This document shows positions 1 through 64,000 of a stretch of DNA of 64,000 nucleotides, piece by piece (positions within the stretch are counted from its first letter, which is position 1; each line of letters starts with the position of its first letter). A model generated the notes under the pieces. The model did not search any database. It saw nothing but the letters and a program-made list of their open reading frames with translations, and was not told the DNA's origin. Source of the stretch: Halorubrum hochsteinianum (GTDB taxonomy: Archaea; Halobacteriota; Halobacteria; Halobacteriales; Haloferacaceae); the NCBI RefSeq assembly GCF_023702125.1, contig NZ_CP098415.1, positions 2,294,001 to 2,358,000 of the forward strand, given 5' to 3'. A program made the position numbers and the translations under genes.

Positions 1-311
1 TGCTCGACGCCGGGGTTCGGCTCGCGTTCGGCTCCGACGGGATGCCGATGGACCCGCTCGTCGGCGTCCACCACGCGGTCAACGCGCCCGCCGAGGTCCA
101 GCGGCTCACCGTCACCGAGGCGCTGCGCGCGTACGCGAGCGGTGCCGCCTACGCCGGCTTCGACGAGGACCGACTCGGGACGATCGAACCGGGCAAGCGG
201 GCCGACCTCGTCGCGCTCGACGCGTCGCCGTGGGAGCGGTCCGACGCGATCGACGACATCGATGTCGCCCTGACGGTCGTCGACGGCGAGGCCGTGTTCG
301 ACGACCGCTGA
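1..311 (+). CDS. Amidohydrolase, YtcJ-like (C-terminal part, truncated by window edge)
   Basis: Only the last ~103 codons are present; the reading frame runs in from before base 1. The visible piece has the end of a metal-dependent amidohydrolase barrel: AFGSDGMPMDP near the start, where the Asp is the usual metal/catalytic residue, then LTVTEALRAYASGAA, and finally GTIEPGKRADLVALD, the typical signature where the chain returns to the small beta-sandwich domain. These features fit the amidohydrolase_3/YtcJ group, which hydrolyses C-N bonds in small molecules; the substrate cannot be told from this end. It stops with TGA and a 129-base gap follows. Confidence 0.8.
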   Translation, partial: LDAGVRLAFGSDGMPMDPLVGVHHAVNAPAEVQRLTVTEALRAYASGAAYAGFDEDRLGTIEPGKRADLVALDASPWERSDAIDDIDVALTVVDGEAVFDDR

Positions 312-409
312 GCGCGACTACTGGTGCGTTCTGCGGCCGGTGTGTTCGACGTTCGTCGATGTCTGTGTCGACCGTCATCGAATGACGCAATCGCTGCCAG
401 AAAACAGTA

Positions 410-418
410 GTTATTAAT
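410..418 (+). promoter_or_regulatory. TATA box for the 83-aa gene at 441
   Basis: GTTATTAAT lies about 27 bases before the ATG at 441, the spacing that places the transcript start at or next to the start codon. A GGAGG stands directly against the ATG (435-439), too close to work as a normal ribosome site. Confidence 0.5.
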
Positions 419-440
419 CGTGTAGGACTAACGTGGAGGT

Positions 441-692
441 ATGACGGAGATTGCCATCGAGTACGCCGCGGGCGACCGGCTCCGATCGGAGGCGGAGACC
501 GCTCGACGACTCATCGACGCGTATCTCGGCGACCGTCCCGACGTGGACCGGGTCACGCTCTCGCCCTCCAGCGAATCCGTCTTCTGCGTGAGCGTCGAAG
601 GAGACCGGATCTGGTGTACCGACCCCCGGGAGTGGATCGACGCGATGGAGGCGGTGACCGCCGCGCGGCGACGGCTCTCCGAGTTGTCGTAG
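441..692 (+). CDS. Small protein, possible Rdx/SelW-like fold without the redox motif
   Basis: An 83-residue protein opening with TEIAIEYAAGDRL, then a helix (about 17-30), then VDRVTLSPSSESVFCVSVEG (about 37-56), and a C-terminal helix. The order (IEY strand, helix, strand, 'VFxVxVDG'-like hairpin, helix) resembles the haloarchaeal Rdx/SelW thioredoxin-like family. That family normally carries CxxC right after the first strand; here the position reads AAGD, so the redox motif is absent and the only cysteines are in the later strands. The resemblance is by eye, and the function is unknown. It is preceded by its own promoter and appears to be a single-gene unit. Confidence 0.6.
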   Translation: MTEIAIEYAAGDRLRSEAETARRLIDAYLGDRPDVDRVTLSPSSESVFCVSVEGDRIWCTDPREWIDAMEAVTAARRRLSELS

Positions 693-812
693 CCGGATCG
701 GTCGAGGCGTCACCGAACGGGTCGCGTGCGTGTGTGCGCCGCTTCGCAAGCGGTGACTCGCGTAGCCGGGACACGGGTCGCCACTACCACCGGGTCGTTA
801 TCGATCGAGCGC

Positions 813-1166
813 TCACGTCGCCGCCCCCGACGCGTCGTTGTCGTCAGCCATCCAGTATCCGGTCGCCAGTCCGAACCCGGCTAACCCGAGGCCGAGCACG
901 GCGGCGGCGAGATCGAAGTTCGCTTCCGTTCCTTGCGCGAGCATCAGCCCGCCGAACGTCGCTCCGCCCGCAAAGACGCCCGACGGCACCGACGGCGTCG
1001 CGTCTCCCCACACCAACACCGGATACCGTAGCACGATCCACGCCGTAACGGAATAGGTGCCGAAGATTCCGAACAAAAGCGTCGGGGAGCGGGATGTCAG
1101 CGCGACCATCCCGGTCACGCCGACTGCGATCAGCAACGCGACGACATAACCGAGGGAACGGTCCAT
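813..1166 (-). CDS. Four-helix membrane protein, unknown function
   Basis: A 117-residue, very hydrophobic protein with four likely membrane segments at about 5-22, 29-50, 61-78 and 85-107 and a short acidic tail. No known family motif is recognised. A TATA-like CTTATAAG at 1190-1197 (minus-strand sense) sits about 28 bases before the ATG, which supports this start and a leaderless transcript. It is probably a haloarchaea-restricted membrane protein; nothing in the context tells its role. Confidence 0.7.
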   Translation of the reverse strand: MDRSLGYVVALLIAVGVTGMVALTSRSPTLLFGIFGTYSVTAWIVLRYPVLVWGDATPSVPSGVFAGGATFGGLMLAQGTEANFDLAAAVLGLGLAGFGLATGYWMADDNDASGAAT

Positions 1167-1322
1167 GGCCGTGTTACCCGCCCAACGGTCTTATAAGTTG
1201 AGCGTCAGATTCGCACCGCACGGGGCCGAGTGAACGTCCGTCTCGGGGGTCAATCCGTTTGCTGGTTCGGCCGGACCCGTCGAGAGCGGTCCGAAAGCGA
1301 CGTACCGTCCGCGGTCGACGGA

Positions 1323-2150
1323 TCAGCGTGTCGCAGCCGCGTGCGAGTACGCGAACTCCCGCAGCAGTTTCCCGGCCACCGCCGCCGCCTGCCCGTCGTC
1401 GCGGTCGTTCACCTCGACGACGTCGAACCCGTCCGCGCCGGGCGCGACCGCCCGGACGAGGTCGCGGACCTCCCGCGGTTCGAGTCCGAACGGCTCCATC
1501 GTTCCGGTTCCGGGGGCGTAGGCCGGGTCGAGGCCGTCGACGTCGACGGAGCAGTACACCGACTCGCCGGCGAACGCGTCGCCGTCGAGCGCGTCGATCC
1601 ACTCGCGGGCGTCCTCGGGCGCGACGACCTCCACGTCGGCGTCGGCGGCGCGGTCCCACTCGGCCTCGGAGCCGGTCCGCGCGCCGACGATCACGGCGCG
1701 GTCGACGCCGAGGTCGTCGAGACACCGGCGCGTGACGCAGGCGTGGTTCCACGGGTTCCCGTCGTAGTCGCTCCGGAGGTCGAGGTGAGCGTCACAGACG
1801 ACGAGGACGTCGGGGTCGACGGCGTCGGCGCCCGCGTAGCTGACGGTGTGCTCGCCGCCGACGAGCAGGGGGACGGCGTCGTCGTAGACGACGCTCCGCA
1901 GTTCGGCGGCGAGGTGGTCGAGGTACTCGCGCTGGTCGTCCCACGGGCGCACGTCGCCGGCGTCGTGGACGCCGAGCGCGGAGAAGCGGCTGTCGGTGCG
2001 GCGGTCGTAGTCGTCGTACGTCTCGGCGAATCGCCGGACCCGGTCCGGTCCGAACCGGGTGCCCGGCTGAAAGGTGGTCGTGGCGTCGAGCGGAGCGCCG
2101 ACGACCACGTACGAAGCAGTTTCGCGGTCCGTCGTCGCTCCGGGGAACAT
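1323..2150 (-). CDS. speB: Agmatinase / ureohydrolase family protein
   Basis: A 275-residue arginase-fold protein, near the usual family length. The manganese-binding signatures are visible: GGEHTVSY, then DAHLDLRSDY and SVDVDGLDPAYAPG. Agmatinases split agmatine to putrescine and urea. It starts 6 bases after the stop of the aIF5A gene, so the two are surely one transcript. This pairing is well known in haloarchaea. Work in Haloferax indicates that the hypusine side chain on aIF5A is built from agmatine and then trimmed by an agmatinase-like enzyme, so aminobutyl-agmatine-type chains on the factor, rather than free agmatine, may be its real substrate. The symbol follows the family; substrate is inferred from the neighbour. 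Confidence 0.9.
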   Translation of the reverse strand: MFPGATTDRETASYVVVGAPLDATTTFQPGTRFGPDRVRRFAETYDDYDRRTDSRFSALGVHDAGDVRPWDDQREYLDHLAAELRSVVYDDAVPLLVGGEHTVSYAGADAVDPDVLVVCDAHLDLRSDYDGNPWNHACVTRRCLDDLGVDRAVIVGARTGSEAEWDRAADADVEVVAPEDAREWIDALDGDAFAGESVYCSVDVDGLDPAYAPGTGTMEPFGLEPREVRDLVRAVAPGADGFDVVEVNDRDDGQAAAVAGKLLREFAYSHAAATR

Positions 2151-2156
2151 TCCCGA

Positions 2157-2534
2157 TTACCCGAGGATCTTCCGTTGGCCCTCGTAGTCGAGGTACTCGA
2201 TGTTGTCGTCCGAGGCGAAGTCCTCGCCCTCGGGGATCCGCATCGTGAACGTGTCGTAGGTGTCCAGGTCCATCACCTGGACCTCGTCACCGCTGACGTT
2301 GACGACCTGTCCCTGCTTCCGCTGGATGATCGGGACCCACACCTTCGCGTCGACCGGCTGTGAGAGCGAGCGCTTCTTGTCGTCGAAGACGCCCTTGCCC
2401 TCGACTCGGGCCTTGGCGCTGCCGTGTTTGCCGGGCTTGGCGGTGCTGTAATGGTCGATCTTACAGGGCGCGTCGTCCATCATCACGTAGCTGCCCTCCT
2501 GGAGTTCGCGAACCTGCTTCTGCTCTCGCGGCAT
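2157..2534 (-). CDS. eif5A: Translation initiation factor 5A (hypusine-bearing)
   Basis: A 125-residue protein of the normal archaeal length with the diagnostic loop [14 protein letters not shown]; Lys36 in PGKHG is the residue changed to deoxyhypusine/hypusine. The N-terminal SH3-like part carries this loop and the C-terminal part (about 70-125) is the OB fold. The factor binds ribosomes stalled on difficult peptides and helps peptide bond formation and termination. It is the first gene of a two-gene unit with the agmatinase. A TATA box at 2557-2566 lies about 27 bases before the ATG, so the message is leaderless. Confidence 0.97.
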
Positions 2535-2556
2535 AGGCGCTATTTCCGGTGGCGCG

Positions 2557-2566
2557 GGTATAAACG
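2557..2566 (-). promoter_or_regulatory. TATA box of the aIF5A-agmatinase operon
   Basis: Read on the minus strand the box is CGTTTATACC, centred about 27 bases upstream of the aIF5A ATG. No other gene lies between, so it should drive both the factor and the agmatinase. Confidence 0.6.
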
Positions 2567-2627
2567 GTTTGGAACGCCGTCGCTCCGCGGGTCGAGACCG
2601 TCCGGCCGGACCGCGCGGAAAAACCGT

Positions 2628-2912
2628 CTACGGGTCCAGTTCGTCGACGTACTCCTCGACACCCTCGTCGTCGTCGGCGTTCCCGTCCGGCGGGACGAAC
2701 TGGCCCGTGATGAGGTAGCTGACGAGGAACATGACGATGAACCCGACGCCGACCGCAGCCGTCGTCCGAACGACGAACGGGATGTCGTTGAAGTACATGT
2801 AGCGGTCCGCGATCGCCATGCCGACGAACGCGATCACCAGAATCCGCTGCTCGTCGGTCGGGTCGCGGACGAGGCCGACCACGTCGTCTTTGAGGTCACC
2901 GAGCAGCCCCAT
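2628..2912 (-). CDS. Small two-helix membrane protein, unknown function
   Basis: A 94-residue protein with an amphipathic N-terminus, two hydrophobic stretches (about 24-41 and 49-70) and an acidic tail ending in EEYVDELDP. Its ATG shares one base with the stop of the aminotransferase gene upstream (TGATG), so it is translated as a coupled second gene. No family motif is recognised. The coupling suggests co-expression but not necessarily shared function; it is most likely a conserved haloarchaeal hypothetical. Confidence 0.75.
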   Translation of the reverse strand: MGLLGDLKDDVVGLVRDPTDEQRILVIAFVGMAIADRYMYFNDIPFVVRTTAAVGVGFIVMFLVSYLITGQFVPPDGNADDDEGVEEYVDELDP

Positions 2913-4114
2913 CAGTCGTCACCCCCGCTCCGGGTCGCCGCGTCGCCCTCGGCGGACGCGCCGCCGCCGTCGCTCCGGTCGCCCTCCGCCTCGATCACGC
3001 GGCTCACGCGGTCGAGTCCCTCCTCCAGTTCGTCAGTCGGGAGGCCGAACCCGATCCGGAACCGTTCCGGGAAGCCGAACAGGTGACCGGGCGCGAGGAC
3101 GACGCTCGCCTCCTCGACGACCGTCCGACAGAACGACTCGGCGTCGTCGAAGCCGTCGGGGACCGTGACGAACGCGTTGACGCCGACGGGGTCGAGCCAG
3201 TCGAGGTCGTGTTCGTCCACCCAGTCGGCGACGCGGTCGCGGTGGTCGGCCGCCAGTTCGCGGTTCTCCGAGAGGATCCGGTCCTCGCGCCGCCCGAGCG
3301 CCTGCTTGGCGACGTGCTGTCCGAACAGGCTCGGCGAGATGGTCGTGTAGTCCTTCCAGCGCCACGCGCGCTCGACCACCGGCTCGGGACCGGCGATCCA
3401 GCCGAACCGGAGGCCGGCGAGCCCGTACGCCTTCGTGAGGCTGGTCGTCGAGATGCCGTGCGCGCCGTAGCTCGCGACCGGCGGCTGTGGCTCCTCGGCG
3501 AGCAGGCGGTACACCTCGTCACAGAGCAGGTAGGCGTCGCGATCGACCGCCACGTCGTAGGCCGCCCGCATGGCGGCCTCGTCGTGGTACTGCCCGGTCG
3601 GGTTGTTCGGGTTGTTGACGACGATCACAGCGGTGTCGTCGCGGGCCGCGTCGGCGATCGCCTCGGGGTCCAGCTCCCACTCCGGCGGCTCCAACTCGAC
3701 GCGGGTCACGTCGCCGAACGCGTCCGGGACGGCGTGGAGCGCCTGATACGTCGGCGTGACGACGACGGCGTGGGTGCCGGAGCCGACGCCGACCGGCGGG
3801 GCGTCCGACTCGTCGCCGCCCCCTCCCCCGTCGACCGGGCCCTCGTCGCCGAGCAGCGAGAGGAACGTCAGGAAGTTCGCCTCCTGCGTGCCGCAGGTGA
3901 AGAGCACCTCGTCGGCGGACCGGTCGTAGCGGTCGCCGACCGACGCCCGGAACTCGGGGTCGCCGTTCGTCGGGATGACGTAGCCGAGTTTCCCCGGGTC
4001 GAGGTCGAACCGACTCGCGTCGAGCGACCGGATGCCGCTTTCCGCCAGCATGATGTCGGCCTCGTGTTCGTGCTCCGCGAACCAGCGTTCGAGGCCGAAC
4101 GGGTCGATGCGCAT
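2912..4114 (-). CDS. Class I/II PLP-dependent aminotransferase
   Basis: A 400-residue fold-type I aminotransferase. The conserved landmarks are NPNNPTGQ (168-175), CDEVYR with the PLP-ring aspartate at 199, and STTSLTKAYG with the Schiff-base lysine at 228. A short Gly/Asp-rich insertion (about 92-113) follows the CGTQEAN segment and looks like a halophilic surface loop. The group includes aspartate, aromatic and alanine aminotransferases and some C-S lyases; the substrate cannot be set from sequence alone. The small membrane gene downstream overlaps its stop codon by one base. Confidence 0.9.
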   Translation of the reverse strand: MRIDPFGLERWFAEHEHEADIMLAESGIRSLDASRFDLDPGKLGYVIPTNGDPEFRASVGDRYDRSADEVLFTCGTQEANFLTFLSLLGDEGPVDGGGGGDESDAPPVGVGSGTHAVVVTPTYQALHAVPDAFGDVTRVELEPPEWELDPEAIADAARDDTAVIVVNNPNNPTGQYHDEAAMRAAYDVAVDRDAYLLCDEVYRLLAEEPQPPVASYGAHGISTTSLTKAYGLAGLRFGWIAGPEPVVERAWRWKDYTTISPSLFGQHVAKQALGRREDRILSENRELAADHRDRVADWVDEHDLDWLDPVGVNAFVTVPDGFDDAESFCRTVVEEASVVLAPGHLFGFPERFRIGFGLPTDELEEGLDRVSRVIEAEGDRSDGGGASAEGDAATRSGGDD

Positions 4115-4300
4115 ACCCGCATTCGGGCGGGCGCGAGGTTAGGTGCTGTGGTTGTTGGTGGCGGTGTCGCGGTTGCCGGTGGCAGTCGCGGGACAAGCTG
4201 GCGTGTTCGGTACTGTGGTGCTTCGACGATTCGCCGAGGAACGCTTCCGAAGTTCCAGCCGCTCGCGTATGAATGTCTGCGGACGGATCGGCGGTGAACA

Positions 4301-4573
4301 TCTCCAAAGCCCCAGTCGCGCTCGACTCCCACAGCTCGCTGCGGTCCTCGTCGCTCACTGCGTTCGCTCCTGCGGTCCTTGCGTCGCTGGGGTTCGCCGA
4401 GCGCGACTGCCCCTTTGAGTCCCGCCCGCCCGCAAACGCCCAGCACCTCACGCCTCCCCAGCCTCGCGGTTCGCTCGGGGCTCCCTGCGGTCGCCCCTCA
4501 CTCACCGCGCCCCTCGCGCGTGCTCCTCGCGGCCACCTTCGGCGGCCACTCGGAGGCACGCGCCGACCGCAGT
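4301..4573 (+). repeat. Structured dispersed repeat, copy A
   Basis: A non-coding hairpin-rich element. Its first module is an outer 5-bp stem CAAAG (4305-4309) / CTTTG (4413-4417), a CCC/CCC internal loop, then a perfect 12-bp stem CAGTCGCGCTCG (4313-4324) / CGAGCGCGACTG (4398-4409) around a 73-base loop. After the conserved CCTCACGCCTCCCCAGCCTCG (4446-4466) comes a second module with arms GCGCGTGC and GCACGCGC, closed by CTGCGGTCG near 4484 and CGACCGCAG ending at 4572. Related copies lie at 12251-12541 and 61030-61375. The flanks of this 564-base gene-free gap (4115-4300 and 4574-4678) hold nothing else I can name except a TATA-like ATTATTTATAA at 4574-4584 and the palindrome CCACCGGTCGCCGGTGG near 4594-4612. 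Confidence 0.85.
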
Positions 4574-4678
4574 ATTATTTATAACTGATCGTCGCCACCG
4601 GTCGCCGGTGGTTACATATCGGCTCGCGGTCGCCGCGGCCACCGCAACGACTATCCTCGCCGATCGCGACAGGCCGGC

Positions 4679-5719
4679 ATGGTTCTCAACCGGCAACGGC
4701 TGCTGGGCGTGCTGCTCGTCGCCCTGGCAGCGCTCGCGGCGGCCGTGCTGGCGGAGGTGCTGCGGACGGTCGTGTTCGCGGTCACCGTCGCGTACGTCCT
4801 GTATCCGCTCCGGCAGCGGCTCGTCGGTCGCGGCCTCTCGCGTCGGATCGCGTGCGCCGTCGCCACCGCCGTCGCGTTCGCCGGAGCCACTCTCCTCGTC
4901 GCGCCGCTGCTGTACGCGCTGTACCGACGGCGCTCGCAGCTGATCGCGATTCTGGAGCAGATCCCGGACATCGTCCCGATCAGCGTCGGCGGCTTCGAGA
5001 CGGTCGTCGAGATCGCGCCGTTCGTCGCGGCCGCCGAGACGTGGATCCGGGGGGTCGCGATCGCGGTCGCGGGCGCGGCACCGGTCCTCGTCTTGGAACT
5101 CGTCGTGTTCACCTTCCTCGTGTACGGCATCCTGTACCGGCCGGGTGCGGTCGGGACGGCGGTCTTCGGTATCGTCCCGGCCGAGTACCACGACATCCCG
5201 GCTCGACTCCACAAGCGGACGCGGGAGACGCTGTACTCGATCTACGTGCTACAGGCCGCGACCGCGGCGGGCACGTTCGTCCTCGCGCTCGCGGTGTTCC
5301 GGGCGCTGGGCTACGGCTCGCCGGTCCTGTTGGCCGTCATCGCAGGCATCCTCCAGTTCATTCCCGTCGTCGGCCCGAGCGTCCTCGTCGTCGCGCTCGG
5401 GGCCGGCGACCTCCTCGTCGGCAAGACCGGTCGGGCGGTCGCCGTGCTCGTGATCGGGCTCGTCGTCGTCGCGTTCGTGCCCGACGCGGTGATCCGGACG
5501 CAGCTGGCCGACTGGACCGGGAAGATCTCTCCCGGCCTCTACTTCGTCGGATTCGTCGGCGGCATCCTCACGCTCGGTGCCGTCGGGGTCATCGTCGGCC
5601 CGCTCGTCGTGTCGCTGCTGCTCGAAGTGATCGACATGCTCTCGGAACACGGCGCGTCGTCCGGATCTGCCGCGGCGGCGACCGAGCCGGTCGAGGAGGG
5701 CGCGGACTCGGCGGAGTGA
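4679..5719 (+). CDS. AI-2E family (PerM/UPF0118) membrane transporter
   Basis: A 346-residue polytopic protein with paired N-terminal helices (about 8-45), a further pair at about 60-80, a soluble stretch (about 85-130), and a helical C-terminal bundle. It contains the family hallmark GILQFIPVVGPSVLVV near residue 225 followed by the long hydrophobic C-terminus. Members include TqsA (autoinducer-2 export) and Na+/H+ antiporters of halophiles; in archaea the substrate is usually unknown. The last ~30 residues are a polar Ala/Glu tail. It stands alone between copy A of the dispersed repeat and an aldehyde dehydrogenase gene. Confidence 0.88.
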   Translation: MVLNRQRLLGVLLVALAALAAAVLAEVLRTVVFAVTVAYVLYPLRQRLVGRGLSRRIACAVATAVAFAGATLLVAPLLYALYRRRSQLIAILEQIPDIVPISVGGFETVVEIAPFVAAAETWIRGVAIAVAGAAPVLVLELVVFTFLVYGILYRPGAVGTAVFGIVPAEYHDIPARLHKRTRETLYSIYVLQAATAAGTFVLALAVFRALGYGSPVLLAVIAGILQFIPVVGPSVLVVALGAGDLLVGKTGRAVAVLVIGLVVVAFVPDAVIRTQLADWTGKISPGLYFVGFVGGILTLGAVGVIVGPLVVSLLLEVIDMLSEHGASSGSAAAATEPVEEGADSAE

Positions 5720-5795
5720 CCGGCCGCCGAGCGCCCGAATTCGCGCTCCGCCGCCGGTACGGCTTTCCCTCCGCCGACCGTCTCTCCGGTATCCG

Positions 5796-7472
5796 ATGTC
5801 CTCGACGGACCCCCCTACCGCGGTCGGCGACGCCCCGACGCTCTCGGCCCGCCGGCTCGACGGCCTCGGCGACCGCGTGGCGCGCTCCCGGCCCGCGAAC
5901 GACGGCGACGGCGACGAAGCTGACGGCGGCGACACCGGCGACGGCGACACCGAACGCGACGCGATCGACGTGTTCGCCCCGGCGACGGACGAGCGGATCG
6001 GGAGGGTTCCGGCCTGCGACGCCGCAGACGTCGAGCGCGCGGTAGAGCGCGCTCGGGAGGCGCAGGCGGCGTGGGCCGAGACGCCGGTGACGGAGCGCGC
6101 CCGGATCGTCGACCGGTTCGGCGACCTCGTCGCGGACCGGCGCGAGGAGCTGCTCGACGTGCTCCAGTTGGAGACCGGGAAGTCGCGGCGCACCGCGGTC
6201 GAGGAGCTGTTCGACGTGCCGACCGGCTGCTCGTACGTCGCGCGCGAAGCGCCCGACGCGCTCGCCGAGGAGCGCCGCCGCGGGGTCGCGCCCGGGATCA
6301 CGACCGCGACGGTCACCCGCGAGCCGGTCGGCGTCGTTGGCGTGATCTCGCCGTGGAACTACCCGCTCACGCTGTCGATGGCGGACGCGATCCCCGCGCT
6401 GGCCGCGGGCAACGCGGTGGTCCTCAAGCCCGACGAGAAGACGCCGTACGGGGCGCTGCTGCTGTCTGAACTGCTCGAAGTCGCCGGCCTCCCGGACGAC
6501 CTCTTTCAGGTGGTCACGGGCGAGGGACCGACCGTCGGCCCGCCGCTCGTCGACGCCGTCGACTACGTCGCGTTCACCGGCAGCACGGCGACCGGCCGGA
6601 TCATCGCGGAGCGCGCGGGGCGGAACCTGATCGGCTGCTCGCTGGAGCTCGGCGGCAACAACCCCCTCGTCGTGCTCGGGGACGCCGACGTCGACGAGGT
6701 CGCGCGCGGCGCGGTTCAGGCCTGCTTCTCGAACGCGGGGCAACTCTGCCTCTCCGCCGAGCGGGTCTACGTCGTCGAGTCCGCGTACGAGGAGTTCCTC
6801 GACGCGTTCGTCCGCGAGACCGAGGCGCTGACGCTCGGGACGGGCTACGACTACGACGCCGACCTCGGGTCGCTCGTCGACGCCGACCAGCTGGCCCGGG
6901 TCGAGTCGCACGTCGAGGACGCCCGCGAGCGCGGCGCGACCGTCGAGACCGGCGGGCGCGCCCGTCCGGACGTCGCCCCGTACTGCTACGAGCCGACGGT
7001 GCTGACCGGCGTCGACCCGGACGCGACGGTCGCCTGCGAGGAGACGTTCGGGCCCGTGGCGGCGGTGACGCCGGTCCCGGACGCCGGGGCCGCGGTCGCG
7101 GCCGCCAACGACTCGCCGTACGGGCTGAACGCGAGCGTCTGGACCGCCGACCGGGAGCGGGGCGCGGAGATCGCCCGCGAGATCGACTGCGGCACGGTGA
7201 ACGTCAACGACGCGTTCCTCGCCACGTGGGGCGCGGTCGACGCGCCGATGGGCGGGTTCGGCGACTCGGGGCTGGGCCGGCGACACGGGTCGGAGGGGCT
7301 TCAGCGGTACACGGAGACGCGGACGGTCGGCGTCTGCCGGGTCGGACCGCTGACGTTCCCGGACCGGATCCCGACCGACTGGTTCGTTCGCGGCGCGTTC
7401 GCCGGGTTGCGGATCGCTCGCGGGGCGCAGCGGGGCGTCGACGCGATCCGGCGACGCCTGTCGCGTCGCTAG
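5796..7472 (+). CDS. NAD(P)-dependent aldehyde dehydrogenase (succinic-semialdehyde type)
   Basis: A 558-residue ALDH superfamily enzyme. The catalytic set is complete: SPWNYP with Asn188, LKPDEK with Lys211 for cofactor, LELGGNNP with the general base Glu284, and FSNAGQLC with the nucleophile Cys318. An acidic low-complexity segment (about 33-55) precedes the fold and is typical of haloarchaeal surface extension. The sequence looks closest to succinate-semialdehyde or benzaldehyde dehydrogenases, but the substrate is an inference. It follows the AI-2E permease by 76 bases with no obvious functional tie. Confidence 0.9.
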   Translation: MSSTDPPTAVGDAPTLSARRLDGLGDRVARSRPANDGDGDEADGGDTGDGDTERDAIDVFAPATDERIGRVPACDAADVERAVERAREAQAAWAETPVTERARIVDRFGDLVADRREELLDVLQLETGKSRRTAVEELFDVPTGCSYVAREAPDALAEERRRGVAPGITTATVTREPVGVVGVISPWNYPLTLSMADAIPALAAGNAVVLKPDEKTPYGALLLSELLEVAGLPDDLFQVVTGEGPTVGPPLVDAVDYVAFTGSTATGRIIAERAGRNLIGCSLELGGNNPLVVLGDADVDEVARGAVQACFSNAGQLCLSAERVYVVESAYEEFLDAFVRETEALTLGTGYDYDADLGSLVDADQLARVESHVEDARERGATVETGGRARPDVAPYCYEPTVLTGVDPDATVACEETFGPVAAVTPVPDAGAAVAAANDSPYGLNASVWTADRERGAEIAREIDCGTVNVNDAFLATWGAVDAPMGGFGDSGLGRRHGSEGLQRYTETRTVGVCRVGPLTFPDRIPTDWFVRGAFAGLRIARGAQRGVDAIRRRLSRR

Positions 7473-7511
7473 CGGGACCCAGTCGTCGTGAAAAAGGGGA
7501 ACGAAGCGGGC

Positions 7512-8102
7512 TTACTCGCCGTCGTCGATCAGGTCGCCGAACACGGAGGACGCGGTGTCCGGGACGTCGAAGTCGTGGTAGTGCTCGCCCTTCTCGTTCG
7601 AGAGGATGTCGAGCGCGGCCGCGGCTCCGTCGCCCGTCGAGATGACCGCCTGCCACTCCTCGGCGCGGGCCATCGCGCCGGTCGCGTAGACGCCGTCGAC
7701 GCTGGTCTCCGTCGAGAGGTTGACGCTGACGGTGTCGTCGTCGTCGAACTCGCAGCCGAGCGACTCGGCGAGGTCGCGGTTCGCGCCCGTCGCGAGGACG
7801 ACGTAGTCGGCGTCGTACTCGCCCTCCTCGGTCGTCACGGTGAAGCCGTCGCCGGCGTCCTCCACGTCGGTGACCTCCTCGCCCTGATGGCGGTCGACGC
7901 CGAAGTCGTCCACCTGCTGGCGGGCGGTCGCCATGAACTCGCTGCCGCCGACGGAGCCGACGCCGAGGTAGTTGAACAGGTGTGCCTTGTGCATCCACGT
8001 TCCGTCCGTGTCGAAGAGGACGGTGTCGAGTCCGTTCTTGCTCGCGAACAGTCCGGCGCTCAGTCCGGCGGGTCCACCGCCGACGATTGCGACGTTCGTC
8101 AT
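7512..8102 (-). CDS. Small FAD/NAD(P)-dependent oxidoreductase (thioredoxin-reductase-like)
   Basis: A 196-residue single-Rossmann flavoprotein. It begins with the dinucleotide-binding VAIVGGGPAGLSAGLFA and later has DYVVLATGANRDLA and the second FAD-contacting VDGVYATGAMARAEE. It is far shorter than thioredoxin reductase (about 300 residues) because the inserted NADPH domain and the CxxC redox pair are missing. It therefore resembles the FAD half alone, as in several compact haloarchaeal proteins. Its electron partner is unknown; it may act on small disulfides or quinones. Confidence 0.85.
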   Translation of the reverse strand: MTNVAIVGGGPAGLSAGLFASKNGLDTVLFDTDGTWMHKAHLFNYLGVGSVGGSEFMATARQQVDDFGVDRHQGEEVTDVEDAGDGFTVTTEEGEYDADYVVLATGANRDLAESLGCEFDDDDTVSVNLSTETSVDGVYATGAMARAEEWQAVISTGDGAAAALDILSNEKGEHYHDFDVPDTASSVFGDLIDDGE

Positions 8103-8215
8103 GGTCGCGCCAACGCGGCCCCGAACATAAGGGTTGACGGAAGCAGAGAGCGGCGACCGCGGCCGGCGACGCGCCCGAGCAGAAGCTATTTGCGCCGACC
8201 CCCGGAGATCGATCC

Positions 8216-9946
8216 ATGACTGACGGGCAGCCTCGGCGCGGGTCGGTACGGCGGTCGCCCGACGCCGGGGGACCGCCGTCTCGCGACCGAACGGTCCGGG
8301 TCGGTGTCCTCGTCGCGCTCGGCGTCCTCCTCGTCGCGCTCGCGGCGGGTCCCGGCGGCGTCGCGGCCGCCGGCCACGCGGCCACGGGGCTCGGGGCCGC
8401 CGACGCCGCGGTCGACGACGGAGCGCCCCCGACGGCCGAGCAGAGCGGGTCCCCGCTCGCCGGGGCGAACGGAACGGTCGAACTCGTGGTGCGGTTCGAC
8501 CCGGTCGACGACCCCGCCGCGCTCGGCGCGACTGACGGGGTTCCGCCGGCGGGCGCGGACGCCACCGCGACAGTCGCCGACCTCCGCGAGCACGCCGCCG
8601 CCGAGCGGAGCGCCTTCGAGTCGTTCGCCGCCGACCGGCCCGGCGTGTCCGTCGAGCGCGAGTTCTGGCTGGCGAACGCGGCGCTCGTCACCGTCGACGC
8701 GGACCGGGTGACCGCGGCCGACCTGCGCGCGGTCGAGAACGTCACGCGGCTCCACGAGAACGTCGTCGTCGAGCCGATCGGATCCGCGGGCGCGCGGCAG
8801 GTCGAGGCGGAGCCGGACGGCCGGGCCACGTCCGGACTGCGGCAGATCGGCGCGCCGACCGCGTGGCGGCGGTTCGACACCCGGGGCGCGGGCGCGACCG
8901 TCGCGGTCGCCGACACCGGCGTCAGTCGGTATCATCAGGACATCGATCTCGCTGGGTGGGCGTCGTTCGACGGGAACGGGACGCTCGTGAGCGACGACGT
9001 GTCGGAGGCGTTCGACCCCGACGGCCACGGGACCCACGTCGCGGGGACGGTCGCGGGCGGGAACGCCTCGGGGACGCACATCGGCGTCGCGCCCGAAGCG
9101 AGCCTCTACGGGATCGACGCCTTCGACGAGAACGGGACGGCGACGTTCGCGGCGGTCGTTGCCGCGATGGAACACGCGACGACGACGGCCGACGCCGACG
9201 TGCTCCAGTTGAGCCTCGGCGCGAACGGGACGTTCCGCGGGTTCGTCGGCCCGGTCAGGAACGCCCGCGCGACGGGCGCGCTCGTGGTCGCGGCGGTCGG
9301 CAACGAGGGCGCGAACGCCTCCTCGTCGCCAGCCAACGCGTACGACGCGGTCGCCGTGGGCGCGGTCGATTCCGAGGGGACCGTCCCGCCGTTCTCCGGC
9401 GGCCAGCGGGTCGACGCGGCCGCGTTCGGCGCGCCGCCGGACGACTGGCCGGACTCGTACGTCGTGCCCGACGTGAGCGCGCCCGGCGTCCGGGTCGCGA
9501 GCGCCGCGGCGGGCACCCGGAACGGCTACGTCTATCGACAGGGGACGAGCATGGCCGCGCCGCACGCGAGCGGGGTCGCCGCGCTCGCGGTCGCCGCCAC
9601 CGACGGCCGGGTCGCCGCCCCGACGATCGAGGCCGCGCTCGTCGACACCGCGGTCCACCCGACGAACGCGACGGAGCCCGACACCCGGTACGGGAACGGT
9701 GTCGTCGACGCGCCCGCCGCCGTGGGGGCCGCGGTTGAGGCGACGCCGCCCGCGGAGCCGACCGACACGAACGACACGGTCGGGGGGAACGGTGACGGAG
9801 TCGGGACGGGCGACGTCGACGGGTCCAGCGCGGGAGACGGCGACACCGACGGACGAGCGCCCGGATTCGGCGCGGTCCCCGCGCTCGCAGCGGTCGTCGC
9901 CGTCGCGCTCGCGAGCCGCTTCCGGGTCGGACGCGGCCGCGACTGA
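8216..9946 (+). CDS. Secreted subtilisin-like serine protease (S8) with PGF-CTERM anchor
   Basis: A 576-residue exported protease. An N-terminal hydrophobic signal (about 27-52) is followed by an I9-like propeptide region (about 85-190). The catalytic domain then holds Asp233 (VADTGVS), His271 (HGTHVAGT) and Ser445 (GTSMAAPHASG), the order and spacing of subtilases and halolysins. A Thr/Asp/Gly-rich linker (about 508-546) leads to APGFGAVPALAAVVAVALA and basic residues, a PGF-CTERM signal. In haloarchaea such tails are cut by archaeosortase A and replaced by a lipid anchor, so this enzyme should stay attached to the cell surface. It is transcribed alone. Confidence 0.93.
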   Translation: MTDGQPRRGSVRRSPDAGGPPSRDRTVRVGVLVALGVLLVALAAGPGGVAAAGHAATGLGAADAAVDDGAPPTAEQSGSPLAGANGTVELVVRFDPVDDPAALGATDGVPPAGADATATVADLREHAAAERSAFESFAADRPGVSVEREFWLANAALVTVDADRVTAADLRAVENVTRLHENVVVEPIGSAGARQVEAEPDGRATSGLRQIGAPTAWRRFDTRGAGATVAVADTGVSRYHQDIDLAGWASFDGNGTLVSDDVSEAFDPDGHGTHVAGTVAGGNASGTHIGVAPEASLYGIDAFDENGTATFAAVVAAMEHATTTADADVLQLSLGANGTFRGFVGPVRNARATGALVVAAVGNEGANASSSPANAYDAVAVGAVDSEGTVPPFSGGQRVDAAAFGAPPDDWPDSYVVPDVSAPGVRVASAAAGTRNGYVYRQGTSMAAPHASGVAALAVAATDGRVAAPTIEAALVDTAVHPTNATEPDTRYGNGVVDAPAAVGAAVEATPPAEPTDTNDTVGGNGDGVGTGDVDGSSAGDGDTDGRAPGFGAVPALAAVVAVALASRFRVGRGRD

Positions 9947-9994
9947 CCGGCTGCTGTCGGCGCGGACTCGGTGGCGGGTCGCCCGCGGGACGGC

Positions 9995-10885
9995 CTACTC
10001 GCCGAAGTCGGTGAGCGAGCCCGTGGGGGTATCGTCGTTCTCGTCGCTTTCGCTGTCGCCGCTTTCGCTGTCGCCGCTTTCTCCGTCGTCTCCGCTCCCC
10101 TCCTCGTCACACGCCGCGGCCGCCGGGTCGCGCCAGGGATTCTCGGGGTCGACCGGCTCGACGGCGCGGTCGAGTTCCTCGGCGTCGTACTCCACGTCCT
10201 CGTCGAGCAGCATCGCGAGCCGCTGCCAGCGCGCGCTCCGCTCGTCCTCGCCCTCCGGGCCGACGCGCGCGCCGTGGGTCTTGAAGAACCTCGTCCCCCG
10301 GTCCAGCTTCGACCCCTCCCCGGTGTGGCCGTCGAAGACGGCGTCGAACCGGCCCTCGGGTTCGAGGTCGCCGACGGGGAAGTCGTGGGCCGGCTCTTCG
10401 CCGCGCTCGCGGGCCTCGGCCCTGACCTCGGCGACGGCGGAGAAGTAGGCGTCCGCGTTCGACGCCTCGCGGGTCGAGCGCGCGCGGGCGGCCGCCAGCG
10501 CGGCGTGGATCGCGCAGAGCCGGCCCTTCCACTCGGCGGGGTCCCAGCGCTCGGTGGCGAGCTCCTCGTAGCGTTCGATCGTGAGCGCGGCGTCGCTGCC
10601 CGCGCGGAGGTCCTCGACGACGTAGAGGTTGAGGCGGTCCCAGAGGTTCCACGCGTAGCCGGAGCGGGCCAGCTCCCACGCCGCCCACGCGGCGACCTCC
10701 TCGTCGGAGCGCCGCACCGCCTTCTGGAGAGTACTGGAGACGACGTAGCGGCTGTAGCCGCCGTCGGTCTCGTTCGCTTCTTTCTCCTCGCCGAAGTCGT
10801 TCTCGCCCGTCGCGTCCGGCGTCGTCTCGGTTTCGAGGCTTCCGTCCGACCCGAACGTCGCCTGTCTGTCGTCGCCGTCGGCCAT
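9995..10885 (-). CDS. Orphan RarA/MgsA C-terminal-domain-like protein
   Basis: A 296-residue protein with no ATPase domain. The core (about 43-215) resembles the C-terminal half of the replication-associated AAA+ protein RarA/MgsA: SSTLQKAVRRSDEEVAAWAA, then LYVVEDL in place of the usual 'ASEDIG', then a long helical repeat with NADAYFSAVAEVRAEARERG, and DFPVGDLEPEGRFDAVFDG. The ends are acidic and disordered, the last 40 residues being Ser/Asp/Glu repeats. RarA acts at stalled replication forks; here only the oligomerisation-type part is present, so a structural or partner role is likely. The family call is by eye. Confidence 0.65.
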   Translation of the reverse strand: MADGDDRQATFGSDGSLETETTPDATGENDFGEEKEANETDGGYSRYVVSSTLQKAVRRSDEEVAAWAAWELARSGYAWNLWDRLNLYVVEDLRAGSDAALTIERYEELATERWDPAEWKGRLCAIHAALAAARARSTREASNADAYFSAVAEVRAEARERGEEPAHDFPVGDLEPEGRFDAVFDGHTGEGSKLDRGTRFFKTHGARVGPEGEDERSARWQRLAMLLDEDVEYDAEELDRAVEPVDPENPWRDPAAAACDEEGSGDDGESGDSESGDSESDENDDTPTGSLTDFGE

Positions 10886-11023
10886 ATCTCCGCTCCCGCC
10901 GCGAGTGACTTAACAGCCCCGCGGCGGGCGCGGCCGAGTCGTCGATCCGCGCCGCGGTACTGCGGATCACACTCGTTTTGAAAGGGAACCCTTAAGTTGA
11001 ATCCAGCAGGTAGCATACGGTAA

Positions 11024-11097
11024 CCGCCCTTAGCTCAGCCTGGTAGAGCAGTCGACTGTAGATCGACTTGTCCCCCGTTCAATTCGGGGAGGGCGGA
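11024..11097 (+). tRNA. tRNA-Tyr (anticodon GTA)
   Basis: A 74-base cloverleaf. The acceptor arms CCGCCCT and AGGGCGG pair over 7 bp with discriminator A; the D arm is AGCTCAGCCTGGTAGAGC; the anticodon stem GTCGA / TCGAC holds the loop CTGTAGA with GTA; the T arm is CCCCCGTTCAATTCGGGG. The C1-G72 pair is the archaeal/eukaryal tRNA-Tyr identity element. CCA is not encoded and there is no intron. A TATA-like CTTAAGTTG at 10991-10999 lies about 30 bases upstream. Confidence 0.97.
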
Positions 11098-11245
11098 CTG
11101 AATTTTGTACTTGTGAGCGACAGCGAACGGGTGCTGACCGTGCGGGACGACCGACCCGGATTGAGCAGACGAGTCGCAGCCCGCGCAGTGAGCGAAGCGA
11201 ACGAGCAGGACCGTCTCGGCGAGTTCTATTCGGGGAGGGCGGACT
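11077..11245 (+). repeat. tRNA-Tyr 3'-end direct repeat (possible att scar)
   Basis: The last 21 bases of tRNA-Tyr plus two downstream (11077-11099) recur at 11223-11245 with one mismatch (GTTCAATTCGGGG versus GTTCTATTCGGGG, both then AGGGCGGACT). Weaker likeness continues about 25 bases further, with a T-run and ACTYGYGAGYGACG. The copies are 146 bases apart. Duplicated tRNA 3' ends are the usual footprint of tRNA-targeting integrases, but no integrase is near and only about 120 bases lie between. The rest of the gap up to 11401 holds a TATA-like ACTTAAGAG near 11371. Confidence 0.75.
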
Positions 11246-11401
11246 TGCTTTTCACACTCGCGAGTGACGCAGTTTGGCGCGACGCGTCCCGCTTTTATTC
11301 TGGACTCGCGGCGTACATATTTCTCAGAATCCGCCTTCGTTTACCAGTTTGACCCTGTGTCGCCGTAACACACTTAAGAGCGCGCTCGATACGGGCACGT
11401 A

Positions 11402-12148
11402 GTGGCATCCCGACAGGGCGGGTCGGGGGACGCGGAGCCCCTCGCGCCCGGATCGACGGAGCGTCGGACCGCTTCCACGACCGCCGCCGCGAGCCGAGAC
11501 GCGGGTGCGCGACCCCGGTCCCCGCCGGAGTCGCCAGCGCGCCGCCGCGCTCGGGCCGGCCGATCCGACCGGGCCGCGGACTATCGATCGGTCGATGCGG
11601 CCTCCCGCGGCGAGTCCGTCACCCGAACGCCGACGGACCCGCCGGTGCGCGATCCCTCGCTCTACGCGCTGACCGACCACTTCCGCGAACGGCTGGAACA
11701 GCCCGGCCGGTACGTGTCGACGCGCACCGTGAGCGACGCGATCCGCGAGGGGCAGCTCCGGTGGAACAGCACCGACGGCTGGCGGTTCGCGCTCGTCGAA
11801 GGCGGCGTGCGCTTCGTCGTGGTCGTGGGCGACACGGAAACGAACTCGCCGGTCGTCGTCACCGGCTGGACCGAGGTCGCGGACCGCGAGGCCGCGCTGG
11901 AGGCCCCGCGGTGGGACGGCGTCGACGTGGACACCATCGCGGTGCGCGCCGCCCTGAGCGAGCAGGCGTCGACGCCGATCCCCGACCGGATCCGACCCCG
12001 GACCGTGACGCGCCCGTTCGAAGTGGGCGAACATCGGTTGGAGACCCCGCCCGGCGACCCGTTCGTGCGCTGTACCGTCTGCGGCTGCCGGTTCCGCTCG
12101 AAGGAGGCGATCACCTCGCGGCGGTGCCGGAACCGATCGTCGGACTAG
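11402..12148 (+). CDS. Haloarchaeal protein with C-terminal zinc-finger-like motif, unknown function
   Basis: A 248-residue protein read from GTG at 11402. A TATA-like ACTTAAGAG about 27 bases earlier supports this start as leaderless. Residues 1-78 are low-complexity (Arg, Ser, Ala, Pro). The ordered part (about 83-205) contains DHFRERLEQPGRYVSTRTVS and WRFALVEGGVRFVVVVGD, like a small alpha+beta domain often found in haloarchaea. The tail has CTVCGCRF with a further Cys 15 residues on, a possible metal knuckle. A second possible GTG start lies just before DPSLYALTDHF. No function can be named. Confidence 0.7.
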   Translation: MASRQGGSGDAEPLAPGSTERRTASTTAAASRDAGARPRSPPESPARRRARAGRSDRAADYRSVDAASRGESVTRTPTDPPVRDPSLYALTDHFRERLEQPGRYVSTRTVSDAIREGQLRWNSTDGWRFALVEGGVRFVVVVGDTETNSPVVVTGWTEVADREAALEAPRWDGVDVDTIAVRAALSEQASTPIPDRIRPRTVTRPFEVGEHRLETPPGDPFVRCTVCGCRFRSKEAITSRRCRNRSSD

Positions 12149-12250
12149 ATCGAGTTCGGGATCGGGTCGACGGTGATCTTTCCGAGAACGCGATCGACAC
12201 TCCCGAAGTTCCGACTGCCCGGTACTAAGCGACGGATTCCGTGACTGAGA

Positions 12251-12541
12251 CCGCCGAAGCCCCAGCCGGGAGGCGGGCGCACGCTCGCTGCGCGCTTCAG
12301 TCGCTCACTCCGTTCGCTCCTTCCAGTGCTTGCGTCGTCATCAGAACGCGAAGCGTTCTGATTGGCTCACGAGAGCTTCGCTCTCGTGAACGCCTGCGCC
12401 CGCCTCCCGGCTGCCCCTTCGAGTCCCACCCCACACCGCAACCTCACGCCTCCCCAGCCTCGCGGCTCCCTTCGGTCGCCGCGTCCCTCGCGCGTGCTGG
12501 CTCGCGGCCTGTCGGCCGCTCGCAGGCACGCGCCACCGCAG
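12251..12541 (+). repeat. Structured dispersed repeat, copy B
   Basis: This is the same element as copy A. The outer stem is CGAAG (12255-12259) / CTTCG (12417-12421), then the CCC/CCC internal loop, then a perfect 19-bp stem whose arms are 12263-12281 and 12395-12413. The long loop carries two extra perfect hairpins absent from copy A: 9-bp arms with a GAA loop at 12341-12361 and 9-bp arms with a TTC loop at 12368-12388. CCTCACGCCTCCCCAGCCTC follows at about 12442-12461, then arms GCGCGTGC / GCACGCGC and the closing ACCGCAGT. The element fills most of the 479-base gap between two rightward genes; 12149-12250 and 12542-12627 show nothing further. Confidence 0.85.
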
Positions 12542-12627
12542 TTCGATTCACCTCGTGACCGTGTTCCGTCACGGTTTGCGAGCGCCGAGCCGGGGACGCT
12601 ACCCATTTCCGCGTCGCGATCGAATCG

Positions 12628-14592
12628 ATGGCAATGACCGACGAAACCGGCGATTCCGCCGGATCCGACGAGGAGGGCCCAGTCGACGAGCGCGTCGACG
12701 GCGGGGATGGTGGCGACAGCGACGCGGATGCCGTCCCCGACGACTCCGAGGACGCCCCCGAAGACCTCTCGATCGACCGCTTCCACGAGGCGCTCGAAGC
12801 CGAGGAGCGCCCGGTCGCGACCGCGAGCGAGGTCGCCCGGCGGCTGGGGACCACGCAGGCGGCGGCCCGCGACGCGCTCGGCGCGCTCGTCGACCGCGGC
12901 GACGTGGACCGGCTCGACGTCGAGGCGGATCCCGTCGTCTTCTACCCGCGCGACTGGGGCGCGCTGGCGAGCCGCGAGCGCGTCGTCGTCTTCCCGAAGC
13001 GCCGCGAGATCGTCGTCGACCGGCCGACGCAGTACACCCGGGCGCGGCTCTCGCAGTTCGCGAACCTCGTCGACACCACCGGCACCGAGCCGGGGACCCG
13101 GGGATACCTCTATCGGATCCGACAGGAGGACGTGTGGGCCGCGCCGTTCGACGACGCCGACGCGCTCGTGGGCGCGCTCCGCTCGGTGCTGCCGCGACGC
13201 TACGAGCACCTCGAAGCGTGGGTGCGCGACCAGTGGCGGCGCGCGCACCGCTTCCGGCTGTACACCCACGCGGACGGCTACGTCGTCCTCGAAGCCGCCT
13301 CCGAGAACCTGATGGGCAACGTCGCCGACCAGCACCTCGACGACGACCACCTCCGCGCGCCCATCTCGGACACCGAGGCGTGGGTCAACGAGGACGCGGT
13401 CGCCGTGGTCAAGCGCGCGCTCTACGACGCCGGCTACCCCGTCGAAGACGACCGCGACCTGGAGACCGGCGACCCCGTCGAGATCGACCTGACGACCGAA
13501 CTGCGCGACTACCAGCAGACGTGGGTGGACCAGTTCCTCGACCGCAAGTCCGGCGTGTACGTCGGGCCGCCCGGCTCCGGGAAGACCGTCGCCGCCATCG
13601 CGACGATCGCCGCGGTCGGCGGCGAGACGCTGATACTGGTCCCCTCCCGCGAGCTGGCGGATCAATGGCGCGAGGAGCTCCTAGAGCACTCCACGGTCGA
13701 CCCCGCGGACATCGGACTGTACCACGGGGGAACGAAAGAGGTCCGACCGGTGACGATCGCGACCTACCAGATCGCCGGGATGGACCGCCACCGCTCGCTG
13801 TTCGACTCCCGCGAGTGGGGGCTGATCTGCTTCGACGAGGCGCACCACGTCACCGCCCCCGTCTACTCCCGCACCGCCGAGCTACAGAGCAAACACCGGC
13901 TCGGGCTCTCGGCGACGCCCGTCAGCGAGACCGGCAGCGAGGAGGAGATCTACACCCTGATCGGGGGGCCGATCGGGGCCGACTGGGACGCCCTCTTCGA
14001 GGCCGGCTTCGTCCAGGAGCCGGAGGTGGAGATCCGGTACGTCCCGTGGCGCGACGAACTGGCCGAAAGCGAGTACGCCGCCGCCGACGGCCGGGAGCGC
14101 AGACGCGTCGCGGCCGAAAATCCCGCGAAGATCGAGGAGCTCCGCTACCTGCTCGCGGCCCACCGGGACAAGAAGGCGCTCGTCTTCGTCGAGTACCTCG
14201 ACCACGGGAACGCCATCGCGGACGCGCTCGACGCACCCTTCATCAGCGGCGAGACGCCCCACCACGAGCGCGCCGAACTGTTCCGGCGGTTCCGCGCGGA
14301 GGGGGCCGACGCCGAAGACGCCGGCGACGACCTCGACGTCCTCGTCGTCTCCCGGGTCGGCGACGAGGGGATCGACCTCCCGAACGCCGAACTCGCGGTC
14401 GTCGCGAGCGGACTGGGGGGCTCCCGGCGGCAGGGCTCGCAGCGCGCCGGCCGGACGATGCGGCCGACGGGCTCCGCGCTCGTCTACGTCCTCGCGACCC
14501 GCGGGTCGAGCGAGGAGGAGTTCGCCCAGCGGCAGATGCGTCACCTCGGTCGGAAGGGCGTCCGCGTCCGCGAGACGAACGTCGCGGAGTAG
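12628..14592 (+). CDS. XPB/Rad25-like SF2 DNA helicase
   Basis: A 654-residue DEAH helicase. An acidic disordered N-terminus (1-45) is followed by a winged-helix-like segment (about 50-105) and a damage-recognition-like region. The motor then has QxxW-type DYQQTWVDQF, Walker A GPPGSGKT (313-320), DEAH (403-406), SATP, and motif VI QRAGRTMRP in the second RecA lobe. XPB-type proteins open DNA in transcription initiation and nucleotide excision repair in eukaryotes; haloarchaea carry several relatives, and repair is the likelier role here. The reading could start at Met1 or Met3. It is a single gene downstream of repeat copy B. Confidence 0.9.
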   Translation: MAMTDETGDSAGSDEEGPVDERVDGGDGGDSDADAVPDDSEDAPEDLSIDRFHEALEAEERPVATASEVARRLGTTQAAARDALGALVDRGDVDRLDVEADPVVFYPRDWGALASRERVVVFPKRREIVVDRPTQYTRARLSQFANLVDTTGTEPGTRGYLYRIRQEDVWAAPFDDADALVGALRSVLPRRYEHLEAWVRDQWRRAHRFRLYTHADGYVVLEAASENLMGNVADQHLDDDHLRAPISDTEAWVNEDAVAVVKRALYDAGYPVEDDRDLETGDPVEIDLTTELRDYQQTWVDQFLDRKSGVYVGPPGSGKTVAAIATIAAVGGETLILVPSRELADQWREELLEHSTVDPADIGLYHGGTKEVRPVTIATYQIAGMDRHRSLFDSREWGLICFDEAHHVTAPVYSRTAELQSKHRLGLSATPVSETGSEEEIYTLIGGPIGADWDALFEAGFVQEPEVEIRYVPWRDELAESEYAAADGRERRRVAAENPAKIEELRYLLAAHRDKKALVFVEYLDHGNAIADALDAPFISGETPHHERAELFRRFRAEGADAEDAGDDLDVLVVSRVGDEGIDLPNAELAVVASGLGGSRRQGSQRAGRTMRPTGSALVYVLATRGSSEEEFAQRQMRHLGRKGVRVRETNVAE

Positions 14593-14604
14593 CTGCGCGG
14601 CGAC

Positions 14605-15387
14605 TCACCGCAGGGCGTCCCGGAGCGCCGCCGCGCCCCGCTCGATCGACGATCGCGGACTCCGCGGGTCGTCGTGCTCGTACACGAGCCACGCCGCGTC
14701 GGCGGCGCGGGCGCTCGCGACGACCGCGTCGAGGTCCACGTCCCCCTCGCCGAGCGCGACGGAAGCGCCCCGGTCCACGTCGGCGTCGGCGACGTGAACG
14801 TGCGTGATCCGGTCCGCGTAGCGGTCGATCAGCGCCGCGGGGTCGACGCCGGCGACCGCGGCCCAGCCGGCGTCCGGTTCGAAGCCGAGTCGCTCGTCCG
14901 TGCGCGCGAGCAGCGCGTCGAGGGCGGTCCCGCTCGCGTCGGGGTCGGTCCCGCTCGCGTCGGGGTCGCTCCCGCCGCCGAGCGCGACGAACTCGTGGTC
15001 GTGCGTGTGGTACGCCAGCCGGAACCCGTCGCGATCGAGGGCGGCGGCGAGGTCGCTCAGCCGGGTCGCGACCGCGTCGACGGTCGCCGCCGTCTCGAAG
15101 CGGCTCGGGTCGAGCCACGGGATCACGAGCAGGTCGACGCCGAGCCGGTCGTAGAAGTCGGTCGTCGCCGCGTAGTCGTCCTCCAGCGCGTCGATTGAGA
15201 CGTGCGCGGCGGCCGCGTCGAGGCCGGTCCGATCGAGGGCCTCGCGGACGGCCTCGGGCGATTCCTCTCGGACCCGATAGGCGAACTCGACCCCGTCGAA
15301 CCCCGCGTCGGCGACCAGTTCGAGGCGCTCGGGGACCGACGCGTCGAGGCCGCGAAGCGTGTACAGTTGGACGGCGCAGTCGACCAT
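14605..15387 (-). CDS. Sugar phosphate isomerase/epimerase-like TIM barrel
   Basis: A 260-residue xylose-isomerase-like barrel. Visible strand-end motifs include AVQLYTLRG at the start, GFDGVEFAYR, HVSIDALE, FRLAYHTHDHEF (metal/catalytic His), LGFEPDAGWAAVAG, and THVHVADAD. This family (AP-endonuclease 2/IolE/hydroxypyruvate isomerase types) binds divalent metal and isomerises sugars or inositols. A small 18-bp duplication inside gives DPDASG twice (about 139-150). The start chosen is the ATG before VDCAVQLYT; a Met five codons earlier is possible. Gfo/Idh enzymes often work with this class, and one is encoded 3 kb away, but the linkage is loose. Confidence 0.85.
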   Translation of the reverse strand: MVDCAVQLYTLRGLDASVPERLELVADAGFDGVEFAYRVREESPEAVREALDRTGLDAAAAHVSIDALEDDYAATTDFYDRLGVDLLVIPWLDPSRFETAATVDAVATRLSDLAAALDRDGFRLAYHTHDHEFVALGGGSDPDASGTDPDASGTALDALLARTDERLGFEPDAGWAAVAGVDPAALIDRYADRITHVHVADADVDRGASVALGEGDVDLDAVVASARAADAAWLVYEHDDPRSPRSSIERGAAALRDALR

Positions 15388-15419
15388 GGTGGTCGCTCTC
15401 ACGCCCGGACCGTAGCCGT

Positions 15420-15470
15420 TTCGGCGGGAGCGTCGGCGTTTCGGCGGGAGCGTCGGCGTTTCGGCGGCGC
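15420..15470 (+). repeat. 20-bp tandem repeat between divergent genes
   Basis: TCGGCGGGAGCGTCGGCGTT occurs twice back to back (15421-15440 and 15441-15460) and begins a third time. It lies in the gap between the barrel gene (minus) and the TPP enzyme gene (plus). No role is evident. Confidence 0.6.
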
Positions 15471-15588
15471 GACCGCCCAGGGACCGTCCGCGCCGCGGGG
15501 TTCCGTTCCCCCTCTCTCACTCCCCCGATCCCGCTCTCGGTCCGCTCCGCGTCGAAGCCTTCAACACCCGGTCGGTCGAGTTCGCGGT

Positions 15589-17373
15589 ATGGACTCGGAC
15601 GACCCCGCCAGTCGCGACGAGGCCGCGGACGACGAAGCCCCCGCCGCCGACGATCCGACCGTCGCCGAGGCGGTCGTCGACGCCATGCTCGACCGCGGCG
15701 TCGACACCGTCTTCGGCATCCCCGGCAAACAGACCCTCCCGCTGAACCGGGCGCTCGCCGACCGCGACGCGCGGTTCGTCGTCGCCCGCCACGAGACCGC
15801 CGTCCCCCACCAGGCGTGGGGGTACGCCGAGACGAGCGAGCCGGGCGGGATGGCGGCCACCTGCGTCGTCCCCGGGCCGGGCGACACGAACGCGATGAAC
15901 GGGCTGAAGAACGCACTGAACGACTGCGTCCCGCTCCTCCACCTCGCGGTCGAGACGGAGCGGTCGGTCCGCGGCGGCGACGGGATCCACGAGACGCCGC
16001 CGGAGACGTACGACACGGTCGTCAAGGAGAACGTCACCGTCGACTCGCCGTCGGGCGCGGTCCCCGCCGTCGTCGAGGCGATCCGCACCGCCCGCGAACA
16101 CCCGCAGGGGCCGGTCCGCGTCGGCATCCCGAAGGACGCCCTCGCGAGCCGGACGCCGCAGCCGGCGGTCGGCGACCGCGACCCGTCGCCCCCGCCGACG
16201 CCGCCCGCCGACGCGATGCGCGAGGTCACCGACCTGCTCGCCGAGGCGTCGTCGCCCGTCGTCCTCGCCGGCGGCGGCGTCAGGCGGTCCGGCGCGAGCG
16301 ACGCCCTGCGCGCGGCCGCCGAGCGACTGGACGCGCCGGTGGTGACCACCTACAAGGGGAAGGGGACGCTCCCCGAGAGCCACCCCCTGTCGGCCGGCGT
16401 CCTCTGTGGCGGTGCCAGCGCGGAGCTCCGCGACCTCCTCGCGGACGCCGACGTCGGCCTCGTCGTCGGCTCCGACCTCGACGCGGTCGCGACCGCCTCG
16501 TGGTCCGTCTCGATGCCGGAGACGCTGGTCCACGTCACGCTCGACGGCGACGACGTGGGGTTCGGCTACGAGACCGACCGCGGCGTCGTCGCCGACGCCG
16601 ACCGCTTCCTGCGCGCGCTCGACGACCGGCTCGGGGGCGACGAACGAGCCGCTGACCACGAGCGATTCGCGGACGGCGCGTCCGACGCCCCCTCCGGCGC
16701 GGAGCGCGCGGAGTCCGTCCGCGCCGCCGACCGCGAGCGGTTCGCGGCGCTGTCTGCGGGAGACGCGGGTGACGACGACCGCGCCGACGCCCCGCTCCGG
16801 TCGGTCGAGGTCCTCTCGGCGGTGCGCGACGCGGTCCCCGAGGAGGCGGTCGTCACCGCCGACGCGGGCGGATTCCGGCTGTGGACGCTCGTCTCGTTCC
16901 CGGCCTTCGGGCCGCGGTCGTACGTCAACCCCGGCTCGTGGGCCACGATGGGCACCGGGCTGCCGTCGGCGATGGGCGCAAAATTGGCGAACCCCGACCG
17001 CGACGTGGTCGCGCTCACCGGCGACGGCGGGCTCATGATGTGCGTTCACGAGCTTCACACGCTGGCGAGCGAGGGGATAGACGTCACCGTGGTCGCACTC
17101 AACAACGACGACTACGCGATCATCAGCGAGGAGGCGTCGCGGTCGTACGACTTCCCCGAGGGGAGCTACGGCTGGGCGGAGACCGGGCTCGACCTCGTCG
17201 CGGTCGCGTCGGGGATGGGCCTGCCGGCGGAGCGCGTCCGCGAGCGCGACGCGGTCGGCGACGCCGTCGAGCGCGCCCGCGCCCGGGACGGCCCGGCGCT
17301 CGTCGAGGTCGTCACCGACCCGGCCGAGCCGCAGGCGAGCGAGTGGATGACCGGGCCGCGACCCGGGGAGTGA
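15589..17373 (+). CDS. Thiamine-diphosphate-dependent enzyme, acetolactate-synthase-like
   Basis: A 594-residue protein with the three-domain POX/ALS layout. The N-terminal pyrimidine-binding domain has GVDTVFGIPGKQTLPL and RHETAVPHQAWGYAE with the activating Glu; the central domain spans about 205-330; the C-terminal PP-binding domain has TGDGGLMM and NNDDYAI, the Mg/TPP signature. It is a homologue of acetolactate synthase, benzoylformate decarboxylase and related 2-oxo acid enzymes; AAs 1-20 are an acidic extension. No small regulatory subunit gene is adjacent, which argues against the main branched-chain synthase. Substrate unknown. Confidence 0.88.
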   Translation: MDSDDPASRDEAADDEAPAADDPTVAEAVVDAMLDRGVDTVFGIPGKQTLPLNRALADRDARFVVARHETAVPHQAWGYAETSEPGGMAATCVVPGPGDTNAMNGLKNALNDCVPLLHLAVETERSVRGGDGIHETPPETYDTVVKENVTVDSPSGAVPAVVEAIRTAREHPQGPVRVGIPKDALASRTPQPAVGDRDPSPPPTPPADAMREVTDLLAEASSPVVLAGGGVRRSGASDALRAAAERLDAPVVTTYKGKGTLPESHPLSAGVLCGGASAELRDLLADADVGLVVGSDLDAVATASWSVSMPETLVHVTLDGDDVGFGYETDRGVVADADRFLRALDDRLGGDERAADHERFADGASDAPSGAERAESVRAADRERFAALSAGDAGDDDRADAPLRSVEVLSAVRDAVPEEAVVTADAGGFRLWTLVSFPAFGPRSYVNPGSWATMGTGLPSAMGAKLANPDRDVVALTGDGGLMMCVHELHTLASEGIDVTVVALNNDDYAIISEEASRSYDFPEGSYGWAETGLDLVAVASGMGLPAERVRERDAVGDAVERARARDGPALVEVVTDPAEPQASEWMTGPRPGE

Positions 17374-17441
17374 GCCGTTTCACGCCGATCGTTCCCGAGA
17401 TCTGAAGCGATCTATATGAGGTTCCACCGCCGAGTGCGCGT

Positions 17442-17984
17442 ATGCGAAACCCGTGGGTCCACGACGACGTTCCCGACGACGCCGGATCGGGCTACGACGG
17501 TCCGGTGCGTCTGCTGGGGGCGTTCATGTGGGGGTCGCTGCTCCTCGGGGTCGGCGGGTTCGTCCTCCTGTCCGGCGCGGGCGTCGTCGACCTCGCCGAC
17601 GGCGGATCGTTCGGCGAGGTCGTCACCGGGGTCGTCGCCGCGCTCGCGCTCGCGCTGTCGATCCCGATCCTGCTGAAGCTGCTCGCTATCTCGCGGGCGC
17701 TCGCCCTCCTCGCCCTCCTCGTCACCGGCGCGTCGGTCGGACGGTTCGTCGTCGTCCGCGAGCCGGAGCAGTTCCAAGCGCTGCTCGATGCCGGCGACGC
17801 GATTGCCGGGAACGCGGGCGCGCTCGGCGACCTCCTCGACACCGTCGACTCGATGTCCCCCGCGACGGGAGACGGGGCGGCGGCCGCGTTGGTCGACGGC
17901 GGAGCTGCCGCGGTGTTCGACACCGCAGCGACCGCGATCGTCGACACCGCGGCGGTCGCGTTCGTCGCCGTTCCGGTCGCGTGA
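17442..17984 (+). CDS. Membrane protein, unknown function
   Basis: A 180-residue protein with three or four hydrophobic stretches (about 27-47, 60-83, 84-105, and a weaker Ala-rich one at 155-180). The C-terminal third is a run of Ala/Asp/Gly repeats (DGAAAALVDGGAAAVFDTAA). No known family is recognised. It lies between the TPP enzyme and the Gfo/Idh gene on the same strand but with separate gaps of 68 and 101 bases, so operon membership is uncertain. Confidence 0.7.
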   Translation: MRNPWVHDDVPDDAGSGYDGPVRLLGAFMWGSLLLGVGGFVLLSGAGVVDLADGGSFGEVVTGVVAALALALSIPILLKLLAISRALALLALLVTGASVGRFVVVREPEQFQALLDAGDAIAGNAGALGDLLDTVDSMSPATGDGAAAALVDGGAAAVFDTAATAIVDTAAVAFVAVPVA

Positions 17985-18085
17985 GGCCGCGGGCGGCCGC
18001 CGGCCGCGGGATCAGAGCGGGACGGTCCCGTGTCCCGGAACCGGACGGACGTGAGCCTTAACAACTGTCGTCGTGAACGCCGCCC

Positions 18086-19150
18086 ATGACGCATCCGAAC
18101 GACGTCGCCGTCGGGATCGTCGGCCTCGGCGGCATCGGGTCCCACCACGCGACGCGGCTGACCGAGCGCGGCGCGACCCTCGTCGGCGGGATGGACGTCG
18201 ACGCCGACGCCCGCGCGCGTTTTCACGAGGAGTTCGGCGTCCCCGCCTACGAGGACGAGACCGCCCTCTTCGACGACTGCGACGCCGTGTTGGTCACGAC
18301 GCCGAACCGCTTCCACGAGGAGTACGCGACCGCGGCGCTGTCGGCCGGGCTCGACGTCCTCATCGAGAAGCCGCTGGCGCACACGCTGGAGAGCGCCGAG
18401 CGCATCGCCGACGCCGCCCGCGACGCCGAGGGATTCTGTATGGTCGGGTTCAACAACCGGTTCGCGGAGCCGGCGCAGGTGATCAAACACTATCAGGACG
18501 AGGGACGGTTCGGCGAGACCACCCACGTCGAGGCGAACTACGTACGCCGGCGCGGCGTCCCCGGGCGCGGCTCGTGGTTCACCTCGGCCGACGTCGCCGG
18601 CGGCGGCGCGCTCATCGACATCGGCGTCCACGCGATCGACTTGGCCCTCTACTTCCTCGATCACCCCGAGGTCGTCGAGGTCTCCGGACAGACGCGCTCC
18701 GAGTTCGGCGGCCGCGACGACTACGCGTACGTCCACATGTGGGGCGACGACTCGGGTCCCGAGGAGTTCGACGTGGACGACTCCGCGTCGGCGTTCCTCC
18801 GCGCCGCCGACGGCAGCACCGTCTCGCTGGAGGTCGCGTGGGCGACGAACCGCCCGCCCACCGAGGAGTTCGTGGTCCGCGGCACCGAGGCGGGCGCGAC
18901 GTTCGACCGCGCGAACGACGACCTGACGGTCCACGAGGCGGGCGTCGGCGGCGGCCACCACCTCTCGGACACCGAGATCGAGACGCGCGACGGCGACGCC
19001 CACGCCGCCGAGCAGGCGACGTTCCTCGAAGGGGTCGCCGCGGGCGAGACCCCCGCGATCAACACCGTCGAGGAGGCGCTCCGCGTCCAACGCGTCATCG
19101 ACGCCGTCTACCGCTCCGCCGACCGGGGCGAGGCCGTGCGGCTGGACTGA
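18086..19150 (+). CDS. Gfo/Idh/MocA family oxidoreductase
   Basis: A 354-residue NAD(P)-dependent dehydrogenase of normal length. The Rossmann start IVGLGGIGSHH (11-21) binds the cofactor; EKPLAHT contains the catalytic Lys95; the C-terminal alpha/beta domain has GGGALIDIGVHAIDLALYF with the conserved active-site His. Members oxidise or epimerise sugars and inositols. A few residues (DDSGPEEFDVDD) form a haloarchaeal acidic insertion. Haloarchaea often have many paralogues, so the sugar cannot be named. Confidence 0.92.
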   Translation: MTHPNDVAVGIVGLGGIGSHHATRLTERGATLVGGMDVDADARARFHEEFGVPAYEDETALFDDCDAVLVTTPNRFHEEYATAALSAGLDVLIEKPLAHTLESAERIADAARDAEGFCMVGFNNRFAEPAQVIKHYQDEGRFGETTHVEANYVRRRGVPGRGSWFTSADVAGGGALIDIGVHAIDLALYFLDHPEVVEVSGQTRSEFGGRDDYAYVHMWGDDSGPEEFDVDDSASAFLRAADGSTVSLEVAWATNRPPTEEFVVRGTEAGATFDRANDDLTVHEAGVGGGHHLSDTEIETRDGDAHAAEQATFLEGVAAGETPAINTVEEALRVQRVIDAVYRSADRGEAVRLD

Positions 19151-19204
19151 CCGACACGCCGACCGGCGATACGCTTACGTGAGCGATCGGAGAAACACAC
19201 GGCC

Positions 19205-20524
19205 ATGAGGCCCTCCAGCAGCGGCGCGGCGGCGTCCGGTGACTCGCGAGCGCCGGAGACGGCAGCGAACGTGGCAGAGACGGCCGACAAAACGGCGGAA
19301 ACGGCACGAGACGAACCGGGCGTGAGACGGCGCTCGGTCCTGACGGCAGGCGTCGCCGGCGTGTTCGCCGGACTCAGCGGCTGTCTCGGTGACGGTGACC
19401 GGTCGCTCCCGTCGACGCCCTCCGGGTCGTGGCCGCAGCACATGCGCGACGGGGCGAACACGGGGGCGACGGCGGCGACCGCCCCGTCGCGCGGGAACCT
19501 CGCGTGGACCTCGGACGCGTTCACGCGGTGGCCGCCCGTCGCGGTCGACGACGAGGTGTACGTCGGGAACGTCGACCCGAGCCCCGGTCCGAAGGTCGTC
19601 GCGCTCGACGCGACCGACGGCTCCGAGCGCTGGCGCGTCGACATCGAGGAGGCGGGCCACTACACCTCGGCCGTCGTCGGGGACTACCTCGTCGCCGCGT
19701 ACGGCGACCGGGTCGTCGCCCTCGACCGCGAGTCGGGCGACCGGGAGTGGACCGAGACGCTGTCGGGCACCCTCTCCTACACTGAGATCACCGCCGTCCC
19801 CGCGGAGTCGCTCGTCTTGATCCCCCGCAGGTCCGGGGGGGAGGGTGGTCTCACCGCGCTCGACGCCGCGACCGGGGAGGAGCGGTGGGCCGAACCGCTC
19901 CCGGGCTCCGTCGAGGACCCGCCCGCGGTCCGGGGGGACGGCGTGTTCGTCGCCGCGGACTCGGCGCTGTACCGGCTCGATATCGCGGACGGAAGCGAGG
20001 CGTGGCGTCGAAACGTCGGGAGCGTCGCGCTCGGCCCCAGCGCGACCGCCGCGGGACTCCTCGTCGCCGCCGACGGCGACCTCGCGGTCCGGGACCCCGA
20101 CACCGGAGACCGACTCCGGGCGCTCGACGGGTACGACGGCGAGGTCCACGGCGTCGCGGTCGCGGACGGGACCGCGTACTGGCTGACCGACGAGCGCCTC
20201 GCGGCGGTCGACGTCGCGAACGGGACCGAAGTGTGGCGTCTCGACGCCGCGGGCTCTCAGGAGGGGCTCTGCGTCGGCCGGGAGACCGTCGTCGCGCCGG
20301 TCAGGTACGAGGGATTCGACTTGGAGACCGCGTGGCCCGCGGTCGCCGCGTTCGACCGCGACACCGGGGACGTGCGTTGGTACTATCACATCGACGGGTT
20401 CGACGTGATGTTCACGACGCCCCCGGTGCTCGTCGACGGCGCGGTGTACGTCGCCGCTAACACCATCGACGCCGTCGGCGCGCTCGGGGACGTACCGCCG
20501 TCTGACGAGTCTGGACTCCTCTGA
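19205..20524 (+). CDS. PQQ-like beta-propeller lipoprotein
   Basis: A 439-residue exported protein. Residues 41-60 form a Tat signal (RRRSVLTAG...) ending in the lipobox Cys60; a GTG at 19322 would start right at this signal, but a TATA-like sequence about 29 bases before 19205 favours the longer reading. The rest is a propeller of repeats with the PQQ/BamB-like pattern, e.g. KVVALDATDGSERWRVD, DRVVALDRESGDREW, LTALDAATGEERW and TAYWLTDERLAAVDVANG. Such proteins scaffold complexes or bind quinone cofactors outside the cell; the specific role is unknown. Confidence 0.87.
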   Translation: MRPSSSGAAASGDSRAPETAANVAETADKTAETARDEPGVRRRSVLTAGVAGVFAGLSGCLGDGDRSLPSTPSGSWPQHMRDGANTGATAATAPSRGNLAWTSDAFTRWPPVAVDDEVYVGNVDPSPGPKVVALDATDGSERWRVDIEEAGHYTSAVVGDYLVAAYGDRVVALDRESGDREWTETLSGTLSYTEITAVPAESLVLIPRRSGGEGGLTALDAATGEERWAEPLPGSVEDPPAVRGDGVFVAADSALYRLDIADGSEAWRRNVGSVALGPSATAAGLLVAADGDLAVRDPDTGDRLRALDGYDGEVHGVAVADGTAYWLTDERLAAVDVANGTEVWRLDAAGSQEGLCVGRETVVAPVRYEGFDLETAWPAVAAFDRDTGDVRWYYHIDGFDVMFTTPPVLVDGAVYVAANTIDAVGALGDVPPSDESGLL

Positions 20525-20641
20525 GCCGGGGAGACGCCCGGTCGTTACCCGCTCGGCGGGGTCGCCCTCCCGCTCGCTTCGGGCGGTCGCGTCCGCGATG
20601 GGAACCTATTCGGTGCTGGGACCGAACACATCAGCCAACTC

Positions 20642-21862
20642 GTGACCCGCGATCCAGGCCCGACGCCGCCCTCCGAACGGATCACCAGCCTCGACGCGCT
20701 CCGGGGGTTCGCGCTGCTCGGCATCCTCCTCATCAACGTCTGGGTGTTCTCGATGCCCGAGCAGACGCTGTTGAACCCGAACGTGTACGCCGACGCCGCC
20801 GCCTACGGCGATCTCTCGGGCGCGAACTACTGGGCGTGGTTCGCCGGGCACGTCTTCGCGCAGTCGAAGTTCATCACGATATTCTCGGCGCTGTTCGGCG
20901 CTGGAGTCCTGCTGTTCGTCGAGAGCAAGGAGGCGAAGGGCCAAGACGCCGTCCGCCTCCACCTCCGCCGGACCGCGGTGCTGATCGGGGTCGGTCTCCT
21001 CCACGCGTACCTGCTGTGGTACGGCGACATCCTCGTCGCGTACGGGCTCACCGGGATCTTCCTGCTGTACGTCCGCGATCTCGACGCCCGGCAGCTCGCC
21101 GGGCTGAGCGCGGTGTTCCTGCTGTTCCTCCCGGCGGTCGAGCTGTTCACCGCGGTGTCGATCGGGGGCGAGGCGATCGCCGGCCAGTGGCTGCCCTCCG
21201 AGGCCGCGCTGCGCCAGCAGGTGGCCACCTACCGCGGCGGGTGGCTCGGACAGATGAGCCACCGCGTCGACTCGTCGTTCCAGCGCCAGACGACCGGGTT
21301 CATCGGCCAGAACTTCTGGCGGATCGGAGGTATCATGCTGCTCGGGATGGCGCTGTACCGATGGGGCGTGTTGACCGGCGAGCGCTCGACCGCGTTCTAC
21401 CGCCGGCTCGTCGCCGGCGGCGTCGTCGGCGTCGGAATCGTCGTCGCTGGGGTCGCGTACGTCGAGGCGAACGACTGGAGCGCCGACGCCGCGCTGTTCT
21501 GGCGGCAGTTCAACTACGTCGGGAGCCTGCTCGTCGCCGGCGGCTACGTCGGGGCCGTCACCCTGTTCGTCAGGTGGCGCGGAGAGGGCATCGTGACTAC
21601 GGCGCTCGCCGCCGTCGGCCGGACCGCCTTCACGAACTACCTGCTCCAGACCGTGATCGCGACCACGGTCTTCTACGGCCACGGGCTCGGCCTGTTCGGC
21701 TCCGTCACCCGGGTCGAGCAGTACGCGATCGTCGCGGCGATCTGGGCGGTCCAGATCCCGCTGTCGGTGCTGTGGCTGCGGTACTTCCGGTTCGGTCCCG
21801 TCGAGTGGGTGTGGCGGACGCTCACCTACGGGGAGGCGCAGCCGATGCGGCTCGACGGGTGA
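20642..21862 (+). CDS. DUF418 (YeiB-like) membrane protein
   Basis: A 406-residue polytopic protein starting at GTG. It opens with RITSLDALRGFALLGILLIN, the hallmark of the DUF418/DUF1624 acyltransferase-like group, has about nine to ten membrane helices, and ends in the typical C-terminal region TAFTNYLLQTVIATTVFYGH and LRYFRFGPVEWVWRTLTYG. Family members are suspected to move or modify acyl groups at the membrane; none has a firm function. The gene stands alone. Confidence 0.9.
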   Translation: MTRDPGPTPPSERITSLDALRGFALLGILLINVWVFSMPEQTLLNPNVYADAAAYGDLSGANYWAWFAGHVFAQSKFITIFSALFGAGVLLFVESKEAKGQDAVRLHLRRTAVLIGVGLLHAYLLWYGDILVAYGLTGIFLLYVRDLDARQLAGLSAVFLLFLPAVELFTAVSIGGEAIAGQWLPSEAALRQQVATYRGGWLGQMSHRVDSSFQRQTTGFIGQNFWRIGGIMLLGMALYRWGVLTGERSTAFYRRLVAGGVVGVGIVVAGVAYVEANDWSADAALFWRQFNYVGSLLVAGGYVGAVTLFVRWRGEGIVTTALAAVGRTAFTNYLLQTVIATTVFYGHGLGLFGSVTRVEQYAIVAAIWAVQIPLSVLWLRYFRFGPVEWVWRTLTYGEAQPMRLDG

Positions 21863-21948
21863 CCGCCCGAGCGTGAGTGGTCCCGCTCGTTCTCCGAACT
21901 GAGACTCGCGAGGACACGTTCAACACCCTCCCGCCGAACGCTCCGCAC

Positions 21949-22176
21949 ATGGCCGACTTCGACGTTCACGACCACCGCCACGAACTGAAACAGCTCCGCG
22001 ACGCGGGCGCGACGAGCCTCTGGGAGAACCGCGAGGAGATGGCCTGTCCGGTGTGCGACGACGTCTTCTCGCGGCTGTTTGTCACCGAGCAGACCGGAAC
22101 AACGTTCCCCGAGAACGACGGCGCGCGGTTCTGCCTGCTGCGCGACGACGACGCCGTGTTCCTGTTCAGACACTAA
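21949..22176 (+). CDS. Small haloarchaeal zinc-ribbon-like protein
   Basis: A 75-residue protein: FDVHDHRHELKQLRDAGATS, then ACPVCDDVFSRLFVTEQ, then ENDGARFCLLRDDDAVFLFRH. The CPVC pair plus a later Cys could hold zinc. It resembles short proteins annotated in haloarchaea as 'flagella cluster' proteins (DUF7385-like), from memory only. The ATG before ADFDVHD is chosen over an in-frame codon 24 triplets upstream because the conserved part begins here. No flagellar genes are near. Confidence 0.7.
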   Translation: MADFDVHDHRHELKQLRDAGATSLWENREEMACPVCDDVFSRLFVTEQTGTTFPENDGARFCLLRDDDAVFLFRH

Positions 22177-22296
22177 GCGCACGGGCGATCGGTTACACGG
22201 GGCGTCGGCTCCGTCGAAATCCCCTCTTCAGACGTATTCTCGCCTGAAACGACTGGTCGATGAGAGCTGCTAATGAATCGAATTACTATCGTTTGT

Positions 22297-22494
22297 TCAC
22301 AAACGACGAGCGATCTCGTACGCGATTGATGTCGGGAGAAGGATAGCGAATATTACAAGCGTGATTTCCTCTATTGTCAGGCCAGATTGCGTAAGACCTG
22401 CGTAGAAGTAGAGTGCTCCGGTGGACATCACACTGACAATAGCCGCAATATATCGGGGATCCCTCCATGAAGACGGAAACTCAGAGCTAGACAT
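22297..22494 (-). CDS. Small two-helix membrane protein in an AT-rich patch
   Basis: A 65-residue protein with hydrophobic helices at about 15-35 and 42-62 (YIAAIVSVMSTGALYFYAGL and EITLVIFAILLPTSIAYEIA). Its codon and base use is much more AT-rich than the neighbours on both sides. A TATA-like stretch lies about 26 bases upstream, and an inverted repeat CGTTTG/CAAACG (22290-22305) overlaps its stop codon and could end the transcript. No family is recognised; it could be recently acquired. Confidence 0.6.
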   Translation of the reverse strand: MSSSEFPSSWRDPRYIAAIVSVMSTGALYFYAGLTQSGLTIEEITLVIFAILLPTSIAYEIARRL

Positions 22495-22594
22495 AACTCC
22501 GTATACTCGTATCTATGCGATAGATTCTTCGCCTGTATTGAGCGCAATCGGGCCAGAATATCTCACTTGCCGCGGATCTCAACGGATCCGGGCG

Positions 22595-24250
22595 TCAGTC
22601 GTCGCCCACGGGGTCGACACCGGGATCCGGGTCGTCGATGTACCGCTCGGTCCACGTGCCCCGCGCGAACCACGCGACTCCGACGACCGCGCCGAGGACG
22701 TTCCCGAGCGCCATGCCGACCCAGACGCCCGTCTCGCCCCACCCGGCCACGAAGACGAGGTACGCCACGCTGGCGACCCGGCCCACCCAGAGGGTGAGGA
22801 TCGAGATGACCATCGCGGTCTTCGTGTTGCCCGCGCCGCGGAACGCGCCGAGGATTACCTGCGAGACGCCAATAAACGCGAACTCGACCGAGCGGATCCG
22901 GACGTACTCGACCGCGTACTCGATCGTCGCCGGCGCGTCCGGCACGTCGCCGAGGAACGCCCCCACGATCGGTTCGGTGAACGCCACGGCGACGACCGCG
23001 ACGAGGAACATCACGCCCGCGCCGGTCGTGGCGGCGAACTTCACCGCCTTGCCCGCGCGGTCGGCGCGGTTCGCGCCGAGGTTCTGTCCGACCATCGTGT
23101 CGATGGCGCGCCCCAGTCCCATCGCGGGCAGGAACACGAGCGAGATGAGGCGGTTCCCCAGCCCGTAGGCGGCGACGACAGGCGGCGAGAAGGTGACGAT
23201 CATCGCCGTGAGCGTGATCATCGCGAGCGCGCTCGTCGTCTGCTCGACGCTGGAGGGAAGGCCGAGTCGGAAGATGTCCCGGATGAAGTCGAGGTCCGGA
23301 ACGAGGTGGCCGAACGTCACGTCGGGGCCGTAGTCGGTCCCGAACAGGACCCAGAGCCCGATGGCGGTCGCGACGCCGCGAGAGAGGATCGTCGCGAGCG
23401 CAGCGCCCTGAATGCCGATCCCGGTGACCCCCGTCGCCGAGAGCAACATCGCCTCCACCGCGACCGGATCGAGCGCGGCGAGACCCGGCACCGCCGCGAG
23501 CCACTCGAACAGCGGATTCCCGTCGAACCCGAAGATGAAGAACGGGTCGGGGAGGACGTTCAGGAGGACGGAGATGAACATCACGGCCATCGGCGTCCGG
23601 GTGTCGCCGTAGCCGCGCATCAGCGCCGAGAAGACGAAGAAGCCGAACATCAGGGGGATGCCGGCGAAGATGACCTCCATGTAGTCGGCCGCGAGCGGGA
23701 TCACCGTCGCCGCGGTGTCCGCGTCGCTCGGGAGGATCTCCAGGGCGGGACGGGTGTAGAAGTAGCCCGCGATACCGATGAACACGGACAGAACCGAGAC
23801 GGTGAAGATCGTCTGTCCCGCGACCAGTCCGGCCGAGCCGTCGCCGTCGGCACCGGTGTACTGCGCGACGAGGATCGCGCCCGCGGTGGTGAACCCGCCG
23901 GCGACCGCGATCAACAGGAAGATGAGGGGGAACGCGAGGCTGATCGCGCCGACCGCTTCCGCCGAGAGCCGGCCGAGGTAGAGCGTGTCGACGATGTTGT
24001 ACGTCACCTGTAACAGCTGGATGACGACGATCGGCCACGCCAGTCGGAACAGCGGTCTGAGGAGGCTTCCTTCGGTGATCGACTCCCCGTCGACCGGCCC
24101 GTCCGGTCCGCCGGGGGAACCGTCGCCGGGCCCGTCGGGCTGGTCGGGGTCGTCCGGCCCGTCGGCGTGGGCGTGTTCGTCCGGGGCGGTGGAGGGGTCG
24201 TCCGGCCCGTCGGAGGGGCCGTCCGGATCGACCGGAGGCTCGTCGCTCAC
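22595..24250 (-). CDS. MATE family multidrug/cation antiporter
   Basis: A 551-residue protein with twelve membrane helices in two six-helix halves. Typical MATE features are LFRLAWPIVVIQLLQVTYNI at the first helix, the repeat of this pattern in the second half (LGLPSSVEQTTSALAMITLT), and VGQNLGANRADRAGKAV. The first ~60 residues are an unusual disordered Asp/Gly/Pro-rich tail with several DGP repeats, probably cytoplasmic. MATE proteins export drugs or metabolites using Na+ or H+. The gene is not linked to an obvious regulator. Confidence 0.92.
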   Translation of the reverse strand: MSDEPPVDPDGPSDGPDDPSTAPDEHAHADGPDDPDQPDGPGDGSPGGPDGPVDGESITEGSLLRPLFRLAWPIVVIQLLQVTYNIVDTLYLGRLSAEAVGAISLAFPLIFLLIAVAGGFTTAGAILVAQYTGADGDGSAGLVAGQTIFTVSVLSVFIGIAGYFYTRPALEILPSDADTAATVIPLAADYMEVIFAGIPLMFGFFVFSALMRGYGDTRTPMAVMFISVLLNVLPDPFFIFGFDGNPLFEWLAAVPGLAALDPVAVEAMLLSATGVTGIGIQGAALATILSRGVATAIGLWVLFGTDYGPDVTFGHLVPDLDFIRDIFRLGLPSSVEQTTSALAMITLTAMIVTFSPPVVAAYGLGNRLISLVFLPAMGLGRAIDTMVGQNLGANRADRAGKAVKFAATTGAGVMFLVAVVAVAFTEPIVGAFLGDVPDAPATIEYAVEYVRIRSVEFAFIGVSQVILGAFRGAGNTKTAMVISILTLWVGRVASVAYLVFVAGWGETGVWVGMALGNVLGAVVGVAWFARGTWTERYIDDPDPGVDPVGDD

Positions 24251-24294
24251 TGGCGTACAAACGCCGGTGGCGCGCTATCAGACTTCCGATCCGG

Positions 24295-25407
24295 TCAGCG
24301 TCTCCCGCCGCCGCTGGGGCGGTCGTCGCGGTCGTCTTCGGTCGAATCGGCGGCGGTTAACCCGCCGTCCGGGGAGTCCGCCCCGGAGTCCGATGCGGGA
24401 GCGTCGCCCGGGGTGTCGTGGGCGGCGGCCGTGGCCGATCCGGAGTCCGTCGCCGCGGCCCGGTCCGCATCGGCGTTCACGCGGGCGACGCCGGAGGTGT
24501 CGTCGAAGACGAGGTGGCGGTGCGGGTACGCCATCGTGACGTCCGCCTCCGGGTCGCCGAGCCGCTCGCGGATGCGCGTGTTCACGTCCGACTGGACCTT
24601 CGCCAGCTTGTAGGGCTTCTTCACCCAGTACCGGAGTCGAAGTAAGATCCCGTTGTCGCCGAACTCGTGGAGCCGGCAGTCGGGCCCCGCCATGTACCGG
24701 GCCACGCCGATGCGGATGTCGGGGCCGCCGTCGATGACGGCCTCGCAGTCGCGCGCCGCGCGCTCGATGCGGCGGCGGGCCTCCGGGATGTCGCTCTCGT
24801 AGGTGACGAGCACGTCGATCGACCGCCGGGTGCGCTCGTCCTCCGCGGAGAGGTTCGTCACGTCCCGCTCGCGCATCGTCCCGTTCGGGACGACGAGGAA
24901 GGTGTTGTCGAGGGTGAAGATCTTCGTGTACCGGATCGTGATGTCCTCGACGAACCCGGTCGTCCCGTCCTCCAACTCCACCATGTCGCCGATCTCGAAC
25001 GGCTGGTCCGCGAGGATGAACACGCCGTTGATGAAGTTCCCCACCAGCGGCGCGAGGATGATACCGATGACCGCGGAGAACACCGCCGTCCCCAAGAGGA
25101 GGTCCGAGAACCGGAACCCGACGGCGTCGAGTCCGACCAACAGGGCGAGACCGATAGTCCCCACACGGACGCCGCGGATGATCGTCTGCGCGACGCTCTG
25201 TCGCGACACGCGGCGCGCCACGGGGCGACCGATCAGCCGCACGAGGAAGTTGGCGACGACGACGCCGACCGCGACGGCCGCGAGCACGGTCAGCAGACTC
25301 GTCCCCGGGAGGGCCGCGAGCCGCTCACCGATCGCGACGAGCCGCTCACCGATCGCGACGAGTCGCGAGACGACCCCCGGGACCGCCGCCACCTCCGGAG
25401 GTACCAT
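24295..25407 (-). CDS. mscS: Small-conductance mechanosensitive channel (MscS)
   Basis: A 370-residue protein with three membrane helices (about 37-58, 75-98 and the pore-lining 105-130), then the beta domain DQPFEIGDMVELEDGTTGFV and VPNGTMRERDVTN, and the alpha/beta domain to about residue 310. The last 60 residues are disordered and acidic. MscS channels open on osmotic downshock and release solutes, vital for a salt-loving cell that meets fresh water. The ATG at 25407 precedes a short leader containing two copies of VAIGERL, made by an exact 21-bp tandem duplication at 25321-25362. Confidence 0.93.
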   Translation of the reverse strand: MVPPEVAAVPGVVSRLVAIGERLVAIGERLAALPGTSLLTVLAAVAVGVVVANFLVRLIGRPVARRVSRQSVAQTIIRGVRVGTIGLALLVGLDAVGFRFSDLLLGTAVFSAVIGIILAPLVGNFINGVFILADQPFEIGDMVELEDGTTGFVEDITIRYTKIFTLDNTFLVVPNGTMRERDVTNLSAEDERTRRSIDVLVTYESDIPEARRRIERAARDCEAVIDGGPDIRIGVARYMAGPDCRLHEFGDNGILLRLRYWVKKPYKLAKVQSDVNTRIRERLGDPEADVTMAYPHRHLVFDDTSGVARVNADADRAAATDSGSATAAAHDTPGDAPASDSGADSPDGGLTAADSTEDDRDDRPSGGGRR

Positions 25408-25515
25408 GGCGAATCCGCGTCGGCCACCGGAAAAAGCGTTTCTCCCCGCGGGCGCTGACGGGACGCCCGCGGGCGACGGGGCAACCACTAACACGCCGCT
25501 GAGCGAACGGAGGGT

Positions 25516-26265
25516 ATGTCGCGACCGCCCGCGGATCCGACGACACCGAGGTTCAGCGTCGAACACGACTCGAAGCCGGGAAACACGGTGATAGCCGGGT
25601 TCTCGTCGTTCGGGCTGGCTGGGCTGACCGCCGTCGACTACCTGGTCGACGACCTCGACCTGGCGGAGACCGGCCACGTCCGGATCGACGGGCTCCCGTC
25701 GATCGCGCCGTTCACCAAGGGAACCCCCCGCCACCCGATCCGGCTGTACTCCGCCCCGGACCTCGACATCACCCTGTTGGTCGCCGAGCAGTTCGTTCCC
25801 CCCGCCCCCGGTGGACTGCTTGCGGATGCGCTCCTCGACTGGGCGGCGGCGAACGGCGTCTCCGAGATCGCGGTGCTGGCGGGCGTCCCGGTGGCCCACG
25901 GTCCCGACGCCCACCGGACGTTCCACGTCGCCACCGAGGACTACCGCGCCGCGCGGCTCGGGGACGGAGCCGACGTGCCCGCGATGGAGTCCGGGTTCCT
26001 CGACGGGACGAACGCCGGCCTGCTCGAACGCGGGCTGGACTCGTCGCTCGGCGTCGGCGTGTTCGTCACGCCGGTCCACGCGCAGGCCCCCGACGTCGAC
26101 GCCGCGGTGCGGCTCGTCGACACCGCGAACGCGGTGTACGACCTCGGCGTCGACGCGGCCCCGCTTGAGGCGTTCGCCGAGGAGATCCGCCGCCACTACG
26201 AGGACCTCGCCGAGCGGATCGAAGAGCGGGAGCCGGAGGGGAGCTACGACCGCATGTACATGTGA
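25516..26265 (+). CDS. PAC2 family proteasome-assembly-chaperone-like protein
   Basis: A 249-residue PAC2-fold protein: NTVIAGFSSFGLAGLTAVDY, GHVRIDGLPSIAPFTKG, ITLLVAEQFVPP and VLAGVPVAHGPDAH match the archaeal Pba/PAC2 pattern. Archaeal relatives such as PbaB bind the 20S proteasome and can open its gate without ATP. The chain ends in Met-Tyr-Met, which fits the hydrophobic-Tyr-any (HbYX) tail used by proteasome activators to dock into alpha-ring pockets. Proteasome binding is therefore a reasonable inference, not shown. The gene is monocistronic. Confidence 0.85.
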   Translation: MSRPPADPTTPRFSVEHDSKPGNTVIAGFSSFGLAGLTAVDYLVDDLDLAETGHVRIDGLPSIAPFTKGTPRHPIRLYSAPDLDITLLVAEQFVPPAPGGLLADALLDWAAANGVSEIAVLAGVPVAHGPDAHRTFHVATEDYRAARLGDGADVPAMESGFLDGTNAGLLERGLDSSLGVGVFVTPVHAQAPDVDAAVRLVDTANAVYDLGVDAAPLEAFAEEIRRHYEDLAERIEEREPEGSYDRMYM

Positions 26266-26393
26266 CGGCCGGATCCGGGCCGGGACGGCCCGTAGCCGAC
26301 CGCGACCGGGGCCGACGGAGGAGGGCGCTCCGAAAACGCGTACAACTCGGGCCATAGTAAAAAGCTATAATCCCCGCCCCCGTTCTCCGTCAC

Positions 26394-27446
26394 ATGACGG
26401 ATGACCTTCGGGACACGCTCGACCGGGTCGGGGACCGGTTCAACCTCGGGGAGTACGAGATCGACGCGTACCTCGCGGTGATGGAACACGGGGAACTGAC
26501 GGCGAGCGACATCGCCGACCGCACGGACATCCCGCAACCGCGCGTGTACGACACGGTCCGGAGCCTGTCGGACCGCGGGCTGGTCGAACTGCGCGAGTCG
26601 CGGCCGATGAAGATCGTCGCCGTCGACCCGGAGGACGCCTTCGGCGACCTGCGCTCGTCGTTCGCGGAGATGGTGGACGAACTGGAGGCGCGCTACACCG
26701 CGCCGACCCGCGAGACGGAGGCGGTGTCGCTCGTGAAGTCGCGGTCGACGATCCTCCGGTACCTCGAAGAGGTCATCGCGAACGCGGAGTACGAGCTGGC
26801 GGTGTCGCTCACGCCCGGGCTCCTCCGGCGGTTCCGCGACGAGCTCGCCGCGAAGGTCGCCGCGGGCGTCAGCGTCGAACTGCTCGTCACGCCCGCCGCC
26901 AACGCGCCCGACCCGACCGAGTTCGACTACCTGGAGGTCGCGACCATCGCCCGCGCCCGCCGGGGGATCACCACGCCCGTCCTCGCGGTCGGCGACGGCG
27001 AGTACTCCGTGTACGCGACCCAAGACGCCCTGCGGGACGACCGCGAGCGCTACGGCGTCATCTTCAACCGCTCCGCGCTCGGCTTCCTCGTCTCCGGCTT
27101 CTTCGGGACCGTCCTGTGGACGACCGCGGAGACGCTCGCCGCCGACGGCGCGGAGCGTCCCTTCCCGCGCCGCTACGCCTCGATCCGCCGCGCGGTCAAG
27201 GACGTCCGCGAGTTCGACGGCGAGGAGTTCTACGCCACCGTCGAGGGGCGCGACACCGAGACGGGGGCCGACGTGACCGTCAGCGGCAAGGTCGTCGACG
27301 TCGCGTTCGTCGACACCGAGGAGGTGGCGTCGCTGGTCGTCGACACCGGAGACGGCCGCGTCGAGATCGGCGGCCGCGTCGCCGCCCTCGAGGACGTCGA
27401 GGGACAGGAGATCGTGATCGGCCGCGGCGAGCCGCCGGCGATCTGA
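26394..27446 (+). CDS. trmB: TrmB family transcriptional regulator
   Basis: A 350-residue regulator. Residues 14-85 are a winged helix ([20 protein letters not shown]-like, with [19 protein letters not shown] as recognition region); about 95-245 is the sugar-sensing PLD-like domain ([20 protein letters not shown]); the rest is a beta-rich TrmB C-terminal domain ending in [10 protein letters not shown]. In Halobacterium the orthologue represses glycolytic and activates gluconeogenic genes when glucose is low. A TATA-like GCTATAATC lies about 24 bases before the ATG. I saw no clear TACT-spacer-GAGTA site in front of it. Confidence 0.9.
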
Positions 27447-27593
27447 GGCGGTCGTCGACGCCGTAGACCGGCCGTCGCACCGTAACCCGCTCGCCGACGC
27501 CGCGAGTCGATCGGAGAACCCGGCCCGGGAAACGGTGCCGACTCCGCGCCGGCATCGACAGCGTATTGACGCCCCGGAACCCACCGGCCTGAC

Positions 27594-28067
27594 ATGACGC
27601 TCGTCGTGGTCCCGGTCCGATTCCCCCCGTCGTCGCACTCGGCGGCGACGCTCCGCGAGGCGGCCCGCGTCGCCGAGGAGCGCGGTGCCGACCTCACGGT
27701 CCTCCACGTGGACTTGTACCAGCGCTCGGGCGGCGTCTCCCGCAGCGACCTCAAGCGCGCCGTCGAGGAGCGGATCGGCCGGCTCGACCGCGCGCGCTAC
27801 GTCGTCCGCCGCGGCTTCCTCGTCGAGGAGACGATACTGGAGGAGGTCGTCGCCGAGGGGGCCGACGTCGTCGTCATCGGCTCGAAACAGGCGGGCCGCT
27901 GGCGGCGGATGGTCCAGAAGCTCCTCTCGGACCCGGACATCGACTCGTTCCTCCGCGGCGAGTTGGACTGTACCGTGATCACCGTCGACGCCGACGGCGA
28001 GACCACGACCACCGAGGCGGGCGGGGACGACGCAGCGCCGCTCCCGGACGACGCGGACGGCGACTGA
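27594..28067 (+). CDS. Universal stress protein (UspA family)
   Basis: A 157-residue single-domain Usp: TLVVVPVRFPPSSHSAATLR at the first strand, LTVLHVDLYQ, and EGADVVVIGSKQAGRWRRMV near the end of the fold. The ATP-binding GxxG(9)GS motif of many Usps is incomplete here (GSKQAGRWRR replaces GSRG-type), so nucleotide binding is uncertain. The last 25 residues are an acidic tail. It follows trmB by 147 bases and is likely separate. Confidence 0.87.
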   Translation: MTLVVVPVRFPPSSHSAATLREAARVAEERGADLTVLHVDLYQRSGGVSRSDLKRAVEERIGRLDRARYVVRRGFLVEETILEEVVAEGADVVVIGSKQAGRWRRMVQKLLSDPDIDSFLRGELDCTVITVDADGETTTTEAGGDDAAPLPDDADGD

Positions 28068-28121
28068 CCGCGTTCGGACGGCGACCCAGTCCGACTCCGA
28101 CGACCCAGTCCGGCTCGCGAC

Positions 28122-28781
28122 CTACTCCGCGACCGCGTACCGCCGCTCGTACTCGATGACGGTCGCGACCCGGTCGGCGACCGCCTCCCCGAACTCCCGC
28201 TCGACGACGTACAGCGCCAGGTCGAGTCCGGAGGTGACGCCGCCCGCGGTGAGTAGGTCGCCGTCGTCGACGACGCGCGCGTCGACGACCGCCGCGCCGG
28301 ACTCGCGGAGTTCCTCGACCGCCGAGGCGTGGGTGACGGCGCGGCGGCCGTCGGTGACGCCCGCCTCGGCGAGCAGCATCGACCCGGTACACACCGAGGC
28401 GATCCGCGTGCCGGCCTCGTGGTGTGCGGCGAGCGCGCGCGGCACGTCGCCCTTCTGCGCCTCCGCCCACGCGCTCGCCTCCGCGTCTCGCGCGGTCCAC
28501 CCGCCGCCGGGGACGACCAGCAGATCGGGCGCGTCGTCGGCCTCCGGGTCGGGTAGGGTCCCGTCCACGCCCACGCGGGTCCCGTGGCTCGCGGTCACCT
28601 GCTCACGGTCGTCGAGCGCGACGTACCGGACGCGCCCGGCGCGCTCGTCGCTCGCGTCATCGCCCGTTTCGGCGTCGGCATCGCCCTCGGCGGCGTAGTC
28701 GAGCGCGTAGTCGAACACCTCGTACGGGCCGATCCCGTCCAGTTCGTCGAACCCGTCGTACAGCAGAATATCGACGTTCAC
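28122..28781 (-). CDS. DJ-1/PfpI family protein
   Basis: A 219-residue class-I-glutamine-amidotransferase-like protein. The family signatures are DGFDELDGIGPYEVFDYA (10-27, with the conserved acidic residues), LLVVPGGGW, and the nucleophile elbow ASVCTGSMLLAEAG with Cys131, and VTHASAVEELR. An acidic insertion (about 31-48) breaks an early loop. Members range from glyoxalase III and isonitrile hydratase to intracellular peptidases; the ThiJ/AraC-regulator-like pattern with 'ITAGGVTSGLDLAL'-type ending (here TAGGVTSGLDLAL) points to the isonitrile hydratase-like subgroup. Exact role unknown. Confidence 0.88.
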   Translation of the reverse strand: MNVDILLYDGFDELDGIGPYEVFDYALDYAAEGDADAETGDDASDERAGRVRYVALDDREQVTASHGTRVGVDGTLPDPEADDAPDLLVVPGGGWTARDAEASAWAEAQKGDVPRALAAHHEAGTRIASVCTGSMLLAEAGVTDGRRAVTHASAVEELRESGAAVVDARVVDDGDLLTAGGVTSGLDLALYVVEREFGEAVADRVATVIEYERRYAVAE

Positions 28782-28859
28782 ACCGGGCTGGAGGGGGGCG
28801 GACGGCTTGTGCGTTCTCCTCCTGCCGCCGGCTGATCCCGCACGGTCGACGCCCCTCCG

Positions 28860-29579
28860 TCACTCGTCGGCGAAGGCGGCCACGACCCGCTCGACGTCCG
28901 CGGCGACACGGTCCGGGTCGAGCCGTTCGCCGCGGTAAGCCCGCTCGACGACGCCGTCGGGGTTGACGAGCGTTGTCACGACGATATGCGTGAAGTCGTA
29001 CCCCGGGAGTCGGTCGCTGTCGGTCGTCCGCTCGAACCCGATGCCCAGTTTGTCTTCGACGACGGCACTCGCGCGCTCGGGCGTCTCGGGCCGGAGGTAG
29101 ATCCAGTTGCCGGCGTCGAGGTCAGCGCCGATCGACTCGGCGTTGTCGCGGAGCGCGGCCGCGTCGTCGCGTTCCGGATCGAACGTGATCGGGAGGAAGT
29201 ACACGTCGTCGGTCAGTCCGGCGTCCGCGACGCGGCGCTGGACCGTCACCCACTGCCGGAGCAGGATCGAACACTCCGCGGGACAGAACGTGAACACGCC
29301 GGTCACGAGGGCGGTCCGGTCGAGTTCGTCGCTGTCGAACGTCCCGCCCGCGAGCGCGTCACCGTCGGACGCCCCGTCGGCGAGCGGGGCCGGCAGCTCG
29401 AACGACGGCAGCGGCTGCCCGTACGCGGGGTACGCGAGGTCCTCGCTGTCTGCGATCTGGTCCTCCTGCGGGTCGAGCGCGACGCCGTCCGGGCCATCGC
29501 CGAACAGACGCGAGGTACAGCCCGCGACGGAGCCGGCCGCGGCCGTTCCGACGCCGGCGAGTAGCGTTCGGCGCTTCAT
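28860..29579 (-). CDS. SCO1/SenC family copper lipoprotein
   Basis: A 239-residue protein with an RR-type signal and lipobox (KRRTLLAGV...AGC, Cys21), then a thioredoxin-fold SCO domain with FTFCPAEC (Cys99 and Cys103) and a downstream His198 in FTHIVVTTLVNPDG, the complete copper-binding set. SCO proteins pass copper or electrons to the CuA centre of cytochrome oxidase. The start at 29579 puts the signal peptide at the N-terminus; a further ATG nine codons upstream also exists. It is followed on the same strand order by a SafE-like membrane protein, in a 7-kb copper-handling block. Confidence 0.92.
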   Translation of the reverse strand: MKRRTLLAGVGTAAAGSVAGCTSRLFGDGPDGVALDPQEDQIADSEDLAYPAYGQPLPSFELPAPLADGASDGDALAGGTFDSDELDRTALVTGVFTFCPAECSILLRQWVTVQRRVADAGLTDDVYFLPITFDPERDDAAALRDNAESIGADLDAGNWIYLRPETPERASAVVEDKLGIGFERTTDSDRLPGYDFTHIVVTTLVNPDGVVERAYRGERLDPDRVAADVERVVAAFADE

Positions 29580-29705
29580 ACCTGAGCGGACGGCCGAGCG
29601 GCGCATAACGCGTCTGGTGCGATCGACGAACGCGTGCGACGCGGTCCCGCGGGGTCGGCTCGATCGAGTGACTCGATCCGGCGGCTCGGCCGGGCGACTC
29701 GCGCC

Positions 29706-30560
29706 TCAGAACGGCGCGTAGTACGGGATCGGCGGGTGCGGCAGCGGGACGCCGAGCGTCACGAGCCCGTGCTGAAGCGGGATGTACCCGAGCGCGACGA
29801 ACGCGACGCCGAGGACGCGGTGGAGACGGAGCCGCGTTTCGAGTCGCATCGACTGGAAGACCGTGCCGAAAAGCAGCAGCGCCGGCACCGTCCCGAGGCC
29901 GAGAACGCCCAGCGCGACGGCACCGCCGAGCGCGCTGCCCTGAACGAACGCGTACAGGAACGCGGGGTAGAGGAGCGGGCACGGAAGGAACCCGTGGGCC
30001 CCACCCAGTCCGAGGATGCGCCAGTCGCCGACCCACGCGTCGACGCGGGCGACGATCCGGTCGCTCACCGCCGTCGTCGCCCGTTCGAAGCCCGGGATCG
30101 GGACGGACTCGAACTCCAGTCTGAGCGCGTAGCGCACGCCGATGGCGACAATCACCCCGCCGACCGCGATCCCGGTGAGCGCGTGGACGTCGGCCGCGAG
30201 GGTCGTGACCGTTCGCCCGGTGACGAACGCGACGCTCCCCGCGAGGCCGAAGAGCCCCCCGAGGACCGCGTAGCTCGTCGCTCGGCCGAGGTTGAACAGC
30301 GCGTGCTGGCGGACCTGCCGCACGGTGAGGTCGTCGCGCCCGCCGCGTCCGTCGGGCTCCGCGGACCGCATCCGGTCGGCGTAGGTGGTGACGAGCGGCC
30401 CGCACATGCCGAGACAGTGGGCCCCGCCGAGCAGCCCGACGAGGAAGAAGACGCCGATCCCTAGCGAGTCGGCCGCGTACAGGGAGCCGCTCGGCTCGCA
30501 GGTCGCCGGGTCGGCGGTGGCGAGGAGCGAGCGGAGCGTCCCGACGCTGGCAGCGTACAT
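29706..30560 (-). CDS. TauE/SafE-like (UreH-domain) membrane transporter, probable copper role
   Basis: A 284-residue protein with about six helices. The motif LLGGAHCLGMCGPLVTTYAD (His48, Cys49, Met52, Cys53) at the first helix is typical of the CcoH/UreH-domain branch found beside cytochrome oxidase and heavy-metal genes, where it may move copper. A second half repeats the fold (GGAHGFLPCPLLYPAFLYA). It lies upstream of the SCO1 gene (127 bases) on the same strand, so a shared operon is possible. Metal and direction are inferred from motif and context. Confidence 0.85.
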   Translation of the reverse strand: MYAASVGTLRSLLATADPATCEPSGSLYAADSLGIGVFFLVGLLGGAHCLGMCGPLVTTYADRMRSAEPDGRGGRDDLTVRQVRQHALFNLGRATSYAVLGGLFGLAGSVAFVTGRTVTTLAADVHALTGIAVGGVIVAIGVRYALRLEFESVPIPGFERATTAVSDRIVARVDAWVGDWRILGLGGAHGFLPCPLLYPAFLYAFVQGSALGGAVALGVLGLGTVPALLLFGTVFQSMRLETRLRLHRVLGVAFVALGYIPLQHGLVTLGVPLPHPPIPYYAPF

Positions 30561-30619
30561 ATCGGCGAAACGGCCCGGAGGGCGCTAACCGATCTGGTGC
30601 GATCGGCGAACGGACGCCG

Positions 30620-31132
30620 TCACCCCTCGGCGTCGAAGAGCGAGTCAACGGTGCGGACGAAGCGGTCGACGAGCCGGTCGGGCAGCGACGGCGACACCTC
30701 GTCGAGGAGCGCGGCCGTCCGGTCGGGGCGGGTCAGGGAGACGGTCATGGGTCTGTCCGGCGACTTCTCGACGATCCCGTGGTCGGCGAGCGTCGAGACG
30801 TGCCACGACACCGTGCTCTTCGCGAGGTCGAGTTCGTCCGCGAGCGCCGCCGGTCGGGTCGGGCCGTCCGCGTGGAGGCGGACGACGATCTCCCGGGCCG
30901 TCTCACGCCTGAGGAACGCGAGGGTCCGGCGGTCCCACTGGTCCACCGTCGGATCGAAGTAGTGAGCGCGCCCGCCGATCCGCTCGACCGCCAGCTCGCC
31001 GTCGCGGACGAGCCGGCGGAGGTGGTACTGCGCCTGTCCGGTCGCGATGTCGAGGTCGCGGCCGATCCGGTTGAAGTGGACGCCGGGGGTGTCTCGGACG
31101 TGGCGTCGGATCCGGGATCTGGTGTCCGACAT
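30620..31132 (-). CDS. Double winged-helix transcriptional regulator
   Basis: A 170-residue protein with two DNA-binding modules: RIRRHVRDTPGVHFNRIGRD...GQAQYHLRRL (about 5-45) and ALADELDLAKSTVSWHVSTL (about 95-120), each the helix-turn-helix of an ArsR/MarR-like wing. The start at 31132 precedes SDTRSRI and matches haloarchaeal relatives. It stands in the copper block, reading the same way as the SafE and SCO1 genes just after it, so it may control them. No metal-binding Cys cluster is seen. Confidence 0.85.
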   Translation of the reverse strand: MSDTRSRIRRHVRDTPGVHFNRIGRDLDIATGQAQYHLRRLVRDGELAVERIGGRAHYFDPTVDQWDRRTLAFLRRETAREIVVRLHADGPTRPAALADELDLAKSTVSWHVSTLADHGIVEKSPDRPMTVSLTRPDRTAALLDEVSPSLPDRLVDRFVRTVDSLFDAEG

Positions 31133-31244
31133 TCGTGGCTGTTCGACGTTCCCTCCCGCGGAATAAAAGTCGCGCGCGCACTCCCCTCGGCTGGGAACGC
31201 CTCGAGGGGCACGTCTTCTTGTCCGTCGACCCCGAAGGGGGAGT

Positions 31245-31598
31245 GTGACGCAGTCGCTCACGGGGTCGCTCCCGGCGCTCGCCGGATGGTCGGTCGAGGG
31301 GTCGATCCCGATCTTGGCGATCGTCATCGTCGCCGGGCTCGGAACGGCCACCCTCTTCGCCGTCAGCCTCGCCGCGTACCGCCGCCGCCGCCGGGCGCAG
31401 TACCGACTGATCTCCCTCGCGGTCGGTGCGCTCCTCGCCCGGTCGGTCGTGGGTGCCGGCACGGTCCTCGGCGTCGTACCGATGCCGGCCCACCACCTCA
31501 TCGCGCACGGTCTGGACTTCCTGATCGCCGCGCTCGTCCTCTACGCCGTGTACGCCCACGCGCCCGGAGCGATCGGTGACGACACCGTCTCCGACTGA
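31245..31598 (+). CDS. Small membrane protein next to the regulator
   Basis: A 117-residue protein read from GTG, with three hydrophobic helices (about 18-42, 55-75 and 85-106). A basic segment YRRRRRAQYR (44-53) joins helix one to helix two. It is transcribed divergently from the winged-helix gene (112-base gap) and converges on the NosY-like gene. No family motif is recognised; similar short proteins accompany copper regulators in haloarchaea, by recollection. Confidence 0.7.
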   Translation: MTQSLTGSLPALAGWSVEGSIPILAIVIVAGLGTATLFAVSLAAYRRRRRAQYRLISLAVGALLARSVVGAGTVLGVVPMPAHHLIAHGLDFLIAALVLYAVYAHAPGAIGDDTVSD

Positions 31599-31615
31599 CC
31601 GGGCGGCGCGGGAGA

Positions 31616-32479
31616 CTATCGGCGCACGCTCCCGCGGAGGCGCTCGATCGCGACGCCGACGCGGGGACCGAACGCGACGGCCGCGACCGCCGCGACGATC
31701 CCGAGGACGCTCCAGCCGACGAGCGAGGCCACCGCCCGACCGGTGTCGACGAATCCCCCCTCCGGCGCGAAGGCGACGCCGATGACGTGCTCGAAGACCA
31801 GTCCCCTGAACGCCCCGTTGGGAGAGAGCGCTATCGACTCGGCGATGCCGCCCGGCGACGCCCCGGCCGCCAGCGACCGAAGGACTGCGAGGTCGCCGCC
31901 GAGGACGCCGCCGAGCAGCGCGAGGAGGCCGAGCGCGAACGCGCTCCGCCGGCTCGTCGCGATCGTCGACACCGCCGCCGACAGCGAGAGGTACGCCGCG
32001 CCGAACGGGACGACGAGCGCGATAAAGCGGACGAAGATCACGGGCGAGTCGACGCCCGAGTGCGTCGCGAAGATCCCGGTGTCCGGGGCGGCCGTGAGCC
32101 ACACGTACGCCCCGACGAGCGCGAACGGCCCGCCGACGAGCGCGACGAGCGCGACCACCCGCGCCAGCAGCACCCCGAGGACGTATCCGACCGCGCTCAC
32201 GGGGTAGGTCCGGATCACGTCGAGTTCGCCGCTCTCGACGTCGGCGAACAGCGCGCGGTACCCGAGCACGACCGCGAGCAGCGGGACCAGCACCTCGGTC
32301 GGCAACAGCAGGTCGACGACGGCGGGCACGAACCCGGTCGCGCCGCCGCCGCCCACCGCGACGAGTCCGCCGAGGACCGCGAGCAGCCCGACCGCGAGGA
32401 CGGCGTACCCGGGCGTCCGTCGCACGGTGGACAGCTCCCGACGGAAGACGACCCAGACACCGGCGAACGGGGAACTCAT
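31616..32479 (-). CDS. nosY: ABC transporter permease, NosY-like
   Basis: A 287-residue permease with six helices: FRRELSTVRRTPGYAVLAVG at the first, then VFVLL-type pairs and a final pair at about 238-280. It matches the ABC-2/NosY layout. Its ATG overlaps the stop of the ATP-binding gene (ATGA), so the two are translated together. In denitrifiers NosDFY exports or presents sulfur/copper for N2O reductase assembly; here N2O reductase is absent, so the final client is unknown. The symbol marks family likeness. Confidence 0.85.
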   Translation of the reverse strand: MSSPFAGVWVVFRRELSTVRRTPGYAVLAVGLLAVLGGLVAVGGGGATGFVPAVVDLLLPTEVLVPLLAVVLGYRALFADVESGELDVIRTYPVSAVGYVLGVLLARVVALVALVGGPFALVGAYVWLTAAPDTGIFATHSGVDSPVIFVRFIALVVPFGAAYLSLSAAVSTIATSRRSAFALGLLALLGGVLGGDLAVLRSLAAGASPGGIAESIALSPNGAFRGLVFEHVIGVAFAPEGGFVDTGRAVASLVGWSVLGIVAAVAAVAFGPRVGVAIERLRGSVRR

Positions 32480-33279
32480 CGGTCCGACACCCCCGGGACG
32501 TGAACAGAGCCGTCGTCCGGGTCGCCCGCCTCGCCGCCCGACCGCCCGCCCTCCCCCTCGGCGGCTGCCGGCGCACGGTCGTCGGATCGCCCCGCGACCG
32601 CGCGGTACAGCCCGGCGACGTCGTCGACCCCGTGTTCGTCGAGGAGGCGGTCGCGGGCCCCCACCGCGGCGACCCGGCCGCGCCGGAGGACGACGACGGC
32701 GTCCGCGTGGGCGTCGACGAGGTCGAGGTCGTGCGAACTGACGACGACGGCCGCGTCGTCGCCCGCGCGGGCCGCCGCCCGGAAGGCCCGCTCGCGCATC
32801 TCGGGGTCGAGCCCGCTGGTCGGCTCGTCGAGGACGACGACAGCCGGGTCGCCGAGCGTCGCCTGCGCGATTCCGAGCAGCCGTCGCATTCCGCCGGAAA
32901 GTTCCTCTACGCGCTTTTCGGCCGCGTCGCCGAGGCCGACGTCCGCCAGCGCCCCGCCCGGGTCGCCGCCGACGAGCGCCGCGTAGAACCCGAGCGTCTC
33001 TCGGGCGGTGAACCCGTCCCGGAACGGAACCCGCTGCGGGAGGTAGCCGACGCACCTCTCGGACCGGGAGCGCGGCCCCCCCTCCGCGTACCGGACCGCT
33101 CCCGCGGTGGGCTCGACCGCGCCCGCGAGGAGGCCGAGCAGCGTCGACTTGCCGGAGCCGTTGGGGCCGACGACGGCGGTGACGCCCGCTCCGACGGACA
33201 GCGAGACGCCGTCGAGGACGGGGACGCCGCCGTATGCGCGCGTGACCCCGTCGAGCGTCGCGAGCGTGCGGTCGCTCAC
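32476..33279 (-). CDS. nosF: ABC transporter ATP-binding protein, NosF-like
   Basis: A 267-residue ABC ATPase starting at GTG. It shows Walker A VVGPNGSGKSTLLGLLAG, the Q-loop YLPQRVPF, signature VEELSGGMRRLLGIAQA, and Walker B VVVLDEPTSGLDP followed by SSHDLDLV. The last ~35 residues are a disordered Gly/Asp/Glu tail. Its start overlaps the end of the NosD-like gene by four bases (GTGA), and its end overlaps the permease start, so the three form one tightly coupled operon. Confidence 0.92.
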   Translation of the reverse strand: MSDRTLATLDGVTRAYGGVPVLDGVSLSVGAGVTAVVGPNGSGKSTLLGLLAGAVEPTAGAVRYAEGGPRSRSERCVGYLPQRVPFRDGFTARETLGFYAALVGGDPGGALADVGLGDAAEKRVEELSGGMRRLLGIAQATLGDPAVVVLDEPTSGLDPEMRERAFRAAARAGDDAAVVVSSHDLDLVDAHADAVVVLRRGRVAAVGARDRLLDEHGVDDVAGLYRAVAGRSDDRAPAAAEGEGGRSGGEAGDPDDGSVHVPGVSDR

Positions 33280-35309
33280 GCGGATCCCCCCGCCGTCGCC
33301 ACGGCGTCCCACTCGGACCCGTTCGCGGACCGCCAGTCCGCCCGAATCGCCCTCCGAGCGCCGGCGTTCCCCCGCGCGGCCGCATCGGTCCGCTCGGGGT
33401 GGTGCGGTTCCGCCGCGGGCGACGGGTCGACGATGCTGCCGGAGCGGGCCCCGGGGACGGTTCCGCGGAGGGCGTCGAGCAGTCGCGCCGCCGGCGACTC
33501 GCGGACCGCGGCCGCGCTCGCGTGTCGGTGGAGCGCGCCGTCGACCGGGGACGTGGGGCGGTACGCCCGCTCGCCGTCGGCGTACGGGCCGGCGTTCGCG
33601 CCCTCCCAGTAGTTCCCGCGGTCGCCGTCGGCCCACACGCGGAGCGCGCCGGCACCCGCCGTCGCGTGGTCGTCGTTGCCGACGAAGTCGTTCGCGACGA
33701 CGCGGCTCGAGGGAACGACGGTCGTCGCGCGCGCGCCGAGTTCGTTGTCGACGACGACGTTGTGCTCGTACAGCGACCCGCGGGCACTCGTGGAGAAGCC
33801 GAGTTCGTTCCCGACCAGCGTGTTGTAACCGACGTACGTCCGCGTCCCCGACGCCTGGATCCCCGCGCTCGAGTTGCGGACTTCGTTGCCGACGATCGCG
33901 TTGCCCGCCGGCCGCGTCATCACCGTGACCCCGGCGAACAGCTCGTCCCGGAAGTCGTTGTCCGCGACGAGCGCGTCGCCGGTGTACATGAGGTGCGTCC
34001 CGTATCGGTTGTCCGCGAACGTCGAGTTCCGCACGACCGAGCCGTCCGCGCGGTGGAGGTAGATACCGTCGCGGCCGCCCTGGAACCGGCTGTCAGTGAC
34101 GGTCACGCGCGACTCCATCCCGGTGATCCCCATGAACCCCTCCTGCCACTCGTCGGTCCCGTCGACGACGAGCCCGCTCGCGGTCGCGTGCGATCCCTCC
34201 CGCAGCAGGAGCCCGCTCGCGTTCGTGTCGACGGCGACGTCGTCGACGACGAGCCCGGGCGCGCCGACCGCCTTGATCCCGGCGTCGCCGTGACCGTAGC
34301 CGAGCTGGATGTTCGTGTCCCACGCCTCGCCCTCGGGGCCGCGGGACTCGCGGGCCGCTTCCGGGTCGCGAGTCTGGTTCCCGGTGCCCGCGACCCGCAG
34401 CCCCATGAGAGCGGCGTCGGATGCGCGGACGGTGATCACCGATCCGGTCCCGTTCCCGACGACGCGGGTCACACCGTCGTCGTTCTGTCCCCCGCCGGAT
34501 CCCGCGCCCGCGACCGTCACGGACCGGTTCACGGTCACGGTCTCCTCGTAGGTCCCGGGCGGAACACGGACCGTGGTGTCCGGCGGCGCGGCCGCGACCG
34601 CGGCGTCGACGGTCGGGGCGTCCTCGCCGACGACGACGGACACCGGGCGGTCCGCGCGCCGCTCGGCCGCCGCGAGCCGCTCGTCCGCCGTCCGCCACCG
34701 CTCCGGCGCGAGCGAGCGGACGGTCGCCGCGGAGTCGACGTCGAACGACCGGGTCCGGACCACCTCCCAGCCGACGACCGAGCCGCCGTGGTCGGCGGCG
34801 AACGCCGCCGCGGCCTCGCGCTCCCGGAACGGAACGACGACGTCGCCCGACGGGGATCTGGCGTCGCTCCCGACGACGTACCGAGCCGCCGAGACCGGGA
34901 CCCACCCGCCCGCCCCGCTGGCCGAGAACAGTCCGGACTGAGTCGTGCCCGGGCTCCTGTGGTCGAACGTCTCTACGTACGCGACCAGCGGGTAGCCGAA
35001 CTGCCGCTCAGTCCGCCCGTCCAGCCGGCTCTCGACGAACGGGCCGATCCCGTTGTAGCCGACGACGTACTGGAGTTGCGAATAGAACACCTGGACCCGG
35101 GGAAGGGTCGCGTCGCCGGCCATCAGCGCGTCCGTCTCCGAGGAGAGCCCGAGTTCGACGGTGTCGTCGAACCGCACCGGCTCGGGGACCGACTCGCTCG
35201 GATCGGCGGCGAACGCGCCGGCGGTCACGACCGCGGCGACTGCGATCAGGCCGGCGGCCGCGAGGCGGACGCGACGCGACCGGGCGGAGTCGGGGTCAAA
35301 AACTGCCAC
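33276..35309 (-). CDS. nosD: NosD-like beta-helix protein with an N-terminal NosL-like domain
   Basis: A 677-residue exported protein starting at GTG with a signal helix (about 15-35). Residues ~45-190 look like a NosL-type domain (RYVVGSDARSPSGDVVVPF, then AAAFAADHGGSVVGWEVV) but without the CxxCGM copper motif. Residues ~220-600 are a right-handed beta-helix of CASH/NosD repeats (SRFQGGRDGIYLHRADGS, ADNRYGTHLMYTGDALVADN, GNAIVGNEVRNSSAGIQASG). The last ~80 residues are low-complexity. NosD works with NosF/NosY outside the membrane in metal-site maturation. A TATA-like GAATAAGT lies about 26 bases upstream, so it leads the operon. Confidence 0.88.
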   Translation of the reverse strand: MAVFDPDSARSRRVRLAAAGLIAVAAVVTAGAFAADPSESVPEPVRFDDTVELGLSSETDALMAGDATLPRVQVFYSQLQYVVGYNGIGPFVESRLDGRTERQFGYPLVAYVETFDHRSPGTTQSGLFSASGAGGWVPVSAARYVVGSDARSPSGDVVVPFREREAAAAFAADHGGSVVGWEVVRTRSFDVDSAATVRSLAPERWRTADERLAAAERRADRPVSVVVGEDAPTVDAAVAAAPPDTTVRVPPGTYEETVTVNRSVTVAGAGSGGGQNDDGVTRVVGNGTGSVITVRASDAALMGLRVAGTGNQTRDPEAARESRGPEGEAWDTNIQLGYGHGDAGIKAVGAPGLVVDDVAVDTNASGLLLREGSHATASGLVVDGTDEWQEGFMGITGMESRVTVTDSRFQGGRDGIYLHRADGSVVRNSTFADNRYGTHLMYTGDALVADNDFRDELFAGVTVMTRPAGNAIVGNEVRNSSAGIQASGTRTYVGYNTLVGNELGFSTSARGSLYEHNVVVDNELGARATTVVPSSRVVANDFVGNDDHATAGAGALRVWADGDRGNYWEGANAGPYADGERAYRPTSPVDGALHRHASAAAVRESPAARLLDALRGTVPGARSGSIVDPSPAAEPHHPERTDAAARGNAGARRAIRADWRSANGSEWDAVATAGGSA

Positions 35310-35330
35310 GCGAACAGTTCGATCGACGGC

Positions 35331-35392
35331 GACTTATTCTGTCTGGTTCGTTCCTCGAACGGGCAGCTGAACGCGTCCAGAGGGGCTAAAAG
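35331..35392. promoter_or_regulatory. Divergent nosD / nosL promoter region
   Basis: Two facing TATA-like boxes occupy the 104-base gap: GACAGAATAAG (minus sense, about 35331-35343) serving nosD from GTG 35309, and GCTAAAAGG (35384-35392) serving nosL from ATG 35414. Both spacings are near 25 bases. Between them GTTCG TTCCT CGAAC (35346-35360) is a short inverted repeat that could bind a shared regulator; this last point is a guess. Confidence 0.5.
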
Positions 35393-35413
35393 GGCGTTGT
35401 TCCAATTTCGAGT

Positions 35414-36007
35414 ATGACGAAAGACGACCCGTCGAGTCCCGTGCCCGTCCGCCCCGAGACCGTCCCCCGACGACGCCTGCTCGCCGGGGTCGCGGCCGCC
35501 GGTGCGGTCGCCGTCGCCGGCTGCGCCGGGGACGGGTCGAACTCGGCCGATCCGGTCTCCATCGACGACGACCGGGCCTGCGACCAGTGCGGGATGGTCA
35601 TCGCCGACCATCCCGGAACGGTCGGACAAGTCCACTTCGAGGACGACGAGCCGGAAGGGGGCCGCCCGGCGCAGTTCTGTAGCGCCACCTGTGCGTACAC
35701 GTACCGCTTCGACGCCGAAGACGAGGGGCGGACCGCGCTCGCGACGTTCCTCACCGACTACTCGGCGGTCGATCAAGCGGTGTTTGAGGAGGGTGGCGAC
35801 ACGATGTTCTCCTCACACGTCGAGAGCGAGGCGTTCGGTCGCGAAACGGCCCTCACCGTCGTCGCACGCAGCGAGGTGATCGGTGCGATGGGACCCGACC
35901 TGATACCGTTCAGCGACGAGGGGGACGTCGACGAGTTCGTCGCGGAGTACGGCGGCGAGGCGATGCCCGCGAGCGACGTGGACCGCGCGACGCTGGAGGC
36001 GCTGTAA
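35414..36007 (+). CDS. nosL: NosL copper-chaperone lipoprotein
   Basis: A 197-residue protein with a Tat/lipobox signal (PRRRLLAGV...AVAGC, Cys37). The NosL hallmark RACDQCGMVIAD (Cys56, Cys59, Met61) binds Cu(I), and a second pair AQFCSATCAYT (Cys89, Cys93) follows. The remainder is the two-layer alpha/beta fold ending in MPASDVDRATLEAL. NosL hands copper to N2O reductase in denitrifiers. Here it is divergently transcribed from the NosD/F/Y operon, and no copper reductase is in the window, so the target may be another copper protein such as a cupredoxin or oxidase. Confidence 0.94.
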   Translation: MTKDDPSSPVPVRPETVPRRRLLAGVAAAGAVAVAGCAGDGSNSADPVSIDDDRACDQCGMVIADHPGTVGQVHFEDDEPEGGRPAQFCSATCAYTYRFDAEDEGRTALATFLTDYSAVDQAVFEEGGDTMFSSHVESEAFGRETALTVVARSEVIGAMGPDLIPFSDEGDVDEFVAEYGGEAMPASDVDRATLEAL

Positions 36008-36029
36008 GGGCGGAGCCCCACCGAGAGGC

Positions 36030-37130
36030 TCAGATCTTCGGGAGCTCCCGTGCGCCGGATATCCCGCCGGCGATCGCCGAGAACCCTAACGTCGCGACCA
36101 ACTGCGTGATTCCGGTGATGCCGGCGCTGGAGAGCGCCCCGGCCACCAGCACGGTGAGCGCGATCACCGCTAGCATGACCACCGCTTCGCGTACGAGGAT
36201 GCTCCGGACGCGCGCTCTGCGCCGCTCGCGTCCGGTCTTCAACGCCGGTACCACGTCCTTGATCCTGGTCTGAACGAGGTAGTTCGTGAGCCCGGCCAGG
36301 AAACCCGCGAACAGGGACCACCCGACGGGCAGGAGGTCAAACTGGCCGCCGGCCGGCTCGGCGATCGGCTCCGTCTCCTCTGCCCCGGCGGCCTCGTCGG
36401 CGGTGTCGTCCGTTCCGCCCGTTCCGCCGCCGTCTGTTCCGCTATCGGTCTCCGAGGGCTCGTCGCTGCCGTCGGCGTCCCCCGTCTCGCCGCCGGCGTC
36501 ACCGCCGCCATCGCCTTCGGTCTGGTCTCCCCCGTCACCGCCGTTACCTCCGTCGTCACCGCCGCTGCCCGCTCCGGCGCTCCCGCCGGAGCCATCTCCG
36601 CCGGTACCGCCACCTCCATCCCCGGTACCGCCACCTCCACCCCCGGTACCGCCACCGCCGGAGTCGCCCCCTTCGTCGGGGGTGTCGACCTGAAGTTCTA
36701 TCGTTCCGGAGAAGCTGCGCTGGTCGGTCGAAACGGTCGCGCCGAACGTCACCGACTCTCCCGGCTTGAGAGTGACCTCCCCGCTGCCGAAGGACTCTCC
36801 GGTGTCCATCCGTTCGACCGTGATCCGATCGTCGGTGCTCTCCAGTTGGACCGTCGTGGTGCTGTCGCCGTCCTCGTACCCGCCGAACCCGACGACGAAC
36901 AGGTCGTCGACGCGCGTCTGACTCCCGGGTGGCAGCGCGTCGAACTCGAGCCGTACCTCGTCGTTCCCGTCGAACCGGACGTATTCCTCGCCGTTCTCGC
37001 TGTCGGCGGCGTCGAGGTACACCTCGGAGCCGGGCGCGACCTCATCGCCGCCGGTGAACGCCGCCGCGGTGGCGGTCGCGCCGCTGAGGAGGACGACGAG
37101 GGCGAGGACGACGACGGTGGCACGGTTCAT
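36030..37130 (-). CDS. Membrane-anchored beta-sandwich protein of the fibre-like locus
   Basis: A 366-residue exported protein: signal peptide (1-24), one or two beta-sandwich domains (about 27-150), a Gly/Asp/Ser-rich linker (about 152-262) and three C-terminal helices (about 268-290, 315-340 and 342-362). The sandwich segment VRLEFDALPPGSQTRVDDLF resembles the VVFGNNGGLPPNATLGYDDL segment of the protein at 37991, suggesting a shared domain. The long linker and helices look like a stalk and anchor, possibly a base for extracellular subunits. No known family name is certain. Confidence 0.75.
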   Translation of the reverse strand: MNRATVVVLALVVLLSGATATAAAFTGGDEVAPGSEVYLDAADSENGEEYVRFDGNDEVRLEFDALPPGSQTRVDDLFVVGFGGYEDGDSTTTVQLESTDDRITVERMDTGESFGSGEVTLKPGESVTFGATVSTDQRSFSGTIELQVDTPDEGGDSGGGGTGGGGGGTGDGGGGTGGDGSGGSAGAGSGGDDGGNGGDGGDQTEGDGGGDAGGETGDADGSDEPSETDSGTDGGGTGGTDDTADEAAGAEETEPIAEPAGGQFDLLPVGWSLFAGFLAGLTNYLVQTRIKDVVPALKTGRERRRARVRSILVREAVVMLAVIALTVLVAGALSSAGITGITQLVATLGFSAIAGGISGARELPKI

Positions 37131-37223
37131 TCGTTCGGGTCGGACTAGCGGGGGATCTCCCCTGCCTGGGGTCGCGGATCGGCGGCCACGAGTCGGTTCG
37201 CCGAAGCGGTCGAGTCAGGATGA

Positions 37224-37814
37224 CTAATTGTCGACGGCCTCCGCGACGAAAGTCACCTTCTCGATGCCCTCAAGCGCAGTTTTGTCCCCACCGTTTCTGA
37301 GGTCGACGACGACGTCGACGTTGACGCTGTCTCCCCGATCGTCCCCGTCTGCCCCCGCGTTCAGCGTGATACTGTTGTCAGTACCGACGATGGACGACCC
37401 GTCGTGTTCCCGGAAATCGAGGATGTCGTCCTCGCTCTCGTCGCCATCGTCGCTGTCCCACTCGCCACCGAGCAAGTCGCCGTCTTCGACGTAGAGGTCG
37501 ACGTCGGGCGCGGAACTCCCCGTCCCGTTGTTCGTGACCGTGAGTGCCTTCAGGAACGACGTTTTCGCCTGCTCGTTGAGGTCGTCCTGCGCGAACTTGA
37601 CGACGCTCGCCGAACTCCCTTCGCTGGTCGTTTCAATGATCTGTCCCGCTCCGTTTTCGTTCTTCTCGAATCCGATCCGGGCGTCCGCGTCGTTCTTCAC
37701 GCCGAGTTCGACGCTCCGATCGGCTTCGACCGTGGTGAACGCCCCCGACCCGAACGCGGCCCCGACCCCGACGCTCGACAGACCGACACCCGCCAATAAC
37801 GCTCGTCGTCGCAT
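37224..37814 (-). CDS. DUF1102/TasA-like secreted subunit (candidate fibre protein 1)
   Basis: A 196-residue protein with an RR-type signal (MRRRALLAGVGLSSVGVGAA) followed by FGSGAFTTVEADRSVELGVK and a beta-rich body with AVTNNGT-type strands (LKALTVTNNGTGSSAPDVDL) and repeated acidic loops. The 'GSGAFT / EADRxV / NDADARIG' opening is the DUF1102 haloarchaeal pattern and is shared by the gene at 37991 and partly by the LamG protein. Bacterial TasA and camelysin and archaeal bundling pilins of Pyrobaculum have comparable beta-sandwich subunits processed by SipW-type peptidases. The ATG follows a TATA box by about 30 bases. Confidence 0.8.
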   Translation of the reverse strand: MRRRALLAGVGLSSVGVGAAFGSGAFTTVEADRSVELGVKNDADARIGFEKNENGAGQIIETTSEGSSASVVKFAQDDLNEQAKTSFLKALTVTNNGTGSSAPDVDLYVEDGDLLGGEWDSDDGDESEDDILDFREHDGSSIVGTDNSITLNAGADGDDRGDSVNVDVVVDLRNGGDKTALEGIEKVTFVAEAVDN

Positions 37815-37837
37815 TACGTTCGCGTACGCGGTGTACG

Positions 37838-37849
37838 GGTATATTATTG
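37838..37849 (-). promoter_or_regulatory. TATA box of the first fibre-like subunit gene
   Basis: AATAATATA in the minus sense (37840-37848) is about 30 bases upstream of the ATG at 37814. It sits in the 176-base divergent region shared with the subunit gene at 37991, whose own box is probably GATTAGTAA near 37953-37961. Confidence 0.6.
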
Positions 37850-37990
37850 AACCAATTTAGCCCCGGTGACCGACCGGTTCGGTCGCTTCTGGGTGTGCTT
37901 GAATCCCGTCCCGAACGGCTATATGATCCATTTAGGAGGCTAACTCGCCGGATTAGTAAGTGGATGCCGTGTGTACGGTGGAGTACAGCA

Positions 37991-38677
37991 ATGAAGCTCA
38001 ATCGCAGGAGCGTGTTAGGTGCGATCGGTCTGGCCGGCGTCGGAACGGGAGCCGCGTTCGGGTCGGGGGCGTTCAGTTCGACGACCGCGGAACGCGCGGT
38101 CGAAGTCAACGTCTTCGGCGCGGGTGACGGACCCGACGGCGTTGTACAGGACCCGAGCGATGACACCGAAGAGGAAATCGCAGACACGATCACTAGCAAC
38201 TCGGTTGACGTGCTCGTGGACACGTCGGACGACGACGTGACGGTTCGTGACTCCGGGGGAACTGACTATGATTACGATCCGGAAAGCGATAATCCTGGTA
38301 CCGCGTCGCTGTTCCCTTCAAATACCGGCACCTACGATGTCGGTAACGAATACGTGAGTCTCGTTGCCAACGACGTGACTGTCGTCTTCGGAAACAACGG
38401 TGGACTGCCGCCGAACGCGACACTCGGCTACGATGACCTCTTTACGTTCGTGCCGAACGCCGGCGACTCTTCCTCTAATTTTGATGTGACGTTCGGAAGT
38501 TCCGACAGTCCCGGTGATGTGCTCACGAAGGTCGATGGAAAGGATGTTACCACACGGGCTGTCGTGTCAGTAGCCAGTGGTTCGTCAAGTTCAACAAACT
38601 CCGTTGACGCCGAAGTCGAGACGACGACCACGAGCCCCGAGAGCGAGCGCCTCGATATCCAGATCGAGGAGCAGTAG
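37991..38677 (+). CDS. DUF1102/TasA-like secreted subunit (candidate fibre protein 2)
   Basis: A 228-residue protein starting at an ATG directly before an RR-type signal (KLNRRSVLGAIGLAGVGTGA). After FGSGAFSSTTAERAVEVNV comes a long beta-sandwich with strongly acidic loops and the segment NEYVSLVANDVTVVFGNNGG. It is a paralogue of the 37224 gene and is transcribed away from it. A likely TATA (GATTAGTAA) lies about 35 bases before the start. The base composition is lower in GC than the housekeeping genes on either side. Export and surface location are inferred from the signal; polymer formation is a hypothesis. Confidence 0.78.
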   Translation: MKLNRRSVLGAIGLAGVGTGAAFGSGAFSSTTAERAVEVNVFGAGDGPDGVVQDPSDDTEEEIADTITSNSVDVLVDTSDDDVTVRDSGGTDYDYDPESDNPGTASLFPSNTGTYDVGNEYVSLVANDVTVVFGNNGGLPPNATLGYDDLFTFVPNAGDSSSNFDVTFGSSDSPGDVLTKVDGKDVTTRAVVSVASGSSSSTNSVDAEVETTTTSPESERLDIQIEEQ

Positions 38678-38879
38678 CCCGAACACGGCCCCTAAACACC
38701 GAGCTATCACCGCAACTCCGGTGAAAAGTGACGTTTCGGACGATATTACCCCGGGCCCGTCGCTACCGCCCCGGCGACCGTTGAGAGAGTCAAATGGGTT
38801 CATTAATATGTCACTAGACGTACGTTCAAGTAACTGAGGCGGACCCGTTCGGTCCGGGTTCGGACGACTCGCTAACATC

Positions 38880-39443
38880 ATGACGGCTGCTACGACGCAA
38901 GTGACCGAAGACGACCGTTCACTCTCTCGCGACGAGATTCACGACCTGCTGAGCAATCCGCGACGGCGGTACGCCCTTCATATACTGAAGCGGGACGACG
39001 AGACCGCAGATCTCTCGACGCTCGCCGAAGAGGTCGCGGCGTGGGAAAACGAGAAGCCGGTCTCGGAGGTCACCTCGAACGAGCGGCACCTCGTCTACAC
39101 CTCCATACAGCAGAACCACCTCCCGCGGCTGGAGCGCGCCGGCGTCATCACCGAGGAGAGGGGGCGAGTCGAACTGACGAGCGAGGCGGAGGAACTCGAC
39201 GTGTACATGGACGTGGTCCCCGGCGATTCGATCCCGTGGGCCGAGTACTACCTCGGTCTGTCCGCGTTCTCGCTGGCACTCCTCGCGGCCGTCCGGGTCG
39301 GCGTGTTTCCGGCGTCGGTGCCCGACCTCGCGTGGGGCGTCGTGATCGCGGTGCTGTTCACCTGTTCGGCCGCGTATCACACGTACCAGAACCGAGAGAT
39401 GCAACTCGGCCGCGGTGAGGAACCGCCGGACCGAAGAGTCTGA
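38880..39443 (+). CDS. Membrane-linked winged-helix regulator (DUF7344-like)
   Basis: A 187-residue protein. The N-terminal winged helix has LSRDEIHDLLSNPRRRYALH and EVTSNERHLVYTSIQQNHLP, then RAGVITEERGRVELT, typical of the haloarchaeal 'LxNxRRR' family. Two hydrophobic helices at about 120-142 and 146-165 tie it to the membrane. Such regulators may sense envelope state. It sits in the middle of the fibre-like locus, between a subunit gene and the LamG gene, so control of this locus is the simplest reading. Confidence 0.85.
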   Translation: MTAATTQVTEDDRSLSRDEIHDLLSNPRRRYALHILKRDDETADLSTLAEEVAAWENEKPVSEVTSNERHLVYTSIQQNHLPRLERAGVITEERGRVELTSEAEELDVYMDVVPGDSIPWAEYYLGLSAFSLALLAAVRVGVFPASVPDLAWGVVIAVLFTCSAAYHTYQNREMQLGRGEEPPDRRV

Positions 39444-39685
39444 CCGGCCGGAGTCCGACGGTCGGACCGTACTCGTGAAACGTGGCTTTGTGTGATCGTT
39501 CTGGTATTTTCGACCTAAAACACGTCTGTCACTCAGATATTATATTTTATGTCGACACCACGGAGTGGGCGTGAGAACGCGTCCAGTCGTGCCGACCGTC
39601 GCTCAACGCGCTCCGCCGAACGACGAGCTGGCCGGCTCGACGACGGTCGCTGAGAGGCGTAGACCGCCACCCGTGAGGTGCGGCG

Positions 39686-40834
39686 CTACTGGGAGGGCTC
39701 CGGGACGAGCGTGCCCGCGCTTCCGTCCTGACTCGTCTCGTACAACCGCTTCACCTGATCGCCCGAAAGCGCAATGGAGTGAATCTGCGGGTTGTCCAGC
39801 GCACCCCTGAACTGGTAGTCCCCGTCCGGCCCGTTACCGATCAGCAGGGGGCTCTGGGTGTCTTGCGGATCCGGCAGCGACGACGTCGGCTCGTACACCA
39901 TTTCACCGTTGATGTACACGCGGTCGTTCGATCCGTGACACCAGGCGACGTGATTCCACCCATCGTCGAGCGTACTGTCAGTGTTTACCAGCGAATCGGG
40001 GCCGACTTCGATGAAGACGGTGTTCTGCTCGGATCCGTCGAAACCGCTCCCGATGAAGAGCTGATAGCTTTTCTCGCTTTGGTCGCTACCCCACTTACTG
40101 AACAGTCGCCCCAGACCGAAGTCACCGCCCCCAGCGTCACCGGTACCGTCTCTGTTGCCCGGAAGAACCCAGACGGAAAGCGTGAACTCACCGTCCAAAT
40201 TCAGCGAGTCGTCGCTTCCGACTTCGATTTTTTTCTCTCTTTCGTGCTTTTTCCACTTTTCGTAGAGATAATCAAACACTCGATCTCGTGACCGAGAGTC
40301 TGCGAAAGACACCGGGCTTCCATCGTTCTTCGGTCGATTACAGTCGTCCCAGTCATCTATCGTAACTTTATGCGTACTCTGGCGGGGGTTCCAGTAGGAG
40401 ACACGCGGGTCAACTACGGTAACGTCACGGTCGGCCTCGAAGCGGTGTGTTTCGCCGTCGGCAAAGATCGTGAAGGCGACTTCCTCCTTCTCTCCCGGGC
40501 AATCCAGGGTCGCCGTGATCCACGCGGACTCTTCCGGTTCGATGTCGTCGGGGGCAGAGATGTCTCTCAGCGGCGCACTCGGCGCGTCGATCGACACGTC
40601 GATCGGCTCGTCGGACCGGTTCGTTATCTCTCGTAGTTGTACTCTTTCACCCGCGTATCCGACGACGGTCTCCGGTCCGGAGACGCCCAGTAGCGCCTCC
40701 GAGTCGTTCGACGTACTGAGATCGGCGTCCCGATCGCTGCGGATCGCCACGGAACCGTTGGAGTTCCACGCGGACAGCCCGGCACCGCCCGCGATGAGAG
40801 CGATCGCACTCCGTCGAGTCCACTTACGACCCAT
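39686..40834 (-). CDS. Secreted LamG-domain protein with TasA-like N-terminus
   Basis: A 382-residue exported protein. An RR-type signal (KWTRRSAIALIAGG) is followed by a beta-sandwich (about 30-135) whose opening SDRDADLSTSNDSEALLGVS recalls the DUF1102 pattern. A LamG/concanavalin-like domain then fills about 185-365: LDGEFTLSVWVLPGN, DDGWNHVAWCHGSNDRVYIN and YQFRGALDNPQIHSIALS. LamG domains bind glycans or proteins. A linker joins the two. It may be a decorated tip or adhesive subunit of the same surface structure. The start at 40834 puts the signal at the N-terminus. Confidence 0.82.
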   Translation of the reverse strand: MGRKWTRRSAIALIAGGAGLSAWNSNGSVAIRSDRDADLSTSNDSEALLGVSGPETVVGYAGERVQLREITNRSDEPIDVSIDAPSAPLRDISAPDDIEPEESAWITATLDCPGEKEEVAFTIFADGETHRFEADRDVTVVDPRVSYWNPRQSTHKVTIDDWDDCNRPKNDGSPVSFADSRSRDRVFDYLYEKWKKHEREKKIEVGSDDSLNLDGEFTLSVWVLPGNRDGTGDAGGGDFGLGRLFSKWGSDQSEKSYQLFIGSGFDGSEQNTVFIEVGPDSLVNTDSTLDDGWNHVAWCHGSNDRVYINGEMVYEPTSSLPDPQDTQSPLLIGNGPDGDYQFRGALDNPQIHSIALSGDQVKRLYETSQDGSAGTLVPEPSQ

Positions 40835-41192
40835 ACGACCCCCCAGTTGGTGACGTTCCGAGCAGACGGATGGCGCGACCGACCGGAGCCGAACCGCGAG
40901 CGAGAGGACGCACGCCGCGTCGACGGCGTTGCGACTCGAACGCGCCGGATCCGAGTATCGGCTGCGTATCACGCGGCTGACGAGCCTCCGCGTCGCGGGA
41001 CCTCATCACTCCTAGATGTTAGTTAGCCGGAATAATAAGCTATTGCTCCTGAGTTAGGGCCGCGGTCCGCGGCGGGCGGTTCGGTCTGTGCGACGTCCTG
41101 AAACCGACAGACTGCGTCCGATATGAGGCACGGAGGAGTCAGGACCGGAGACGCTCGACCGTCGCCCGGATAGCGTCGAGCGAACCCGTTCG
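40835..41192. other. 358-base gene-free gap between LamG and signal peptidase genes
   Basis: The strongest signal is an AT-rich GCTTATTATT (minus sense, about 41028-41040), which would place a transcript start near 41005 and leave a 170-base leader before the LamG gene. A 61-codon open frame (40824-41009) starts here and overlaps the LamG start, but its Arg-rich product looks non-genuine. The plus-strand segment TTAGCCGGAATAATAAG (near 41023-41040) resembles CTCGCCGGATTAGTAAG near 37949-37965 in front of the second subunit gene; this may be chance. Confidence 0.4.
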
Positions 41193-42350
41193 TTACCGGA
41201 TAAGTCGCTTGATCCATCGAGCGAGCGAGACGTCGCGGCGACGTTCCCGAACTCGCCTGTTGCCGAATCCGAAGATCGCACCGACGATCGTGGCGATAGT
41301 TCCGAGTCCCAAGAGATTGAACGCCGCGACAGAAGCGAGCGGATGGATCGAGTGGAGTCGGGCGATCAGCGACGGCGGGGCCACGAGGAAGTACCGGTGC
41401 TCAGACATCGTAACCACCGTTTGTTCTCCGGAAGGCGGGGCGGTCACCGTCATCGTCGCCGTCGCCGATTCGTCGCGAGGAACGGCCAACTCGTTCGGCG
41501 AGATATCCGCCTCCGGATGGCTCGTCTCGAGGATGACGAGCATCGCGATGAGGCCGTCGTTCTCGGCCATCAGGTTGGCCTCCGCCATCTCACCCGACTC
41601 GGTCTCCACGGACGTCGCGTCCTCGTCGATCGTCACCTGCTGTGTTCCGGTCGACGCGATCATCGCGGCGTTGGCGGGCAGGAGTATCAACAGCGCGAGC
41701 GCCAGCACGATCCGACGCCCGCCGACTTCCCCGTCCGCTCGCGAACGGTCACGTGTGCGGTTCCGCCGGCGGCTACTCCGCAGGTCGTCGACGAACACGA
41801 CCAGCAGTAACGCCAGCCCGAGCGAGACGAACAGACCGCTGATCCCCCGCGATCCCACCGTGGCGTCGAACCCGAGCGACTCTGCGGCGGTGGTTTCCGC
41901 GTTTTCGGCCGCGTTCCGAACGGCCTCGATCCCGCTCCCGAGTCCCGGGATCCGAACCACCTGTCCGTTCAGTTGCAGCGCGGTCGCGACGATCCGGTCC
42001 TCCGTCACCACCGGCTCGTCACCCTCCTGGTCCCGGAACGGGTTGTTGTCTCCCCTCGTGACGTAGCCTCCGGCGGTCTCACCGACGACCCGGTGAGTCG
42101 TGAGCCCGCCGCCCTGAAGCTCAATTGCCTCGAAGACGACGACGTCGCCCTCGTCGACGGGTCCCGACACCGCCGCCGGCACGGCGACGAACCCGTCGCC
42201 GGCCTCTAGGGTCGGCTCCATGCTGCCGGAGGTGACGTACCCAAGAAAGACCGGTTGCCCGGCGAGCTGACCGGCCACGATGCTGACAACGACGAGCACG
42301 GAGACGACGGCGAACGCGTCCCTTGCCGTCTCCCGTGACATGTGTTCCAC
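41193..42350 (-). CDS. SipW-type signal peptidase I with C-terminal beta domain
   Basis: A 385-residue archaeal/ER-type signal peptidase (S26B). A first helix (about 13-33) is followed by the catalytic SGSMEPTL with Ser43, LTTHRVVGE with His86 in place of the bacterial Lys, and TRGDNNPF with Asp101. Two further helices flank a luminal beta domain (about 235-330: QQVTIDEDATSVETESGE, ATATMTVTAPPSGEQTVV), and the chain ends with a last helix and a basic tail. Bacterial SipW matures TasA; this linkage suggests the same job for the nearby subunits. A TATA-like GATTTAAAG lies about 25 bases before the start. Confidence 0.88.
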   Translation of the reverse strand: MEHMSRETARDAFAVVSVLVVVSIVAGQLAGQPVFLGYVTSGSMEPTLEAGDGFVAVPAAVSGPVDEGDVVVFEAIELQGGGLTTHRVVGETAGGYVTRGDNNPFRDQEGDEPVVTEDRIVATALQLNGQVVRIPGLGSGIEAVRNAAENAETTAAESLGFDATVGSRGISGLFVSLGLALLLVVFVDDLRSSRRRNRTRDRSRADGEVGGRRIVLALALLILLPANAAMIASTGTQQVTIDEDATSVETESGEMAEANLMAENDGLIAMLVILETSHPEADISPNELAVPRDESATATMTVTAPPSGEQTVVTMSEHRYFLVAPPSLIARLHSIHPLASVAAFNLLGLGTIATIVGAIFGFGNRRVRERRRDVSLARWIKRLIR

Positions 42351-42559
42351 ACTTCGGCATCGAGCTTTAAATCACCGAAGATCGCGACCCGTCGCCGCCC
42401 GATCGCAGCCTCCGCGTTCGTCGTGAACGCGGTCGGAGCAACAGGCCGCAGGTGCGTAACGCGGCCGCGAGGATGGAGCGACGGGAACCGTCGCTCGGTT
42501 GCGGGGCCTCTTTGTCGACTCCGTCTCCGACGCCGGCCGAGCCGCGAGTGCCGCGCCGG

Positions 42560-45500
42560 CTACTCCGCAGCGCCCCAGTCCGCGACGCGCTTCGGCCGGT
42601 CGGAGACCGCCATCACGTCGAGGTCGTCGCCCGCGTGGTCGAGCGCCTCCAGCGCCGCCTTGGCGGAGGCGTGCGTCGAGAAGTAGGTGATCTCCTCTTC
42701 GACCGCCACTTCGAGCAGGTCGCGCTGGCGCGAGACGATCAGGTCGAGGTCGCCGCGCTTTGCCGCCTCGATCAGGTCCGTCGCCTCGCTGAGTTCGAAG
42801 TGCTCAGCGTAGCCGCTGACGAGTGCCTCTCCCGCCTCGGTGCCCGGGTCGGGGAACTCCTCGGCGGAGAGGTCGACGACGGCGGTGCCGGACTCCGGGA
42901 TCGGCTTGCCCGTCGAGTCCTGCGCCTTGTCGTACGCCTTGCCGAAGGAGGTGGCCGTGCCCATCACCTCGCCCGTCGACTTCATCTCCGGGCCGAGCCG
43001 CGGGTCCGATCCCGGCAGGCGGTCGAACGGGAGGACGACCTCCTTCACGGAGCGGTGCTCCGGGATCTGCTCGTCGACGTCGAGGTCGGCGAGCGTGAGG
43101 TCGTCGGTCATCACCTTCGCCGCCAGCTTCGCGATGGGGACGCCCGTCGCCTTCGAGACGAACGGGACCGTCCGCGAGGAGCGCGGGTTCGCCTCCAACA
43201 CGTACACCTCGCTGTCGGCCTCGGGGTCGTCGACGCCCGTCACCGCGAGCTGGACGTTGAGCAGGCCGACCGTGTCGAGCGCGCGGGCGATGTCCTCCGT
43301 CACCTCGCGCACCCGGCCGAGCGTCTCGTCGCCGAGCGAGCGCGGCGGGATCATACAGGCGGAGTCGCCCGAGTGGACGCCCGCGCTCTCGACGTGTTCC
43401 ATCACGCCGCCGAGCAGGACGTCCTCGCCGTCCGCGACGGCGTCGACGTCCAGTTCGACCGCGTCGTCGAGGAACTGGTCGACGAGGATCGGCTTGTCCG
43501 GCGAGACCCGGACCGCCTCCTCGATGTACTCCTCAAGCTCCGCGTCGTCCTCGACGACCCGCATCGCGCGCCCGCCGAGGACGTACGAGGGGCGCACCAA
43601 GACGGGATAGCCGATGTCGTGGGCGAGTTCGAGCGCCTCCGCCTCGCTCGTGGCGGTGCCGCCGTCGGGCTGGGCGACGCCGAGCTCGTCCATCAGGACG
43701 TTGAACCGGTCGCGGTCCTCCGCGAGGTCCATCGCCTCGACGCTGGTTCCCAGAATCTCGCAGTCCAGTCCGCGGCGCTCGATCTCTGCCTGAAGCGGTT
43801 CGCCCACGTTGACCGAGGTCTGCCCGCCGAACTGGACCATCACGCCGTCCGCGCCGGTCGTCTCGATCACGTCGGCGACCTCCTCGGCCGAGATGGGCTC
43901 GAAGAAGAGTCCGTCGGAGGTGTCGTAGTCGGTCGAGACCGTCTCGGGGTTGTTGTTGATCACGTGCGCGTCGATGCCGAGTTCGCGGAGCGCGCGCACC
44001 GCGTGGACCGCGCAGTAGTCGAACTCGACGCCCTGCCCGATCCGGATCGGGCCGCCGCCGACGACCACGACGCTCTCGACGTCCGGGTCGACGCGGACCT
44101 CGTTCGCCGCGCCGGCGGTGTCGGCCCCCCGAAGGAACTCCGGTAGGCGCGCGGAGTAGTAGTACGGGGTGGAGGCCTCGAACTCGCCCGCGCAGGTGTC
44201 GACCTGCTTGTACGTGCGGTCGGGCACCGCGCTCTCGACCTCTCCCACGTCGGCGTCGACGCCGCCGGCGGTCGCGGTCGCCGCGATCTCGGCGTCGGTG
44301 CGGCCCACCATCGCCGCCTCGGTGAAGTCGCCCTCGGCCGCCGCGGCGGTGCCGTCGGCGATCCTCTCGAAGCGCTCGACGTACCAGCGGTGGATGCCGG
44401 TGAGGCCGATCACGTCGTCGACCTCGTAGCCGCGGTCGAACGCCTCGAACATCGCGTACGGGCGGTCCGGGCTGGGGCGTTCGAGGTACTCCGACTCCAG
44501 TTCCGCGTCGGACACGTCCTCGAAGTCGACGGCGGGGTCGTACTCGGAGGAGCGCAGCGCCTTCACCATGCTCTCCTCGAACGTCCGGCCGATCGACATC
44601 GCCTCGCCGGTGGACTTCATCGCCGTGCCCAACTCGAAGTCCACGTCGTCGAACTTGTCGATGGGCCACCGCGGCACCTTCGTCACCACGTAGTCGATGG
44701 CCGGCTCGAAGGCGGCGGTCGTCTCGCCGGTGATCTCGTTGTCGATCTCGTGGAGCCGCTTGCCCAGCGCGACCTTCGCGGTGACCCGGGCGATCGGGTA
44801 GCCGGTCGCCTTCGACGCGAGCGCGGAGGAACGGGAGACGCGGGGGTTCACCTCGACAACGCGGTACTCGCCGCCGGGCGTCCCGTCGTCGTGCCACGCG
44901 AACTGGATGTTACAGCCGCCCTGAATGCCCAGGTCGCGGATGACTTCGAGCGCCGCGTCGCGCATCTCCTGATGCCCGTCGTCGGGTATCACCTGCGAGG
45001 GCGTGACGACCGTCGACTCGCCGGTGTGGATCCCCATCGGGTCGATGTTCTCCATGTTACAGATGATGATACAGGAGTCGTCGGCGTCCCGCATCACCTC
45101 GTACTCCAGTTCGACCCAGCCCGCGATGGACTCCGTGATCAGCACCTCGCTGTTCCGCGAGAGGCGGAGCCCCTTGCGGACGCGCTCGACCAGTTCCTCG
45201 AACTCGTCGACGACGCCCGACCCGGAGCCGCCGAGGGTGTACGTCGTCCGCGCGATGACGGGGAGCCCGCCCACGTCGTCGACGGCCGACTGGACGCGCT
45301 CGCGGAACGCCGCCTCGTCGAAGTCGGTGACCGACTCGTCCTCGTCTAAGGAGATGGTGGTCGACTTCGGCACCGGCTGGCCGAGCCCCTCCATGCGCTG
45401 GCGGAACAGGTCGCGGTCCTCCGTCGCGTAGATGGTGTCCAGCGGCGTCCCCATCACGTCGACGTCGTACTCGTCTAAAATCCCCTCCTCCGCGAGCTCC

Positions 45501-45790
45501 GCGGTGACGTTGAGGCCGGTCTGTCCGCCGAGGCCGGCGATGACGCCGTCCGGCTCCTCGATCCGAACGACCTCCGCGATGGCCTCGGGCGTGATCGGCT
45601 CGATGTACACTCGGTCGGCCGTCTCCGGGTCGGTCATGATCGTCGCCGGATTCGAGTTCACCAGGACGACGCGAGCGCCCTCCTCCTGAAGGGCGCGACA
45701 CGCCTGCGCCCCGGAGTAGTCGAACTCGGCCGCCTGTCCGATCTGTATCGGTCCGCTGCCGATGAGTAGAATCGTCCGGTCCTCGCTCAT
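42560..45790 (-). CDS. carB: Carbamoyl-phosphate synthase large subunit
   Basis: A 1076-residue protein of standard length with two ATP-grasp halves. Both halves start with the nucleotide-binding pattern: GSGPIQIGQAAEFDYSG near residue 13 and GGGPIRIGQGVEFDYC near residue 575. Each half also has the ARTTYTLGGSGSG- or RPSYVLGGRAMR-type loop. The last ~140 residues form the allosteric MGS-like domain. It makes carbamoyl phosphate from bicarbonate, ATP and ammonia supplied by the small subunit, feeding pyrimidine and arginine synthesis. The small subunit gene carA is not adjacent. Confidence 0.97.
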   Translation of the reverse strand: MSEDRTILLIGSGPIQIGQAAEFDYSGAQACRALQEEGARVVLVNSNPATIMTDPETADRVYIEPITPEAIAEVVRIEEPDGVIAGLGGQTGLNVTAELAEEGILDEYDVDVMGTPLDTIYATEDRDLFRQRMEGLGQPVPKSTTISLDEDESVTDFDEAAFRERVQSAVDDVGGLPVIARTTYTLGGSGSGVVDEFEELVERVRKGLRLSRNSEVLITESIAGWVELEYEVMRDADDSCIIICNMENIDPMGIHTGESTVVTPSQVIPDDGHQEMRDAALEVIRDLGIQGGCNIQFAWHDDGTPGGEYRVVEVNPRVSRSSALASKATGYPIARVTAKVALGKRLHEIDNEITGETTAAFEPAIDYVVTKVPRWPIDKFDDVDFELGTAMKSTGEAMSIGRTFEESMVKALRSSEYDPAVDFEDVSDAELESEYLERPSPDRPYAMFEAFDRGYEVDDVIGLTGIHRWYVERFERIADGTAAAAEGDFTEAAMVGRTDAEIAATATAGGVDADVGEVESAVPDRTYKQVDTCAGEFEASTPYYYSARLPEFLRGADTAGAANEVRVDPDVESVVVVGGGPIRIGQGVEFDYCAVHAVRALRELGIDAHVINNNPETVSTDYDTSDGLFFEPISAEEVADVIETTGADGVMVQFGGQTSVNVGEPLQAEIERRGLDCEILGTSVEAMDLAEDRDRFNVLMDELGVAQPDGGTATSEAEALELAHDIGYPVLVRPSYVLGGRAMRVVEDDAELEEYIEEAVRVSPDKPILVDQFLDDAVELDVDAVADGEDVLLGGVMEHVESAGVHSGDSACMIPPRSLGDETLGRVREVTEDIARALDTVGLLNVQLAVTGVDDPEADSEVYVLEANPRSSRTVPFVSKATGVPIAKLAAKVMTDDLTLADLDVDEQIPEHRSVKEVVLPFDRLPGSDPRLGPEMKSTGEVMGTATSFGKAYDKAQDSTGKPIPESGTAVVDLSAEEFPDPGTEAGEALVSGYAEHFELSEATDLIEAAKRGDLDLIVSRQRDLLEVAVEEEITYFSTHASAKAALEALDHAGDDLDVMAVSDRPKRVADWGAAE

Positions 45791-45943
45791 TACGCGGACG
45801 GAATACGCTCATCGTAATAAGGTCGGCGGTAGAGTACGAATCTCGCAACGAGTTTGCGATTTTCGCAAGTGAATCCGTCTCACGGGGCTTGAGCTCGTGT
45901 CCCACGACCCGGGGTGAGGCGGTCGGGGCCGCGACCGATGACG

Positions 45944-45994
45944 CCGGACTCGCTTACAGACCCCGGACCCGCTTATAGACCCCGGACTCGCTCG
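45944..45994 (+). repeat. 19-bp tandem repeat upstream of a lipoprotein gene
   Basis: Units CCGGACTCGCTTACAGACC (45944-45962) and CCGGACCCGCTTATAGACC (45963-45981) are followed by a partial third copy to about 45994. They lie 80-130 bases before the lipoprotein ATG at 46073. Each unit holds a CTTAYAG that faintly resembles a TATA box. Role unknown. Confidence 0.55.
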
Positions 45995-46072
45995 TCCGCA
46001 CAGCGTCCGATCGGCCGTCTGAGCCGTTCACCACAAGGAATTTATCGGAAACCCGGTGACTTCGAGGCGGAC

Positions 46073-47083
46073 ATGCCCTGTTCCCGCCGCCGCGCCCTCC
46101 ACCTGCTCGGTGCCGCCGGCGCGACCGTCGCGACGGCCGGGTGTCTGAGCCCCGGCAGCCTCGACTCGTACGCGCTCGTCGGCGACGAACCGGACCTCTC
46201 GTCGATCGGTCGACCGTACCTGTGGCCGGACCCGACCGCCGTCGACGCCGCGACTCGCGTCGACTTCGCGACCGAGACGAAAGAGGCGTATCTGTCGGCA
46301 CTGTTCGAGACCGGGAGCGTGACCGTCAGACAGTGGCCGCTCGTCGGGCGCGACTCGTGGGGGACCGAGACCCGTCCGCGGCCGACGTTCCTCGAACGCG
46401 ACGGGACCTTCCACGAGGTCCGGATCGCCGAGGAGCGACGCCTCGAACTGGAGCGGTGGCACCTCGCGGTCGAGCGGACCGACGAGACGCCGCCCGACGA
46501 CGCGACGGTCGCGAAGCCGCCGTTCGGCCTCTCGGCGCAGGACGAGCGCGTCCTCGACGCCGCGCTCGACGCCGTCTACGCGGGCCACGACGGATTCCTC
46601 GGCGACCCCGAGTTCGACGAGCGACAGACCGTCGAGTACCACCACGAACTCGACGCGGCGGCCAGCGCGCTCGTCCCGTCGCCGCCGTTCGCGTTCGTCG
46701 AGTACGAGGGCGAGTACTTCCGGCCGGCCGCGGAGCGGCGGACGGTGGAGGTCCCCGAGTGGACGTACGCGCTCAGCGAGATCGCGGAGGGCCGGAGCCG
46801 GTTCGAGGAGTACGCGCGCGCGGCGATCGTCGAGCGCGACCTCGGCGACGCCGGGCTCTCGGACGCCGCGCAGGGGGTGTTAGACGACGCGCTCGCCGAG
46901 GAGCCGCGCCGGTACGAAGAAGGGGATCCGCCCTCGGACGCGCTCGTCGACGCGCTCGACGCGCTCGGCGTCGCCGGCGACCTCCGGCCGATAGGGGAGT
47001 ACGACGACCGGGTCGACTTCAGAAACGTCGTCGTCGACTACCGGGACGGGCCCTGTCGGTTCCACCTGATCGTCTCGCCGTAG
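46073..47083 (+). CDS. Secreted lipoprotein, unknown function
   Basis: A 336-residue protein with a Tat-like lipoprotein signal (CSRRRALHLLGAAGATV...AGC, lipobox Cys24). The mature part has no motif I recognise; it contains two related segments, FGLSAQDERVLDAALDAVYA and AQGVLDDALAEEPRRY, and is rich in acidic residues. The ATG at 46073 is chosen because the signal begins there and a TATA-like GGAATTTATCG sits about 30 bases upstream. Outer-surface location is inferred; function unknown. Confidence 0.8.
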   Translation: MPCSRRRALHLLGAAGATVATAGCLSPGSLDSYALVGDEPDLSSIGRPYLWPDPTAVDAATRVDFATETKEAYLSALFETGSVTVRQWPLVGRDSWGTETRPRPTFLERDGTFHEVRIAEERRLELERWHLAVERTDETPPDDATVAKPPFGLSAQDERVLDAALDAVYAGHDGFLGDPEFDERQTVEYHHELDAAASALVPSPPFAFVEYEGEYFRPAAERRTVEVPEWTYALSEIAEGRSRFEEYARAAIVERDLGDAGLSDAAQGVLDDALAEEPRRYEEGDPPSDALVDALDALGVAGDLRPIGEYDDRVDFRNVVVDYRDGPCRFHLIVSP

Positions 47084-47139
47084 ACCGACCGCGCACCCAC
47101 CCTTCGGCGCGGCGAAACCGTTCCGGACGCCGGACCGAC

Positions 47140-47364
47140 TCAGGTTTCGAGCCGGTAGCGGTACGGTTGGCCCGCGATGACCTCGATCTCGCCGCGCTCG
47201 GCCCGGCGGCCCAACACCGTGGCGACCCGGTGCGGGCTGTCGATCGCCTCGCAGTCGTCGCACTCCTCGACGAGCGCGAGGATCTCCCGGGCCGTCAGCG
47301 GCTCCTCGGCCTCGGCGAGCACGCCGCGAATCCGCTCGTACCGGTCGTATTCGCCGGCACTCAT
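47140..47364 (-). CDS. Small winged-helix-like protein
   Basis: A 74-residue protein: RYERIRGVLAEAEEPLTARE, LALVEECDD, then VATVLGRRAERGEIEVIAGQ and YRYRL. The order of three helices and a short beta hairpin fits a winged helix with the wing at the end. The start ATG lies about 25 bases after a TATA-like CCTATATGTT. It is probably a small DNA-binding protein; target unknown. Confidence 0.7.
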   Translation of the reverse strand: MSAGEYDRYERIRGVLAEAEEPLTAREILALVEECDDCEAIDSPHRVATVLGRRAERGEIEVIAGQPYRYRLET

Positions 47365-47505
47365 GTGTCTTACGTACGGTCTCCGAACATATAGGGTTCA
47401 GTGAGACAGGAGTCGGACGGCTGTCTGACACGAACGTTGTAACGGTCGTATTCGTCCGTTTCAGCCGTCTGCCGAGGTCGTGCCGGACGAAGCGACCGGG
47501 GCCGT

Positions 47506-48039
47506 TCAGGCGTACGGGTCCTCGGCTTCGAGGTCCCGCTCCGCGCGGTACTGCTCGACGAACTCGCTCACGTCGAACTCGACCATCTCCTGTTCGAACG
47601 CCGACAGCGCCTCGTCGTCGTCGGCGTGGCTCACGGCGTGTTCCATCAGTTCGACCACGAGTTCGACGACGACTTCGTGGAGCCGGCGGGAGTCGAAGTC
47701 GGTCACCCACGCCATCGCGTACCCGACGTCGGCGTTCTCGCTGGCGTCGTGGGCGACGACGGCTTCCGGAAACTCCTCTAAGACGACGCCGAGGAGGTGC
47801 GGCGTGTCGAACTCCGGCATCTCCTCGCTGGTCGTCTCGATCGCCTCGCGGAGGACGTCGACCAGAAAGTCGGGGAGGAATCGCTCTGGCGGGTGAACGT
47901 CCATCACGACCGCGTGGGCCTCGCCGCAGTCGCAGTCGTACTCGCGCATCCCGAGGTCCAGTTCGCCGACGGCGATCGTCTCCCCGCAGGGCAGCTCCAG
48001 CGCGTTCTCGTCGCCGCCGGGGACGCGGGGCTGAGACAT
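47506..48039 (-). CDS. Conserved haloarchaeal protein (DUF5815-like)
   Basis: A 177-residue soluble protein. The N-terminal part has DLGMREYDCDCGEAHAVVMD, a Cys-Cys-His cluster that may bind zinc, and PERFLPDFLVDVLREAIETT follows. The rest is helical and acidic, with VSHADDDEALSAFEQEMVEF. I recall this as the DUF5815 family of haloarchaea, with no known activity. It stands alone, close to a small acidic protein gene downstream. Confidence 0.75.
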   Translation of the reverse strand: MSQPRVPGGDENALELPCGETIAVGELDLGMREYDCDCGEAHAVVMDVHPPERFLPDFLVDVLREAIETTSEEMPEFDTPHLLGVVLEEFPEAVVAHDASENADVGYAMAWVTDFDSRRLHEVVVELVVELMEHAVSHADDDEALSAFEQEMVEFDVSEFVEQYRAERDLEAEDPYA

Positions 48040-48124
48040 ACCCGCCCTTGGCCGCTCGCGGGGTTAAAGGGCGCGGAACGCGCCGCTGCGTCGCCGCCGA
48101 CGGAACCGCTCTCGGGCTGCCCAG

Positions 48125-48385
48125 CTACTCGAAGTCCTCGTGGCCGTCCTCCTCGTCGCTCGCTCCGTCGTCGCCGTGACCGCTCTCGGCATCACCGCCG
48201 TGAGTATCTCCGTCGTCCGCATCGCCGGCGACACCGTGCGTTTCCACCTCGGCCTCGACCTCGATCTCGATCCCGTTCGCCTCGTAGGTCGCCTCGATCG
48301 TCTCGGCGTCGTCGCGCTCGACCTCCAGTTCGTCGCGGTCGACCTCCACTTCGACCTCCACGTCGACGGTGACGTCGTCTGACAT
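48125..48385 (-). CDS. Small, highly acidic protein, unknown function
   Basis: An 86-residue protein dominated by Asp, Glu and Val. The N-terminal half is a repeat-like beta pattern (VTVDVEVEVEVDRDELEVER), the C-terminal half a disordered Gly/His/Asp run (GDTHGGDAESGHGDDGASDE). The His-rich end could bind metal, but this is speculative. It is transcribed 86 bases beyond the neighbouring gene, in the same direction, and likely specific to haloarchaea. Confidence 0.6.
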   Translation of the reverse strand: MSDDVTVDVEVEVEVDRDELEVERDDAETIEATYEANGIEIEVEAEVETHGVAGDADDGDTHGGDAESGHGDDGASDEEDGHEDFE

Positions 48386-48508
48386 AGTCGACTCTTGGTA
48401 GGAGGCCTGGACGCAAAAACGGTCGGCAGCGCGGGAGCGGGGTGACGGCGTGGGAGTGGGAAGCCAGCGCGGGGTCGGGACGACTCGGTCGCCCGAGCGA
48501 CGCGCGGC

Positions 48509-50731
48509 CTACTGGAACCCGATCCGGCCGCCGGTGTCGCGGAGCGACTCGCCGCCGCCGCCCTTGAACTGCTCTTTGACCTCGTCGTAGTACGCGAGGA
48601 TGTCCTCCGTTATCGTCGGCCGCACCGACTCCATCGCGCGCCGGAAGTGCTTCATCTCCACCTCCTCGGCGTCGTCGTCGTCGCGCAGCGCCTCGATCGC
48701 GGCCTCGCGGGCGATCCCTTCGAGGTCGGAGCCGACGTAGCCGTCGGTGATCTCGGCGATCTCGCGGAGGCTCACGTCGGGCGCGAGCGGCGTGTTCTGC
48801 GTGTGGATGTCGAGGATCTGCTCGCGGCCCTCCTGGTCGGGCTGGCCGATCATCACGAGCCGGTCGAACCGCCCCGAGCGCAGCAGCGCGGGGTCGATCA
48901 TGTCCGGTCGGTTGGTCGCGCCGATGACCATCACGTCGCCCATGTCCTCTAACCCGTCGAGCTCGGTGAGGAGCTGGTTGACGACGCGCTCGGAGACGTT
49001 GTTCCCGGCCTCCTGCCCGCGAGCGGGCGCGAGGCTGTCGAGCTCGTCGAAGAAGATGATCGTCGGGCTCACCTGCCGGGCCTTCCGGAAGGTCTGTCGG
49101 ATCGCCTTCTCCGACTCGCCGACCCACTTCGAGAGCAGCTGCGGGCCCCGCACCGAGATGAAGTTCGCGTTCGTCTCGTTGGCGACCGCCTTCGCCATCA
49201 GCGTCTTCCCGGTGCCCGGCGGGCCGTACAGCAACACCCCCTTCGGGGCGTTGACGCCCATCCGGTCGAACTTCTCCGGCGAGGTGAGCGGCCACTCGAC
49301 CGACTCCTGGACCTGCTGTTGGGCCTCGCTGAGGCCGCCCACGTCGTCCCACGAGATCTTCGGGAGCTCGACGAGCACCTCGCGCATCGCCGACGGCTCC
49401 ACCTCGTTCAACGCGCCCGAGAAGTCGTCGCGCTTGACGATCATCCGGTCGATGAGGCTCGGCGGCACCTCTTCCTCGTCTAAGTCGATCTCGGGGAGGT
49501 ACCGGCGCAGCGCCTTCATCGCGGCCTCCTTCGTGAGGCTCTCGATGTCCGCGCCGACGAACCCGTGCGTCTCGTCGGCGAGGTGGTCGAGGCTCACGTC
49601 GTCCGAGAGCGGCATCCCGCGGGTGTGGATCTGGAGGATCTCCTTCCGGCCCACCTCGTCGGGGACGCCGATCTCGATCTCGCGGTCGAACCGCCCGGGG
49701 CGGCGGAGCGCGGGGTCGACGCTGTCGACGCGGTTCGTCGCCCCGATGACGATCACCTGTCCGCGCGTCTCTAACCCGTCCATCATCGTCAACAGCTGAG
49801 CGACGACGCGGCGCTCGACCTCGCCGGTCACGTCCTCGCGTTTCGGCGCGATCGAGTCCAGCTCGTCGATGAAGATGATCGACGGCGACTCCTCTTTCGC
49901 GTCCTCGAAGATCTCCCTGAGCTGCTGTTCGGACTCGCCGTAGTACTTCGAGATGATCTCCGGGCCGGCGATCGAGAAGAACGACGCCGACGTCTCGTTG
50001 GCGACCGCCTTCGCCAGCAGCGTCTTCCCGGTGCCCGGCGGGCCGTGGAGCAGGACGCCCTGCGGCGGCTCGATGCCGAGCTTCGAGAAGATCTGCGGGT
50101 GTTTCATCGGCAGCTCGACCATCTCGCGGACGCGCTGGATCTCCGACTGGAGGCCGCCGATGTCCTCGTAGGTGATCCCGCCGCCCGTCTTCTCGAACCC
50201 GGAGATCGGCTCCTCGCGCAGTTCGACCTCCGTGTCCTCGGTGATGAGACAGACGCCGTCGGGCTCCGTCTCGACCGCGATCAGCGGGATCGCCTGTCCG
50301 GGCGACCGCATGAACGGGTGGTTCGTCGAGGACATCACGGGGACGATGTCGCGCTCGACGACCGGCCGCTTGAGGATCTGGCGTTTCACCATGCCGGCCG
50401 CGTCGGAGCCGAACTGGACGGACGCCTCCTCGGGCGGGGCCAAGACGAGTTTGTCGGCCTTCTCGGCCTCCGCCTTCCGGATCGTCACGCGCTCGCCGAT
50501 GCCGACGTCGGCGTTCTGTCGGGTGAACCCGTCCACCCGCACGGTGTCGGTGTTCCAGTCCTGGCGGTCCGCGCGCCAGACCTTCGCGGCGGTGGTTTCC
50601 GCGCCCTCGATCTCGATGATGTCGCCGGGCGAGAGCTTCAGGTGTAACAGCGTGTCGGGGTCGAGTCGGGCGATGCCGCGCCCCGAGTCGTTCGGGTACG
50701 CCTTCGCCACTTCGAGTTGGACTTCGTTCAT
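48509..50731 (-). CDS. cdc48: AAA+ ATPase CDC48/VCP (VAT-like)
   Basis: A 740-residue protein with an N-terminal double-psi barrel plus four-stranded domain (about 1-170) and two AAA domains. D1 has Walker A GPPGTGKT (230-237) and [15 protein letters not shown]2 has Walker A at 503-510 and [15 protein letters not shown]. The pore loops and arginine-finger region ([14 protein letters not shown]) are present. Archaeal CDC48/VAT unfolds proteins for the proteasome and for membrane and DNA-repair complexes. The ATG at 50731 gives the normal N-terminus; an ATG 41 codons upstream adds non-homologous sequence. A TATA-like GCTTATTCC lies about 45 bases before it. Confidence 0.95.
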
Positions 50732-51013
50732 GGTTCCTCGCGGGGGATGGTCGTATCTGGACCCGGTCCGGGAATAAGCCTGTTGCCCGTGTGGGGATCG
50801 CCGGTTCGTCCCGAGCGTCGCCCGCCGGCGACAAGCCGTGTGATCATATGCCACGGTACGGATTCCGTTCTTAAAACCCCGTCGTAACTGTGCGTTTTCG
50901 CCGTTTCGCTTCGCGGGCCGAGCGGCGGCGATGAGGCGGCGTGGCGGGCGGGACTCACTTGGTGGGGCGGGCTCACGTGGTGGGCGCGCTCGCGTCGCGG
51001 TCCACGAGCGAAC

Positions 51014-51697
51014 TCACGACGAGCGGGCCTGAACGACGCCGACGACGAGGAGCCCGGACGCGACGGCGGGCGTCACCGCCCCCGACCCGGGCACCGCGAC
51101 GTTGCTCGCGACGACGCCGAGGGCGACGACGGCGGCGTAGGCCGCGTACACACGCGCGTACCGCCGGTCGCGGCGAGAGCCGCGCGACCGCGCGAACAGC
51201 CACACGCCCGCCGCGAACAGCCCCGCGACGAGCAGCGTGTGCGCCCAGTAGGCGGCCGTGGGGACGACCGCGTTGGTCCCGAAGGCCGTCGCGGTCTCGG
51301 CGATCCCGCCCCAGTACAGCCCGTGGATCGGGGTCGTGACGACCAGCCCGACGTCCGCGCCGACGACGAGCGCGACGCCCGCGTACACCGCGGGATGGCC
51401 GAGCGTCCCCGGCGTGCTGTGGGCCGTGCTGGCGAACAGGAACCACCCCAGCGCGGCCACCGACGCCCCGATCAGCGAGAGGAGGTAGAAGTACGCCTGC
51501 ACCATCGGTTCCGGGGAGAACGGGCGGAACGCCGCCGTCCCGCCCCAGATGGCGACCCCGATGGCGAGGACGCCGAACGAGAGGCCGTTGTCGCTCTCGC
51601 GGTGTGCGATCGCGGTCCGGAGACCGGGACCGACGGCGACGAGCGCGGCGAGCGCCCCGAGGGCGGCCCCGGCCGTTCCGACCGTGGAGGGAGACAT
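51014..51697 (-). CDS. Seven-helix sensor-like membrane protein (histidine-kinase N-terminal type)
   Basis: A 227-residue protein with about seven helices (roughly 8-27, 38-55, 64-85, 95-115, 130-150, 165-185 and 190-215). The hydrophobic profile and SFGVLAIGVAIWGGTAAF recall the 7TM N-terminal region found before PAS/kinase parts in haloarchaeal sensors, but no kinase follows. It may be an orphan input module or a permease. The start at 51697 follows the purine-rich GGGAG and fits the signal-like first helix. Function unknown. Confidence 0.7.
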   Translation of the reverse strand: MSPSTVGTAGAALGALAALVAVGPGLRTAIAHRESDNGLSFGVLAIGVAIWGGTAAFRPFSPEPMVQAYFYLLSLIGASVAALGWFLFASTAHSTPGTLGHPAVYAGVALVVGADVGLVVTTPIHGLYWGGIAETATAFGTNAVVPTAAYWAHTLLVAGLFAAGVWLFARSRGSRRDRRYARVYAAYAAVVALGVVASNVAVPGSGAVTPAVASGLLVVGVVQARSS

Positions 51698-51841
51698 ACC
51701 CACTGGTGTCAACCTGCCGTATTAGGGGTTTTCATCCGCCCGACAGCTTCGACCGACGGCGGCCCGACGACCCTCCGATCGGGGCGCGATCGGACCCCGC
51801 CGATCAGGGGGTATTTGTCCCTCGCTGGCCTCCGATAGGCC

Positions 51842-53350
51842 ATGCGAACGCTCGTCTTCGACGGCCGGACCGGTGCCGCCGGCGACATGATCTGCGCCGC
51901 GCTGATCGCGGCCGGTGCCGACCCCGACGTCTTCCGCCCCGTGAGCGATCGGCTTCCGGTCCGGTATGAGGTCCGGGAGACGACGAAAAACGGGATCCGG
52001 GCGACCACCGTCGACGTGCTCGTTGACGACGACGGGGACAGCGGCGGCGTCCGCGACGAGCGCGGAGACGGCTCCGGGGACGCCGGCGGCCACTCGCACG
52101 GCCACGCCGACGGTCACTCCCACGATCACTCGCACGGCCACGGCGACGGCCACTCGCACGGCCACGCCGACGGTCACTCCCACGATCACTCGCACGGCCA
52201 CGGCGACGGTCACTCACACGACCACGGCGACGGTCACTCCCACGATCACTCGCACGGCCACGGCGACGGTCACTCACACGACCACGGGGACGCCGACCAC
52301 ACGCACGCCGAAGGGGCCGGCGTCCGGCGGAGCTACTCGGAGGTGGTAGACCTCGTCGAGTCGATGGCCCTCCCCGCCCCGGTCGAGTCGACCGCGCTCG
52401 ACGCCTTCGAACTGCTCGGGCGCGCGGAGGCGTCCGTCCACGGGACCGACCTCGCCGAGACCCACTTCCACGAGGTGGGTGCGGACGACGCGATCGCCGA
52501 CGTGGTCGGCGCGGCGCTGCTCTTGGCGGACCTTGACCCGGAGCGCGTGGTCACGACCCCGGTCGCCGTCGGCGGCGGCACGGTCGAGATGAGCCACGGG
52601 ACCTACCCCGTCCCGGCACCCGCGACGACCGAGATCGCGACCCGCGCCGGCTTCCGGATCGTCGGCGGCCCGATCGACCGCGAACTGCTGACGCCGACCG
52701 GCGCGGCGATCCTCGGCGCGGTCGCCGAGGGCGTCGACGCGGTGCCGGACGTCTCGGTTGAGCGGGCGGGCTACGGGGCCGGCGACGCCGACTTCGAGCG
52801 GCACCCGAACGTCCTCCGCGCGCTCGTCACCGACGGGGGGCAGGCGGGCGAATCAGGCAGCAAGGGAGAGGAGTCGCTCGTCCACGACGACATCGCCGTC
52901 TTGGAGACGAACCTCGACGACGCCGCTCCCGAGGTCCTCGGGGGCCTTCAGGAGACCCTCTCGCGCGCCGGCGCGCGGGACGTGACGATCGTTCCGACGA
53001 CGATGAAGAAGTCGCGGCCCGGCCACCTCGTGAAGGTGATCTGTAAGCCGGACGACGCGGGGGCGGTCGCCGAGCGCCTCGCCCGCGAGACCGGTACGCT
53101 CGGGGTGCGCCAGTCTGGTGCGAGCCACCGCTGGATCGCCGAGCGCGAGTTCGAGACGGCGACGCTCCGGATCGACGGCGCGGGTCACGACGTGGCCGTG
53201 AAGGTGGCCTCGACGACCGACGGGGACGTGTACGACGTCAGCGGGGAGTACGACGACGCGGCCGCGGCCGCGGAGGCGACCGGCCTCCCGGTCCGCGAGG
53301 TGCTCCGGCGGGCCGAGAGCATCGTTCGGGAGCGGCTGAGCGACGAGTAG
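51842..53350 (+). CDS. larC: LarC-type nickel-insertion protein with His-rich repeat insert
   Basis: A 502-residue protein. The family start RTLVFDGRTGAAGDMICAAL and later TALDAFELLGRAEASVHG, HFHEVGADDAIADVVGAAL, VAVGGGTVEMSHGTYPVPAP and ETNLDDAAPEVLG match LarC, which inserts nickel into the pincer cofactor of lactate racemase-type enzymes. Between the first ~60 residues and the rest lies a His-rich block (83-155) made of 20-residue repeats of GHSHGHADGHSHDHSHGHGD, surely a nickel/zinc store. No LarA or LarB gene is in the window. The chain is about 100 residues longer than compact LarC because of this block. Confidence 0.92.
   Translation: MRTLVFDGRTGAAGDMICAALIAAGADPDVFRPVSDRLPVRYEVRETTKNGIRATTVDVLVDDDGDSGGVRDERGDGSGDAGGHSHGHADGHSHDHSHGHGDGHSHGHADGHSHDHSHGHGDGHSHDHGDGHSHDHSHGHGDGHSHDHGDADHTHAEGAGVRRSYSEVVDLVESMALPAPVESTALDAFELLGRAEASVHGTDLAETHFHEVGADDAIADVVGAALLLADLDPERVVTTPVAVGGGTVEMSHGTYPVPAPATTEIATRAGFRIVGGPIDRELLTPTGAAILGAVAEGVDAVPDVSVERAGYGAGDADFERHPNVLRALVTDGGQAGESGSKGEESLVHDDIAVLETNLDDAAPEVLGGLQETLSRAGARDVTIVPTTMKKSRPGHLVKVICKPDDAGAVAERLARETGTLGVRQSGASHRWIAEREFETATLRIDGAGHDVAVKVASTTDGDVYDVSGEYDDAAAAAEATGLPVREVLRRAESIVRERLSDE
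52088..52291 (+). repeat. 60-bp tandem repeats encoding the LarC His-rich block
   Basis: Three full 60-base units (52088-52147, 52148-52207, 52208-52267) and a partial fourth (52268-52291) lie in frame inside larC. Units one and two are identical; unit three differs at a handful of positions. Frame is kept, so copy-number change would alter only the length of the metal-binding block. Confidence 0.9.
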
Positions 53351-53391
53351 CGAGACGGGACGAGGAAGGGGGAGCGGACGCGACCGCCCCG

Positions 53392-53724
53392 TCAGTCGGG
53401 CGGGTCGACCCGCTCGACGCGCTCGGGGTCGACGCCGAACCCGTCGGCGAGTCGGTCGGCGACCAGCTCCGGGGCGACCGCTTCGGGATCGACGGCCGTG
53501 TCCGCGACGCGCGCCGCCTCGTCGACCGCGAGGGTCGCGACGGCCTCGACGGTGGTGTCGTTGAGGCCGGGCTGTAACCCGGCTATCTCCAGTTCCTCGA
53601 CGCTGATGCCGTCGATTCGCTCGATCTGTGCTCTCGCGCCGGCGACGAGGTCGCCGGTCGCCGCCTCGGAGACCCGGACGGAGACCGTCGCCTCGACGGA
53701 CGGCGTGTGGTCGGCTGCTGCCAT
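53392..53724 (-). CDS. Small alpha/beta protein, unknown function
   Basis: A 110-residue soluble protein beginning PSVEATVSVRVSEAATGDLV and containing ARAQIERIDGISVEELEIAG and LNDTTVEAVATLAVD. The pattern suggests a ferredoxin-like or ACT-like fold with an N-terminal strand of alternating Val residues, but no family is certain. It converges on larC (41-base gap). Conserved haloarchaeal hypothetical, in my reading. Confidence 0.65.
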   Translation of the reverse strand: MAAADHTPSVEATVSVRVSEAATGDLVAGARAQIERIDGISVEELEIAGLQPGLNDTTVEAVATLAVDEAARVADTAVDPEAVAPELVADRLADGFGVDPERVERVDPPD

Positions 53725-54286
53725 ACTCCCTCGCCGCGAGTCGAACGCGGCGCGGACGGCGTCGCGGGGCGACCGGTCGCCGTGACCGGCCGGCTCCGCG
53801 GGTCCGCGTCCCCGAGCGCCGGGCGACGACGTGGGGTCGCCGGCCGACGCCCGCGAGGGACACGGTCGCGGCTCGACGCGCGTGACGGACAGCGACGGCT
53901 GGAGAGAACGGGGATCTGGTCCGTCCCGCGGGGAAACCTCCCCAGCCGACGCGCGTCACGCGGTCGGGCGGACGGACCGTGGGTTCGGAGTCCCGTAGCC
54001 GATGCCCGTCCACCCGAGGAACGCGACGCTCGCGGACCGAACGAGCGTCGAGCGGATGGAACGGGTCATTGGGGGCTCCGGCGGCGCGTTCTACGCCGTT
54101 GACGACACCCTGAACCGGTTTCGTATTAAAATTACATTAGTTATGCTACCACATGCCATATCGGATGCGAGCGAGCGGACCCGGCCGAGAACGCGTTCGA
54201 GACGGCCACAGCCGTCGGGTTCCGTCGACGTCGAGACGACAAACCTATGCCGACCGCCCGACCAGTTTGCCGTAACACCCGTCTCC
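53725..54286. other. 562-base gene-free region before aspS
   Basis: Most is GC-rich with no ribosomal or tRNA pattern. One AT-rich island, TTTCGTATTAAAATTACATT (about 54119-54138), looks like a promoter, giving aspS a leader of about 120 bases. In-frame codons run into aspS from 54002, but that extra segment ([13 protein letters not shown] and so on) does not resemble AspRS and ATG 54287 fits the family start. I see no other element. Confidence 0.5.
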
Positions 54287-55591
54287 ATGATCGACCGCAT
54301 TCACACGTCGGACGTCGAACCGGACGCGGACGAGGTCGCCATCGCCGGCCACGTCCACGAGATCCGCGACCTCGGTGGGCTGGTCTTCCTCATCGTGCGC
54401 GACCGCGAGGGCCTCATCCAGATCGTCTTCAAGGAGGAGCGCGAGCCGGACCTGTTCGAGGCCGTTCAGGACGTCGGGGCCGAGGACGTCGTCCGCGTCG
54501 CCGGCGAGCCGCTGGAGAGCGATCAGGCCCCCGGCGGCGTCGAGATCGCGCCCACGGAGTACGAGGTCATCGACGAGGCGGACTCCCCGCTTCCCCTGGA
54601 GATCTCGAAGGACATCGAGGTCGACCTCTCGACCCGCCTCGACAACCGTGCGCTCGACCTCCGGAAGCCGGAGACGCTCGCGGTGTTCACCCTCCGCTCC
54701 GAGCTCATCACCGCGATGGAGGAGTGGTTCGAAGACGAGGGGTTCGTCGACATCAAGACGCCGCTCATCTCGAAGGGCGGAGCGGAGGGCGGCGCGGAGC
54801 TGTTCCCGATCCTCTACTACAACCAGGACGCCTTCCTCTCGCAGAGCCCGCAGCTGTACAAGCAGATGCTGATGGCCTCCGGCTACGAGGCCGTCTACGA
54901 GACGGGGACCGCGTTCCGCGCGGAGGACTTCGCGACCTCCCGCCACGTCTCCGAGATCGCGATGTTCGACGTGGAGCTGGCGTACGTCGACGACCACGAC
55001 GACGTGATGGACGTGCAGGAGGAGTCGCTGCGGTACGCGCTCCGCGAGGTCGCCGAGAACGCCGAGCGCGAGCTCGACCTCCTCGACGTCGACCTCGACG
55101 TGCCGGAGGACGACTTCCCGCGGATCACCTTCGACGAGGCGCTCGACATTCTCGAAACCGAGTACGGCCACTTCCCGGACGACCCGACCGACCTCGACAC
55201 GAAGGGCGAGAAGCTGCTGGGCGAGCACTTCGAGGAGCAGGGCCACCCGGCGTTCTTCGTCGTCGGCTACCCCGACGAGAAGTTCTACTACATGCAGGAC
55301 GTCCCCGAGGACGACATCGCCTCGCGGAAGTTCGACCTCATCTACAAGGGTCAGGAGCTCTCCTCGGGCGGCCAGCGCGAACACGACGTCGAGCGCATGG
55401 TCGAGGTCATGGAGGAGGAGGGCGTCGAGACCGCGAACTTCGAGTTCTACATCGAGGCGCTGAGCTACGGGACGCCTCCGCACGGCGGCTACGGGCTGGG
55501 CATCGACCGCCTCGTCCAGAAGGTCGCCGACCTCGACAACATCAAGGAGGCGATCATGTTCCCGCGCGACCCGAACCGGCTGGAGCCCTGA
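54287..55591 (+). CDS. aspS: Aspartyl-tRNA synthetase (archaeal type)
   Basis: A 434-residue class IIb synthetase of the normal archaeal length. The N-terminal OB fold (about 1-100; [20 protein letters not shown]) binds the anticodon, and the catalytic core shows motif 1 near [20 protein letters not shown], motif 2 around [20 protein letters not shown], and motif 3 [14 protein letters not shown]. It charges tRNA-Asp; in archaea without AsnRS it also mischarges tRNA-Asn for amidation, but I cannot tell which form this is. It is a single gene with its own upstream region. Confidence 0.96.
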
Positions 55592-55884
55592 GCGCGGCGA
55601 CTCGCCCGTCGGGCCGGACCCTCGACCGGACCGAGATTTCGATCGATCGAGCCACGAGCCGCGTCGCGCACGCGACGAATCGCCGTTCCCGACGCGGTCC
55701 GCGCCTCGCCGTCGGCCGCGGGCGCTTCGCTCGTTCTTTTATAAGGAACCGTACCGATTCGCGGGAAATCCACCGATCGCTGCTCTTGAGCCGTCTCCCG
55801 GCCGTTAAACCGGGTAAAATTGGGCGTAATTCGGCTGAACGGCTTACGCCATTGAAGTAGGTCCGGGTCCGAGTGGGAATCGCA

Positions 55885-56187
55885 ATGAACGCCATCCGAA
55901 CCACGATGATAGTGGCGATCGCCGCGGTGGTACTGATCGGGACCGGCGCGGCCGCCGGTGCCGTCGCGGCGGCTCCCGGTCCGGGCGACGCGCCCGGCGA
56001 CGCGGGACCGCCGAGCGACCTCCCGGACCAGGTCCCGGACTTCGTCGGCGACCTGCTGAGTAGCGTGAACGAGTTCCTCTCCGGCGGCGTCGACGACCTC
56101 GGTGAGACCGTGAGCGACATCGCCGGCAACGGTTCCGCCGACGGCGACGCTTCCGGCGGAGACGACGGGGACGAGGGGGGAGCGTAA
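55885..56187 (+). CDS. Small secreted protein upstream of the DUF4382 gene
   Basis: A 100-residue protein with a Sec-type signal (about 5-30: TMIVAIAAVVLIGTGAAAGA) and a Pro/Gly/Asp-rich mature part containing VPDFVGDLLSSVNEFLSGGV. No family is recognised. Its stop is separated from the next gene's GTG by one base, so the two are one operon. It probably stays on the surface or is released with the lipoprotein; function unknown. The first Met at 55885 is preferred over a GTG four codons earlier. Confidence 0.65.
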   Translation: MNAIRTTMIVAIAAVVLIGTGAAAGAVAAAPGPGDAPGDAGPPSDLPDQVPDFVGDLLSSVNEFLSGGVDDLGETVSDIAGNGSADGDASGGDDGDEGGA

Positions 56188-56188
56188 C

Positions 56189-56929
56189 GTGACGGACCGA
56201 ACGCCCGACCTCGACGTCGACCGGCGGACGTACCTGCGTGCGACCGGCGTCGCCGCGCTCGGCTCGGTCGGACTCGCCGGCTGCGTCGGTCGCGCGACCG
56301 GCACGCTCGCGACCTGGGTGACCGACCAGCCCGCCGACATCGGCGACTTCGAGTCGCTCGTCGTCACCGTCGAGGGGTTCTGGCTCGGACCGGAGGGTGC
56401 CGAGCCGGAGTCGGACGACGGCGACGCCGACGGCAACGAGACCGACGACGCCGACGGCAACGAGACCGACGACGCCGACGGCAACGAGACGGCCAGCGGG
56501 AACGAGACCGACGACGGCGAGGACGCTCCCGCCGGGCGCGAGTACTTCGAGTTCGACGAGCCGCAGGAGGCGGACCTCGTCGAGCTCCAGAACGGGGAGA
56601 CCCAGCTGATCGACGAGCGCGATCTGGAGACCGGGGAGTACCCGTACCTCCAACTCGACGTGTCCGCGGCCGACGGGACGCTCACCGACGGCAGCGAGGC
56701 CACCGTCGACCTCCCCGGCAACGCGCCGCTGAAGTTCAACGAGGCGTTCGAGATCCGCGAGAACACGCGGACGACGTTCACCGCGGACTTCGCGCCGGTG
56801 CTGCGGGGGAACGGCCGATACCTCCTCCGTCCGGTGCCGAGCGGGATCGAAGTAGAGTACAGCGACGTCGAGGAGTCGGAGGACTCGGACGGCTCCGAGT
56901 CGGACGGCGACAACACCTCCGACGCCTGA
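56189..56929 (+). CDS. DUF4382 Tat lipoprotein with N-glycosylation repeat
   Basis: A 246-residue protein from GTG. A Tat-type signal (VDRRTYLRATGVAALGSVGL...) ends in the lipobox Cys32. The DUF4382 domain shows TDQPADIGDFESLVVTVEGF and EADLVELQNGETQLID and later FEIRENTRTTFTADFAPVL. An insert in the first loop (about 78-111) is built from DADGNETD repeats carrying Asn-Glu-Thr sequons, which would be N-glycosylated outside the cell. Related proteins sit on haloarchaeal surfaces with unknown ligands. A GC-rich 293-base gap without genes follows. Confidence 0.85.
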   Translation: MTDRTPDLDVDRRTYLRATGVAALGSVGLAGCVGRATGTLATWVTDQPADIGDFESLVVTVEGFWLGPEGAEPESDDGDADGNETDDADGNETDDADGNETASGNETDDGEDAPAGREYFEFDEPQEADLVELQNGETQLIDERDLETGEYPYLQLDVSAADGTLTDGSEATVDLPGNAPLKFNEAFEIRENTRTTFTADFAPVLRGNGRYLLRPVPSGIEVEYSDVEESEDSDGSESDGDNTSDA

Positions 56930-57222
56930 CGCGGCGCGTTCCCCCGGTCCTCCGTTGGAGCCGCGGCCGCGCCGCGGCTTCGGGGTTAGGGCTGGGTTTC
57001 GGTTCCCGGGGTTCGGGGACCGGGGGAGTGCGCGTTGCGTCACGGTTGGTCCCCGCGTCGAGGGTCAGAGGCACACGACCCGCACGATCGCCCGCGCGAC
57101 ACGCTCGGGCGGTCTCCGTTCTTCTCGACCGCGGCGATTCGTTTTCCCCGGCTCGTTCCTCGTAGTGACTTCTCGTCGCAGTCCCCACGCCGTCCGCCGG
57201 GCGAAGCGCCCGTCGAAGCCCG

Positions 57223-57918
57223 TCAGGCCGAGGCCGCCGCGTCGGGGGCGACGAAGGTCCGATAGAGCGGTCCGGCGAGCACCAGCGCCCCCACCGCGGC
57301 CATGCCGAGGATCGCGGTCGGGTCGACGAGCGACCCGCCGGCCGCGGCGAGGCGGTCGAGCGAGACGCCGACCGCGACCCCGCAGAGGACCCACGGCAGT
57401 TCGCCGAGTGCGGTGCCGATCAGGAACGGACGGGCCTCGACGCCGGCGGCCGCGGCCCCGACCGTCACCGCGTCGGAGGGGAGCGGCAGCAGGCGAGTCC
57501 CGGTCACGGCGCGCACGCTCCCCGACTCCGCCGCGAAGCGTTCGCCCGCGCGACAGAACCGGTCGGCGAGCCCGGACCCCTCGCGGTCTCCCGCCGAATC
57601 ACGGAGCCGGAGACGTCCCGCCCGGGCGAGCGCGTACGGCGGGAGGGAGGTCGCGACGACGACCGCGAGCGCGAACGGGATTCCAGCCCACCCGTACCCG
57701 AAGCCGGCGGCGACGGCGAGGAGGGTCGTCGGCCACGCGAGAAGGGGTCTGACGGCCGCGAGCGCGACGACGGCGACCCCGAACCGGACGGGGTCGTCCG
57801 CGAGCCACCGGAGCCGCGAGAGCGCGGCCTCGGGGGACGCCGCGACCGCGACCGCCGCCAGCGCGGCGACGACGACGCCCGCGAGCGCGTACCGCCCGAC
57901 CGTCGACCGGCGATTCAC
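57223..57918 (-). CDS. TVP38/TMEM64 (VTT domain) membrane protein
   Basis: A 231-residue polytopic protein with six helices. The VTT-domain landmarks are ALAAVRPLLAWPTTLLAVAA near residue 52, PYALARAG, and GTRLLPLPSDAVTVGAAAAG followed by FLIGTALGELPWVLCGVAVG. The family (DedA-related) moves lipids or drives undecaprenyl/dolichyl phosphate return. The strand and short gap to the next gene (45 bases) suggest a possible shared transcript. Confidence 0.87.
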   Translation of the reverse strand: MNRRSTVGRYALAGVVVAALAAVAVAASPEAALSRLRWLADDPVRFGVAVVALAAVRPLLAWPTTLLAVAAGFGYGWAGIPFALAVVVATSLPPYALARAGRLRLRDSAGDREGSGLADRFCRAGERFAAESGSVRAVTGTRLLPLPSDAVTVGAAAAGVEARPFLIGTALGELPWVLCGVAVGVSLDRLAAAGGSLVDPTAILGMAAVGALVLAGPLYRTFVAPDAAASA

Positions 57919-57963
57919 GCTCTCGCGTCCGCGGGCGTCCGGTAAACGCTTTGTGGGTCCCGC

Positions 57964-58491
57964 TCACTCATCGACGAACGCCGCCCGGAACGACTCCGAG
58001 AGGTGCTCGCGCTGCCACGCCGCGACGGCCTCCTCGCCCAGCAGGCTCGCCCACGCGGTCAGGACTCCGGCGCACAGGACGAGCCCCGGGACGACGTGGG
58101 CGGCGGCGTCGACGAACAGCGCCGGCCGGAGGAGGAAGAATCCGACCCGGTCGGCGAGGGCGTCCCACGCCGGGCCGAAGGCGGTCCAGCGAAACGCGAA
58201 GGGAACCACCGTCACCGTCGCGAGCGGATAGGCGAGCACGTCGGTCACGGGTCCGCCCTTCCCGCGGACGAACGCGAGCGCGTAGAACCCCCAGCAGGCC
58301 AGCGAGGCGAAGACGCCGGCGATCCGCTGGGGGCCGACCGGCTCCCCGTGGCCCAGCGCCGCCAGCCCGAAGAACGCCGCGGCCGCGCCGACGTAGCCGA
58401 GCAGACACGCGAGCGCGCCCCCGACGAGGACGAGCGCGTGTTCGGTCCGCGACTGCCCGGTGAACGGGGCCAGCCCCAGCGGGACGTTCAT
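57964..58491 (-). CDS. Membrane protein, unknown function
   Basis: A 175-residue protein with five hydrophobic helices (about 20-45, 55-72, 80-100, 110-127 and 130-150) and a soluble end, EEAVAAWQREHLSESFRAAF. It begins with NVPLGLAPFTGQSRTEHALV. No family is recognised. It lies 46 bases after the NAD kinase gene and before the VTT gene, all on the minus strand; the three may be co-transcribed. Confidence 0.7.
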   Translation of the reverse strand: MNVPLGLAPFTGQSRTEHALVLVGGALACLLGYVGAAAAFFGLAALGHGEPVGPQRIAGVFASLACWGFYALAFVRGKGGPVTDVLAYPLATVTVVPFAFRWTAFGPAWDALADRVGFFLLRPALFVDAAAHVVPGLVLCAGVLTAWASLLGEEAVAAWQREHLSESFRAAFVDE

Positions 58492-58537
58492 CGGCGGTGG
58501 CTCCGACCGGGCGGGGGTTGAAGCTTGCGCGTCCGGG

Positions 58538-59365
58538 TCACGACAGCTTCCCGAGCGCCTCGAAGAAGTCCGAGGGCGGTCCGGCGACCCGTATCGGGGG
58601 CGCGGTCCGCTCGACGGTCACCTCGACCGGACCGTCGAGCGAGGCGGTGTCGCGGCCGTCGCTGACGACGGTCGCGCCCGCCTCGCCGGAGATCGAGACG
58701 GTGACGGTCGCGTCGGTGTCCACCACGAGCGGGGGCATGCCCTCCTCGGCGACCATCTCGTTGACGACGATTCCGTCCACATCCGGGTGGACCAGCGGTC
58801 CGCGCTCGGAGAGGTTGTACGCGGTCGACCCCGTCGGCGTGGCGACGAGGACGCCGTCGGCGTGCCCGCCGGCGTACCGAGACCCGTCGACCCGCACCTC
58901 GTACTCGATCCCGCCGCCGGGACCGCGGCGGTCGCCCTGGACGACCACCTCGTTCGCGGCCGGCGTCGAGGTCCAGTCGTCCGCGCTGGCGGTGAGCCGC
59001 GGGGCCTCGCGGACGTCCAACCCACCGTCGCGGAACGACCGGATCTCGGCGCGGAGCGCGGCGGCGGCGTCGCCCGGGGGGACCGCGTTGAGGAAGCCGA
59101 CCTCCCCGAGGTTCACCCCGACGATCGGCGTGTCGCCGGCGTTGCGCGCGACGAACAGGAACGTCCCGTCGCCGCCGACGGCGACGACCAGGTCGCAGTC
59201 GCCGAACGCGTCGACCGGGCGGGCGTCGTCGCCGGCGTCGAGCGCCGCGGCGGTCTCCTCGTCGAGCCAGACGGCCTCGCCCGCGTCGGCGACGACGTCC
59301 CTGAGCGTCGCCGCGAGCGACGCCGCCCGCTCGCTGCCCTTTCGCGCCACGATGCCCACTTCCAT
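58538..59365 (-). CDS. nadK: NAD kinase
   Basis: A 275-residue enzyme. GGDGTFL at 64-70 carries the catalytic Asp and phosphate-binding glycines; ANEVVVQGD contacts the substrate, and ATPTGSTAYNLSERGPLVHP is the family's second hallmark. It makes NADP from NAD using ATP or polyphosphate. The ATG at 59365 puts the Rossmann strand MEVGIVARKG at the N-terminus; the open frame runs further but with no conserved sequence. It is probably the first gene of a minus-strand trio. Confidence 0.93.
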   Translation of the reverse strand: MEVGIVARKGSERAASLAATLRDVVADAGEAVWLDEETAAALDAGDDARPVDAFGDCDLVVAVGGDGTFLFVARNAGDTPIVGVNLGEVGFLNAVPPGDAAAALRAEIRSFRDGGLDVREAPRLTASADDWTSTPAANEVVVQGDRRGPGGGIEYEVRVDGSRYAGGHADGVLVATPTGSTAYNLSERGPLVHPDVDGIVVNEMVAEEGMPPLVVDTDATVTVSISGEAGATVVSDGRDTASLDGPVEVTVERTAPPIRVAGPPSDFFEALGKLS

Positions 59366-59538
59366 GAAAAGTCCATCCCCGTCCCCGGGTAAAAGCGTGC
59401 GGACATCGGCGAACCGGGGCAGCCGTCGGGAGCGCCGGAGCGTTCGTGATTCTCGAAATCCGAAACGTCGCCGGAAAGTTTCAAGCCGCTCGGCCGCGTT
59501 GCTCGGCCCATGTCGACCCCCCACGGGCGGCGGAAACG

Positions 59539-61017
59539 ATGAGCGAGGAGGACGACTGGTTCGAGCGCGCGCTGCGCGAGACCGACGAGGAGTCCGACGA
59601 GCAGCCGGTGGAGGGCGAAGCGACCGACGACGGCGACGGCGGGGAGCCGGAACCGGAAGCGAGCGACGAAGCGGCCGAGTCCGACGACGCCGATGGCGTC
59701 CCCGACGACCCGGCGAGAGCGATCGGGATCGGCACCGACGACGGGTCCGGCGAGGACGACGCCTTTGGCGGCGGCGAGGCGGGCGGCGAGCCGTTCGGTG
59801 GCGGTGACGAGGCGGGCGGCGATCCCTTCGGGGGAAGCGAAGGCGGCCCCGCGGCCGACGACTCCGGGAACGACGGCGTTCCCGCCGGGGCGTTCGGCGA
59901 CGTTGACACCGACGCGGACGGGGGAGAATTCGGTTCCTTCGGCGGTAGCGACTCCTTCGGTGACGACGACCCCTTCGGCGGCGGCGGGGGTGACGCCGGT
60001 TCCGACGCGGAGAGCGGTCCGAGCGGCGAGACCGGTGGAAGCGGCGGGACGGACCCGTTCGGCGACGACGACCCCTTCGGCGGGAGCCGGAGCGGCATGT
60101 CCGGCGGCGGGTCGAGCGGTGCGGGCGGCGGTGGCGGCGCGAGCGGTGCGGAGTCGCCCGGCGGGTCCGCCGGCGACGCGGGGAGCGACCCCTTCGGCGG
60201 CTACCGCGGGTCCGCGGCCCGGGACGGCGACGACTTCGGGTTCGACGACCTCGACGGGGGCGAGGGCGGACCGGGAGACGCGACCGACTTCGACGTCGAC
60301 CCCGACGAGTTCGAGTCGGGGATCGATCGGACCGACATCGGGATCGAGGGGCTCGACGACATGATCCTCGGCGGCGTCCCCAGTCGGTCGCTGCTGTCGG
60401 TCATCGGCGGTGCCGGGACCGGGAAGACGACGTTCGCGCTCCAGTTCCTGAATCACGCCCTCGAAGCGGGCAACAAGGGGATCTACATCACGCTCGAGCA
60501 GACCCGCGAGTCGATCTACGACACGGCCGAGGAGAAGGGGTGGCCGTTCCGCGAGCACGCGGACGCGGACCGCCTCGCCGTCGTCGCCATCGACCCCATC
60601 GAGATGGCGAACTCGCTGTCGTCGATCCGCAACGACCTCGTCCGGCTCATCGCGGAGTTCGACGCGGACCGGCTGGTGCTGGACTCCGTCTCGCTTTTAG
60701 AGATGATGTACGACCACCCCGCGAAGCGCCGCTCCGTGGTGTTCGGGTTCACGCGCTCGCTGAAGGAGGCGGGCGTGACGACGCTGCTCACCTCCGAGGC
60801 GAGCGAGGAGACGCCGTACGCCTCTCGCCACGGGATCGTCGAGTACCTCACCGACGCCGTCTTCGTCCTCCAGTACGTCCGCGGGTCCGACTTCCGTGAA
60901 ACCCGCCTCGCGGTCGAGATACAGAAGATCCGCGACGCGAACCACTCCCGCGAGACGAAGCCCTACGACATCACGGACACCGGAATCTCCGTCTACGATC
61001 AGGCGAACATCTTCTGA
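59539..61017 (+). CDS. KaiC-like RecA-fold ATPase with long disordered FGG-rich N-terminus
   Basis: A 492-residue protein. Residues 1-260 are low-complexity, rich in Asp, Gly, Ser and Phe, with recurring (D/E)PFGG units (e.g. DEAGGDPFGG, SFGDDDPFGG, TDPFGDDDPFGG). The C-terminal ~230 residues are a KaiC/GvpD-type domain: Walker A GGAGTGKTT (290-298), YITLEQTRESIYDTAEEKGW, DRLVLDSVSLLEM (Walker B) and RETRLAVEIQKIRDANHS. Haloarchaea carry several such KaiC-like ATPases of unknown role, some tied to signalling. A dispersed structured repeat begins just after its stop. Confidence 0.85.
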   Translation: MSEEDDWFERALRETDEESDEQPVEGEATDDGDGGEPEPEASDEAAESDDADGVPDDPARAIGIGTDDGSGEDDAFGGGEAGGEPFGGGDEAGGDPFGGSEGGPAADDSGNDGVPAGAFGDVDTDADGGEFGSFGGSDSFGDDDPFGGGGGDAGSDAESGPSGETGGSGGTDPFGDDDPFGGSRSGMSGGGSSGAGGGGGASGAESPGGSAGDAGSDPFGGYRGSAARDGDDFGFDDLDGGEGGPGDATDFDVDPDEFESGIDRTDIGIEGLDDMILGGVPSRSLLSVIGGAGTGKTTFALQFLNHALEAGNKGIYITLEQTRESIYDTAEEKGWPFREHADADRLAVVAIDPIEMANSLSSIRNDLVRLIAEFDADRLVLDSVSLLEMMYDHPAKRRSVVFGFTRSLKEAGVTTLLTSEASEETPYASRHGIVEYLTDAVFVLQYVRGSDFRETRLAVEIQKIRDANHSRETKPYDITDTGISVYDQANIF

Positions 61018-61029
61018 GAGCGGACGTGG

Positions 61030-61375
61030 CTGTGCGGTGGCGCGCGCCAGCGAGCGGTCGCCCCCGGCGACCGCGACGCTGCGCCGCGCGAGGTCGCCGG
61101 CGCTGCGCGCCGACTGTCACCGGGGAAGCCCGGTTGCCCGAGGGACCGTGTCCCTCGCTGCCAGAGAATCTCCGATTCTCGCTGGAGTCAGTCGCCCGGA
61201 GCAACGCGGAGGTCGACTGACGAGGCTGGGGAGGAATGAGGAGCGGTCGCCGTGTGGGGTTGGACTCGAAGGGGCAGTCGGTTCCGGGAAGACGGCCGAC
61301 GTAAGCACCGCAGGAACGAGCATCGCGAGTGACGAGGAGCGCAGCGAGGCCATCCGGAACCGACTGGGGCTTCGG
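61030..61375 (-). repeat. Structured dispersed repeat, copy C (inverted)
   Basis: On the plus strand the outer stem is CGAAG (61267-61271) / CTTCG (61370-61374), then GGG/GGG and a perfect 13-bp stem CAGTCGGTTCCGG (61275-61287) / CCGGAACCGACTG (61354-61366) around a 66-base loop. CGAGGCTGGGGAGGAATGAG (61221-61240) is the conserved joint. Further left, smaller hairpins (61155-61190 area, e.g. GAGAATC/GATTCTC and AGGGACC/GTCCCT-type) replace the second module, which closes with GCGGTGGCGCGCGCC near 61034-61048. It occupies most of 61018-61443; nothing else is evident there. Confidence 0.8.
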
Positions 61376-61443
61376 AAGTGTCTCACCGATTCCGTTCGAT
61401 TTCACTAGCATACCTGCGGCTCGCGGATTGCTCGCCGCAGGAA

Positions 61444-61514
61444 TGCACCGTCCGGGAATTGAACCCGGGCTATTAGCTTGGGAAGCTAATGTCCTACCAC
61501 TGGACCAACGGTGC
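61444..61514 (-). tRNA. tRNA-Gly (anticodon CCC)
   Basis: Read on the minus strand: acceptor GCACCGT / ACGGTGC, D arm around GGTCCAGTGGTAGGAC, anticodon stem TTAGC / GCTAA with loop TTCCCAA (anticodon CCC), T arm CCCGGGTTCAATTCCCGG, discriminator A. No CCA is encoded and no intron is present. It faces the dispersed repeat copy C and is divergent from the M28 peptidase gene. Confidence 0.97.
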
Positions 61515-61630
61515 TCGAATCCGAGTACCCGACCGTCCCACTTCAACGTAGCGTTTCGGCGGGCGGTATCGGCTCCGAGATCGGGTGCCGCGAGCCACAC
61601 GCTTAAGTCGTCACCGACGGAGGCACGCCC

Positions 61631-63073
61631 ATGACCGACGACACGGCGGACGCGACTCGACCCGACCGGGCGGCCGCGGTCGAGCGCGTCAGAGAGCGAG
61701 CGGCCGAACTCGCCCCCGCGCTCGGCGCGACGTGGACCGACGACGAACCGTGGGCGTTCCTCACCGACCTCACCGCGATCGGGAGCCGCATGGCCGGTAG
61801 CGAGGGCGAACGGCGGGCCGCCGGACTCGTCGCGGACGCCTTCGAGCGCGCGGGACTCGCCGACGTGCGGACGGAGCCGTTCGATCTCCCCGCGTGGGAG
61901 CGCGGGTCGGCGTCGCTCGACGTGACCGTCTCGGGCCGGGACGGCGAACCGACGACGCGCTCGTTCGAGGCGCTGGCGCTCCCGTACTCGCCCGCCGGAG
62001 ACGCGAGCGGCGAGCTCGTCGACGTCGGCTACGGCACCCCGGCGGAGATCGACGAGCGCGACGTGGAAGGACGGATCGCGGTCGCCTCGACGACGACGCC
62101 GTCGGGCGGCCGGTTCGTCCACCGGATGGAGAAGTTCGGCTACGCGATCGACTCGGGCGCGGTCGGCTTCGTGTTCGTCAACCACGTCGACGGCCAGCTG
62201 CCCCCGACCGGATCGCTCACGTTCGGGAAGGAGGCCGAGGCGGTCGCCGCCGGCGTCTCGAAGGAGACCGGCGCGTGGCTCCGCGAGTACGCGGTCGACG
62301 GGACCGGCGACGGTGCGACCGCCGGGTCCGGACCGGTCGCGCAGGCCGAACTCACCGTCGACGCCGAGACGACCCCGGGCGAGAGCCGCAACGTTACCGG
62401 GCGCGCGGGGCCGGACACCGACGAGCGCGTCCTCCTGCTCGCCCACTACGACGCCCACGACATCGCGGAGGGCGCGCTCGACAACGGCTGCGGGATCGCG
62501 ACGGTCGCGACCGCGGCCGGAATCCTGGCGGACGCGGACCTCCCGCTCGGTGTCGATATCGTTGCGGTCGGCGCGGAGGAGGTCGGGCTGCTCGGCGCGG
62601 AGCACCTCGCCGAGCGCGTCGACCGCGACCGGGTGAAGGGCGTGGTCAACGTCGACGGCGCGGGGCGGTTCCGCGACCTCGTCGCGCTCGCGCACGCGTC
62701 CACGGCGACCGCGTCGGTTGCGGAGGCGGTGTCGACGGCGACGCGCCAGCCGATCGAGGTCGACGCGCAGCCGCACCCGTTCTCCGACCAGTGGCCGTTC
62801 GTGCGCCGCGGTGTGCCGGCGCTCCAGCTACACAGCGACTCGGGCGACCGCGGCCGGGGGTGGGGTCACACCCACGCGGACACGCGCGACAAGGTCGACG
62901 ACCGGAACGTCCGCGAACACGCGATGCTGATCGCGCTGATCGTCGCCGAGTTCGCGGCCGACGAGCGCGACCTCCCGCGGCTCGACCGGGAGGAACTCGC
63001 CGCCGCGTTCCGCGAGGCCGACTTCGAGACGGGGATGCGCGCCGCCGACCTCTGGCCGGCCGACTGGGACTGA
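61631..63073 (+). CDS. M28 family zinc aminopeptidase
   Basis: A 480-residue metallopeptidase. A PA-like insert (about 120-200: VASTTTPSGGRFVHRMEKFG) precedes the catalytic domain with the zinc ligands in order: LLAHYDAHDIAEGALDNGCG (His and Asp), VGAEEVGLLGAEHL (catalytic Glu pair), VNVDGAGRF (Asp), and HTHADTRDKVDD (His). No signal peptide is present, so it is likely intracellular. It probably removes N-terminal residues from peptides, complementing the proteasome. A TATA-like GCTTAAGTC lies about 27 bases before the start, so it is leaderless. Confidence 0.93.
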   Translation: MTDDTADATRPDRAAAVERVRERAAELAPALGATWTDDEPWAFLTDLTAIGSRMAGSEGERRAAGLVADAFERAGLADVRTEPFDLPAWERGSASLDVTVSGRDGEPTTRSFEALALPYSPAGDASGELVDVGYGTPAEIDERDVEGRIAVASTTTPSGGRFVHRMEKFGYAIDSGAVGFVFVNHVDGQLPPTGSLTFGKEAEAVAAGVSKETGAWLREYAVDGTGDGATAGSGPVAQAELTVDAETTPGESRNVTGRAGPDTDERVLLLAHYDAHDIAEGALDNGCGIATVATAAGILADADLPLGVDIVAVGAEEVGLLGAEHLAERVDRDRVKGVVNVDGAGRFRDLVALAHASTATASVAEAVSTATRQPIEVDAQPHPFSDQWPFVRRGVPALQLHSDSGDRGRGWGHTHADTRDKVDDRNVREHAMLIALIVAEFAADERDLPRLDREELAAAFREADFETGMRAADLWPADWD

Positions 63074-63163
63074 GCCGCGGGCCGGACGAGCGAACCGACC
63101 AGGCCGGGCGAGCGAGCCGGCCCGGGCGGAGCGAAAGAACCGGCCCGGCGGGACGAGTCGCTC

Positions 63164-64000
63164 TCACTCGACGTCGGCGTCCGGCGTCGGCGGCGGGAGC
63201 CGCTTGTGCGCCGTCGCGCGGTGTCGACCGAGCAGGTCCGTGACCAGTTCGCGGTCGACGGGCGCGAACTCCTCGCCGTCGCCGCCCTCGGCGTCGGTCA
63301 CGTTGGCGTCGGTGACGGCCGCCGCGATCCGTTTGACGACCGCGTCCGGGTCGAGCCCGCGGTCGACGCCGAGGTGGAGGACGGGGTCGATCACCTCGTA
63401 CGGCGCGCCCAGGTCGTCCGCGTCGCGCTGCCCCGGCAGGAACCCGGCGGACGGGGACTTCTCGACGACGAACTCCGGGACGTCGAGCTCGGCCGCGAGC
63501 GAGCGGACGTGCGTCTTGTACAGGTGGCCGAGCGGGAACAGGTCGGCCGCGCCGTCGCCGTGTTTCGTCAGGTAGCCCGAGAGCAGTTCGCTCCGGTTGG
63601 CGGTGCCGCACACGAGGCGGTTCGTCGCGTTGGCGACGAGGTACGCGACGGCCATTCGGAGCCGCGCCACCGCGTTTCCGGAGCGGACCGGCTCGTCGTG
63701 GAGGGCGAACCGGTCGGGGACGACCGCGCCGAACTGCGCGAACAGCGGCTGGAGGTGGACGGTGTCGTGCTCGATTCCCAGCGCCTCCGCGAGCGCCTCG
63801 GCGTCGCGGGCGTGCGGCGCGCCGATCTTGTTACACGGGAGAATCAGTCCGTACACCCGGTCGGGGCCGAGGGCCTCGACGGCGAGCGCGGCCGTCACCG
63901 TCGAGTCGAGGCCGCCGCTCATGTTCACCACCACCCCGTCGGCACCCGCCGCGCCGACCCGTTCCGCGACGAACGAGCGGATCCGGTCGCGCTCCGTCAC
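63164..64000 (-). CDS. nadE: NAD+ synthetase (ammonia-type); start at or beyond the window edge
   Basis: At least 278 residues. VNMSGGLDSTVTAAL is the P-loop of N-type ATP pyrophosphatases; LVCGTANRSELLSGYLTKHG and GAADLFPLGHLYKTHVRSLA are the NadE signatures for deamido-NAD binding, and EKSPSAGFLPGQRDADDLGA completes the site. It amidates deamido-NAD to NAD with ammonia. The first codon shown is GTG at base 64000, so the true start could be outside the window. With NAD kinase it covers the last steps to NAD and NADP. Confidence 0.93.
   Translation of the reverse strand: MTERDRIRSFVAERVGAAGADGVVVNMSGGLDSTVTAALAVEALGPDRVYGLILPCNKIGAPHARDAEALAEALGIEHDTVHLQPLFAQFGAVVPDRFALHDEPVRSGNAVARLRMAVAYLVANATNRLVCGTANRSELLSGYLTKHGDGAADLFPLGHLYKTHVRSLAAELDVPEFVVEKSPSAGFLPGQRDADDLGAPYEVIDPVLHLGVDRGLDPDAVVKRIAAAVTDANVTDAEGGDGEEFAPVDRELVTDLLGRHRATAHKRLPPPTPDADVE

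Follow-up and report, generated by a model that had tools for sequence, protein, structure and literature searches.

The window analyzed here is a 64,000-nucleotide stretch of the Halorubrum hochsteinianum genome (positions 2294001-2358000 of the 2.96-Mb main contig; 3.06 Mb in total) that carries three copies of an intergenic repeat, designated copies A, B and C (Table 1). Copy A is flanked by genes for an aminotransferase and an AI-2E-type transporter. The first-pass annotation had proposed that the three copies share a single plan, and both direct reading and a covariance model bear this out. The parts it described are likewise all present: an outer stem that reads CAAAG/CTTTG in copy A and CGAAG/CTTCG in copies B and C (read directly), a CCC/CCC internal loop, variable and self-complementary main arms, and a conserved CCTCCCCAGCCTCG joint. 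That description is nevertheless incomplete, since it omits two further hairpins (II and III), a tandem head, covariation within an inner ladder and the mini-hairpins found in copies B and C.

Architecture of the element

The element is about 270 nt long and consists, from left to right on the + strand, of an optional head, domain I, a C-rich linker followed by the joint, hairpin II and hairpin III. Domain I, mostly 111-116 nt in length, is composed of a 5-bp outer stem, the CCC/CCC loop, a main arm of up to 19 bp and the inner ladder, in which covarying 2-bp stems are separated by T.T and TC/TC mismatches. The joint is exact in copies A, B and C, and both joint and linker are conserved among copies. 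Hairpin III terminates in (C)CACCGCA, and in many copies an AT-rich TTTATAA stretch is found 5-10 nt to the right of the element. By eye, the left ends (..ACCRCCGAAGCC) and right ends (..GCGCCACCGCA) form no evident inverted repeats, the exact boundaries being undefined.

Extra perfect mini-hairpins, whose arms are unique to each copy, are found at a few fixed places in copies B and C and at loci L042, L052, L053, L066 and L079. Two of them are inserted in the domain I loop of copy B (approximately 12336-12395, as judged from the fold), and those of copy C are inserted at 61190-61092.

Table 1. Positions of the parts of copies A, B and C within the window.
Feature	Position	Strand	Basis
Copy A, degenerate head unit (CCGAAGTTCCAGCCGC ... 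GATCGGCGGTGAACATCTC), about one unit	4248-4304	+	Comparison with head units of other loci
Copy A, domain I, outer stem CAAAG/CTTTG	4305-4418	+	Covariance model, 114.9 bits
Copy A, joint CCTCCCCAGCCTCG	4453-4466	+	Exact match
Copy A, hairpin II (CGCGGT ... ACCGCG)	4465-4509	+	Sequence; limits by eye
Copy A, hairpin III and right end	4516-4571	+	Sequence, copy comparison and fold; approximate limits by eye
Copy B, domain I	12255-12422	+	Covariance model, 59.7 bits
Copy B, joint CCTCCCCAGCCTCG	12449-12462	+	Exact match
Copy B, hairpins II and III to right end CCACCGCA	12461-12540	+	Sequence; approximate limits
Copy C, domain I	61266-61374	-	Covariance model, 102.2 bits
Copy C, joint CCTCCCCAGCCTCG	61221-61234	-	Exact match
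Copy C, hairpin II, mini-hairpin run, hairpin III and right end	61033-61220	-	Sequence; approximate limits

Upstream of domain I, many copies carry a head made of tandem 51-75-nt units that start with C[GA]AAGCCCCAGYCGC and often contain a TTATAA box. Unit lengths are 51, 54, 57, 63, 66, 69, 72 or 75 nt (for example at L004, L007, L019, L053, L080, L113, L192 and L257). Across 67 arrays, mixed-length arrays included, the spacing of head units is a multiple of three in 108 out of 108 cases; many units share descent, and the independent length changes number perhaps eight, none of them off the multiple of three. Coding by the head units was considered and rejected, since open frames are no commoner than in shuffled units. 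TTATAA-type boxes lie at about -30 or -38 from domain I and at +5 to +10 from the right end, in a genome that is GC-rich. These boxes were considered as putative promoters, but unit classes place them at different distances from domain I (-30, -38), which leaves that reading unproven.

Family size, distribution and gain or loss

Both blastn and the covariance model place copies A, B and C in a large family of intergenic repeats, far beyond what chance would produce. At least 40 copies are found in the genome by blastn, with E-values down to 1e-50 for non-self copies. A covariance-model search of haloarchaeal genomes, already envisaged in the first-pass annotation, proved productive: the domain I model, trained on 37 copies, gives 104 matches in the 3.06-Mb H. 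hochsteinianum genome (G000) and 102 in that of a sister species (G020). An element match is present in 106 of the 145 Halobacteria genomes sampled, representing 44 of 58 genera, and comparison of copies indicates that the plan persists in other genera. Records containing one exact 26-base piece of the element are almost all from Halorubrum. The earlier statement that the repeat belongs to no named family agrees with Rfam 15, which matches only tRNAs in the window and nothing over copy A up to E = 5. Our literature search, limited to open-licence papers, found no published description of the repeat. Taken together, the element is real, widespread and apparently undescribed; in outline it is of a known kind, that of MITE-like repeats with a conserved fold and an intergenic location, bcr1 and the PATEs among them.

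All 71 copies that were classified are intergenic according to a simple home-made gene finder, from which the gene limits around copies are approximate. Copies occur on both strands along the chromosome; an apparent chromosomal strand bias of pattern matches was dropped, as it rested on incomplete lists of matches. The orientations of the neighboring genes are mixed: divergent gene pairs enclose the fewest copies (10) and convergent pairs more (19). A right-hand gene that faces the element usually has its stop codon no more than about 40 nt from the right end, and one that faces away usually starts 40-120 nt from it. The 101-kb second contig of G000 (C2) contains none of the 104 covariance-model matches, an outcome with a chance probability of about 3% as estimated from its length. 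Copies are also found on five haloarchaeal plasmids; in the four of these that are annotated, no gene is listed beneath the match. A plasmid of Halobaculum sp. XH14 (L120) has two adjoining copies in inverted orientation at 2504-2971. Neither phage records searched by blastn nor viral contigs searched with one exact element pattern gave a match.

Most of the 39 genomes of the genus that were compared contain the genes on both sides of copy A. The element occupies the locus in G000, G020, G178, G067, G016 and G129, and many other same-genus genomes are element-free there, with about 17-120 bp between the aligned flanks, so that insertion polymorphism between related genomes is seen at this site. 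Because the flanking genes occur in other species without the element, copies are gained and lost, the presence/absence evidence coming from this one locus. On a tree of the flanks, whose branches are weakly supported, the occupied sites need three changes; a single origin followed by losses is a possible alternative history. No target duplication is seen between occupied and empty loci, where the intergenic DNA is too divergent for a base-level junction. Nearly all copies may be common to the sister species, and movement would therefore not be frequent. In G067, the copy A locus and its flanking genes occur twice on contig 1, at 1412612 and 2520251 (L151, L152).

Covariation, arm turnover and strand

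Domain I was compared among 100 distinct sequences. In total, 97.1% of cells pair compared with 78.4% in shuffles, with a covariation score of 0.462 against 0.144; the alignment is fitted to the covariance model and hence leans towards structure, and the margin over controls is very large. Double-sided changes affect 531 cells, compared with 157 in shuffles and at most 83 in slid structures, counts that are inflated by exchange between copies. Structures slid by 1-3 columns reach at most 45% pairing. Double-sided changes are seen in 23 of the 30 domain I pairs and all seven helices contribute to the covariation. Fixed mismatches are kept as well, the CCC/CCC loop in 257 of 260 copies and the TC/TC mismatch in 84 of 100 rows. 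These results support strong constraint on the structure or a structure-preserving process. In a multi-copy family, covariation alone is not proof of a functional RNA.

In all, 27 orthologous pairs were compared between G000 and G020. Among their 459 stem pairs, 420 are unchanged, 22 show double-sided Watson-Crick changes, 15 one-sided changes and 2 other changes. Domain I of orthologues is either near-identical or strongly altered: copy A is identical to its G020 orthologue over the 114 nt of domain I, and 13 of the 27 sites have a strongly changed domain I with 72-89% identity to the orthologue. In both genomes, all 13 strongly changed copies are closer to a paralogue of their own genome (0.88-0.96) than to the orthologue (0.72-0.89). 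The arms change block by block, and within a single copy each hairpin diverges on its own, as in the pair L084/L040, for which identity is 99% in domain I, 69% in hairpin II and 97% in hairpin III. Because changed copies resemble own-genome paralogues and hairpins vary independently, much of the arm turnover is exchange between copies. The pattern is the signature of hairpin-sized exchange between copies or of replacement of the resident copy. Ordinary homologous recombination is a possible route for the exchange.

The first-pass annotation had suggested selection or a copying process acting on structure, and had named covariation as a check. Covariation does exceed both the shuffled and the slid controls, and a copying process supplies much of the arm turnover; independent compensatory mutation at each copy accounts for little of the paired differences. 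For a few double changes, no donor is found among the copies compared. At L119/L051, two true double changes lie in arms that match no other copy compared (about 70% of the genome's copies). In the 15 pairs with domain I at least 90% identical, mean domain I identity is 97.4% compared with 91.5% at adjacent third codon positions, a hint of constraint that is only suggestive in a subset chosen for high domain I identity. More generally, the element offers a clear case of structure being conserved while stem sequence swaps between copies, and can help in telling selection for a fold apart from concerted evolution.

The mismatches within the arms also inform on the strand. In the main arms of 128 distinct stems, A.C mismatches in the + strand reading outnumber G.T by 53 to 13. 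This excess on the + strand places the wobbles on the opposite strand, reading GGGGCTTCGG. On that strand the internal loops are GGG/GGG and tandem GA, and as RNA it folds far better than shuffles (z -5.7) and also better than the + strand. Over the whole of domain I the asymmetry is weaker (34 versus 17 approximate events). In hairpins II and III the counts are symmetric and uninformative as to strand, and 83 copies did not pass the simple pairing walk used on hairpin II. Only 2.7% of cells are wobbles, a scarcity that suits folding of DNA or templated exchange no less than it suits RNA. The folding molecule may thus be single-stranded DNA or RNA.

Nature of the element

The search for a mobilizing enzyme covered PF01797 (the RAYT/IS200 Y1 transposase) and TnpB. 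Despite its 104 copies, G000 has no PF01797 candidate, and in three further genomes of the genus, all with saturating copy numbers, PF01797 had no match. Four TnpB genes were found in G000, three of them on contig C2, where the element is absent. A copy lies in the flanks of five of the 30 Halorubrum TnpB loci that were compared (L294, L310, L315, L316 and L317), apparently always on the 3' side. The distance between element and TnpB varies from roughly 300 to 1350 bp with no constant end position, and an origin of the element as a TnpB right end was rejected for lack of any constant position relative to the gene. Neither a mobilizing enzyme among those examined nor an autonomous copy was found; insertions need an enzyme beyond those found in G000.

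We give about even chances to the explanation that the repeat is an undescribed, non-autonomous, mobile-type haloarchaeal element selected for the folding of a single strand. Selection or element competence keeps the fold, fixed internal mismatches included. Sequence would be exchanged between copies through ectopic gene conversion or re-insertion at occupied sites, and a protein (a recombinase, a replication factor or an RNA-binding factor) would recognize not the arm sequence but the shape, together with the loops and joint that are conserved. Recognition by shape would leave the arms free to drift or to be swapped as long as they pair. A comparable principle is known from integron attC sites, where recognition depends on the structure of one folded strand and its fixed unpaired bases and leaves the arm sequence free. 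The likeness is a works-like analogy only: the element has three hairpins instead of one, and no gene cassettes are seen. More tentatively, the copies may represent a class-wide archaeal family in which the shape of one folded strand is recognized, with freely exchangeable hairpin modules, fixed purine-rich loops on that strand (GGG/GGG, tandem GA), a putative enzyme that would move or maintain the copies, and an untranslated tandem head with unit lengths in 3-nt steps.

Strong covariation in domain I, the better fold of the opposite strand, the 53 to 13 distribution of main-arm wobbles and TTATAA boxes at fixed distances to the left of domain I would all suit a structured non-coding RNA, dispersed as a family, that serves the host as a cis-acting UTR element or small RNA and is under selection at the transcript level. 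This is a possible reading with which several observations sit poorly. The mixed orientation to neighboring genes speaks against a fixed UTR element; few wobbles occur and their asymmetry does not extend to hairpins II and III; Rfam has no match; and loci in close relatives are element-free. A purely mutational origin, in which quasi-palindrome correction and gene conversion keep the arms complementary without selection for structure, would draw on the demonstrated exchange between copies, on the block-wise arm changes and on the perfect mini-hairpins with unique arms inserted in several copies. We consider it unlikely: simple palindrome correction would be expected to erase the CCC/CCC mismatch that survives between perfect stems, joint and linker are conserved, and the plan is maintained across genera.

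The strict Watson-Crick pairing with few wobbles, and the intergenic position of copies on both strands with none on contig C2, could reflect a DNA cruciform bound by a chromosome-organizing protein, with a host role at the DNA level. A cruciform is symmetric and predicts no strand preference, yet the main arms show one; the lack of copies on C2 has the chance expectation given above; and presence varies between close species, all of which makes this explanation quite improbable. Least credible of all, and in our judgment very improbable, is a derivative of IS200/IS605-type elements (PATE-like or REP/RAYT-like), either mobilized by a Y1 transposase or associated with TnpB. The palindrome-rich sequence, the lack of a visible target duplication and the copies apparently on the 3' side of some TnpB genes speak for it. 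The IS200/RAYT route is disfavored because PF01797 is absent from G000, with no match in the three other high-copy genomes of the genus either, and the TnpB link is countered by its variable distance and by the location of most G000 TnpB genes on the element-free contig.

Among described repeats, the PATEs/SMRs of Haloquadratum walsbyi are transposase-free, intergenic, high-copy and palindromic, with no target duplication reported (PMC3119063). Their core-deleted, terminal-only versions of about 52 bp (PMC3119063) are similar in size to the head units found here. In PATEs the palindromes lie near the termini and are akin to IS605-type ends (PMC3119063), unlike those of the present element, in which at least three hairpins fill the length, arms differ between copies and no constant Y1 or TnpB link is found. 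With TnpB proximity at five of 30 loci and no constant end position, we do not assign the element to the PATEs or to IS605-type sequences. REP sequences with RAYT transposases are intergenic palindromes present in more than 100 copies per genome (PMC2817692, PMC3116915, PMC12306157) and measure 20-40 bp with a tag tetranucleotide (PMC3733652); at about 270 nt, with several hairpins and no Y1 transposase in G000, the element falls outside this group. The bcr1-bcr18 repeats of the Bacillus cereus group are interspersed between genes and keep their secondary structure; the literature classes bcr1-3 as MITE-like and reports transcription for about half of the copies overall (PMC3446304, PMC2267715). 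These repeats are bacterial, have no known sequence relation to the haloarchaeal element and are shorter, bcr1 measuring 147-167 bp (PMC2267715).

With 104 copies of about 273-480 bp, the element accounts for approximately 1-1.6% of the H. hochsteinianum genome, and most sampled haloarchaeal genera carry the family. Cultivable Halorubrum strains make its expression, its movement and the recognizing protein accessible to experimental testing.

Follow-up and report, generated by a model that had tools for sequence, protein, structure and literature searches.

What kind of surface structure, if any, is encoded by the six genes at 36030-42350 of the window, by which we mean the whole stretch of 64,000 nucleotides analyzed, part of the main contig of a Halorubrum genome of 3.06 Mb? 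The initial annotation read them as an accessory fibre or matrix locus of the TasA/SipW kind, equipped with a LamG-bearing adhesive component. An open reading frame check found all six genes where that annotation had placed them (Table 1), apart from its start of the LamG gene at 40972, which was not upheld; the start is most likely at 40834 (MGRKWTRR...), because the same start is common to the orthologues. The lower GC content that had been reported relative to the flanking genes was confirmed, with 0.59-0.65 across 37-42 kb versus about 0.70-0.75 in most flanking kilobases. Elsewhere in the window there is a second, isolated GC dip (22001-23000, 0.615).

Table 1. Features of the taf locus and its flanks, in window coordinates
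Feature	Position	Strand	Description
nosL	35414-36007	+	island flank
taf island, approximate extent	36010..42530		between convergent nosL and carB; homology edges relative to empty-site genomes
tafF	36030..37130	-	signal segment, beta-sandwich ectodomain (about 25-150), disordered Gly/Ser/Asp stalk, C-terminal TM segments; putative membrane anchor/base
tafE	37224..37814	-	Tat-exported minor/adapter pilin (predicted); NCBIfam TafE, 9p0a_C match, RR 21/21
tafE-tafA divergent intergenic region	37815..37990		both promoters presumed here from sequence
tafA	37991..38677	+	Tat-exported major pilin (predicted); NCBIfam TafA, 9p0a_C match
segment replaced relative to H. tebenquichense	38118..38922		mature tafA part, intergenic region, first regulator codons
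regulator-like gene ("tafB" suggested by position)	38880..39443	+	DUF7344 winged helix and C-terminal TM segments; position conserved
tafC	39686..40834	-	Tat-exported pilin (predicted), common N-terminal module and LamG head; putative adhesive subunit
S26-type signal peptidase ("tafD" suggested by position)	41193..42350	-	extra C-terminal TM-ectodomain-TM part
carB	42560-45790	-	island flank

Identity of the locus

Taken as a whole, the six genes are very probably a complete Halorubrum locus for Tat-fimbriae (tafi), encoding a predicted fibre. Tafi are described in PMC12687288 (citing Galeva et al. 2025, iScience 28:111793) as thin Tat-exported haloarchaeal appendages with TafA as their core. 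The fibre type is thus already known, having been described in 2025, and the Halorubrum locus is an ordinary further member of it and not the unrecognised system that the initial annotation implied. Three of the proteins exceeded the curated cut-offs of their NCBIfam models: TafA with 209.5 bits (cut-off 190), TafE with 231.7 bits (155) and TafC with 461 bits (410). The TafF model was matched over nearly its full profile with 299 bits (E 5e-89), which is under its curated cut-off of 420. TafF orthologues in other Halorubrum taf loci also stay under this value (157-317 bits), therefore the cut-off excludes the genus and not the 36030..37130 protein alone. Both TafE (E 1.9e-8) and TafA (E 1.3e-4) match in sequence the chain 9p0a_C of the PDB entry titled "Structure of Natrinema sp. 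J7-2 Tafi pilus", on which the papers searched had nothing. Searches of the six proteins against Pfam returned no more than DUF7344, LamG and an S26 match under the threshold. They nevertheless bear out two parts of the first reading, i.e. the membrane-linked winged-helix regulator (PF24035, DUF7344, E 2e-24, with predicted C-terminal TM segments) and the LamG domain, which forms the head of TafC (PF13385, E 5e-18); the membrane-anchored protein with a long stalk could likewise be recognized in TafF by a TM prediction and a Gly/Ser/Asp-rich stalk. The names TafB for the regulator and TafD for the peptidase would follow from the letters missing in the series and the fixed positions of the genes, with no model behind them.

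The Halorubrum locus shares homologues of TafA, TafC, TafE and TafF with the known haloarchaeal tafi (Galeva et al. 2025; PDB 9p0a of Natrinema J7-2), twin-arginine signals are common to both, and the same gene set is present in Haloarcula and Haloferax loci. As far as the known tafi can be judged through PMC12687288, the locus stands apart in having tafC encoded on the other strand from tafA and the regulator, and its TafF scores below the curated cut-off. In this way a fibre locus which would otherwise likely be filed as DUF1102/TasA-like is settled, and tafi are extended to this Halorubrum.

Proposed export, maturation and assembly of the pilins

The GSGAF...ADR/AER opening which had been noticed in two of the secreted proteins is real and not a chance likeness, since profile-profile comparison of TafA and TafE gave a probability of 99.5% (E 1.9e-22) over the first 44 columns. 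The resemblance of the LamG protein's N-terminus to the same module also held (TafE-TafC 95%, E 3.9e-8, first 50 columns). TafF is related to TafA only weakly in such a comparison (69%), and to TafE with 5% probability. In the alignments the twin arginines are invariant in TafA (22/22), TafE (all 21) and TafC (15/15), and in all 22 TafA sequences this is also true of G24, G26-A27 and R35; TafF has no twin arginines. Invariant twin arginines in all three pilins point to export by the Tat pathway, a feature of the locus, motifs included, that was missed at first.

The product of the peptidase gene scored 58.7 bits with the archaeal signal peptidase I model TIGR02228 (cut-off 51.85) and 36.4 bits with the Bacillus SipW model (cut-off 190). 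Of the earlier assignment to the SipW type there remains a Ser/His-type S26 peptidase of the archaeal/ER type, with Ser43, His86 and Asp101 kept in 26 relatives and an additional C-terminal TM-ectodomain-TM part, while the likeness to SipW itself is not supported. The same genome encodes other signal peptidases, and because one of them scores higher on the archaeal model, the peptidase of the locus looks dedicated to it. Of 52 Halorubrum genomes, eight have a full-length TafA, and exactly these eight also have a 62-98% identical peptidase; co-occurrence of this kind is strong evidence that the signal peptidase is dedicated to tafi. In TasA the Phe at P2' of the site TWA-AFND accompanies a dedicated ER-type peptidase (PMC10269814), and the conserved GSGAF of the Halorubrum pilins resembles this site.

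Structures were predicted for TafA (pLDDT 81.4, pTM 0.78) and for the TafF ectodomain (pLDDT 80.9). Foldseek gave no match at E<=1e-3 for either model. In the VIA comparison the top places for TafA were mostly taken by FimA, AbpA and the Tafi pilus with Z of 5.0-5.4 (best 5.4); AbpA (7ueg) was aligned over 121 residues with Z 5.1 and rmsd 5.6, and TasA was absent among the matches listed, though TafA may still have a TasA-like fold. For the TafF ectodomain AbpA was the top match (Z 7.1, rmsd 3.3, 113 residues aligned, from AbpA residue 39 on); FimG and the Sulfolobus thread likewise ranked high, amid unrelated rows of similar Z. The fold prediction suggested at the outset did not refute the fibre reading, since several of the best matches, AbpA and the solved Tafi pilus among them, are donor-strand pilins, at modest Z. 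Such matches would suit donor-strand pilins and a TafF that serves as the acceptor base, and are no proof of either; because they are modest, the donor-strand mechanism would rest on analogy. AbpA bundling pili of Pyrobaculum calidifontis are built of beta-sandwich pilins too, but the likeness is one of fold only, with no sequence match found, and it is the Halorubrum pilins that carry twin-arginine signals. Similarly, the threads of S. acidocaldarius (Saci_0406, PDB 7pnb; Z 6.0 with the TafF ectodomain) are an archaeal donor-strand fibre of another family, to which no sequence relation was detected.

For this strain we infer fibre formation, together with the cleavage site, donor-strand assembly, LamG adhesion and the role of the regulator, along the following lines. 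Twin-arginine signal peptides would direct TafA, TafE and TafC to the Tat pathway for export, plausibly already folded as self-complemented beta-sandwiches. The S26 peptidase of the locus would then cleave them, most likely before the A-F of GSG|AF, mirroring TWA|AFND of TasA, and so free an N-terminal strand (about 28-42 in TafA). By analogy with AbpA, TasA and FimA, the freed strand may enter the groove of the adjacent subunit, and by such donor-strand exchange TafA would polymerise into the fibre. Judged by family names, topology and position, TafE would serve as an adapter, TafC, through its LamG head, as an adhesive subunit at the end or side of the fibre, TafF as the base anchored in the membrane and the DUF7344 protein as a regulator of the locus.

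Two other explanations have to be weighed against Tat-fimbriae. The locus could encode a TasA/SipW-type matrix fibre of haloarchaea, in which Sec-exported DUF1102/camelysin-like proteins are matured by a SipW orthologue. In Bacillus, too, a single locus (TasA/TapA/SipW) encodes fibre subunits together with a signal peptidase of the ER type dedicated to them, the archaeal/ER type of the S26 peptidase and the A-F at the presumed cleavage site (TWA|AFND in TasA, PMC10269814) are in common, and AbpA, which is structurally related to TasA (PMC9674648), is among the fold matches. Such a fibre is nevertheless very improbable. The two secreted proteins that had been called DUF1102-like, encoded at 37224-37814 and 37991-38677 (TafE and TafA), gave no match to PF06510 at E<=1, with a model that works, since it matches proteins of two other loci of the same genome; none of the papers searched uses the name DUF1102. 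The Halorubrum locus further differs from the Bacillus one in its invariant twin arginines, which indicate Tat, and in its extra LamG and anchor subunits, and with TasA missing from the listed fold matches and the SipW model far under its cut-off the specific TasA/SipW link is not supported; a better fit is given by the dedicated Taf models and by the structure of the Tafi pilus. What stands of the initial proposal is an accessory extracellular fibre, akin in architecture to the Pyrobaculum bundling pili (AbpA), with the dedicated peptidase and the LamG part, putatively adhesive. Less probable still is that the genes encode no fibre and instead beta-sandwich proteins displayed on the surface, such as lectins or receptors associated with the S-layer, and a peptidase dedicated to them. 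LamG and Ig-like domains are known in non-fibrous surface proteins too and the fold scores are modest, but the sequence homology of TafE and TafA to a solved pilus, as well as the N-terminal module common to three co-encoded proteins, argue against this and for Tat-fimbriae.

Conservation, insertion site and apparent exchange of parts

The gene order of the tafi locus is kept in 7 other Halorubrum genomes, five of which have tafE; the two congeners without it (G011 and G031) are the reason why TafE may be dispensable. The remaining Halorubrum genomes contain peptidase paralogues, mostly of 34-47% identity over most of the length, plus a few short partial matches. Two genomes carry what look like remnants. 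In G049 (L085:8306-8911) a truncated peptidase fragment (68%) with residues 4-160 is followed directly by residues 320-366 of TafF, an apparent scar of a taf deletion, and in G029 (L084:8020-9382) only the first 37 codons of tafA are left (89% identical), next to most of tafE and the start of tafF, as in a decaying or rearranged taf locus. Among 392 sampled genomes of the order, TafA was found at E<=1e-25 in 28, from 9 genera, and named carriers in other genera include Haloarcula and Haloferax species. Within the stretch read at the 24 loci of other genera, the peptidase and a TafE-like protein were each present at 23, with the regulator at 21 and TafF at 19. Judged by sequence, haloarchaea of different families have kept the gene set; the gene families co-occur far beyond the genome studied here, so the neighbourhood check proposed in the initial annotation did not refute its fibre reading.

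In four genomes (G000, G046, G011 and G031) taf is situated between nosL and carB, and in the other four carriers it is found elsewhere. In many other genomes nosL and carB are only 9-150 bases apart and the site is empty; homology to these genomes runs up to the nosL stop codon and sets in again at the 3' end of carB. As sequence comparison with the empty sites indicates, the taf locus is an accessory island inserted at nosL-carB. Adjoining it, at 31616-36007, are genes that by reading, with no model applied, would fit an accessory set for nitrous oxide reductase (NosD/F/Y/L-like).

The nearest relative at the locus is that of H. tebenquichense (G046). DNA comparison by blastn gave 97% identity on both sides of, and no match within, the stretch 38118-38922. 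Protein identities are 95% for TafF, 97% for TafE, 95% for the regulator, 95% for TafC and 98% for the peptidase, versus 50% for TafA, in which residues 1-43 are 95% identical and those beyond 39%. Another pair of loci (L081/L083) combines a 94% identical peptidase with a 36% identical TafA. Judged by the sharp edges of the unmatched stretch, it would have arisen by recombination rather than by fast divergence. In TafC the N-terminal module alone is conserved in most congeners, the head being LamG here and unrelated elsewhere, and LamG heads of TafC recur in Haloarcula. The main fibre subunit and the adhesive part thus appear to be swapped between related species. Export and anchoring genes would stay conserved in such an accessory island, while the pilin body and the adhesin head would evolve through replacement. 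More broadly, we tentatively propose, with a confidence that falls somewhat short of even, that tafi loci are modular recombining adhesion islands, in which recombination, with the conserved N-terminal module and the flanking genes as its anchors, would pass the exposed body of the major pilin and the head of the adhesive subunit from species to species, much as at loci that diversify surface antigens or phage receptors. Viruses or adhesion partners could, for example, exert the pressure, and the whole island would be gained and lost at the nosL-carB site. H. tebenquichense and the genome studied here offer a testable case of such an exchange of pilin body and adhesin head between close species.

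The head of TafC in G037 (L033:8953-10125) is bactofilin-like (PF04519, E 1e-17) and stands behind a Tat signal. Bactofilins, a family of polymer-forming beta-helix proteins, usually occur in the cytoplasm. At most loci tafC comes after the regulator and shares its strand, and it is inverted in the genome studied here and in H. tebenquichense. We considered tafC as an invertible (phase-variable) cassette and rejected this, as no long matched inverted-repeat pair was found around it; the longest inverted pair (37736-37786/38025-38075) is the common coding sequence of the tafE/tafA signal module.

Two related loci lie elsewhere in the same genome. At C1:1775035-1776051 (L028:4982-6214) there are two further TafE-like proteins, one of them a genuine DUF1102 match, with a resolvase-like ORF close by; no signal peptidase of the window's kind was found near them. 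The other, at C1:611571-618635 (L027), is a second pilin-like locus with a paralogous signal peptidase (42-45% identical), a DUF7344 regulator, three TafE/TafA-like secreted proteins and a 514-aa DUF1102 and CARDB protein. Because such a paralogous peptidase is present in nearly all 52 congeners, this type of locus looks like a core fibre or surface locus.
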